Shown: in pieces, positions 1-36,457 of the stretch
How the letters are laid out: each line of letters opens with the position of its first letter
How positions within the stretch are numbered: the first letter of the stretch is position 1
Source: Nitrospinota bacterium
GTDB lineage: Bacteria; Nitrospinota_A; UBA7883
DNA length: 36,457 nucleotides
Assembly: GCA_029881335.1 (NCBI GenBank)
Contig: JAOUMU010000018.1
Span: 1 to 36,457, forward strand
Reading direction: 5' to 3'
Translations under genes and position numbers: made by a program
Notes under the pieces: generated by a model
Told to the model about the DNA's origin: nothing
Database searches by the model: none
The model's input: the letters and a program-made list of their open reading frames with translations, nothing else

Positions 1-128
1 CGGACGCCGAGTCGTTGTGCAGGGAGAACCTTAGCCTGGCGCCCGGCGCCTATCAGTGGAAAGTGATCGCCGACGACGGGCGCGACGGCCAACTCGAATC
101 GGAAGTGAGAAGCTTCGTAGTGGAGTAG
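1..128 (+). CDS. C-terminal end of an FN3-like protein (partial)
   Basis: The reading frame is open from the left edge (first full codon at base 3) to a TAG at 126-128, giving 41 residues. They contain the pattern PGAYQWKVIADDG followed by a strand ending SFVVE. This is typical of the last two beta strands of a fibronectin type III-like or similar beta-sandwich repeat in secreted bacterial proteins. The rest of the protein lies outside the window, so its overall function cannot be given. A strong hairpin terminator follows at 182-216, which fits the end of a transcription unit. Confidence 0.55.
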   Translation, partial: DAESLCRENLSLAPGAYQWKVIADDGRDGQLESEVRSFVVE

Positions 129-181
129 AACAGTTATTTTAGAAGTCTCTTGGGCAGCCCGATAAAGTCACCCCCACCCAG

Positions 182-216
182 CCCTCCCCCGTCAAAGGGG
201 GAGGGTTTTAGGTTTT
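182..216 (+). terminator. Rho-independent terminator after the FN3-like gene
   Basis: A perfect 9-bp stem, CCCTCCCCC (182-190) with GGGGGAGGG (197-205), has a 6-nt loop and is followed by TTTTAGGTTTT. It sits 54 bases after the stop codon at 128. Similar C-rich/G-rich hairpins are scattered between genes in many genomes, so it may also be a copy of a dispersed intergenic element. Confidence 0.75.
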
Positions 217-525
217 CGCTTCTCCGTGGGGATGACGAAGGAGGCCGGGGAGCCTGACACACCGGAGAGCGGGGGTATCTGTTGTCCAATAGTGGGTCGG
301 CCATCGCCGCCACGCTAATGGATGCGATGGCAACCTATTCTGTGTGGCTTGGAAATGTTCGCATAATCCGTTCTTTGAATCCAAATAGAATAGGGAGCAT
401 CATTATGTCTACACGTCATACTGTCCAGACTTCCTGTAATTCGTAACTGGATGTAACAATGCAGGGCTGCGGATCTGTTGCTACACGCTCAGGACATAAC
501 CGTGGCTGCACGAGGGGACATAACT
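217..525. other. Intergenic region upstream of the chemoreceptor gene
   Basis: About 310 bases without a convincing gene. A 13-codon micro-ORF (ATG at 405, stop 444-446) has an AGGGAG Shine-Dalgarno-like stretch 8 bases upstream. It could encode a leader peptide, but nothing else supports it. No clear sigma-70 or sigma-28 promoter was found for the downstream receptor gene. Confidence 0.3.
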
Positions 526-1920
526 ATGGGTATAGATATAAGACTCAAGCAATTTGTTCAGAATAGGTATTTTTCTGACCTCTCCGGGATGATCGCCGCC
601 CAGCAGGAGACGATTTCCAGGCTTGAAACCAGGATCTACGGCAAGGAACGCCAACTGGCCGAGGCCGAAGGCAAGAGCAGGAATATGGAGCGGTTCCAGG
701 GAACGATGGAACAGTACATGATCGGCATCCAGGAAACAATGCGTCAGATCGTCGATACATCGGTGGAGCAGATACGCAATGTCGATCTGATGTCAGACAA
801 TTTCAACTCGCTAATCGGCGATATAGAGCGGGTGACCTCCTCCATAACGGAAATGCACGATTCCTTCGGGCAAGTGGTGGAGGGGGCCAAAATGGTGGTG
901 GAAATGGCCAAGGAAAGCTCCGAGCGATGCGACGCCGGGGAAGGGGGGATGGATGCTGCTTCAAAAGCCATGGATCGGCTTAAATCTAGCGTTGGAGAAA
1001 TAACCGGGATACTGGAGCAGATCAAGAAAATCGCAGCCAGCACAAATCTGCTGGCGCTCAACGCCGTGATCGAGGCGGCCAGCGCGGGCGAAGCGGGGAG
1101 GGGATTTTCCGTAGTCGCCGCCGAAGTCAAGAACCTGGCGAAGGAGTCGGCCTTGCGAGCCGAGGAGATCCGCGGCAAGGTTATGAACCTGGAGCAGGCC
1201 ACGAAGGATGTGTACCGGATGGTGAAAAGCTCCACCGATGGCCCGTCCAAGGAGGGGGCCGACCTGGAATCGGCGGTGGAGATATTCGCCCACTTGGGCA
1301 GGGCGGCGCACAGCACTTCCAGATACAGCCAGAAGATATTGACCGAGATGGAGGAGCAGATATTCATCTCAAGGGGAGTGGTGGACTATATCGGTGAATT
1401 GGGCAAGTCTGTGAATAAAGTCGGTGAAAAAACCGGGCGATTCGTAGTGGAGGCGGTTTCCCTGGGATCCATGGCCAGAAGCGCGCTTCTGATGTTCAAA
1501 GAGATCGACAAGAGGGAAAAAAGCGCCGCCGACCTCCTGGAGGAGGCTAAATTTGGCCATCGTTCCTGGATGATTATTGTCCGGGGATGGCTTCTGGATC
1601 CGGCCACGGTGTATGAGCCAAGAAAGATTGTCTCCCATGATAAATGCGCCATAGCCTCTTTGCGTTCCCATCCAAAGCTCGCCTCTGTGAGCTTCGATTC
1701 GATAGACTCCCCCAATGGGGCGCACAGGGCCTTGCACACCCAGGTAGTGGAAATTGCCAGGCTGCTGGAGCCGATCAAACAAAACCCATCCATGCCGGAG
1801 GAAGCAAAAGCCGAAAAACTCTCCGAGGGGCAAAAAATGTACAAGAGGCTTTGGCTATATTCGGACCAGACCGTAAGGTTCCTCAATGCGTTGGCCGAGG
1901 AGCGGATGGATCTGGATTAA
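526..1920 (+). CDS. Soluble methyl-accepting chemotaxis-type receptor with C-terminal CZB zinc-binding domain
   Basis: Cytoplasmic chemoreceptor of 464 residues. The ATG at 526 is preferred because CGAGGGG lies 8 bases upstream; an in-frame TTG at 478 lacks this. There is no membrane segment. A coiled-coil N-terminus (about 22-80) leads into the MCP signalling hairpin, with the conserved tip around residues 165-215 ([12 protein letters not shown], then [15 protein letters not shown]). Residues about 340-455 match the chemoreceptor zinc-binding (CZB) domain, with candidate ligands His345, Cys374, His400 and His404 in the expected order. In characterised family members, CZB domains bind zinc and sense zinc or oxidants such as hypochlorous acid. 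The protein should contact CheA/CheW. No che genes are nearby, and the exact stimulus is inference. Confidence 0.9.
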
Positions 1921-2329
1921 AACTGCCTCCTCGACACGCCGAAATTAACTTATCCAATTTTCGTGACAACAAATTATTGGCGTATTGAAGCACCTTCCAT
2001 ATCTCTGGCGATAACGCGAGGGGGGCGGTTTCCAGAATGGAGGCTTTTAAAAGCAAAAAAGAGGCGGAAAAGCCATACCTGACGCTGTTGGGGTTGTCCG
2101 ATGATGCCGTCTATTTTCTGCGCAAAACAGGGGTAACCTCCTGGCTTGACCACTAACTCTCACCAGCGTTGCCATGCCGAAGCGCCACCACATATAACTA
2201 CAATTCAAACTAACAAGTTGCAAATCATCCATCCTGCCTGTAACCTTTGATCCTGTCGTGCATCAAATATTGGTAGGTTCGTGCGCTCCGGAAGGGAGTG
2301 CTTCTGGGTAAACAACGAGAGGAAACAAC
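1921..2329. other. Intergenic region with one possible small ORF
   Basis: About 410 bases between the chemoreceptor and the DsrE-like gene. Apart from the 39-codon frame at 2037-2156, nothing convincing was seen: no terminator with a T-tract and no clear promoter. Confidence 0.3.
2037..2156 (+). CDS. Possible small protein of 39 aa, unknown function
   Basis: ATG at 2037, TAA at 2154-2156. A GAGGGGGG stretch lies about 10-15 bases upstream as a possible ribosome binding site. The N-terminus is lysine- and glutamate-rich (MEAFKSKKEAEK), followed by an amphipathic stretch ending TSWLDH. It resembles no family I recognise. It may be a genuine small protein, a remnant of a longer gene, or chance. 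Confidence 0.3.
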   Translation: MEAFKSKKEAEKPYLTLLGLSDDAVYFLRKTGVTSWLDH

Positions 2330-2701
2330 ATGAGCCAGAGCATAAACAAGATTCTTTTCATAGTCACCACCGAGGATGAGGAAACGTTTCGGGCAAGCAT
2401 GCTCAACGCCTCCAACCTTCTGGCCTCCGATGTAGCGGTCAAGTTTTTCATCAGCCAGAAAGCGTGCCACTTTTTCACAAAAAAATTCCATGAAACCGCT
2501 CCGGAAGGGGATACCACGGTAAAGGGGAGGTTGACAGGGGCGCTTAAACTGGGCGCTGAAATAATCGTGTGCCGCACCGCCATCAGCAACTATGGGATAG
2601 CGCCGGAGGAGATAATCGACAGTGTGGATCCGACCAAGGGGTGGATGGATATCGTGGACGATCATATCGACCCATCGGTGAAGGTGGTCTGGGTAGGGTA
2701 G
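2330..2701 (+). CDS. DsrE/DsrF-like (YchN-fold) sulfur-relay family protein
   Basis: A 123-residue cytosolic alpha/beta protein. GAGAGGA lies 6-8 bases before the ATG. The pattern KILFIVTTEDEETFRASMLNASNLL, an internal strand FFISQKACHFF and the segment GAEIIVCRTAISNYGI match the DsrE-like family. In this subgroup a conserved Cys (here Cys81) sits at the end of a strand after GAEI or GVKI. Cys46 is a second cysteine. Family members include persulfide carriers of sulfur oxidation (DsrE, TusD) and many peroxiredoxin-like proteins of unknown role. No dsr, tus or rhodanese gene is adjacent, so a sulfur-transfer role rests on the fold and Cys81 only. Confidence 0.75.
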   Translation: MSQSINKILFIVTTEDEETFRASMLNASNLLASDVAVKFFISQKACHFFTKKFHETAPEGDTTVKGRLTGALKLGAEIIVCRTAISNYGIAPEEIIDSVDPTKGWMDIVDDHIDPSVKVVWVG

Positions 2702-2849
2702 GGGGGCGACAGAACCTGGCTCATAATTTCCGCTTTGGGCGCCAAACCGGACATTTGGCTGTCACACACCGGCCCGCGGGCTGTTATATTGTTGCTAAAC
2801 TATAACCAAACGTGGGATTTTTTATCTTTTGGTGATAAGGATAGAACCG

Positions 2850-3083
2850 ATGAAAACAAGGGAAAAAAAGCTATCTTTCGATCCGAAGGCCTTCCTGAAT
2901 CTAAAGTGTCCGCTATGCGACACAGTATTGTTGCGCAAAAGAGTAACGACGGCAGGTACGTGGATTCAAGTCGCCATGGGGGTGTTGCTGATTCCGGTTC
3001 TGGTGGGGTTCTACATCATTTACAGGGCCTTGAAGGGGCGCAACGAGGTCTATTCCTGCCCCTCCTGCGGCAGGACCAACTGA
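2850..3083 (+). CDS. Small membrane protein with split zinc ribbon (77 aa)
   Basis: The ATG at 2850 is chosen because AAGG lies 9 bases upstream; the in-frame TTG at 2829 has no such site. The protein has a basic N-terminus, a first CPLC knuckle (about residues 20-23), one hydrophobic helix (about 40-60, VAMGVLLIPVLVGFYIIYRAL) and a second knuckle, CPSC, near the C-terminus. The two CxxC pairs flanking a single membrane segment would form a zinc ribbon if both ends face the same side, perhaps through a helical hairpin or dimer. Function unknown. It converges with nadB, 10 bases away. Confidence 0.6.
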   Translation: MKTREKKLSFDPKAFLNLKCPLCDTVLLRKRVTTAGTWIQVAMGVLLIPVLVGFYIIYRALKGRNEVYSCPSCGRTN

Positions 3084-3093
3084 CACCGCAAGG

Positions 3094-4713
<1,620 letters not shown>

Positions 4714-4785
4714 GGATTAAATGCTACCGATGGCGGCCCAGCCGCCAAAAGAGAGCCGCAGCAGGCATGGCTGCGAAAGGGGTAT

Positions 4786-5490
4786 TTACAGCTCTGTCCG
4801 GAATTCGAAATTATACGAACCTATGGAAAACTTGTCACCGTTATTCAGTTCCTTACGGTCGACATTTTTATTGTCGAACTTCACCCGGGCCATCCCCCCC
4901 TTGAAGATGATCTCGTATTTGGAGCCGGACCTTTTGATGGTGGCGGCGATTTTGCCAATGGTTATCCCTTTGATCTGAATTTCAGCGTCGTCGCCCGAGC
5001 CGATATTAACGATACCCTTGCTCAGCTCGGCGACCTTGGGTGCGCCGGAGGTCTGGTGCAAGAAGAGCTTGGCGGCGGGGCCAGCTGGGGCGGTTTTCCC
5101 TTCGGAGGCCACTTCCTGGGCAAGCATCGACTTCATCTTCGACGTGTCGATCATCATGGTTTTCCCGCTCATGTCGTCCTCTTCATCAAAACCCATGCCG
5201 CCGGACTCCTCCGGATTGTCGAAGGTGAAGGTAAATCGGCCTATCCTGATGACATCGCCGGAGGAAAGCTCCTGGGTAGTGATCTGGGCCTCGTTGATGA
5301 AGGTGCCATTGGTACTGTCCAGATCGTGGGCTATGTACCTGTTACCAAGCTTCTCGATCTTCAGGTGCTTGGCCGATATGGCGGGATTCTTCAGGATGAT
5401 GTCGCCCTTCTCCCGGCCGATGATGATGGTTTTATTGATGTCGACTTCTTTTAAAACCTTTTCCTTTGTGGCTATTGTCAGCTTTGCCAT
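4786..5490 (-). CDS. Tandem FHA-domain protein
   Basis: A 234-residue cytosolic protein. Residues 1-95 form a canonical forkhead-associated domain with Gly25-Arg26, Ser39, His42 and DSTNGTFIN (Asn61, Gly62), the residues that bind phosphothreonine. An acidic, methionine-rich linker follows (about 95-140). Residues about 145-234 repeat the FHA strand pattern (VNIGSGDDAEIQIKG, then LNNGDKFSIGSYNFEF) without the Arg, Ser/His or Asn-Gly residues, so this half is probably a degenerate FHA used as scaffold. No Ser/Thr kinase, phosphatase or type VI secretion gene is nearby. A promoter with TTGACA lies directly upstream. Confidence 0.88.
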   Translation of the reverse strand: MAKLTIATKEKVLKEVDINKTIIIGREKGDIILKNPAISAKHLKIEKLGNRYIAHDLDSTNGTFINEAQITTQELSSGDVIRIGRFTFTFDNPEESGGMGFDEEDDMSGKTMMIDTSKMKSMLAQEVASEGKTAPAGPAAKLFLHQTSGAPKVAELSKGIVNIGSGDDAEIQIKGITIGKIAATIKRSGSKYEIIFKGGMARVKFDNKNVDRKELNNGDKFSIGSYNFEFRTEL

Positions 5491-5523
5491 TGCACTCTTT
5501 ATTCTGGTTTAAATAAAACTGAG

Positions 5524-5551
5524 TTTATATACCATGACGTTCATATGTCAA
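5524..5551 (-). promoter_or_regulatory. Sigma-70 promoter for the FHA-nadB unit
   Basis: Reading the minus strand: a perfect -35 TTGACA (complement of 5546-5551), a 16-bp spacer and -10 TATAAA (complement of 5524-5529). The FHA start codon is 34 bases downstream of the -10. Confidence 0.7.
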
Positions 5552-5593
5552 TCAATACCTATTTTCCGATACCTTTTAAAGTCCGCGGGACGC

Positions 5594-6970
5594 TCATTTG
5601 GAACCAAGCATCCCCTGGACCAGCTTCTTTACATCGGCGGCGTATTTTTCACCCGCCTGGGCCACTGCCTCGTGGGTCAGCACCCGACTTTTCATCGACG
5701 CTGTATCGTTGGCTATCAGCGCCAGGGCAGTCACCGGGATTCCCACTCCAGCCGCCGCCAGCGCTTCAGGAATCACGGACATACACACTGCGTCCGCTCC
5801 CATGGTCCGCAGCCAGCTCCTCTCGGCCGGCGTCTCGTACACCGGCCCGCGCACACCCGCCAAAACTCCCTCCTGACGGATGACTCTGATTCTACGGCAA
5901 ATCCGCTCCGATTGGGTAATCATTTTTTCATCATACACGGCAGACAAGTCCACAAAGGGGGATGGATCGGAATTAGGGTTTTCCCCGAAAAAAGGATTGT
6001 CTCCCATGAGGTTAATATGATCCCTCACCAACATCACATCTCCGGCCCGGTATTTTGGATTCAGGCCGCCGGCTGATGTGGTCAGGATCAGGTATTCCAC
6101 ACCCAGCGACATAAAGACTCTCAGCGGCAACACCACATCCGCCATCGACATGGTCTCGTAAAAATGAAGCCTCCCTTCACAAAATAGAGTAGGTGTACCC
6201 CCCACCATGCCGACCCGCACGCGGCCTGGATGGCCCTCGGCCGAAGGCTGCTTGAATCCGGGAATCTTCGAAAACTCTATCGGTTCCCCTTCCGCCAGTT
6301 CCGCCACGGGGTAGAGCCCGGAGCCGAGGATCACCGCCACCTTGGGTCTGACCTCCAGATGCCTTTTCAGGTATGTCACCGCCCTTCGGTTTTTTGTCAC
6401 CAGGGACCCCAGGTTAATCGTTCGCTCTCCCGCCTTAAAAGGTGAATTGTACTCGTCCAGATCCACCACCGCCGGCCCGGGGCCCTCCCCACCACGTATA
6501 GACCTGGTAGGCAGGCGCTTTTTGGGCGACTTCTCGTCCGTCAGCCTCACCTTCAGCTGAGTTCCATCGGGCAGGGACTTGATCTCGTATTTATCCTCAT
6601 CCCATCGTTCGGTTTTTCCGACGGGTCCCGCAGTCGGGCGCCTGTCGCGATTTCCAGTTATTTCCCTGCTCCGGGACACAGGTGGCTTGGACACAGGTGT
6701 TCTGGACATGGGCGCTCTCACGGGAGCCGCTTTTTTCCCCCTTCTTGGCTGCCTGGCGGGTGGAGGCTCCGGCGCGGGAGACTTTTGCTCAGGCGTGGTT
6801 TCAGCAGGAGCCGGGGCTTCCACTTTTCTGCGGCGCAGGGTTGTTGGCCTGGTTAGTGCGCGTTTGGCGGTTCTCGATTTGCGCTTGGCTCCGGTCTCCC
6901 CGGCATCAGTCTCCTGCGTCTCTGGAGTACTCAATGTATTTTTTCTGTTGTTGTCTTCAGTGTCAGGCAT
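5594..6970 (-). CDS. Purine nucleoside phosphorylase (trimeric family) with long disordered N-terminal extension
   Basis: Phosphorolysis of purine nucleosides to base and ribose-1-phosphate. Residues about 191-458 form a full-length family-II (human PNP-type) catalytic domain. It has the phosphate loop GSGL (216-219), GRLHFYE with His269 (the His86 equivalent), GPVYETPAE with Glu379, Met398-Ser399, Asn421 in LIAND (the Asn243 equivalent) and His433 (the His257 equivalent). The usual GMSTVPE reads CMSVIPE and ITNK reads IAND, so substrate preference could differ. Residues 1-190 are rich in Pro, Arg, Lys and Glu, look largely unstructured, and are absent from ordinary PNPs. The start is the first ATG; its ribosome binding site is weak, and internal starts such as Met88 are possible. 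Confidence 0.88.
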   Translation of the reverse strand: MPDTEDNNRKNTLSTPETQETDAGETGAKRKSRTAKRALTRPTTLRRRKVEAPAPAETTPEQKSPAPEPPPARQPRRGKKAAPVRAPMSRTPVSKPPVSRSREITGNRDRRPTAGPVGKTERWDEDKYEIKSLPDGTQLKVRLTDEKSPKKRLPTRSIRGGEGPGPAVVDLDEYNSPFKAGERTINLGSLVTKNRRAVTYLKRHLEVRPKVAVILGSGLYPVAELAEGEPIEFSKIPGFKQPSAEGHPGRVRVGMVGGTPTLFCEGRLHFYETMSMADVVLPLRVFMSLGVEYLILTTSAGGLNPKYRAGDVMLVRDHINLMGDNPFFGENPNSDPSPFVDLSAVYDEKMITQSERICRRIRVIRQEGVLAGVRGPVYETPAERSWLRTMGADAVCMSVIPEALAAAGVGIPVTALALIANDTASMKSRVLTHEAVAQAGEKYAADVKKLVQGMLGSK

Positions 6971-7215
6971 CAGATTCGTTGGTCTGCTCGTTCCGGCGGC
7001 TGCTCGCGGAGCCAGGCGCCGCGGAAAGTCGTTTCACTCTCTCGCCAGGGCCGCCGTTAATTGTTTTTAAAGTTCCGCTATTTTACCCCAAAGCGGCTTC
7101 ACAGTGACGGACAATAATTCCATTTGATCTCATTTCATGATAAAAGCCTAAATGGTCGGCCAGACTACTGGGCCTGGATTCAGGGAAGTCATTCTCATAA
7201 AGGCGATAATTATAA

Positions 7216-8820
7216 ATGGATAGTAATTCAGGCATCCACGATGAAAGGGCGCCAGGCTGGGTCCATTATGCCGCCGCTGCCTTTGGCGGGACCGGGATGG
7301 CCCTCACCTATCCTGATTATGGGCTGTGGCCGTTGGCCTGGTTCTCGGTCGCTCCCTTTCTGTTCACCCTGCGGGGGAGGGCGCCGCATCACGGGGCCTG
7401 GCTCGGCTTCCTGTTTGGGCTCTTTTATTTCGGCCCCACACTTACATGGCTGTCGAACACCATGACCAACTACGGTCATATGTCGGTCTGGCTGGCGGCG
7501 CTGGTGAACGCTCTGGCAGTGGTGATCATCTCCTTGTTTACCGCCTTTTTCGGGTGGCTTACAGCCTGGATTGGCCGTAAGACCAGCGGCGACATGGCCC
7601 TGCTCTGCGCTCCCGTCATGTGGGTGGCGGTGGAGCTTCTGCGCAGTCACTTGCCCATTCTGGCGTTTCCCTGGGCCAGGATCGCCGATGGCCAATATCT
7701 GTTCCTCATGTTTATACAGATAGCGGATTTTTGCGGTGAAGAGGGAGCTGGATTCCTGATTATGTTTGTCAACGCCGCATGGGCAGCCATGATCTGGTGG
7801 ATGGTGGATAAAAGCCGCCGTTTCCCCATCCGGTTGGCCGCCATGGCGCTTATTCTTTTCACTTCCTCCATGGTCTATGGTCAGGCCAGGCTGGCGCAAA
7901 GCGAAAAAATAAAAGGCGAGCCTGTGCCGGTGGCGCTGCTGCAGGGGAACATCGACCAGGCCCGCAAGTGGGAGCGGGAGTACCAGCGGGAGCAGGTGAA
8001 GATGTATATCGACATGACGTTGAAAGCCTCCGCAAATGGCGCCAGGCTGGTGGTCTGGCCGGAGGCGGCCGCCACTTTCTATTTCGGCAAGGATCCCTAT
8101 TACGACGGGCTGATGAAACAGGTGGCGCAAATGGCCAAGGTGACCATGCTCTTCGGCGCGGTGGACGACGGAGTGAGGGATGGGAAGCGGATATCGTTCA
8201 ACAGCGCCTGGATTCTAGACATGAGCGGGCATGCCGAAAAATACGACAAGGTGCGCCTGGCGCCCTTCGGTGAATTCGTGCCCCTGCCAAAGCTGCTTTT
8301 TTTCGTCCACCAGATTGCCCACTCCATAGGTGATGTCACCCCGGGCGAGCAGGTTCACACCCTCGACGGCGGCGGCCTGCGGCTGGGTCCACAGATATGC
8401 TTCGAGATTATCTTTCCACAATACAGCGCCCAGTTGGCGGCCATGGGCGCCGGAGCCATAGTCACCATCACCAACGATTCCTGGTTCGGCATGTCGCCAG
8501 CGTCGCGCCAGAGCATGTCGATGGCGGTTTTTCGCGCCGTGGAGAACAGGATCCCGATGCTAAGGGCAGCCCAGTCGGGTGTATCCGCCATAATCGGCCC
8601 GGATGGGAGAATAACCGCTCAAACGCCTCTGTTCGTCAAGACCACTCTTTACGGCTCGTACATCCCCCGAACAGGCCCACCCACTTTCTATAGTCTTTAT
8701 GGTTGGCTGGTCCCATGGTTTTTTGCCCTCGGCGGAGTCGCCATACTTGTGTGGGCCTACTTTGGCGCAAGGCGCTCCAAGGTCTCGGGGGTCCTCTATC
8801 CGGCAGCCCCCTCCATTTAA
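7216..8820 (+). CDS. lnt: Apolipoprotein N-acyltransferase
   Basis: Inner-membrane enzyme that adds the third acyl chain to the N-terminal cysteine of lipoproteins before Lol export. The 534 residues comprise six or so hydrophobic helices (about 15-225), then a periplasmic nitrilase-like domain and a last helix near 500-520. The catalytic triad is intact: Glu283 in VVWPEAAATF, Lys345 in YDKVRLAPFGEF, Cys395 in QICFEIIFP. The ATG at 7216 is preceded by a distant AAGGCG. Its presence fits the several lipobox proteins in this window and an outer-membrane cell plan. Divergent from the PNP gene across 245 bases. Confidence 0.95.
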   Translation: MDSNSGIHDERAPGWVHYAAAAFGGTGMALTYPDYGLWPLAWFSVAPFLFTLRGRAPHHGAWLGFLFGLFYFGPTLTWLSNTMTNYGHMSVWLAALVNALAVVIISLFTAFFGWLTAWIGRKTSGDMALLCAPVMWVAVELLRSHLPILAFPWARIADGQYLFLMFIQIADFCGEEGAGFLIMFVNAAWAAMIWWMVDKSRRFPIRLAAMALILFTSSMVYGQARLAQSEKIKGEPVPVALLQGNIDQARKWEREYQREQVKMYIDMTLKASANGARLVVWPEAAATFYFGKDPYYDGLMKQVAQMAKVTMLFGAVDDGVRDGKRISFNSAWILDMSGHAEKYDKVRLAPFGEFVPLPKLLFFVHQIAHSIGDVTPGEQVHTLDGGGLRLGPQICFEIIFPQYSAQLAAMGAGAIVTITNDSWFGMSPASRQSMSMAVFRAVENRIPMLRAAQSGVSAIIGPDGRITAQTPLFVKTTLYGSYIPRTGPPTFYSLYGWLVPWFFALGGVAILVWAYFGARRSKVSGVLYPAAPSI

Positions 8821-8937
8821 CCTTTTTCGGCGGATGATTATGGGATAAACTTCTGGCGATGGCTCACGCTTGGGCAAAACAACTGAGCCGGACGGAGGAA
8901 CATTCTGTGTGAAACCGATGAAGGATGCTGGAATAGG

Positions 8938-9399
8938 ATGAGAATCACCGAATATCTGACAAAGGAAATGATTGCCGTGGACCTTAAAGCCTCCGGCAAG
9001 GAGGAGGCTATTGCCGCCATGGTGGATCATATGGTGGCCCAGGGAGGTGTGGAAACAGCCCGACGGGACGCATTGAAAGAAAAGCTGACCGAGCGTGAGG
9101 CTTTGGGCTCCACGGGCGTGGGTGGCGGGGTCGCCATCCCCCATGCATCGGGGGAGGATATGGAAAAGATGATGGTGGCTATTGGAAAATTCCCGGAGGG
9201 AGTGGATTATAAGGCCATTGATGGTAAACCTGTGGAACTGGTCTTCATGATAGTCGGCCCAGCGCGCCAGCCCAGGGCTCACTTGCAGCTTTTGGCTGCC
9301 ATAGTCCGAATACTGCGAAACAAGTCACTGTTAAAGTCGATCCAGGAGTCCACCGATCCTGAGCATATTTATAAAAGCCTGATGGATGCCGAGAGGTAA
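8938..9399 (+). CDS. PTS EIIA domain protein, fructose/nitrogen (PtsN-like) type
   Basis: A 153-residue cytosolic single-domain EIIA. The phosphoacceptor motif GVAIPHA places the active histidine at His69, and the preceding LTEREALGSTGVGGG is the family signature. PtsN-type EIIA proteins are phosphorylated through EI-Ntr/NPr and in enterobacteria regulate K+ transport by protein contact rather than sugar import. Here the gene is 4 bases ahead of a PII-like gene and then two cation/proton antiporters. This supports a regulatory role over ion transport in this operon; that link is inference. No EIIB, EIIC or rpoN is adjacent. Confidence 0.88.
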   Translation: MRITEYLTKEMIAVDLKASGKEEAIAAMVDHMVAQGGVETARRDALKEKLTEREALGSTGVGGGVAIPHASGEDMEKMMVAIGKFPEGVDYKAIDGKPVELVFMIVGPARQPRAHLQLLAAIVRILRNKSLLKSIQESTDPEHIYKSLMDAER

Positions 9400-9403
9400 T
9401 AAG

Positions 9404-9781
9404 ATGTCCCACGAGCTATTCATCTGCGTGATAAACCGCCCGGAGGCGGTGGAGGATGTGATCGCCGGAATGCTGGAGATTGGTGTTCGCGGCTGTACAA
9501 TCATAGATACAAAAGGGATGGGGAAAGTCATTTCACAGGACATTCCCATCTTTTCCGGATTCAAAACCTTGTTTGCCGGAGCCCGGGAGTCCAACGTGAC
9601 TATATTCTCCGTGATGGACGCCGATCTGGTGGATGACGCTATTAAGATCATAGAGGATATCTATCAGTCCTTCTCGGAGCCCAGTTCCGGCATCGCCTTC
9701 AGCCTGCCCATCTCCAGGGTGAAGGGAATCAGCAAAAAAGAACCGGAAATGGAATCAGAACCGGAACCGGAAACCGAGTGA
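9404..9781 (+). CDS. PII-like (GlnB-fold) regulatory protein
   Basis: A 125-residue protein. The ATG at 9404 has GAGAGG 8 bases upstream and begins 4 bases after the EIIA stop; an earlier in-frame start at 9386 would overlap EIIA and is less likely. The order ELFICVINRPEAVEDVIAGMLEIGVRGCTII, a variable loop with GMGKVISQDIPIFSGF, then NVTIFSVMDADLVDDAIKIIEDI matches the beta-alpha-beta ferredoxin-like PII/CutA fold. It lacks the classic GlnB T-loop tyrosine and PROSITE patterns. The C-terminus is an acidic tail (EPEMESEPEPETE). PII-like proteins commonly bind nucleotides and control a neighbouring transporter (SbtB with SbtA). By position the target would be one or both antiporters downstream. 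Confidence 0.72.
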   Translation: MSHELFICVINRPEAVEDVIAGMLEIGVRGCTIIDTKGMGKVISQDIPIFSGFKTLFAGARESNVTIFSVMDADLVDDAIKIIEDIYQSFSEPSSGIAFSLPISRVKGISKKEPEMESEPEPETE

Positions 9782-9803
9782 GCGTCATGGTCTTGCCTTT
9801 TCG

Positions 9804-11048
9804 ATGAACAACCTGGTATGGATCATCATTGGACTTGTAGGCGTCGGCTTCATCTGGGCTGGCTTCATCTTCTCCAAGGAGCGGCTGCCCGCCTTCGCCA
9901 GGGAGACTTTGCTCACCGGCTGGGAAGTTTTCCTGCTGGGTTTTGCCATTGGGCCAGGAGGGCTGGGGCTCATCGGCGTGGGGGAGCTGAACCAGCTAAA
10001 CCCGTTCATTGCCCTGGGGCTGGGTTGGGCCGGGCTTATATTCGGCGCCCAACTACGGGTGGCGGATCTGCGGAAGGTGGAGCCGTTCCTGCGGTACATG
10101 ACCGTAGGACAGGCGCTGGCCACCGGGGTGGGTCTCTTCATAATATTCTTTTTCCTTGCGCTGACGCTCCGTGGCGGTCAGCTAAGCGAGCTTGCCGTGG
10201 CGGCGTTTCTGGTGGCGGCGGCGTGCTCTGTCTCCTCCCCCACAGCCATCAGCATGACGGCGGCCAGGCTGCCGAAGTCGGCGCTGCCAAAAGTGCGCCC
10301 CCTGTTGGTGATTGCCACCCTGGATCTGGCGCCTGCGCTGGTGGTGGTGGGTCTGGTGTTCTGCTTCTTCGATGGAGCGCGCGGCGCGGCATTCTCCGAG
10401 GAGCGGGGAGTGGCCCTTTTTTTCCATTCGTTTCTTATCGCCGCCCTGCTGTCGGCGATGTTTCTGCTGATCGACAGGAAGCGTCTATCCGAGGAGCATA
10501 ACCTGGTGGTGTTTCTGGGTTTTATCATTTTCGCTTCCGGCATCAGCTTCTACCTGGGATTATCGCCACTGTTTACAAATCTTCTGGTGGGAGTGATCCT
10601 GGCAAACGTCTTGAGCCACGATGATTCTCTGCACACAGCCCTGCACTCCACAGAGAAGCCGTTTTACGTGATTCTGCTGGTGTTGGCGGGTATGTGGTGG
10701 ACGGCGGAGGGCGCCGCAGTGTGGATCACGGCCCTGGCCCTGGCGGCGGGGAGAATGGCCCTGAAACTGTATTCCATGCGGGCGCTGGAGCGGCTGGTGG
10801 AAGGAGGGAGGCAACTTGCGCCCGAGGCTGGGCTGGCGCTCTGCTCGCCAGGCGCCATGGGCCTTGCTATGGGGCTCAACTTCATGCTTGGTTATCACAG
10901 TGATATGGCGGTGTTCGCTTTTGGAGTGATAGCCGTCTCCACAATGTTCAGCGAGGTGGTGGCCCCTGCGCTGATCCGGCGGGCGGTGGGCGAGGGGGAA
11001 CTGACGAAGAAGGCCGAGAGCCAGGAGAAGATGAATGAAACTGGTTAA
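9804..11048 (+). CDS. CPA2-like cation/proton antiporter, first of pair
   Basis: A 414-residue integral membrane protein with about 12 hydrophobic segments. An N-out helix (MNNLVWIIIGLVGVGFIW) is followed by a GLGWAGLIFGAQL segment, equivalent to the L-F-x-x-G-L-E-L region of CPA2 exchangers, the helix break SVSSPTAIS (about 142-150), and LLVIATLDLAPALVVV, where Asp174 aligns with the ion-binding Asp of the NhaA/NapA/KefC superfamily. The residue before it is Leu rather than the Asp, Asn or Gln usual there. The tail (GELTKKAESQEKMNETG) is charged. Its last 14 bases overlap the next antiporter gene, indicating translational coupling. Confidence 0.82.
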   Translation: MNNLVWIIIGLVGVGFIWAGFIFSKERLPAFARETLLTGWEVFLLGFAIGPGGLGLIGVGELNQLNPFIALGLGWAGLIFGAQLRVADLRKVEPFLRYMTVGQALATGVGLFIIFFFLALTLRGGQLSELAVAAFLVAAACSVSSPTAISMTAARLPKSALPKVRPLLVIATLDLAPALVVVGLVFCFFDGARGAAFSEERGVALFFHSFLIAALLSAMFLLIDRKRLSEEHNLVVFLGFIIFASGISFYLGLSPLFTNLLVGVILANVLSHDDSLHTALHSTEKPFYVILLVLAGMWWTAEGAAVWITALALAAGRMALKLYSMRALERLVEGGRQLAPEAGLALCSPGAMGLAMGLNFMLGYHSDMAVFAFGVIAVSTMFSEVVAPALIRRAVGEGELTKKAESQEKMNETG

Positions 11049-12390
11049 CGCCCTTAGGATCGCTGCGGTGGCGGGGCTGGCCACGGCGCTTATTCTTTTG
11101 GCCCGATCCATCGGCTCCGAGCTGGGGATCGCCAGCGCCATGGCAGAGAGCGCAATGGCTCTCGGCTTCCTGTTGCTGTTCGCGTTCTTTCTGGGCCAGG
11201 CTTCCCCGGTGATCGGGGCGCCCAGGATAACGGGATATCTGCTGGCGGGAATCGCCGCAGGCCCCTATGCGCTGAACCTGGTGAGCTTGGAGAGCGCGGA
11301 GCCGCTACGCCTGGTGAATGGGCTTGCCCTCTCTTTGATAGCCTTCACCGCCGGGGGTGAGCTGAAGCTGGAGCGATATAAACCGCGGATCAAGGCGCTC
11401 TCCCTGGCGGTGGTGGGGCAGTCCACGTCGGCGATGGTGTTCGTGATGGCGGTGATGTTTCCCGCATTCTACTTCTCCGGTGTGACTGATGTTGTATCGC
11501 CCACCAACCCGGTGGCCGCGGCCTTCGGGGCGGCGCTGCTGCTGGGGATTCTCTCCATGGCCAATTCCCCGGCCACTGCCGTGGCGGTGATCACAGAGGG
11601 GAGGGCCAAGGGGCCCGTCTCCGAGATAGTCATGGGATCCACGGTCATGGTGGACGTGGTGGTGATCCTGGTTTTTGGTCTTCTGGCGCCGGTGGTGGGG
11701 CATTTTCTGGGGATGGCGGAGAGCGGCCAGGCTTCCGGGGTACTGCGGCATATCGGGGGCGCCGTTGTGATAGGCCTAGTGGCGGGCGCGGTGATGATAC
11801 TGGCGCTTCGCCAGACAGAGGAGAACGCGGCGCTGTGGGTCTCCGGCATGGCCATGGCCTTGTCGGAAGTGTCGATCCATTTTCACGTGAGCGCCATGCT
11901 GGCTGCGATCGTGGCCGGATTCATGGTGGAGAATTATTCTAAAAGCGGTGAGAAGCTGATCAAGGCGATCGAGTATTCTTCTGCTCCAGTCTATGTCATT
12001 TTCTTCTCCCTGGCGGGACAGGGGCTGGATCTCTCCGCTCTTGCGGCGAACCTGCCGCTGGCCGTGGCGCTGGTGCTCTCCCGAATGGCGGGAGTGTGGC
12101 TGGGGGTGAACACCGGGCTGAAAATGGCGGGAGAACCTGGGGAGATGCGGAAGAACGCCTGGCAAGGCTTCATCGGGCAGGCGGGGATAAACATAGGCTT
12201 TGCGGTGCTGGCGCAACAGTTATTCGGTCCCGTGGGTGGGGTAGTCGCCACCATAGCCATATCGGCGGTGGCGGTGAACCAGGTGGTGGGTCCCATCATG
12301 ATGCGGCGAGCGCTGGTGGCAGCCGGAGAGATATCCTCCGGCGCCCCGGCCACGAAAAGTGTCAAGACAGAACCAGCTACCCAGGGCTGA
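11035..12390 (+). CDS. CPA2-like cation/proton antiporter, second of pair
   Basis: A 451-residue integral membrane protein with about 12-13 helices. It carries the CPA2 signature PRITGYLLAGIAAGP (63-77), LIAFTAGGEL (101-110), ANSPATAVAVITEG (176-189) and GSTVMVDVVVILV with Asp207 as the single acidic residue at the ion-binding position (preceded by Val). It shares the fold but little close sequence with the gene just upstream, so the pair is not a recent duplication. Starting inside the upstream gene, it is the fourth gene of the EIIA/PII-like/antiporter operon. Substrate (Na+ or K+) cannot be told from sequence. A heteromeric antiporter is possible but unproven. Confidence 0.84.
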   Translation: MKLVNALRIAAVAGLATALILLARSIGSELGIASAMAESAMALGFLLLFAFFLGQASPVIGAPRITGYLLAGIAAGPYALNLVSLESAEPLRLVNGLALSLIAFTAGGELKLERYKPRIKALSLAVVGQSTSAMVFVMAVMFPAFYFSGVTDVVSPTNPVAAAFGAALLLGILSMANSPATAVAVITEGRAKGPVSEIVMGSTVMVDVVVILVFGLLAPVVGHFLGMAESGQASGVLRHIGGAVVIGLVAGAVMILALRQTEENAALWVSGMAMALSEVSIHFHVSAMLAAIVAGFMVENYSKSGEKLIKAIEYSSAPVYVIFFSLAGQGLDLSALAANLPLAVALVLSRMAGVWLGVNTGLKMAGEPGEMRKNAWQGFIGQAGINIGFAVLAQQLFGPVGGVVATIAISAVAVNQVVGPIMMRRALVAAGEISSGAPATKSVKTEPATQG

Positions 12391-12416
12391 GTGTATCGGG
12401 CCGTGGACGGTCACTA

Positions 12417-12449
12417 TGTATATGCGCTTGTTGGGTTGGTGCATATACA
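12417..12449. repeat. Inverted repeat after the antiporter operon
   Basis: A perfect 9-bp inverted repeat, TGTATATGC (12417-12425) and GCATATACA (12441-12449), with a 15-nt loop, 27 bases past the antiporter stop. It has no T-tract. It could be an RNA hairpin ending the operon mRNA or an operator ahead of the OsmC promoter 55 bases further on. Confidence 0.45.
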
Positions 12450-12504
12450 GTCAAGTTTCGTTGGGGATGTCCTCCTGTTGTCATTTGTACGCGGAAGCTA
12501 GTAG

Positions 12505-12533
12505 TTGTTAATCGCGCGGGTAGGGTGTATAAT
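12505..12533 (+). promoter_or_regulatory. Sigma-70 promoter for the OsmC-family gene
   Basis: -35 TTGTTA (12505-12510), 17-bp spacer, perfect -10 TATAAT (12528-12533). Predicted start of transcription is near 12540, leaving a leader of about 75 nt before the ATG at 12616. Confidence 0.75.
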
Positions 12534-12558
12534 CCACTCCGTTAAGTTGATCCATATC

Positions 12559-12570
12559 ATCCCGCGGGAT
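12559..12570. promoter_or_regulatory. Palindrome in the OsmC leader, possible operator
   Basis: ATCCCGCGGGAT is a perfect 12-bp palindrome about 20-30 bases downstream of the predicted transcription start. This position suits a repressor-binding site or a small RNA hairpin. No regulator gene is adjacent, so the binding partner is unknown. Confidence 0.35.
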
Positions 12571-12615
12571 TGGGCGTGGGAAATATGCGCAAAATCTAAA
12601 ACAACAGGAGGATTT

Positions 12616-13154
12616 ATGTCCCAGGAATCTGTGAAAGAGGCATTGCTTGCCACCATCGGCGCGATCAAAGAAAAGCCGGAAGCGGGAAGGGCTGTTTTCC
12701 GTAGCGAGACTAAATGGATCAGTGATGTGAAATGCGAGGCGAACATCCGGGATTTTAACACAATGACCATCGATGAGCCCCCGGAGCTGGGAGGAGGGAA
12801 TGCCGGACCGAATCCTGTAGAGCTTCTGCTGGCGGCGCTGGGAACCTGCCAGGAGATCATGTACGCCGCCTATGCCTCTGTCATGGGCGTGGAACTGACC
12901 TCGCTGAAGGTGGATGTGAAAGGCTATCTAGATTTGCAGGGGCTTTTTTTGGGATGGATGAGAATATCCCCTCCGGCTACAGCAAGATTCAGTACGTTAC
13001 TCACATCGAAAGCCCGGCCGATGCCGAGACTATGAAGCAACTAATCCAGACGGTGGAGAGCCACTGCCCTGTGCTGGATACGCTGGTGCGCGCCATAGAG
13101 GTGACCGGCGAGGTGAGGGTTAACGGAAGCAAACTGGAGATGGTGAAAGCTTAA
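12616..13154 (+). CDS. OsmC-family protein, frameshifted at a T7 run
   Basis: OsmC/Ohr-type proteins reduce organic peroxides with two cysteines. The ATG at 12616 follows AGGAGGATTT. Frame 1 gives residues 1-112 with the first conserved Cys (Cys78 in ALGTC) and reaches VKGYLDLQGLF. It then runs into unrelated sequence and stops at 13035. The rest of the family (MDENIPSGYSKIQYV and the second Cys in SHCPVLDTL) is in the -1 frame, ending at 13154. The switch point is seven T residues (12944-12950), read T TTT TTG in frame. A -1 shift there gives a 179-residue protein with both cysteines. This may be a real mutation, a sequencing error, or ribosomal/transcriptional slippage; family alignment suggests two extra T or one missing T. 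Confidence 0.8.
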
Positions 13155-13167
13155 TTCACTTGAAGTT

Positions 13168-13206
13168 ACGGCGGTCCGGCATGAAAACCGGCCGCCGTCT
13201 TTTTTT
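13168..13206 (+). terminator. Rho-independent terminator after the OsmC gene
   Basis: The stem ACGGCGG (13168-13174) plus CCGG (13176-13179) pairs with CCGG plus CCGCCGT (13188-13198), with one bulged T and an 8-nt loop. CTTTTTTT follows. It lies 14 bases after the stop in the shifted frame. This supports 13154, not 13035, as the ancestral end of the gene. Confidence 0.9.
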
Positions 13207-13248
13207 GCCCATGAGCGGTTTGAATTTCTTGATTATTGCCATGTGCAT

Positions 13249-13282
13249 AAAAAAACCGCCCGGCCATCACAGCCGAGCGGTT
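13249..13282 (-). terminator. Rho-independent terminator of the first GMGWG lipoprotein gene
   Basis: On the minus strand, the 11-bp stem formed by 13254-13264 and 13272-13282 (one mismatch) has a 7-nt loop and is followed by a run of T (A run at 13249-13255 on the plus strand). Its core and loop closely resemble the terminator of the neighbouring paralogue at 14294-14324. Confidence 0.85.
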
Positions 13283-13306
13283 GAAATTGAGTACAGGAAT
13301 CAGGCG

Positions 13307-13981
13307 CTATTTCTTACCTTTGCCGCCTCCCAGCACACTGGGATCCACGCCCAAGGCCTTGCATATCTCGCCCCAGCCCATACCGGAGAGGCGCATGTCC
13401 ACGATAGTTGTCATCGAGGCTCCTGAGGCTTCCATGATCGCCTTAATCTTGGCTATCTGCGCGTCATTAAAACCAAGGTCGTGGAGCTGCTGATCTGTAA
13501 GATTGGTATCAGCAGGAGGCGGATCGGTCGGGGCCGGATCGGTCGGGGCCGGATCGGTCGGCGCGGGATCGGTCGGCGCGGGAGCAGGAGCGTAATCGAT
13601 TACCCATGTGGATGGATCCAGGAAAGCGTTGCCGCTTATCGACAGCGCGTCACCCATCAACGCCAGTGCGTAGACCGCAAGCTGGGTCATAAAAGGATCC
13701 TTCAGAGTAACGGTATAGTCGCCTTGTGGAACGTTGGTAAACTGGAACGCCCCTGTCATCATATCCACAGGTGAAGACTGGATCGCAACACCTGAGGCGT
13801 CAACAATCTCCGCGTTGAACTGCAAGACCAACGCCGAATCAGTGACAGATGGCGTGCCTTTCGCTGCTTGCTCCATGTTGCTGGATCCGCAGGCTGCAAG
13901 CATCGAAGCCGCAAACAGCATTACGGCGATGTTTACGCCCATTTTTTTCTCATTGTTTTTCAATTTGTTCTCGCCTCTCAT
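13307..13981 (-). CDS. Lipoprotein with TTR-like domain, PAPTD repeats and GMGWG C-terminal motif
   Basis: A 224-residue predicted lipoprotein. The ATG at 13981 is chosen because GGAAGGAAA precedes it; an ATG 18 bases earlier lacks a site. A basic n-region, a hydrophobic core and lipobox LAAC place the lipidated Cys at 31. Residues about 45-110 resemble a transthyretin- or carboxypeptidase-regulatory-like beta domain (FQFTNVPQGDYTVTLKDP). Four PAPTD repeats and a PPPADT spacer follow. The C-terminal 65 residues are helical, with LTDQQLHDLGFNDAQIAKIKAI, then MRLSGMGWGEICKALGV and a GGGKGKK tail. The motif recurs in the adjacent lipoprotein and, as I recall, in uncharacterised secreted proteins. 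Function unknown. Confidence 0.82.
   Translation of the reverse strand: MRGENKLKNNEKKMGVNIAVMLFAASMLAACGSSNMEQAAKGTPSVTDSALVLQFNAEIVDASGVAIQSSPVDMMTGAFQFTNVPQGDYTVTLKDPFMTQLAVYALALMGDALSISGNAFLDPSTWVIDYAPAPAPTDPAPTDPAPTDPAPTDPPPADTNLTDQQLHDLGFNDAQIAKIKAIMEASGASMTTIVDMRLSGMGWGEICKALGVDPSVLGGGKGKK
13521..13580. repeat. Four tandem 15-bp repeats encoding PAPTD
   Basis: Four head-to-tail copies of a 15-bp unit beginning GGATCGGTCGG. The first two copies are identical to each other (ending GGCC), as are the last two (ending CGCG). They encode the Pro/Thr/Asp linker of the lipoprotein on the minus strand. Copy number may vary between strains by slippage. Confidence 0.85.
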
Positions 13982-14020
13982 TTTTCGATTTCCTTCCAAG
14001 CTTAAATATATGTCTCGTCA

Positions 14021-14049
14021 TTTATCAAATATGGTCCGTTCAATGCCAA
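14021..14049 (-). promoter_or_regulatory. Putative sigma-70 promoter for the first GMGWG lipoprotein
   Basis: Minus strand: -35 TTGGCA (complement of 14044-14049), 17-bp spacer, -10 GATAAA (complement of 14021-14026). It lies 40 bases before the chosen ATG at 13981. The rest of the roughly 310-base gap up to the next terminator shows no gene. Confidence 0.5.
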
Positions 14050-14293
14050 TCACATTCAACATACACTACAGCAATAACGGCGCCAATAAAAACGATGCAG
14101 TAAGCGCATGTATATCAAGCACATACAATGGTGACATGGAAAACGCATTCAGAAGAGTATCTATTAATGTACTTGAGCGTCGGATAATGAATACAGTTGG
14201 ATTTCCAGTATGTTTGGTGGCGAGGGGTCGTCTATGAAGAGGGGATGGCGCATGGTTTAAAGCGCAAGGTAATTGAGGCGGTGGGCAATATCT

Positions 14294-14324
14294 ATAAAAA
14301 AGCCCGGCCATGACAGCCGGGCGA
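14294..14324 (-). terminator. Rho-independent terminator of the second GMGWG lipoprotein gene
   Basis: Minus strand: a perfect 7-bp stem, GCCCGGC (14302-14308) with GCCGGGC (14316-14322), 7-nt loop CATGACA, followed by a T-tract (A run 14296-14301 on the plus strand). It closely matches the terminator at 13249-13282. Confidence 0.85.
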
Positions 14325-14349
14325 TTTGTTGGATCAGTCTAGCTTTATG

Positions 14350-15075
14350 CTACTTATTCCCATGGCCGTTTCCATTGCCGTTGTTGCCTTTGCCGGGATT
14401 ATCCGGTTTGCCATTGCCTTTATCTTTCCTGCCGGCGTTTTTGGCGCTTCTGGTTTTCTTGGGATCCCATCCATCCGGATGACCCATGCCGAGGTGGCCC
14501 GGATGCAGGCCCAGCTCATGAGCGATCTGTCCCCAGCCCATGCCGGAAAGACGCATAGCCTCCACCTCGCTGGCTGGTATACCTGCAAGATCGCCAATTT
14601 TAGCTGCTCTCTCCTGCTGGGTCTCATTCAACGAGGAGTCGCCATCATTTGAATCGAATTCAATTTCCCACGTCGCCTGGTTGTCGTTAAAGGAACCGGT
14701 CAGCTTTGCGTCGTCACCTTCCATTATGCTAACATCAACTTCCGTGATCACCTCGTCGGTGTCCGGATCAACGAATCGCAGGGTGTAGTCTCCTTCCGCC
14801 ACACCGCCGAAAGAGAAATTACCGTTGGAGTCGACATAGGTTTCGGCTACCACATCGCCGTTGATGTCCACCAGTTGCACCAGGACGCCAGTCATTGGCT
14901 CGTCACCTGCGACCAACCAGTTAGCTCGGGCCGCCGATCCGTCATTATAGATGGCGCTGCCGGAAATATTGTTGCCACCTGTTCCGCTACCGCAGGCAGG
15001 CAAAACCATAGCCACCAAGGCCAGCATGGCAAAGCTCAATCCTGCTTTTTTAACATAATTAGTCATAAGTTCCAT
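14350..15075 (-). CDS. Lipoprotein with beta-sandwich domain, GMGWG motif and Gly/Asn/Lys tail
   Basis: A 241-residue predicted lipoprotein. The ATG at 15075 follows GGGAGAGTGGGAA. The signal peptide ends in the lipobox LPAC with Cys28. Residues about 35-150 form a SpaA/TTR-like beta domain (NGNFSFGGVAEGDYTLRFVDPDTDE) and an acidic region. Residues about 150-195 are helical, with SGMGWGQIAHELGLHPGHLG, matching the neighbouring lipoprotein; nine residues, MRLSGMGWG, are identical. The last 40 residues are a low-complexity Lys/Gly/Asn tail, the sort of basic tail that could bind nucleic acid, polysaccharide or peptidoglycan. It is divergent from the pst operon across 376 bases. Whether it is phosphate-regulated is unknown. 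Confidence 0.82.
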   Translation of the reverse strand: MELMTNYVKKAGLSFAMLALVAMVLPACGSGTGGNNISGSAIYNDGSAARANWLVAGDEPMTGVLVQLVDINGDVVAETYVDSNGNFSFGGVAEGDYTLRFVDPDTDEVITEVDVSIMEGDDAKLTGSFNDNQATWEIEFDSNDGDSSLNETQQERAAKIGDLAGIPASEVEAMRLSGMGWGQIAHELGLHPGHLGMGHPDGWDPKKTRSAKNAGRKDKGNGKPDNPGKGNNGNGNGHGNK

Positions 15076-15330
15076 TTCCCACTCTCCCTGCCTACATGTT
15101 AGAAAACAAAAATAAATTACAGTTGATGAATGGTGCAGATTCCGTACCAAAGAACCTGCGCGTGGAACAGGCAAGAATACAGTCCGTTATAGGGAGGTTC
15201 CGTATACCTGACTTTGCTTGTGTGTACTGTAGTGCACAGGGAAGTCTATTAAAAAGGACTTTTTCTATTTCCAGTTTCTCCCCTCACTGTATCGCCTTGG
15301 TGCAATTGATCCCTGGCTGGAATGCCAGAA
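15076..15330. other. Divergent intergenic region, lipoprotein / pst operon
   Basis: No gene is seen in these 255 bases. A segment near 15220-15237 reads TGTGTACTGTAGTGCACA, an imperfect inverted repeat that could bind a regulator. The lipoprotein promoter on the minus strand was not identified with confidence. Confidence 0.3.
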
Positions 15331-15386
15331 TGTAACCAAACCGAAAACCCTCCGTAACATTGTCGTAATAATTGGGGGAGTATACT
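15331..15386 (+). promoter_or_regulatory. Pho box array and -10 element of the pst-pho operon
   Basis: Four 7-bp half-sites at exact 11-bp steps: TGTAACC (15331), CGAAAAC (15342), CGTAACA (15353) and CGTAATA (15364), each separated by 4 bases. The 7-4-7 geometry is that of PhoB boxes, in which direct repeats are bound by tandem PhoB dimers in place of a -35. Ten bases after the last half-site is TATACT (15381-15386), a good -10 at the expected PhoB-dependent distance. The half-site sequence is variant relative to the E. coli CTGTCAT consensus. PhoB itself is encoded by the fifth gene of this operon, so autoregulation is expected. Confidence 0.7.
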
Positions 15387-15451
15387 TCTGGGGAGCATAC
15401 AAGAAGTCCCCCAGCATATGGGAGGAAGGCATTGGATTCCTTCTCTATTTA

Positions 15452-18088
15452 ATGGTTGAAGAACGAATGGACCAGGCAGATCTGCTTTCCACGGATCAGG
15501 GAGCCAAATCGCCGGCTGTGTACAAGAGACCGAAGGAGACCAAGCGCCTGGTATTGGTGGCGGACATCATCGCTGGATATGTGATATCGGTCGGCGGGGT
15601 ATTGGTGATAGCGGCTGTGATGGGGATACTTATATACCTTGTCAGCCAGGTTGTCCCCCTGTTCCGGGCCGGAGTGGTCACAAGCCAAAACAGCGCCATC
15701 CGCCCTGCTCCATGGGCCATAAGCTCCGCCACCATGCTCGACGAGTATCATCATCTGGCGGTGGAGATCGGCCCTGCCGGGCGCATTATCGCATACCACC
15801 CCAGAAGCGGTGAGATCGTCTCTGAAACCAGAATCGATTTCAACGGCGCCGAGTCCACCACCATGGCATTCGACAAGGGCGCGGATGGCTGGGCTGCGGG
15901 TTTTGCCGATGGTTCCATGGCTTTCGGATCGGTCAAGTTTCAAGTTGAAGTCTTCCCTGCGGGATTCGACCTTTCCGGTATGCGCCCCCTGGGGGGAGAT
16001 GACTGGATTGGGGATGGCGCTGTTTACAGCAAGGTGGCTGGCGGCCAGATCCGGGTGGCGCGGGTGGTAGCCGTCACGGAAAAGATAATTAAAAGCGGCG
16101 GCGGTAAAGTTGTGGCCCTGTCGATGGCCGTTTTCGGAAGGCAGCGCAACCGCATGAACGCTCTGGCCGCGCTCGATTCCCGTGGCGGACTGTCGCTCCA
16201 CATCGCCCAGACCAGGAAGAACATGATGACTGGCAAGATGAAGATATCGGTCAAATCCTACTCCCTGCCGAAGGCGCCTAAAGCGCTGGATAAACCAAGG
16301 TTGTTCCTCACGGAGAACGGGGCGGATATTCTGCTGGTGGCCGGGGATGGGGTGCTCTATCGCTATAATGCGCGGGAGCCTTCCCAGGCCTTCCTGGCGG
16401 AGACCGTTAGCCTCACTTCACCTGGCGTACGGGTGACGGCCGCCGCTTTAATGTCCGGCCGCCAATCGCTTGCGGTGGGTGGGTCCAATGGCGGCGTGGG
16501 GATACATTTCATACTGTCCAATCCCGGCTCGGTCACCTCCGATGGTTATAAGGTGGTCCGGGCCAGGCGGCTGGAGCCGCACAAGGGGCCGGTGACGGCC
16601 ATTGTTCCTGCGGCGGGGGGCAAGTCCTTCCTCACCGCCGGACCGGGAGAGTTGTGGCTTCGCAACGGCGCGGGGGAGAGCGTGATATTGCGGCTGGACG
16701 CCGGGGCGCCTGGTGACATCCGGGGTCTGGACATCACATCCCGCTTGGACGGCGCGCTGTTGTCCACAAACAGTGGCGCGATTCGCTTGTGGGAGATCAA
16801 AGTTCCACATCCGGAGGCTTCCTGGCGGGCATTTTTTGGGAAAGTATGGTATGAGGGATACAAGGCGCCATCCTACACTTGGCAATCGTCGGCGGCCACC
16901 GATGATTTCGAGCCCAAGCTCTCTTTGATGCCCTTGATCTTCGGCACCTTGAAAGCCACATTTTATTCCATGCTCTTCGCCGTGCCGGTGGCATTGCTGG
17001 CGGCCGTGTTCACATCAGAGTTTTTAGAAAAGAACCATCGCGCCCCGCTGAAAACCGCCATGGAGATGATGGCCTCGCTTCCATCGGTGGCGTTGGGATT
17101 CGTAGCCGCCCTAGTGCTGGCGCCGGTGGTGGAGCGCGGGATAGGCCCGGTGTTGCTGGCCGGGCTCCTCATCCCACTTTCCCTGGTGGGGGGCGCCATG
17201 CTGTGGCAGCTTCTTCCTCAGCCTGTGTCGGAAAGGCTTTCCGGGCGTTTCAAATTCATGGCAATTGCCTCGGCCATGGGTATCGGGGTGTTGGCGACAC
17301 TGGCGCTAGGCGGGTTATTCGAATCGGCATTCTTCGGAGGGGATTTCAAGCTATGGCTCACGGAAAAGGATGTCTCCGCCGTACCGTTTCTTTTTATGCT
17401 GCTTTTTCCGATGGCCACAGCCGCCGTGGCCGTGGCCGGAGCGCGATATACCGGAAGGGGAGGGCGCCGGGGAAGCCAGGCCCAGGGTGGGCTGGGCGCC
17501 GGGGCAATGGAGCTGGCCAAGGCTTCCATGGTGGCGATATCCGCCGCGCTATTGGCATGGATCGCCGCAGTGGTGGCCCAGGGCACCGGGTTCGACCCCA
17601 GGGACGGCCTGGTGGGACCCTACGTCCAGCGCAATACACTTATAGTCGGCTTCGCCATGGGATTCGCCGTAATCCCTATCATATACACCTTGGCCGAGGA
17701 CGCTCTTGCCGCGGTGCCGGACCATCTGCGCGGCGCCAGCCTGGGCTGCGGCGCCACGGTGTGGCAGACGGCTATATGGGTGGTGGTTCCCACGGCTGCC
17801 AGCGGAATATTTTCCGCCGTGATGATCGGCATGGGCCGGGCCGTGGGGGAGACCATGATCGTGGTGATGGCCGCAGGGAACACTCCCGTGATGGAGCTCA
17901 ATGTCTTCGGCGGCCTGCGGGCCTTGTCGGCGAATATAGCCGTGGAGCTGCCGGAAGCGGTGGTGGGTGGTACTTTATACAGAACCCTGTTCCTCGCCGG
18001 GCTCACTTTGTTTGTGATGACTTTTGCGATCAACACCCTGGCTGAGGTTGTGCGCTTGCGGTTCAGAAAAAGATTTTCGAGGTTATGA
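15452..18088 (+). CDS. pstC: Phosphate ABC transporter permease PstC with large N-terminal periplasmic beta-propeller-like domain
   Basis: Inner-membrane channel subunit of high-affinity phosphate import, 878 residues against about 320 in E. coli. After a first helix (about 33-65), residues 70-470 form a beta-rich region with WD-like strands (for example LDGALLSTNSGAIRLWEI), probably a periplasmic propeller. The permease core runs from about 490 to the end, with the EAA loop (DALAAVPDHLRGASLGCGATVWQT) at about 747-775 and GMGRAVGETMIV. Enlarged PstC proteins are known in Pseudomonas. The start is ATG 15452, or ATG 15467 (which has GAAGAA upstream); Shine-Dalgarno-like GGAGG lies far upstream at about 15421. 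The stop overlaps pstA (ATGA). Confidence 0.9.
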   Translation: MVEERMDQADLLSTDQGAKSPAVYKRPKETKRLVLVADIIAGYVISVGGVLVIAAVMGILIYLVSQVVPLFRAGVVTSQNSAIRPAPWAISSATMLDEYHHLAVEIGPAGRIIAYHPRSGEIVSETRIDFNGAESTTMAFDKGADGWAAGFADGSMAFGSVKFQVEVFPAGFDLSGMRPLGGDDWIGDGAVYSKVAGGQIRVARVVAVTEKIIKSGGGKVVALSMAVFGRQRNRMNALAALDSRGGLSLHIAQTRKNMMTGKMKISVKSYSLPKAPKALDKPRLFLTENGADILLVAGDGVLYRYNAREPSQAFLAETVSLTSPGVRVTAAALMSGRQSLAVGGSNGGVGIHFILSNPGSVTSDGYKVVRARRLEPHKGPVTAIVPAAGGKSFLTAGPGELWLRNGAGESVILRLDAGAPGDIRGLDITSRLDGALLSTNSGAIRLWEIKVPHPEASWRAFFGKVWYEGYKAPSYTWQSSAATDDFEPKLSLMPLIFGTLKATFYSMLFAVPVALLAAVFTSEFLEKNHRAPLKTAMEMMASLPSVALGFVAALVLAPVVERGIGPVLLAGLLIPLSLVGGAMLWQLLPQPVSERLSGRFKFMAIASAMGIGVLATLALGGLFESAFFGGDFKLWLTEKDVSAVPFLFMLLFPMATAAVAVAGARYTGRGGRRGSQAQGGLGAGAMELAKASMVAISAALLAWIAAVVAQGTGFDPRDGLVGPYVQRNTLIVGFAMGFAVIPIIYTLAEDALAAVPDHLRGASLGCGATVWQTAIWVVVPTAASGIFSAVMIGMGRAVGETMIVVMAAGNTPVMELNVFGGLRALSANIAVELPEAVVGGTLYRTLFLAGLTLFVMTFAINTLAEVVRLRFRKRFSRL

Positions 18089-19764
18089 TGGCGCATAAAA
18101 GCGATATGGAACACCCCCCCCGCCGGAGCGCCCACGCTCCCCTTTCGGCCAGGGGTGAGCCATATGTCTGGCTGTTGGGAGGGGCTTTGGCTGGCGGAGT
18201 GGTGATGATAATCGGGTTTCTGGTCCTTGTCACATATAATGGACTAAAAGCGTTCTGGCCCAGGCCCGTGGCCGTTATCACCATGGTCGATGGCGCCAGG
18301 ACCGCGGGCGAAATGGTCCGGACGGAAACCTATTCCCTCCATAGTGAGGCGGAGTCCTCCGGGCAGGGAACCCGTTCTCTTTACCGGGTGGGAAACTTCG
18401 ATCTTACCAGCGAGGATTTCAAGTGGGTGGACCAGCCGGATGTGAAGTCGATACAGGAGCCGGAAGATATCGTGCTGGTGGAGCGGCTGGAGTGGGGGCC
18501 GTTTATTGGAACGCTGGTCTCCGCGAGCGCGCGAGAGACAACCACAGCCGCGGAGAAACTGGACAAAAATGATCTCCAGGAATTGATAAACCAGGCTCAT
18601 GAAAGGCGTGAAAAAATCCAGCTTATCCAGCGCGGCGTCCTGGGTGATGTGAACCGCGACATGGAAGCAGTCCGGTTGTCGCTACGATGGGCCGCCATGG
18701 AGCATGGCGGGGATTCAAGGGAATACGCCTCTATTGAAAAGGAAAAATCGGAAGAGACTGAAAGACTGGAGTCGGAGTACGCCAGGTTGTCGGAGGAGGC
18801 GGCCCGGCTGGACGCCGAGGACGCGGCGATAACCTTCACTTTTGCCGATGTCTCCGGCAGGGAAATAACGATTCGGCAAAGCGGTGTGGTGCGGATGTAT
18901 TGGCCCAACACCCAGGGTATCTTAGGCAAGACTGGAGTATATATTGCGCGCTGGTGGGAGTTTCTCACCGCCGAGCCGAGGGAAGCCAATACGGAAGGTG
19001 GCGTGATGCCTGCCATATTCGGCACCTTCGTGATGACCGTGATGATGGCGTTGCTGGTGGCGCCCTTCGGCGTGATGGCGGCTCTGTACCTTCGCGAGTA
19101 CGCCAGGCAGAGCGCGCTGGTGAGCCTTGTCCGGATCTCTGTGAACAACATGGCCGGCGTACCATCGATAGTGTATGGCATATTCGGCCTGGGATTCTTC
19201 GCCTACGGAGTGGGAGGGTGGATGGACGGCTGGATGTACGCCGAGCGGCTGCCCAGTCCCACCTTCGGCACCGGCGGGGTGCTGTGGGCCTCGTTGACCT
19301 TGGCTCTTCTCACGGCGCCAGTGGTGATCGTGGCCACTGAGGAGGCCCTCTCCGCCGTGCCTCAGTCGGCCAGAGAGGGATCTTTGGCCTGTGGCGCGTC
19401 CAAGTGGCAGACGATCCGGTATATCGTGCTTCCAAAGGCTTTGCCGGGTATAATGACGGGGCTGATCCTGGCCATGGCCAGGGGCGCGGGGGAAGTGGCC
19501 CCCCTGATGCTAGTGGGAGTGGTGAAGCTGGCGCCGGAGCTTCCGGTGGACATGGTATTTCCATACGTCCACCTGGAGCGCAGCTTCATGTGCCTTGGAT
19601 TCCATATATACGACGTGGGATTCCAGTCGCGCAACGCCGAGGCGGGAAAGCCCATGGTATTCATGACGACGCTGCTGCTGATGAGTGTGGTGGCGGCGCT
19701 GAACGCCGGGGCCATTATTATCCGGAACAGGTTGAAGAAAAGATATGTGGCGGGACATTTTTAG
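18085..19764 (+). CDS. pstA: Phosphate ABC transporter permease PstA with long periplasmic coiled-coil insertion
   Basis: Second channel subunit of the Pst importer, 559 residues, about twice the E. coli length. One helix at about 30-57 is followed by roughly 240 residues of periplasmic sequence, including a charged coiled coil near 170-250 (ERLESEYARLSEEAARLDAEDA). The six-helix permease core starts near residue 305 (GTFVMTVMMALLVAPFG). The EAA loop is EEALSAVPQSAREGSLACGASKWQT at about 416-440. It overlaps the pstC stop by 4 bases and is followed by pstB after 15. The matching enlargement of PstC and PstA suggests that their extra domains pack together outside the membrane; this is inference. 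Confidence 0.92.
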   Translation: MMAHKSDMEHPPRRSAHAPLSARGEPYVWLLGGALAGGVVMIIGFLVLVTYNGLKAFWPRPVAVITMVDGARTAGEMVRTETYSLHSEAESSGQGTRSLYRVGNFDLTSEDFKWVDQPDVKSIQEPEDIVLVERLEWGPFIGTLVSASARETTTAAEKLDKNDLQELINQAHERREKIQLIQRGVLGDVNRDMEAVRLSLRWAAMEHGGDSREYASIEKEKSEETERLESEYARLSEEAARLDAEDAAITFTFADVSGREITIRQSGVVRMYWPNTQGILGKTGVYIARWWEFLTAEPREANTEGGVMPAIFGTFVMTVMMALLVAPFGVMAALYLREYARQSALVSLVRISVNNMAGVPSIVYGIFGLGFFAYGVGGWMDGWMYAERLPSPTFGTGGVLWASLTLALLTAPVVIVATEEALSAVPQSAREGSLACGASKWQTIRYIVLPKALPGIMTGLILAMARGAGEVAPLMLVGVVKLAPELPVDMVFPYVHLERSFMCLGFHIYDVGFQSRNAEAGKPMVFMTTLLLMSVVAALNAGAIIIRNRLKKRYVAGHF

Positions 19765-19779
19765 CGGACCGGGAATATT

Positions 19780-20601
19780 ATGAGCGCTAATTCTTTAAGT
19801 CATCACCATGAGGATCCCACCATCCGCCACGAGCGGAAGGGGGAGGAGGGCTCGCTGGTGTCGACGGAAGATTTCTCCTTGTGGTATGGCGACAGCCAGG
19901 CGTTGTATGACGTGGAAATGGCGCTGGAGAAGGGATTGGTGACGGCGCTCATTGGCCCCTCCGGCTGCGGAAAATCTACACTGTTGCGCTCCTTTAACAG
20001 GATGAACGACCTGATAGACGGGCTGCGGGTGGAAGGGAGTATCAAGTTCGACGGGCATGATATCTTCGCCCCGGACGTGGACGTGATCGGCTTGCGAAAG
20101 AGAATGGGCATGGTGTTTCAGAAGCCGAATCCGTTCCCCATGTCAATTGCCGAAAACGTTGGCTACCCACTGAGAGTGGATGGCGTGCGCGACAGGAAGC
20201 TAATCGCGGAAACCGTGGAGAGGGCGCTAAAGTCCTCGGCGCTGTGGGAAGAGGTGAAGGATCGGCTGGACCAGAGCGCCCTGGGCCTTTCCGGCGGGCA
20301 GCAGCAGCGCCTCTGTATCGCCAGGGCCATCGCGGCGGACCCGGACGTGCTGCTGATGGACGAACCCTGCTCCGCGCTGGACCCGGTGGCCACGGCCAAG
20401 ATAGAAGAGCTGATAGACGAACTGGCTGGACGGTATACAATAGTGATAGTGACGCACAACATGCAGCAGGCTGCGCGGGTGTCTCACAACACGGCGTTCA
20501 TGTATCTGGGGCGGCTGGTGGAATATGGCGAGACCGGCGCGATATTCACCGTACCCAGGGCGGACCGGACGAAGGAATATGTGACGGGCCGCTTCGGCTG
20601 A
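19780..20601 (+). CDS. pstB: Phosphate ABC transporter ATP-binding protein
   Basis: Cytoplasmic ATPase that drives PstCA, 273 residues. Walker [10 protein letters not shown] (59-67), Q-loop [15 protein letters not shown] (113-127, the PstB hallmark), signature LSGGQQQR (170-177), Walker [14 protein letters not shown] (190-202) with Glu195, and switch His226 in VTHNMQQA are all intact. An N-terminal stretch of about 30 residues rich in His and charged residues precedes the ABC core. It is third in the pst operon. Confidence 0.97.
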
Positions 20602-20645
20602 GCCGATGACGCTGAAGGAACATCATAATATAGGACAATTGAAAG

Positions 20646-21320
20646 ATGAGACCTCATACAAGTAAGAATTTCGAGGCGGAGCTAAGCCACCTGAAGGACA
20701 CAGTCCTGCGGATGGGGGGGATGGTGGAGACGGCCATAGGCAAGGCCATGAGGGCTCTGGAGTGGAGAGACGCCAAGCTGGCGCAGACCGTGATCGAGGA
20801 GGATCATATCGTCAATAAGTACGAGGTGGATATAGACGATATGTGCGTGGGGATAGTGGCGCTGCGCCAACCGGCGGCGGAGGATCTGCGGCTGATCATC
20901 ACCGGCCTGAAAATATCGACGGACCTGGAGAGAATCGGCGACCTGGCGGCGAACATCAGCGAGCGGGTGCTGGAGATAATGAACGACCCGCACAGCGGAT
21001 CGCTGAACGACCTTATGCGCATGTCCCAGATCGCCCAGGGTATGCTTCACGACAGCCTGGACGCATATGTGGGCCGCGACGCGGAGAAGGCGGAGGCTGT
21101 GTGCCGACGTGACGAGACAGTGGATGAGCTGAACCGGCAGTTGTTCAGAGCCTTATTGACGGAGATGAAAGACGCGCCTGCCGATGTCTCCAGCTATCTT
21201 AGCCTGATGAATATATCAAAGCAGATGGAGAGGATCGCTGATCATTCCACCAATATAGCGGAAATGGTCATTTATCTGGTCAAGGGTAAGGACATCCGCC
21301 ACACATCGTTCGGCAAGTAG
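20646..21320 (+). CDS. phoU: Phosphate signalling complex protein PhoU
   Basis: Peripheral cytoplasmic protein, 224 residues, the normal length. It carries two three-helix PhoU domains with the paired motifs typical of the metal-binding face (RMGGMVETAIGKAMRALEWRDAKLA and VIEEDHIVNKYEVDIDD in the first half; MERIADHSTNIAEMVIYLVKG at the end of the second). PhoU links the Pst transporter to PhoR and keeps the Pho regulon off when phosphate is ample. GAAAG precedes the ATG. It sits between pstB and phoB in the classic order. Confidence 0.95.
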   Translation: MRPHTSKNFEAELSHLKDTVLRMGGMVETAIGKAMRALEWRDAKLAQTVIEEDHIVNKYEVDIDDMCVGIVALRQPAAEDLRLIITGLKISTDLERIGDLAANISERVLEIMNDPHSGSLNDLMRMSQIAQGMLHDSLDAYVGRDAEKAEAVCRRDETVDELNRQLFRALLTEMKDAPADVSSYLSLMNISKQMERIADHSTNIAEMVIYLVKGKDIRHTSFGK

Positions 21321-21337
21321 CCGCGGCGTCCGCGGAC
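21321..21337. repeat. Intercistronic hairpin between phoU and phoB
   Basis: CCGCGG (21321-21326), a 3-base loop, then CCGCGG (21330-21335); it also contains the palindrome GTCCGCGGAC (21328-21337). It begins directly after the phoU stop and ends 8 bases before the phoB ATG, which has no Shine-Dalgarno. It may tune phoB translation or mRNA stability. Confidence 0.45.
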
Positions 21338-21345
21338 AAAATCAT

Positions 21346-22065
21346 ATGGCCAGAATCCTGGTTGCGGATGACGAAGAGGACATTCTGGAGCTGGTGCGGT
21401 ATAACCTGGCGGTGAACGGCCATGAGGTGGAAACTGCCCTGACAGGGGGCGGCGCCCTGGAAGCGGCGATGGCCAGGCCACCGGATCTTCTGATACTGGA
21501 CGTGATGCTGCCGGATCTCTTGGGCTTCGAGGTTTTGCGCCGGTTGCGCAAAAGCCGGGCAGGGGCGCATGTGCCGGTGATCATGCTCACCGCCAAAAGC
21601 TCGGAGCCGGATGTGCTGGTGGGATTCGAGCTGGGAGCCGACGATTACGTGACCAAGCCATTTAGCCCCAGGGAGCTGGTGGCCCGGGTCCGGGCGGTTT
21701 TGGCCCGCTACAAGGGAGATGCGGAAAAGGAAACAGGGCCGCTAAAGTTCGGGCGACTGGAGATTAATCGAGAGTCTTGCCAGGTGTTTGTTGATGGGGA
21801 GGAGTTGCAGCTTGCGCCCCAGGAGTACCGGCTGCTGGTGTTCATGGCGGCGCGGCCCATGAGAATGTTTACTCGAGAAAGCCTCATCGAAGGGGCATGG
21901 GGGCCGGAGCTGCATATCGATCCTCGCACGGTGGATGTCCATGTGAGAAGGCTGCGCTCCAGGATAGAGAAAGATCCTTCCGCTCCCGCGTTTCTGGAAA
22001 CGGTGCGCGGCAGTGGATATCGATTCAATCCCGAGGGAAAAAACATCGGAGGTCGGCGTCAATAA
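21346..22065 (+). CDS. phoB: Phosphate regulon response regulator
   Basis: OmpR/PhoB-family transcription factor of 239 residues. The receiver domain (1-120) has the acidic pocket Asp8-Asp9, phosphoacceptor Asp52 in LILDVMLPD, the conserved Thr in IMLTAK and Lys in DDYVTKPFSPRELVARV. The C-terminal winged helix (about 130-232) includes LAPQEYRLLVFMA and the recognition region IDPRTVDVHVRRLRSRIEKD. It should bind the Pho box array ahead of pstC. Its stop is 1 base before the phoR start. Confidence 0.95.
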   Translation: MARILVADDEEDILELVRYNLAVNGHEVETALTGGGALEAAMARPPDLLILDVMLPDLLGFEVLRRLRKSRAGAHVPVIMLTAKSSEPDVLVGFELGADDYVTKPFSPRELVARVRAVLARYKGDAEKETGPLKFGRLEINRESCQVFVDGEELQLAPQEYRLLVFMAARPMRMFTRESLIEGAWGPELHIDPRTVDVHVRRLRSRIEKDPSAPAFLETVRGSGYRFNPEGKNIGGRRQ

Positions 22066-22066
22066 C

Positions 22067-23818
22067 ATGTTTCATCGAGGCCTCTACACATACATACTCA
22101 CGGCCCTTGGCCTGTCGCTCCTGGCCCTGGTGCTGATCATAGAGATCCTGGCTGACTCTTTCCTGTGGGAGTACCAGGCCAGGGAGGCGGAAATGGATCT
22201 GGAGCGGGCCGCCAGCCAGGCTTCGGCGCAACTGATCCCATGGAGCGCTGGGAATTCCAGGCTGGTCCATGACATGGGGCGCGCCACCGATTTCAGGTTC
22301 ACCATCATAGGCAGAGACGGCGCCGTGCTGGCGGATTCCTTGCTGGACAAGGGGAAAATGAAAAATTACATCTCCCTGCCGGAGGTGACACGGGCGCTAG
22401 AGGGGCGGGGCGGAGTGGTCCGGCGCAAGAGCGCGGCCCTGGGAAAGGAGATGCTCTACCTTGCCATTCCCACTGATCCTGTGATCCGAGTGTCCAAGCC
22501 TGTTTCGGAGGTGGAGGAACTGACCGAGGGGATGAAGTTCCGGCTGCTAATCATTTCCATCCCGGCGCTTTTGATCGCCATGCTCATATCGTACCTGGTG
22601 GCCAAGCCGCTGACCCGCCGTATGAAGGTGATGGAAGGTTTTGCCTCCGCTCTGGCGGAGGGGGATTACGGTTCGGCGCTGGATAGTACAGGGGCCGGGG
22701 AGCTGGGAGGGGTGGAAAGGAGCCTGGAAACGCTTCGCAAAAAGCTCAAGGAGCTTGTATGGCGATTGTCAGAGGACAGGCAGAGGCTGGCATCCATCAT
22801 GGATGGCATACCAGACGCTGTTTTGCTGTTCGGGTGGGATGGCAGACTGATCGCGGCCAACGAGGCGGCCCAGAAGCTGCTGCGCCTGCCGGTGGGGGGG
22901 CAGGATAAGCTGAGGAGGGAAGAGGTGGTGCGTGAGCCGGAGATCCTGACGGCGCTGGACATGGTTTGCGCTTCCAGGAAACAGACGGACACGCCTTTTC
23001 GGATAAGCTGGCGTGAGCCGGAAATGGAGCTGGAGGTGATATGTCGGCCGATGGTGAACGAGATGGGGCAATGCGGCGCGCTTTTGCTGATGCGAGACAT
23101 CACAAGGCAGGTCCGCCTGGAGAGGGTGCGTAGCGACTTTATCGCCAACATGGCTCATGAGCTGCTGACACCGCTGACCGCCATCCGGGGCGCGGCGGAG
23201 ACATTGATAGACTCTCAAACGGCGCCTGAGGGCTCGCATCGCAAGTTTCTGGAGACCATCCACAGGCACTCCATAAGGCTGGGAAACATAGTGACGGATG
23301 TATCGCAGCTTTCCAGGATAGAGGGGGGCGGCACACCGGTGGTGAACATGGAGATGGACGCCAGGCGCCCCGTGGAGGATGTGATGGCGCTTTTCACTGC
23401 GGAGGCGGAGAAGGCCGGCCTTTCGCTGGGGGTGGAGGCGCCGGAGGAGCCGGTCCGGCTGGTGTCTGACGCGGAGAAGATCGAATCTATCCTGGTGAAT
23501 CTGGTCCAGAACGCTGTCCGGTACACCCCTTCGGGAGGATCGGTGATGATATGCGTCCGTGGGGGGGCCGCCGGGGCTGTGTTCGAGGTGCGCGATACCG
23601 GTGTGGGGATCCCGTTCAAGGATATCCCCCGTGTCACCGAACGCTTCTATCGGGTGGATCCTGGCCGCTCGCGGGAAAAGGGGGGCACCGGCCTGGGGCT
23701 CAGCATCGTTCGCCACCTGGTGACGTCGCTTGGGGGGAAGATGGCCATAGAAAGCCAGCTTGGCAGAGGAACCACGGTGAGGCTGGAACTGCCGTCGCTG
23801 CCATCATCGGCCCAATAA
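22067..23818 (+). CDS. phoR: Phosphate regulon sensor histidine kinase
   Basis: A 583-residue membrane kinase. The ATG at 22067 is chosen because GGAGG lies about 13 bases upstream and the previous gene ends at 22065. Helix 1 is at about 6-28. Then come a periplasmic segment of about 130 residues, helix 2 near 160-180, HAMP, PAS (around ASIMDGIPDAVLLFGWDGRLIAANEAA), HisKA with His364 in NMAHELLTPL, and HATPase (LVNLVQNAVRYTPSGG, DTGVGIP, GGTGLGLSIV). The H-box reads HELLTP where most kinases have HELRTP. The sizeable periplasmic loop is a difference from E. coli PhoR, which has almost none. It is last in the operon. Confidence 0.92.
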   Translation: MFHRGLYTYILTALGLSLLALVLIIEILADSFLWEYQAREAEMDLERAASQASAQLIPWSAGNSRLVHDMGRATDFRFTIIGRDGAVLADSLLDKGKMKNYISLPEVTRALEGRGGVVRRKSAALGKEMLYLAIPTDPVIRVSKPVSEVEELTEGMKFRLLIISIPALLIAMLISYLVAKPLTRRMKVMEGFASALAEGDYGSALDSTGAGELGGVERSLETLRKKLKELVWRLSEDRQRLASIMDGIPDAVLLFGWDGRLIAANEAAQKLLRLPVGGQDKLRREEVVREPEILTALDMVCASRKQTDTPFRISWREPEMELEVICRPMVNEMGQCGALLLMRDITRQVRLERVRSDFIANMAHELLTPLTAIRGAAETLIDSQTAPEGSHRKFLETIHRHSIRLGNIVTDVSQLSRIEGGGTPVVNMEMDARRPVEDVMALFTAEAEKAGLSLGVEAPEEPVRLVSDAEKIESILVNLVQNAVRYTPSGGSVMICVRGGAAGAVFEVRDTGVGIPFKDIPRVTERFYRVDPGRSREKGGTGLGLSIVRHLVTSLGGKMAIESQLGRGTTVRLELPSLPSSAQ

Positions 23819-23835
23819 TAGCGGCGATAAAACAT

Positions 23836-23875
23836 CGCGCCTGGCCCGGCGTGGACGCTCTGGGCCGTTGGCGCG
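23836..23875. terminator. Possible bidirectional terminator between phoR and the small radA-linked gene
   Basis: The outer stem CGCGCC (23836-23841) with GGCGCG (23870-23875) and the inner stem GGCCC (23843-23847) with GGGCC (23862-23866) fill almost the whole gap between converging genes. The T-tract is poor on both strands, so this is a tentative call. Confidence 0.4.
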
Positions 23876-24166
23876 TCATTTGAAGATTTTCTTTATGTCC
23901 TGGTTGACCTTGTCCAGCCCTTCATTGATCTCTTTTTTCAACTTCTCGGATTTATCGCTGCTCAGCGCTTTTCGAACCGCCTTGGGCAGAGTCAACCATT
24001 TGACCGGATTCATGTCCCTGGCGTCCACGTATGTGTCGTCGAAAGTCATTTTCTCCTTCTGGACCAGCTTTACCTTGTATCCATCGTCGTGGAGCACTAA
24101 GTGGACATTCATGACCGCTCCCAAGGTTACCACCACCGTCGTCGTAATAATCACAATATACTTCAT
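23876..24166 (-). CDS. Small exported or membrane-anchored protein of unknown function (96 aa)
   Basis: The ATG at 24166 is preferred because GGGAGAGG precedes it and it starts a clean hydrophobic segment (MKYIVIITTTVVVTLGAVMNVHLVL), a signal peptide or anchor. An in-frame ATG at 24199 would overlap the radA stop and put a charged stretch in front. The mature part contains YVDARDMNPVKWLTLPKAVRKAL and ends in a lysine-rich amphipathic helix (SEKLKKEINEGLDKVNQDIKKIFK). I recognise no family. The gene follows radA by 25 bases and is probably in its operon. Confidence 0.6.
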   Translation of the reverse strand: MKYIVIITTTVVVTLGAVMNVHLVLHDDGYKVKLVQKEKMTFDDTYVDARDMNPVKWLTLPKAVRKALSSDKSEKLKKEINEGLDKVNQDIKKIFK

Positions 24167-24191
24167 CAGCCTCTCCCTGGTTGACTTACCT

Positions 24192-25568
24192 TTATCCATC
24201 CAGCAACGCTTCCATGGCCCCGGCCACGTCCGCCACCTGGATTATATCAAGCCCTTCCATCTTTTGGGAGACGCCTTTTCCCCTGGGGATCACGGCCCGG
24301 GTAAAGCCCAGCTTGGCCCCTTCGGCGACCCTACGCTCCAGGTTGGACACCGCTCTTGTTTCCCCGGCCAATCCTACCTCCCCCAGCACGATTGTCAGCG
24401 GATCGATGGTCACGTCCCGGAAGCTGGAGACCACCGCGGCGCAAACCGCCAGGTCCGCCGCCGGTTCGTCTATCCTCGCGCCGCCTGCCACGTTGACGAA
24501 TACGTCTTCCCCCATCAGGTGGTATCCCCCTCTTTTTTCGATAATGGCCAGAAGAATGGCCAGGCGGTTCTGGTCGAATCCGGAGGTGGCGCGGCGTGGG
24601 GAGGCAAGGTGGCTGGAGCAGACCAAAGCCTGTATCTCCAGCAGCAGAGGTCGGGCGCCGTTGACGCAAGCGGTGACCACGGATCCTGGGGCGCCCTGAG
24701 GCCGCTCCGAAAGGAACAGCTGGGAGGGATTGTCCACCTGGACCAGCCCCTCCGGTTTCATTTCGAATACACCGATCTCGTTTGTGGAGCCGAAACGGTT
24801 TTTTACCCCTCGGACGATCCGGAAAGGTCCGCCGCGCTCCCCCTCGAAATAAAGGACCGTGTCCACCATATGCTCCAGCAGCCTGGGGCCGGCAATGGCG
24901 CCGTCCTTGGTTACATGGCCGATCAGAAACATCGGTATGGAGCTGGACTTGCATTTTGCCAGCAGCCTTCCCGCCGATTCCCGGATCTGCCCCACTGTGC
25001 CGGGGGCGGAAGGAACCTCGTCGGTGTATATGGTTTGGATAGAGTCGATCACCACCATCAAGGGATTCAACTTGTCGATGTGGGACTCGATAAGCTCCAC
25101 CTGGGTCTCCGGCAGGAGAAACAGGTTGTCGGACAGATTACCCAGCCTCAGGCCGCGCATCCTGATTTGGCCCGGGGATTCCTCGCCGGAAACATACAGA
25201 ACCGACCCCCTCTTTGCCATCAGCCCCGCCACCTGCAACAACAGGGTCGATTTCCCTATTCCCGGGTCTCCGCCGACAAGGATGAAAGATCCGGGGACGA
25301 CCCCTCCACCCAGGGTGCGATCCAATTCCGCGATACCGGTTGGGATCCTGGACGCAGAGTCCTCAATAAAGGCTTTGGTTATAGGCTCAGGCCGGTGGCT
25401 TGAATCCACGGGCGCCCATCGTCTTCTGGCGCCGGTGGAAGGTTTGGAGTTGTCCTGGATTTCCTCGGCCATGGAGTCCCACGCCTGGCATGAGGGGCAT
25501 TTGCCAAGCCAGGAGGCGGAGTTATGACCGCATTTCTGACAAATGAATATTCTGGAAACCTTGGCCAT
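24192..25568 (-). CDS. radA: DNA repair protein RadA (Sms)
   Basis: A 458-residue, usual-length, cytosolic ATPase that promotes branch migration in recombination. It has an N-terminal zinc finger (Cys10, Cys13, Cys24, Cys27), a RecA-like core with Walker A GGDPGIGKST (99-108) and Walker B MVVIDSIQT, the RadA-specific KNRFG motif at 256-260, and a C-terminal Lon-protease-like domain (GEDVFVNVAGGARIDEPAADLAV). AAGGGG lies just before the ATG. It is preceded in the same direction by the DUF4124-type gene with a 35-base gap. Confidence 0.97.
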   Translation of the reverse strand: MAKVSRIFICQKCGHNSASWLGKCPSCQAWDSMAEEIQDNSKPSTGARRRWAPVDSSHRPEPITKAFIEDSASRIPTGIAELDRTLGGGVVPGSFILVGGDPGIGKSTLLLQVAGLMAKRGSVLYVSGEESPGQIRMRGLRLGNLSDNLFLLPETQVELIESHIDKLNPLMVVIDSIQTIYTDEVPSAPGTVGQIRESAGRLLAKCKSSSIPMFLIGHVTKDGAIAGPRLLEHMVDTVLYFEGERGGPFRIVRGVKNRFGSTNEIGVFEMKPEGLVQVDNPSQLFLSERPQGAPGSVVTACVNGARPLLLEIQALVCSSHLASPRRATSGFDQNRLAILLAIIEKRGGYHLMGEDVFVNVAGGARIDEPAADLAVCAAVVSSFRDVTIDPLTIVLGEVGLAGETRAVSNLERRVAEGAKLGFTRAVIPRGKGVSQKMEGLDIIQVADVAGAMEALLDG

Positions 25569-25603
25569 GGCCCCTTTGAGAGGAAGGAAGATGGCGCCTG
25601 GAG

Positions 25604-26317
25604 CTACATGGCTCCTTTTTGCCCTTCCGGTTTAATTTTCGGCGCCACTCTGGACTCGCCAGTTTTCTGGTTAACAAGGAGCTCGGTGACTTTATCGCCC
25701 TGTTTATCCTGGGTCGGAGCGATGCTGGCGAAGACCACCTGGTAGTTATAACCAGCGACATCATTCTGATTGATGTTTGTTACGTACTCCAACTCGGCGG
25801 TTTCTCCAGGCCCCAGCCAGTCCGCCCGAATTTTCCCCTCTCTATAAGGGATTTCGATATCAGGTATCCTCTTGCGGTCGTTTGTATATAGTATTACGTC
25901 CATGCGGAGACCGGCGGCGGGGTATGGCATGTTGTTTTTGATAGTGGCGACTATCACCGCCGTTCCGCCCACGGAGGGGCTTAACTCAAAGTTAGCGACC
26001 TCCACACCGTTCTTGGTGATTTCCTTCTGTTTCTTCGCCTCGTCGGAGGGAGCCTCCTCCTCTATTGCAGGAGCGGTCCCGGCCGAAGGGTCCGCCACAG
26101 TATTTTCTTCCGAATCGGAGTATCGAATCACCTGTTGCTTTACTTCAATTCTTTCGACGTTATTGTTTTTCAAGGTGACATCGGCATTGTCGCTGAAATT
26201 TACGGCGCCACTCTTGTCCTTCCACTTGAATATCTGGCCGGAGGCTGTGTCGATAGGCAGAGCCAGGAACGCAAGAGCGGCCAAGACCGACAGGAACCGA
26301 TTGGCCGTACACTTCAT
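25604..26317 (-). CDS. Periplasmic DUF4124-domain protein
   Basis: A 237-residue secreted protein. The ATG at 26317 has GAGAGAG upstream; an ATG 18 bases earlier has no site. The signal peptide ends near TASG/QIF. The mature N-terminus, IFKWKDKSGAVNFSDN, is the hallmark of the DUF4124 domain common in proteobacterial secreted proteins. An acidic Glu/Ala linker follows, then a beta-sandwich domain (about 105-215; NFELSPSVGGTAVIVATIKNNMPYPAAGLRMDVILY) that looks like an Ig-like or FxLYD-type fold. Function unknown. It lies directly upstream of radA and is probably the promoter-proximal gene of that unit. Confidence 0.75.
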   Translation of the reverse strand: MKCTANRFLSVLAALAFLALPIDTASGQIFKWKDKSGAVNFSDNADVTLKNNNVERIEVKQQVIRYSDSEENTVADPSAGTAPAIEEEAPSDEAKKQKEITKNGVEVANFELSPSVGGTAVIVATIKNNMPYPAAGLRMDVILYTNDRKRIPDIEIPYREGKIRADWLGPGETAELEYVTNINQNDVAGYNYQVVFASIAPTQDKQGDKVTELLVNQKTGESRVAPKIKPEGQKGAM

Positions 26318-26621
26318 AACATCTCTCTCTTTCATGTTAATTAAATTATAACATTGAAATCAGGATTACCAGTCAAGGAAAAGAAGTAAATGAGAAAAAA
26401 AAGCAATATTTTCATATGTAGCTGAATAACAACAGGATACGCATAGTGAAGTACCTGGCAAAATGTAAAGAAGTGGCCATAAGTCCTTGACACGGCACAG
26501 GGCTGTAGCATTTATTCTACATGATTGAATGTAGATGGGAGTCATCAGTCATGCAAAGATCTGTTACATATCCGAATTGATGCAACGTCAGGCTTGTCCC
26601 GCTATCAGGACCGCTCTGAAA
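26318..26621. other. Intergenic region upstream of the DUF4124 gene
   Basis: About 300 AT-richer bases. On the minus strand a perfect -10 TATAAT (complement of 26345-26350) lies 28 bases before the DUF4124 ATG. The best -35, TTGACT (complement of 26371-26376), is 20 bp away, longer than ideal. No gene or clear terminator for the upstream lipoprotein was found. Confidence 0.4.
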
Positions 26622-27461
26622 TTATGGAGTGGCCGCCACCATCGAAGATCGCAATCTGGCGCCCGGGTGGGCCGGGCTTCCATCGGGATTCGTTCGCTCC
26701 AAAAACTCAAAGACCAGATTGGCCCCATCCATGGAATAGCCTGTCTTTCGAAGAGCTGTTGCCGCAAACAGGTCCGCCTGAATCTCCTCCATGCAGCATT
26801 GGGCGGAGCCTTGCAGTTGCCCATCCGCCGGGATAGTGTGTCCCAGGTAGATGTGACCCAACTCATGGTATATAATGAAGGCCATGGCGGACTCGAAGAG
26901 GTTGCCCTGCTCCACCGGGCCGGACAAGGTGGCAGGCTGGTATTGCGATAAGCCCGCGGATGGATCACTGTCTTTATGTTTACCAGCGGACTCTTCCAGG
27001 ATGGACAGCAAGCCCAGGCTTACAGAGACTTCTTGTCCGTGGGAAAATGCGAACACATCGCCGCTGCCGCACGCCATGACCACCGCATTATGGTATGGGA
27101 TTTCTTTGGCTCTCTCCCCATAGGTCCGGGTAGCGCCAAGAAACTCCACTTTCCCCCAGGATGCGACTGGGGGATAGGCGGTGTTGAAACGGTGGATGGT
27201 GTTTTCGATTATTGCTCCGTATCCTGGTGGAACTTGTCCGGGGCAATCCGGATCGACGCGAAACTCCGATTCGTTGTGGAGCGTTGGCATTGTTGCTTGC
27301 GGAGCAGACATGCTTTTGGAGGAATCCTGTCCGGCGGGAAGGGCTTTCCCCATGGCAAACCCGGCCGCAGGTTCGCCGGTTCCACCGCAGGCCGCCAGCA
27401 ACAGCGCCGCGCCAGATAACCCCAGCGCCATTCTGAGACGGCGCAAGCCTGAATTTAACAT
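26622..27461 (-). CDS. Lipoprotein with gluzincin-type zinc metallopeptidase motif
   Basis: A 279-residue predicted lipoprotein with lipobox LLAAC (Cys25). Residues 70-150 are a mixed domain with several cysteines. Residues 195-235 contain HELGHIYLGH (His199, Glu200, His203) and, 22 residues on, EEIQADLFAATAL. There Glu226 is a likely third zinc ligand and the E-x-x-A-D arrangement is as in M48-like peptidases. The unusual features are a second GH turn directly after the motif (His208), a CC pair at 222-223, and no membrane helices beyond the lipid anchor. A periplasmic or outer-membrane protease is the natural inference; the substrate is unknown. The Shine-Dalgarno is weak. Confidence 0.72.
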   Translation of the reverse strand: MLNSGLRRLRMALGLSGAALLLAACGGTGEPAAGFAMGKALPAGQDSSKSMSAPQATMPTLHNESEFRVDPDCPGQVPPGYGAIIENTIHRFNTAYPPVASWGKVEFLGATRTYGERAKEIPYHNAVVMACGSGDVFAFSHGQEVSVSLGLLSILEESAGKHKDSDPSAGLSQYQPATLSGPVEQGNLFESAMAFIIYHELGHIYLGHTIPADGQLQGSAQCCMEEIQADLFAATALRKTGYSMDGANLVFEFLERTNPDGSPAHPGARLRSSMVAATP

Positions 27462-27611
27462 AACTGCAGATTATATCATTCTTTTCACGGAATGTGCCTG
27501 TGCTCCATGAGTTTATGGATTTGGCGGAATCATCTGGCATGCAGGGGAAAGCGGATATGGGAGCTACGTCTTACTTTAGGGCGCCAGGGGGGCATGCCAC
27601 CGTGGTTGGGT

Positions 27612-28556
27612 TTATTCGAGGGCGCTTCGGGAGAAAAATCCTTGGGGTTTGTTAAGAGGGATTTTAGCGGCGAAATCGAGAAGGTCGGTTTGACAGAAGC
27701 CAGGATCGAACAACTCGCTCAGGTCGTGCTCCTCGTGATGATGGCTGCAAAGCTTGATTTTTCCATCCGCGGAAAGCCAGAACCTACGGCATTCATAGCA
27801 ATTCTGCTGTCTGGAGCAGGTTAAAAGCTCCACCGATGGACCTCCGCCAGCTACATTCCATGTATATTGGTTTTCCCCTTGCTCCAGGTGGCAGGTCTTG
27901 CCGATCTCATCAAGGATCCAATCGAAAAAATCCTCACCACCTGTCTTCTCTTCCGTGGCTCTTACCGGGTAACCGTTCGCAGTGGCCCACAAGGCCACCT
28001 CGACCATCTCTTTTTTCGCCAGGCCGGGCGCTCTTTGAGTTTCGATGGCAACTTTCACTCCGAAACTTGCCGCAATATGAATTCCTTCCAGCAACTCATC
28101 CAAGGCGCCAAGGCCCTGTCCGGTAGTGGTCGAAAACTGGTCAGGGTCCACGGTGGGGATGGCGACCCAAAGCCTGTCCATGCCGACCTTGGACAACGGG
28201 CCGATGAGTGTGGGTAGCAACCGGCTACCGGTCCTGACTGTGATTTCCACCTTTGGACGGATGCCAGAGAGCCCGGAAACCAGTTCCACTATGTCCGGAC
28301 GCAAGAGCGGCTCCTTCCCGGCAAGCAGGGCCTTGTTCAGCCCCAGCGCGGACATGATTTTCATAAAGGACACTATATGCTCCGACGGAAACGAGGAAAC
28401 TAATTCCGCGTCACTCCCGTCGCCGGAGGCTACCTGACCGTTCGAGGGCTCGTCGCCCGCCAGAATCTCGATCAGGTCTAGTGGCCTGTTGAACTTATCT
28501 AACAACATAGCAGTGAACCTGATTTCAATTCTGGGCCTGCTTTCGGTCTGTGTCAA
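27612..28556 (-). CDS. MoaA-like protein lacking the radical-SAM CxxxCxxC cluster
   Basis: A 314-residue protein that follows the GTP 3',8-cyclase (MoaA) scaffold. LGLNKALLAGKEPLLRPDIVELV corresponds to the MoaA LTGGEPLLR region, then MDRLWVAIPTVDPDQFSTTTGQG and GIHIAASFGVKVAIE. At the C-terminus the second-cluster motif Cys253-x2-Cys256-x13-Cys270 lies in a RRFWLSADGKIKLC context like MoaA RLRLTADGKLRPC. The N-terminal CxxxCxxC that binds the SAM cluster is missing: the matching segment, RIEIRFTAMLLDKFN, has no cysteine. The C-terminal GG tail is also absent. The start is a TTG at 28556; ATG 28508 is an alternative. It is probably not a radical enzyme; possibly a GTP- or Fe-S-binding derivative. 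Confidence 0.65.
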   Translation of the reverse strand: MTQTESRPRIEIRFTAMLLDKFNRPLDLIEILAGDEPSNGQVASGDGSDAELVSSFPSEHIVSFMKIMSALGLNKALLAGKEPLLRPDIVELVSGLSGIRPKVEITVRTGSRLLPTLIGPLSKVGMDRLWVAIPTVDPDQFSTTTGQGLGALDELLEGIHIAASFGVKVAIETQRAPGLAKKEMVEVALWATANGYPVRATEEKTGGEDFFDWILDEIGKTCHLEQGENQYTWNVAGGGPSVELLTCSRQQNCYECRRFWLSADGKIKLCSHHHEEHDLSELFDPGFCQTDLLDFAAKIPLNKPQGFFSRSALE

Positions 28557-28591
28557 TCAACTTTTTTCGGCCATATCACTGAACCGGAGCT

Positions 28592-28619
28592 TTGGCTGGT
28601 GGCCGGTTTGGGCTATCAT
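28592..28619 (+). promoter_or_regulatory. Putative promoter giving a leaderless tsaD mRNA
   Basis: -35 TTGGCT (28592-28597), 16-bp spacer, -10 TATCAT (28614-28619). The expected transcription start, about 7 bases after the -10, coincides with the tsaD ATG at 28627, and no Shine-Dalgarno is present. Confidence 0.4.
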
Positions 28620-28626
28620 CTTCAGC

Positions 28627-29673
28627 ATGACAGAAAAAGAGCTGATTACCCTGGGGATAGAGACATCATGCGATGAAACGGCGGTGGCTGTTTTGCGAGG
28701 CCCACACCAGGTTCTAAGTTCCCTGGTGGCGTCCCAGGATGATATTCACGGTGTCCATGGGGGTATCGTGCCGGAGCTTGCCTGCAGGCGGCATGTGGAG
28801 CTGATTCATCCGCTCACCCTCTCCGCACTGGAGAAGGCGAAAGTGGGCCTGGAGGATATCGGATTGGTGGCCGTGACCCGCGGGCCGGGGCTGGTGGGGG
28901 CGCTGCTGGTGGGGCTCTCATACGCCAAGGCTCTAGCCTGGGCTGCCGGGCTGCCGCTGGTGGGGGTCAACCACCTGGAGGGGCATGTCTATTCCGCCCT
29001 GGTCCATGAACCGCGGACACCACTGCCCTGTCTGGTGTTGATGGTATCCGGCGGCCATACGGAGCTTTTCATTATGGAGGCGTCATACTCTTTGACCTGG
29101 CTGGGAGGCACCCGAGACGACGCCGCGGGTGAAGCTTTCGACAAGGTGGCAAGGCTGCTGGGGCTCGGCTACCCAGGCGGCCCCATTGTCGACAAAATGG
29201 CCAGGGAGGGGAAAGCCGTGTATGACGTGCCGGTGGCGTTAAAGTCCCAGGATACGCTGGAATTTTCCTTCTCCGGGCCGAAAACCGCAGTGAAGAATAT
29301 AATTAACGGGCTGAACAAGGAAACGCCTGGCAGGCTGCCGGTGGCGGATATCTGCGCGTCTTTCCAATCCGCTGTGGCCCTGGCGCTGTATGGCAAGACC
29401 CGGCTGGCGGCTCAAAAGCATAAACCGGTGTCTATAGCCGTGGTGGGCGGAGTGGCGCGCAACTCGGCGGTGCGGGAGAAGATAGGCGCCCTGGGAAGAG
29501 AACTGGGAATACCTGTGACCATCCCCCCGCCGGATCTGTGCACGGATAACGCCGTCATGATAGCCGCTGCCGGGGCGGGGCTGTTTATCCGGGACAGGAG
29601 CAATCCCGCTTTCCGCGACTTCACCCAGATGGACGCGAAACCCTCCTGGCTCCCTGGCGTGCAGCTGAAATAA
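28627..29673 (+). CDS. tsaD: tRNA N6-adenosine threonylcarbamoyltransferase
   Basis: Catalytic subunit that transfers threonylcarbamoyl from TC-AMP to A37 of ANN-decoding tRNAs, working with TsaB and TsaE (not in the window). The ATG at 28627 gives 348 residues starting at LGIETSCDETAVAV. An upstream in-frame extension to 28489 is hydrophobic, atypical for the family, and rejected. The metal ligands His116 and His120 are in HLEGH, followed by VLMVSGGHTEL, GEAFDKVARLLGLGYPGGP and CTDNAVMIA. Divergent from the MoaA-like gene; its stop is one base from the stop of the converging DsbA-family gene. Confidence 0.97.
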   Translation: MTEKELITLGIETSCDETAVAVLRGPHQVLSSLVASQDDIHGVHGGIVPELACRRHVELIHPLTLSALEKAKVGLEDIGLVAVTRGPGLVGALLVGLSYAKALAWAAGLPLVGVNHLEGHVYSALVHEPRTPLPCLVLMVSGGHTELFIMEASYSLTWLGGTRDDAAGEAFDKVARLLGLGYPGGPIVDKMAREGKAVYDVPVALKSQDTLEFSFSGPKTAVKNIINGLNKETPGRLPVADICASFQSAVALALYGKTRLAAQKHKPVSIAVVGGVARNSAVREKIGALGRELGIPVTIPPPDLCTDNAVMIAAAGAGLFIRDRSNPAFRDFTQMDAKPSWLPGVQLK

Positions 29674-29674
29674 T

Positions 29675-30427
29675 TTATTTCTCCGCCAGCAGCTTGTCGA
29701 TCACCTCGGAGAAGTAAGCGACATCCACCGCGCCGCGCACGTGGACCCCGTTTACAAAAAAGGTCGGGGTGGCCTGGATTCGCAACTCGTTTCCAAGGTT
29801 TACATCCCGGTCTATTCTTGCGTCGAAATTGGGATCACTGAAGTCGTTTTTGAACTGTGTCGGGTCCAGCCCCAGCTTGCGGGCGTAGTCCACGAATAAA
29901 ATCACAGGTTCCGGCGCCGCTCCCCACTCGGATTGTCTTCGCATTAACATGTCGTGATATGCCCAGAACTTCCCCTGTTTTTCCGCGGCCAGGCTGGCCT
30001 TGGCGGCGGACCGGGCGGCAGCGTGGTTCGACAAGGGGAAATGCTTGTATGCGATTCGCACCTTGTCCCTATATTTTTTCTGCACCTGGCTTAGGGTATT
30101 CACCGATTGGGCGCAGTATGGGCACTGGAAGTCGGAAAATTCCACGATAGTGATCTGGCCGCTCGGGTTGCCCTTCAGGGGCAAGCCTTCAACGCCGAGT
30201 AACTTACTGTTGGCGAACGCCTCGGATAATTCCCTTTCCCTGGCTTGGCGCTTCTTTTCTTCATAATAGGCCTGCATGGAGCGCTCTATCACCTCCGGGT
30301 GGGCCATGATATATTTTTCTACGATCCTATTGATCTGTTCGTGATCGACACCTTCCTGGGCAAGGGCCACCGGGGCGCCCACCTCCAGCGTCAGAGACAC
30401 GCAAAGAGCCATGACTATATATTTCAT
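29675..30427 (-). CDS. DsbA-family periplasmic thiol:disulfide oxidoreductase
   Basis: A 250-residue protein. The ATG at 30427 follows AAAGGAAAAT; an earlier ATG lacks a site. The signal peptide ends at ALA/QE (23/24). A helical N-terminal region of about 60 residues (VEKYIMAHPEVIERSMQAYYEEKKRQ) precedes a thioredoxin fold with active site Cys102-Pro-Tyr-Cys105 in FSDFQCPYC, an inserted helical domain, and the cis-proline loop in ATPTFFVNG. This is the Com1/BdbD-like branch, with the QITIVEFSDF entry, which forms or isomerises disulfides in exported proteins. No dsbB or vkor gene is nearby. Confidence 0.92.
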   Translation of the reverse strand: MKYIVMALCVSLTLEVGAPVALAQEGVDHEQINRIVEKYIMAHPEVIERSMQAYYEEKKRQARERELSEAFANSKLLGVEGLPLKGNPSGQITIVEFSDFQCPYCAQSVNTLSQVQKKYRDKVRIAYKHFPLSNHAAARSAAKASLAAEKQGKFWAYHDMLMRRQSEWGAAPEPVILFVDYARKLGLDPTQFKNDFSDPNFDARIDRDVNLGNELRIQATPTFFVNGVHVRGAVDVAYFSEVIDKLLAEK

Positions 30428-30464
30428 ATTTTCCTTTTTACTTATGTAAACACTATGTATCGAC

Positions 30465-30494
30465 ATCATATATGATCGCGGGCGCCCCGTTCAA
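30465..30494 (-). promoter_or_regulatory. Putative promoter and palindrome for the DsbA-family gene
   Basis: Minus strand: -35 TTGAAC (complement of 30489-30494), 18-bp spacer, -10 TATGAT (complement of 30465-30470). The -10 lies inside a perfect 12-bp palindrome, ATCATATATGAT (30465-30476), which could serve as an operator. It is 38 bases before the ATG. Confidence 0.45.
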
Positions 30495-30594
30495 ACCTCG
30501 CGCAGGCGATACCGCGCGCCGAAAAATATTTTATCGAAGGGATTGATGGAATGAAAATATACTACAGGTGCAAATAGATGGAAGGTTGTTAAAC

Positions 30595-30966
30595 ATGACA
30601 AGCGCTACGAAAAAGTCACTGATGAGCCTGGGGCTGGCTGTGGGTGTGATAGCAGGGTTTATGACTTTTATGTTTTTTTTGCTGCTACTCCTTAATCCTA
30701 ATCCTCACGGAAGTTATCTGAATGTGGTAATTGGGATATATGTGGCTCCCCCTTTCACTCTAGGGGCGCTGCCAATCATTTACCACAAGCTATCACGCTA
30801 TTGGGGCCTTGTGTATGAGGATCAAGCGCCCTGCGCAAAATGCGGAGCCCAGGTTAGCTATCACCTGTCAACCTGCCCCGATGCGAAGCGCCATGTAAGC
30901 CTGCAAAGCGTGAGTGGAGGAGGGTGGGTTCGTCGCAGTTGGCCTTCATCCAAAGTGCGACTCTGA
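30595..30966 (+). CDS. Small two-helix membrane protein with cysteine motif, possibly truncated
   Basis: The ATG at 30595 has GGAAGG about 10 bases upstream. The 123 residues have a hydrophobic helix (about 11-34, LGLAVGVIAGFMTFMFFLLLLL), a second (about 42-60, VVIGIYVAPPFTLGALPII) and then a soluble end with PCAKCGAQVSYHLSTCPDAKRH, a CxxC plus later Cys that could form a zinc knuckle. The last 25 residues are basic and low in character, and may be a frameshifted tail, since a second frame with different content opens at 30914. No known family. Confidence 0.5.
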   Translation: MTSATKKSLMSLGLAVGVIAGFMTFMFFLLLLLNPNPHGSYLNVVIGIYVAPPFTLGALPIIYHKLSRYWGLVYEDQAPCAKCGAQVSYHLSTCPDAKRHVSLQSVSGGGWVRRSWPSSKVRL

Positions 30967-31234
30967 CAGAGACGGTTTGAAAGGTTATCCTGATGCCTGG
31001 TTGTGGGACAGCACGTGTGGAGGTTTACGAGGAGTGGAAACAGACCGTCAAAAAACAATTGAAATGCTATTTCTGATCCACCCCGCCAATGGGGACCTCC
31101 TCGCAATGAAGAAGCTGATGGCGAAAATCCTGATATTTGTGGACAAACCGCAAATCCACGGTCTTACCGCAATCCAGATAGCCAGAAATAACGGCCACGC
31201 TGATATGGTCGAATACCTGATCAGCAGCCCATAG
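30914..31234 (+). pseudogene. Possible remnant with one ankyrin-like repeat
   Basis: A frame of 106 codons opening with GTG inside the end of the previous ORF. Its C-terminal 30 residues (HGLTAIQIARNNGHADMVEYLIS) match a single ankyrin repeat, where G-x-TA-x-x-IA-x-x-x-GH and V-x-x-LI are the consensus positions. The preceding helix (NGDLLAMKKLMAKI) could be the previous repeat's second helix. The N-terminal part resembles nothing. One or two repeats do not make a stable ankyrin fold. The overlap in another frame with the upstream ORF suggests a decayed gene. A real short ORF cannot be excluded. Confidence 0.35.
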
Positions 31235-31259
31235 GCCTGTCAATCCCGGCGGTGAACCA

Positions 31260-32753
31260 TTAATTGAACGGATTCAATTTTCCGGAATACCTTTTGACAA
31301 ATCTTTTCACGTGAGAAGTCGCTCGAAAATCCCTCTTGTCTGTCATGCAGGTTATCAACCTGGGAATGGCGATCGACAGATAAAAATTCTTGATAGCGAA
31401 AATACGATATGTTCCGGTGTTCACTAAAAAGTTCACAAACCATCTGGGCAGGTGGGGCAGCCAGTGAAGTATGAAGGCCACCGCGGCCAGACGTCTGGCG
31501 TCAGAGACGCTGCCGCCGTAGTAGAAGCTGGGGTCGGAGGGCTGCTCCAGATTCGGGTCGTTGATCTCCGCCGCCTCAGATTCGGTCATCAAGCCGCTGG
31601 TTACCGCCTGGTCTATGATCTTTGTTTTCGGATAATACTTCAGCCAGAACACGCTTATCCCGTCTGGCCGTACTTTGTTGTAGAATCGCATGGCATCCTC
31701 CTGATTCTCCACCGTATCCTCCGGAACGCCCAGCATATGGTCCACCCGCACCATGATCCCCCTGGCCTTGGTCATTGCGATGGCCTCCTCGATCTTTTTA
31801 TTGTTAGATTTTCGGAATAGTATATCGCGGCACAAGTCCTCCGACACCGACTGAACCCCCATCTGCACGTTTACGCAGCCGGCTTCCTTCAGAAGATCCG
31901 CCTTGTGTTCGTTTTGCTGGAAGGGGGAAGTTATGCACTGGAAGGGGAGCCCAACCTCGGTCTTGTATTTTCGGCAAAACTCCTCCAGCCACTCGGTGTG
32001 GGTGGTGAAGCAGTCATCCACCAGTACAAAATACTTGACGCCCAAATGTTCCTTGGCGCGCTTGAATTCGGCGATTACCCGGTCCACATTGGTTTGCCGA
32101 ATGTTTCTTTTGCGTCCGCCCCCATTGGTGTATGAATATGCGCAATAGGAGCAGGCGTAAGGGCAACCCCTGCCGGTCATGGCCAGGTATTCATCTTTCA
32201 TCTCCGGCAGGTACGCCATGAACGGCTCTTTATTCGGGAACGGCAGTTCGTCCATGTTCGGAAGGTCACCGATGGTAAAATCGCCGATCATCGATCCGTT
32301 TCTTTTATGGATGATTCCGTTGGTCGCCTTGTCTGGCATGATGACGCTCCCATTGACCTTAAGAGAAGCCAGCCACCTGGGAAGCGAGACCTCAGCCTCT
32401 CCCATGGCCAGGGCGTCCACTTCATCGCGGGCCAAAGTCTCCTTCGGCAGGAGCGTGGGGTGGATACCACCGAAGATGGTGGTGGCCCCGCTTATTTTTT
32501 TCAGCTCTGCGGCCACTCGCACCTGGCTCTTGAAAATATCGCTGACCGCCGAAAAAGCGACCACATCCGGCGCCAATTCGGCCACCTTTCCGGCAAGAGC
32601 GGCGAAATCCAGATCGTGATTAACAAAATTAGTATAGGAATCATTGGCGGAATAAAAAACGAAATCAACTTCGTGCCCCTCTTTTTCGAGGACACTCATC
32701 AGGGATTGAACGCCGATGCTCTCCGCGTCTGGATATACAAAAGCAACTTTCAT
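31260..32753 (-). CDS. B12-binding-domain radical SAM protein (class B type)
   Basis: A 497-residue protein. Residues 1-140 follow the cobalamin-binding Rossmann-like domain of class B radical SAM proteins (MKVAFVYPD, then PDVVAFSAVSD and TTIFGGIHPTLLP), but the classic DxHxxG base-off motif is not apparent. The 4Fe-4S cysteines are Cys197, Cys201 and Cys204 in GRGCPYACSYC. The barrel continues through YFVLVDDCFT, VQMGVQSVSEDLC and DHMLGVPEDT. The C-terminal 110 residues include hydrophobic and basic stretches (WLPHLPRWFVNFLV), suggesting membrane association. Relatives include BchE-like cyclases and methylases of lipids or secondary metabolites; the substrate is unknown here. No Shine-Dalgarno is obvious. 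Confidence 0.88.
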   Translation of the reverse strand: MKVAFVYPDAESIGVQSLMSVLEKEGHEVDFVFYSANDSYTNFVNHDLDFAALAGKVAELAPDVVAFSAVSDIFKSQVRVAAELKKISGATTIFGGIHPTLLPKETLARDEVDALAMGEAEVSLPRWLASLKVNGSVIMPDKATNGIIHKRNGSMIGDFTIGDLPNMDELPFPNKEPFMAYLPEMKDEYLAMTGRGCPYACSYCAYSYTNGGGRKRNIRQTNVDRVIAEFKRAKEHLGVKYFVLVDDCFTTHTEWLEEFCRKYKTEVGLPFQCITSPFQQNEHKADLLKEAGCVNVQMGVQSVSEDLCRDILFRKSNNKKIEEAIAMTKARGIMVRVDHMLGVPEDTVENQEDAMRFYNKVRPDGISVFWLKYYPKTKIIDQAVTSGLMTESEAAEINDPNLEQPSDPSFYYGGSVSDARRLAAVAFILHWLPHLPRWFVNFLVNTGTYRIFAIKNFYLSIAIPRLITCMTDKRDFRATSHVKRFVKRYSGKLNPFN

Positions 32754-33198
32754 CGTTTGGATTAGTAATTATCAGGTTTTTGATTTTCCGATGGGACGCT
32801 TGTCTGGCCGCCCGGCGAATCCAGAACTCGTCCGTGCCTATATCCGCATTATATCCAAATCAGCGGGAGGATCAAGTGAAGTTTGCATTAGTCGGGTTGA
32901 ATGAAAATGTACGCCCATCGTCCGCGAAGACATTCGCCGCGCCGCTGGTGGTACTGCTGTTCATTCAGTTAAGTTTTATCCCTATCACGATGAATGGATA
33001 AACTGGTGGCATCGGTGTCTGCTAAACACGGACGCGACGATGCTGGCCATTTTCTGGATGCGTGTACATTATCGGGGATGTAGGTTATGAGGGCTGGTGT
33101 CGGAGTATGCTCTTCCTCACTGGAAGGGATTGGGCGCCTCACACCGAGTCCGGCAAAAGGACTTCGGGCGGGATTTCTCCAATAGGCGCTCTTACCCT
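32754..33198. other. Intergenic region with a possible gene remnant
   Basis: About 445 bases between the radical SAM and nitronate monooxygenase-like genes. It holds the short frame at 32876-33001 described separately. Nothing else gene-like, and no clear promoter or terminator, was seen. Confidence 0.35.
32876..33001 (+). pseudogene. Possible N-terminal remnant of a B12-type radical SAM gene
   Basis: A GTG at 32876 is preceded by GGGAGGA with ideal spacing. The 41 codons start VKFALVGLNENVRPSSAKTF, then AAPLVVLLF. The opening strand, followed by an R-P-x-x-x-x-x-x-x-P-L region, is reminiscent of the first strand and loop of cobalamin-binding radical SAM proteins, which often start MKxALVxPN. 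The frame then ends at TAA. It could be a decayed copy related to the gene at 31260-32753, in opposite orientation, or coincidence. Confidence 0.3.
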
Positions 33199-34203
33199 TT
33201 AAGGGGTTCGAGGAGCGTTCTCCCTCTTCCAGGAATCCGCCGCTTTTGCGAACCTTTTGATGATTTCTCCAGCAGGCTCCACAGAAGATATCCCCCGGAC
33301 GCTTTTCCCGGCCTGGAAATACTCAAGATATCCCTTCCCTTTTTGGGAGGCGTTTTTAAGCTGGAAGAATGATCGCAACGTGTAGATCATCCTCATCCAT
33401 TTCTTGGTAATGTTTCCCTTCAGAAGATATTTTGCTATTGGTCCCGCTTTGACGCCCTGTTTTTCGATATACGGCGTGCGGATAATCGATACAGGTACTC
33501 CGCTAATTTTATCCGTCAGGACAATATCCTCTTCAGAGGCGTTTACAATCACCTCCTTGTAATCGCTATGTGAATTGCACTCCACGGTGGCGATAAAACG
33601 GGTGCCCATCTGGACCCCCGAATATCCGGTCGCAAGCGCTTTTACATAATCTCTTTCGGTGGATATTCCCCCTGCGCATATTAGCGGGACTTTGAAAGGA
33701 GAAACTTCCTCGTATAGCTTTTCAGCCGATAGCGCGCCCGCATGACCCCCGGCACGGTTGTTAACGCAAATCAGGCCGTCCACTCCATTATCCAGCGCCT
33801 TATTGGCCCATTTGCCTTCTGTGACATCGTGGTAGACAACGCCGCCGATCGAATGCGCCTCCTCCACCACCCATTTCGGGTTTCCCAGCGCAGTGATGAA
33901 AAACTTTATCCCTTCCTCCAGCGCGATATCCACCCACTCGCGCATCCTTTTTTCGTATCTGGAGGAAGACTTCTCCACAAGAGCGTTAAAGCCGATCGGC
34001 TTGTCAGTGATGGAACGGATAAACTTAATCCCGGCGCGGAGCTCATGGCCGTGGACGTATATCATAGACACCGGTTGGATTATCCCCAGGCCACCCGCCC
34101 TGGAAACGGCCGCCACCAGCTCAGGGTTGCTGCAAGGATACATGGCGCCGCATATGACGGGGGTCTCTATCCCAGCGGCTTGCGTGAATTTGCTGTCATC
34201 CAT
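33199..34203 (-). CDS. Nitronate monooxygenase / 2-nitropropane dioxygenase-like FMN protein
   Basis: A 334-residue TIM-barrel flavoprotein. The N-terminus, TPVICGAMYPCSNPELVAAVSRAGGLGIIQP, is the FMN-binding entry of this family. The active-site loop NNRAGGHAG places a catalytic-type His at 154. ICAGGIST and GVQMGTRFIAT bind the FMN phosphate. Members oxidise alkyl nitronates; some close relatives act as enoyl-ACP reductases (FabK) or in polyketide/fatty-acid pathways. Sequence alone does not separate these. It follows ksgA on the same strand after 111 bases. Confidence 0.87.
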   Translation of the reverse strand: MDDSKFTQAAGIETPVICGAMYPCSNPELVAAVSRAGGLGIIQPVSMIYVHGHELRAGIKFIRSITDKPIGFNALVEKSSSRYEKRMREWVDIALEEGIKFFITALGNPKWVVEEAHSIGGVVYHDVTEGKWANKALDNGVDGLICVNNRAGGHAGALSAEKLYEEVSPFKVPLICAGGISTERDYVKALATGYSGVQMGTRFIATVECNSHSDYKEVIVNASEEDIVLTDKISGVPVSIIRTPYIEKQGVKAGPIAKYLLKGNITKKWMRMIYTLRSFFQLKNASQKGKGYLEYFQAGKSVRGISSVEPAGEIIKRFAKAADSWKRENAPRTP

Positions 34204-34314
34204 ACGTTAATTCTAGACCTTATGAGAGGCGCCAGCAATGTCATTTGGCGTGTATGGCAAGTGGCATAGACTCTCATTCCGCTTCCCCGTGGCCGCCTGA
34301 CCTTGGACTTTACA

Positions 34315-35106
34315 TCACTTATTGCCCATTCCCTTGTAAATCCCCGCGAACTGCTCCATGGTGATATCCTCCGCCCGCAAAGAGGGCGCCACACCGGCCG
34401 CATCTAGCGCCTTTAGCAGCGTCTCCGGGCTATCGAAAAGCTTCGACAAATTATTCTTGATCTTTTTTCGCCTGTGCACAAAGGATGTCTGCACCAGGCT
34501 GAAGAACCCCTCCTCGTTTTCTATCCGCACGGGTGGCGCTTTTCGGGGAACCAGCCGGATCACCGCGCTGTCTACCTTCGGCCTGGGCCTAAAGGCGCTC
34601 GGCGGGACATCGAATAAATATTCCGTATGGCAATGATATCCCACGAAAACTGATAGCGATCCGTATCCCTTTTCCCCAGCCGAGGCGCAGAGCCTGTGGG
34701 CCACCTCCGCCTGGGTCATCAGGGTCATGGAGGCCACTCTCTCCTTGTGGTTTATCAGGGTCTTGATGATGGGGGTGGCCACGGAATAAGGAAGATTGCT
34801 GGCTACGTGGAACGGGGAGGGGAGGGTGGTGTAATCGAACTTCAGCGCGTTGGCCCTCAACAGGTGGAATCTCTCCCTTCCCCTAAAGGTCTTCACCAGA
34901 TAGCCATAAAGCTCCTGGTCCAGCTCCAGCGCGGTCACATTGGCGCCTGTGTCCAGCAGCGGGCCCGTCAGCGCTCCTTTGCCGGGGCCGATCTCCACAA
35001 TGGTCACACCCGGCGCCGCACCGGAAGCCTCGGCGATTCGCTGGGCGATGGCCCTGTCCGCCAGGAAATGCTGGCCCAGTTTATGTTTTTGTCCATGCTC
35101 CCGCAC
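34315..35106 (-). CDS. rsmA: 16S rRNA (adenine1518/1519-N6) dimethyltransferase
   Basis: KsgA, which dimethylates two adjacent adenines in helix 45 of 16S rRNA late in small-subunit assembly. 263 residues, normal length. KLGQHFLAD near the N-terminus, SAM motif I EIGPGKG (38-44), the catalytic N-L-P-Y (104-107) and the C-terminal helical domain are present. The start is GTG at 35106: AAAGGAGG lies inside the last codons of pdxA, 8 bases upstream, and the pdxA stop is 1 base away, a tightly coupled pair. The pdxA-ksgA order is shared with E. coli. Confidence 0.96.
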   Translation of the reverse strand: MREHGQKHKLGQHFLADRAIAQRIAEASGAAPGVTIVEIGPGKGALTGPLLDTGANVTALELDQELYGYLVKTFRGRERFHLLRANALKFDYTTLPSPFHVASNLPYSVATPIIKTLINHKERVASMTLMTQAEVAHRLCASAGEKGYGSLSVFVGYHCHTEYLFDVPPSAFRPRPKVDSAVIRLVPRKAPPVRIENEEGFFSLVQTSFVHRRKKIKNNLSKLFDSPETLLKALDAAGVAPSLRAEDITMEQFAGIYKGMGNK

Positions 35107-35107
35107 G

Positions 35108-36112
35108 TTAAAAGCCTCCTTTCAGCATCCTGGCCGCAGTGCGGATAGCGTGGACCATTGGTCTTTCGTCCGCCATATTCTTCCCCGCTATGTCAAAAGC
35201 GGTGCCATGATCCACGGAGACCCGCAGGAAGGGCAGGCCCAGGGTGACATTCACCGTCTCCCCGAAGCTTAGCGCCTTGACGGGGATCAGCCCCTGGTCG
35301 TGATACATGGCGATTGCCACATCGTACTTTTCCCTGGCCCGGGGTGTGAACATTGTGTCCGCCGGGTGGGGGCCGGTGATCTCCACTCCCGCGCGCCGGG
35401 CGCCGCGTATGGCTGGCGTGATGATCCTGGCCTCCTCATCGCCGAACAAGCCACCGTCGGATGCGTGAGGATTTAGCCCGCAGAGGGCGATCCTGGGGGA
35501 GGAGAGGCCGTACTGTTTCACTGACCGGGCCACCAGCAGGATGAGGTCCCGCAATTTTTCAAATTTCAGAAGGCGTGGTATATCCTTCACCGCCACATGG
35601 GTGGTTGCCACCACCACTTTGAGCTTGCGGCTGGCCAGCATCATCGCCACGGGGACGCCGCCGCAACGGCTGGCCAGAAACTCCGTATGCCCGGCGATCC
35701 TGTATCCGGCCCGGTTGACCGCTTCTTTGCTGATGGGGGCGGTGACCATGGCGGCGAACTCTCCCCTCTGGGTCCGGGTGATGGCCTCCTCCAGGGCGCT
35801 CATGGCGGCCTGGCCGGCGGATTTGGATATTTTACCCATGTTCTCATGGGAAAAAGGAAACGCCGCCGCCTTTACCACGGCCATGGTATCAAGTCCGCCC
35901 CGGCCATAGCTCGCATCGATAACCTTCATCGGTAATTTGAGGTGTATGGCCAGGTGGGCCATATGGTCGGGATCGCCGAAAACGGTGATCCTTTTTCTTA
36001 AGGTGGGTGAAATATGGGCAAAGGCCAATAGAATCACTTCGGGACCGATGCCTGAGGGGTCCCCCCAGGTGATGGCGATCCTGTTCCCCGGATGGGTGGA
36101 GGAAGCTTTCAT
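35108..36112 (-). CDS. pdxA: 4-hydroxythreonine-4-phosphate dehydrogenase
   Basis: NAD-dependent, metal-requiring enzyme of the DXP-dependent pyridoxal phosphate pathway. 334 residues from the ATG at 36112, which has AAGGA 5 bases upstream; an extension to 36190 is possible but adds atypical residues. The opening, WGDPSGIGPE, is diagnostic. The divalent-metal ligands His172 (in ATTHVAVK), His216 (in LNPHASDGG) and His271 (in MYHDQGLIPVK) match the three histidines of E. coli PdxA, and AGHTEFLA is present with His142. It is the first gene of the pdxA-ksgA pair. Confidence 0.96.
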   Translation of the reverse strand: MKASSTHPGNRIAITWGDPSGIGPEVILLAFAHISPTLRKRITVFGDPDHMAHLAIHLKLPMKVIDASYGRGGLDTMAVVKAAAFPFSHENMGKISKSAGQAAMSALEEAITRTQRGEFAAMVTAPISKEAVNRAGYRIAGHTEFLASRCGGVPVAMMLASRKLKVVVATTHVAVKDIPRLLKFEKLRDLILLVARSVKQYGLSSPRIALCGLNPHASDGGLFGDEEARIITPAIRGARRAGVEITGPHPADTMFTPRAREKYDVAIAMYHDQGLIPVKALSFGETVNVTLGLPFLRVSVDHGTAFDIAGKNMADERPMVHAIRTAARMLKGGF

Positions 36113-36322
36113 AGTGTCCTTGAAAAAATGTTTCCAGGCGTTGGGCCAGGCGCCAGGGCGATGGTTCCTGGCTGCTCTATTTTTGCACAACGCCGCCGCG
36201 CCAGCAACGGGTGGTGAAATAGAAGTTGATTTTAGCCGATGGTATGGTTTTAAATGAGGATTCTACAATAGAGGGTGAATCCTGTTGAGCATGGCAGCAG
36301 AAAAGCGTTTGGGGGAGGATCT

Positions 36323-36457
36323 TTGACCAAATCATTACATACCGGGACTGGTCCCACTGGGGCGGTGGAGTATAAGGACATCATCGCGCCCTATGGCCAG
36401 GACCTGGCTCGGGTGGAGGAGGCTATCCGGTCCAACTTCAGCTCCGATGTGGCCCTG
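36323..36457 (+). CDS. Polyprenyl diphosphate synthase, N-terminus only
   Basis: TTG start at 36323 with GGGGGAGG 5 bases upstream; the frame runs off the right edge after 45 codons. The segment YKDIIAPYGQDLARVEEAIRSNFSSDVAL matches the conserved first helix of long-chain trans-polyprenyl synthases (octaprenyl- or heptaprenyl-diphosphate synthase, IspB type), which make the side chain of respiratory quinones. The catalytic aspartate-rich motifs lie outside the window. Confidence 0.8.
   Translation, partial: MTKSLHTGTGPTGAVEYKDIIAPYGQDLARVEEAIRSNFSSDVAL

Follow-up and report, generated by a model that had tools for sequence, protein, structure and literature searches.

The inputs of many bacterial envelope-stress sensors are unknown. 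The closest described systems to the locus presented here are the ECF anti-sigma factors with a zf-HC2 domain (Pfam PF13490): in another phylum, such proteins bear as their first extracytoplasmic part a small module, hereafter the GWG module, and are encoded with a sigma gene. The two Nitrospinota proteins analysed here, P1 and P2, carry this module too, but they are lipoproteins with neither zf-HC2, nor the transmembrane anti-sigma layout, nor a sigma gene as neighbour. A second likeness is to the CnaB, SdrD_B and CarboxypepD_reg families: the beta domain of P2 exceeds Pfam cut-offs and has CnaB fold matches, yet in P2 it is small, occurs once in a lipoprotein and is fused to the GWG module.

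The module itself recalls three other families. It shares with HTH_38 and HTH_68 the spacing I..lr..G...IA..LG and a sub-threshold profile similarity, but it falls below every cut-off, is exported, has a near-invariant WG turn and shows no consistent positive charge. There is a weak Foldseek resemblance to UBA-like three-helix bundles (TM-score ~0.5), although the E-values (2-10) are not significant and the eukaryotic ubiquitin context is absent. DUF5666 co-occurs with the module within single proteins at three loci (L025, L045 and L116), but it is a separate domain, absent from P1 and P2.

A tandem pair of lipoproteins in Nitrospinota

Within the window (the whole stretch of 36,457 nucleotides analysed), P2 (241 aa, 14350..15075) and P1 (224 aa, 13307..13981) are arranged in tandem on the minus strand. 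Their likely starts are the ATG codons at 15075 and 13981, each with a Shine-Dalgarno sequence in front, and the MRG start of P1 is kept in relatives. An earlier note on this DNA had proposed adjacent lipoprotein paralogues; both open reading frames were found where it placed them, and they match each other by blastp with an E-value of 6e-18. A sister Nitrospinota MAG (L019) has orthologues of P1 and P2 with their order kept, also divergent from pstC, and P1 has a further orthologue in L023. Values of dN/dS against the sister species were 0.13 for P2 and 0.16 for P1 which, together with the ordered orthologues, establishes at the level of sequence that both are real genes under purifying selection.

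DNA identity across the module is 82-85% between orthologues and 49-53% between paralogues. The duplication hence predates the species split and there is no need to invoke gene conversion between P1 and P2, which we rejected. The intrinsic terminators of P2 (14302..14322, minus strand) and P1 (13254..13282, minus strand) are near-copies of each other, identical at 26/31 bases, as the earlier note had noticed. No other near-exact copy exists in the 3.09 Mb assembly: only these two match the stem sequence with 0-1 mismatch, while the other 10 matches carry 2-3 mismatches (a reversed-pattern control gave 4 such matches). This likeness is consistent with duplication of the gene plus its terminator. 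The profile found no third module gene in this assembly (~92% complete), and two weak matches (L003 and L004) fall within unrelated sequence, so that we discounted them as chance. An OsmC-like gene, named from its sequence, lies at 12505-13154 and is interrupted near a T-run at ~12944, its two parts lying in different frames through either a frameshift or an assembly error.

The two proteins follow the same plan. P2 comprises, in order, a signal peptide with the lipobox LPAC, a beta domain, an acidic linker, the GWG module and a Gly/Asn/Lys tail; P1 comprises the lipobox LAAC, a diverged beta domain, a Pro/Thr/Asp repeat linker, the GWG module and a GGGKGKK tail. Lipoboxes and signal peptides were judged by eye: LAAC is standard and LPAC a looser match, both follow a basic n-region and a hydrophobic stretch, and the lipobox Cys is invariant in 7/7 aligned relatives. 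The beta domain of P2 (14650..14973, minus strand; AlphaFold strands at residues 32-139) is over the Pfam cut-offs for SdrD_B (36.5 vs 29.7 bits) and CarboxypepD_reg (33.4 vs 32.3), and its model matches CnaB-containing surface proteins, pilins and transthyretin in Foldseek (E 2e-5 to 1e-3). That of P1 (13592..13840, minus strand) is on its own sub-threshold for SdrD_B, yet alignable with the P2 family. The P1 linker (13508..13591, minus strand) is a 15-nt tandem repeat (PAPTD) whose length differs by species, being longer in L019 and of a TVPTDPT type in L023. The modules, located by profile matches and in P2 also by AlphaFold, occupy 14482..14634 in P2 and 13322..13474 in P1 (both minus strand). 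The P2 tail (14353..14481, minus strand) is predicted to be disordered (pLDDT <50), and the last 42 residues of the protein are 67% G/K/R/N. The features read beforehand from the letters, namely lipobox, TTR/SpaA-like beta domain, identical MRLSGMGWG motif and Gly/Lys-rich tail, were all recovered in both proteins.

A widespread module outside Pfam and NCBIfam

The module is ~50 residues long, and in P2 it runs through the helices ETQQERAAKIGDLA and ASEVEAMRL, the turn SGMG, and the helices WGQIAHE and PGHL. AlphaFold predicts a confident helical bundle, in agreement with the helical segment claimed earlier: helices span residues 11-24, 28-36, 41-47 and 52-55 (mean pLDDT 82; block means of 92-95 over residues 11-50), with SGMG connecting helices 2 and 3, and in the full-length P2 model these helices reappear between the beta domain and the disordered tail. 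No model in Pfam-A or NCBIfam reached its cut-off across the module in P1, P2 or the sampled relatives, so that it corresponds to no well-characterised domain in these two libraries. Foldseek against the PDB gave no significant match, none falling below E 2, and the weak list consists of designed toroids, UBA domains and helix-turn-helix (HTH) proteins. As a solved relative by sequence we retrieved just a poor CAP-repeat match over 20 residues, which was set aside, and LysM membership was not accepted from a partial 17-residue match in L025 and weak matches in two modules. The titles and abstracts of the open literature, searched by motif string and by DUF5666 and anti-sigma terms, did not yield the module. 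Judging from sequence, we rate it as a probable new, uncatalogued domain of extracytoplasmic sensor/lipoprotein type.

A profile built on the last ~55 residues detected relatives within the genus, the family and the order of the source species, and in genomes of Desulfofustis, Fimbriimonadales, Elusimicrobia and Chloroflexota. The module was present in 19/385 genomes of a sample taken across the domain and weighted to relatives, in 28/54 genomes of the phylum of G184, 29/198 of the phylum of G046, 6/9 of the phylum of G043 and 6/43 of the phylum of G098; plasmids and viral contigs gave no relatives at the sensitivity used. Altogether we collected 94 distinct copies from many phyla, nearly all exported by sequence signals, and conservation is clearly not confined to the two genes at this locus. 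Across these copies the W is conserved at 94%, the next G at 97%, the R at 71% and a nearby I at 82%. The N-terminal parts joined to the module vary widely across phyla, which marks it as a genuine separable unit; two units stand in tandem within one protein in L024, L025, L036 and L140. The earlier note had likened it to a small binding module rather than an enzyme: the helical, separable and non-enzymatic look of the module supports this, while binding itself is something we infer.

By a simple hydropathy rule, 53/56 members start with a signal-peptide-like segment. Tails are net-positive in 42/52 members, and the G/K/R/N fraction of the last 30 residues has a median of 0.52, against 0.23 for the remaining ORFs at those loci. 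The p-value of this comparison is indicative only, since the members are related to one another and the control ORFs were taken as open frames without filtering. The products of loci L067-L083 form a distant branch of the family: they are short and secreted, carry KGKGWG and GIKPGS motifs, and have tails of the KGKGKGKK type. A further tandem arrangement of two module genes occurs at L092:2-1880, the second copy being weak (E 4e-5). A weak match in G369 (L047) is doubtful as a member.

Linkage to ECF sigma factors and a proposed role

In the phylum of G184, an ECF-type sigma ORF lies directly upstream of the module gene, usually overlapping it, in 28/30 module loci and in 28/28 module-bearing genomes. 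To seed the sigma profile we used five sigma genes adjacent to module genes, including one from this phylum, and Pfam confirmed sigma-70 regions 2 and 4 in the ORFs tested. There are 3-10 Sigma70_r2 matches per genome of 1.2-2.8 Mb (18 genomes of this phylum), hence chance adjacency would be expected at ~1-2% per locus; the 28 genomes are related and therefore not independent, and the arrangement is common to six families. The encoded proteins consist of an N-terminal segment, a hydrophobic TM-like helix and the module. We found zf-HC2 over its cut-off in L113 and L121, and Pfam did not find it in L105, L114 and L116; for proteins of the latter kind, "anti-sigma" is a putative label given by layout and operon. 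The sigma-linked TM-module proteins of this small-genome phylum are those of loci L105-L134, and some of them contain DUF5666.

Comparable arrangements are found elsewhere. In Chloroflexota (L025), a sigma gene is followed by a protein with FecR, DUF5666 and two modules, and in the Desulfobacterota a conserved operon of Desulfofustis (L020, 374-4401; L090; L091) encodes a TPR protein, an ECF sigma factor, a TM-TPR protein and a Gly-tailed module protein. A profile of Nitrospinota copies only and one of anti-sigma copies only aligned in hhalign with a probability of 98.9 (E 2.6e-17), in a comparison that was not blind, the anti-sigma copies having been gathered with a broader profile. A point against a sensing role is that, in the phylum of G046, most copies stand alone as secreted proteins and their 1.5 kb flanks contain no sigma gene.

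From gene order and topology, the sigma-linked copies would be sensors, and the module in general would bind something. In the anti-sigma-like membrane proteins, encoded with an ECF sigma factor, the module would sit just outside the membrane, a position from which it most likely senses a ligand or partner of envelope origin. To extend this sensing or binding role to P1 and P2 is a further step, made by analogy. Our preferred reading, held tentatively and somewhat short of even confidence, is that the module serves outside the cytoplasm to sense or to bind a partner, and that P1 and P2 display it on a lipid-anchored beta-domain stalk plus linker. A tandem duplication of genes with their terminators, followed by divergence, would have produced the Nitrospinota pair; both proteins would be exported and lipid-anchored, hold the module at the end of the stalk and linker, and most likely bind an envelope ligand of the same kind from a membrane surface. 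Counting against a sensor reading for P1 and P2, there is neither a sigma ORF in the window around them nor a visible module-bearing anti-sigma partner. The envelope-stress link raised in the earlier note is supported indirectly, by homologous modules in or beside ECF sigma and anti-sigma-like operons of other phyla. A broader proposal, which we consider unlikely, would make the GWG module a cross-phylum sensor of one conserved envelope ligand, wired to ECF factors in some phyla and elsewhere placed on lipoproteins or secreted proteins that carry the ligand or compete for it in envelope-stress sensing.

Alternative readings and the Pho neighbourhood

A serious rival, though on balance a somewhat unlikely one, is that the module is structural or adhesive: bundle and basic Gly/Lys-rich tail would adhere to polyanionic polymers of the envelope or matrix (LPS, polysaccharide, cell wall) without any signalling. 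The CnaB-type stalk is like those of surface adhesins and pilins, basic Gly-rich tails recur across phyla, and many copies are stand-alone secreted proteins, all of which would be in keeping with adhesion. Adhesion leaves unexplained, however, the pairing with an ECF sigma factor in every module-bearing genome of one phylum, and the tail is strongly acidic in L021/L007.

The order of the helices, helix-turn-helix-like, together with the families that dominate the sub-threshold Pfam matches (HTH_68 in 10/21 modules, HTH_38, HTH_SB and Sigma70_r4), could instead point to an exported HTH derivative that binds nucleic acid, e.g. extracellular DNA, with help from the basic tail. Full proteins reached at best 19.8-22.3 bits against HTH_38 and HTH_68 compared to a gathering threshold of 27, and isolated modules gave mostly E-values of 0.001-0.1 (best 1.3e-5, for HTH_38). 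With no curated cut-off reached and no significant match to a solved structure, we did not file the module as an HTH family, and net charge argues against nucleic acid as the ligand (-3 for the P2 module, -1 for that of P1, and 46/94 modules neutral or acidic), so that we regard this reading as improbable.

The placement of P1 and P2 next to a Pho operon had also raised the question of phosphate control. The neighbouring genes are a divergent pstC-pstA-pstB-phoU-phoB-phoR, with the same arrangement in the sister species, and the shared intergenic region contains as its only Pho-box-like element the 11-bp-spaced repeat CGTAACATTGTCGTAA at 15354-15369, which occurs once in the genome, is conserved in L019 and could act as the PhoB box of pst. 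That PhoB controls P1 and P2 together with pst, as lipoproteins of phosphate starvation, is nevertheless very doubtful and Pho control finds no support, because the repeat, at 82 bp before pstC, is ~280 bp away from P2, and pst stands beside module genes only in the source species and L019, other relatives of the same order having serS (L006, assigned from its sequence), ispD (L021) or a proteasome-like gene (L023) in that place.

Returning to the module as an extracytoplasmic sensing or partner-binding domain, its occurrence both in ECF-linked membrane proteins and in free lipoproteins would provide a concrete, cloneable handle on the signal. A new family model would moreover give an annotation to exported proteins across many phyla that at present are labelled simply "hypothetical".
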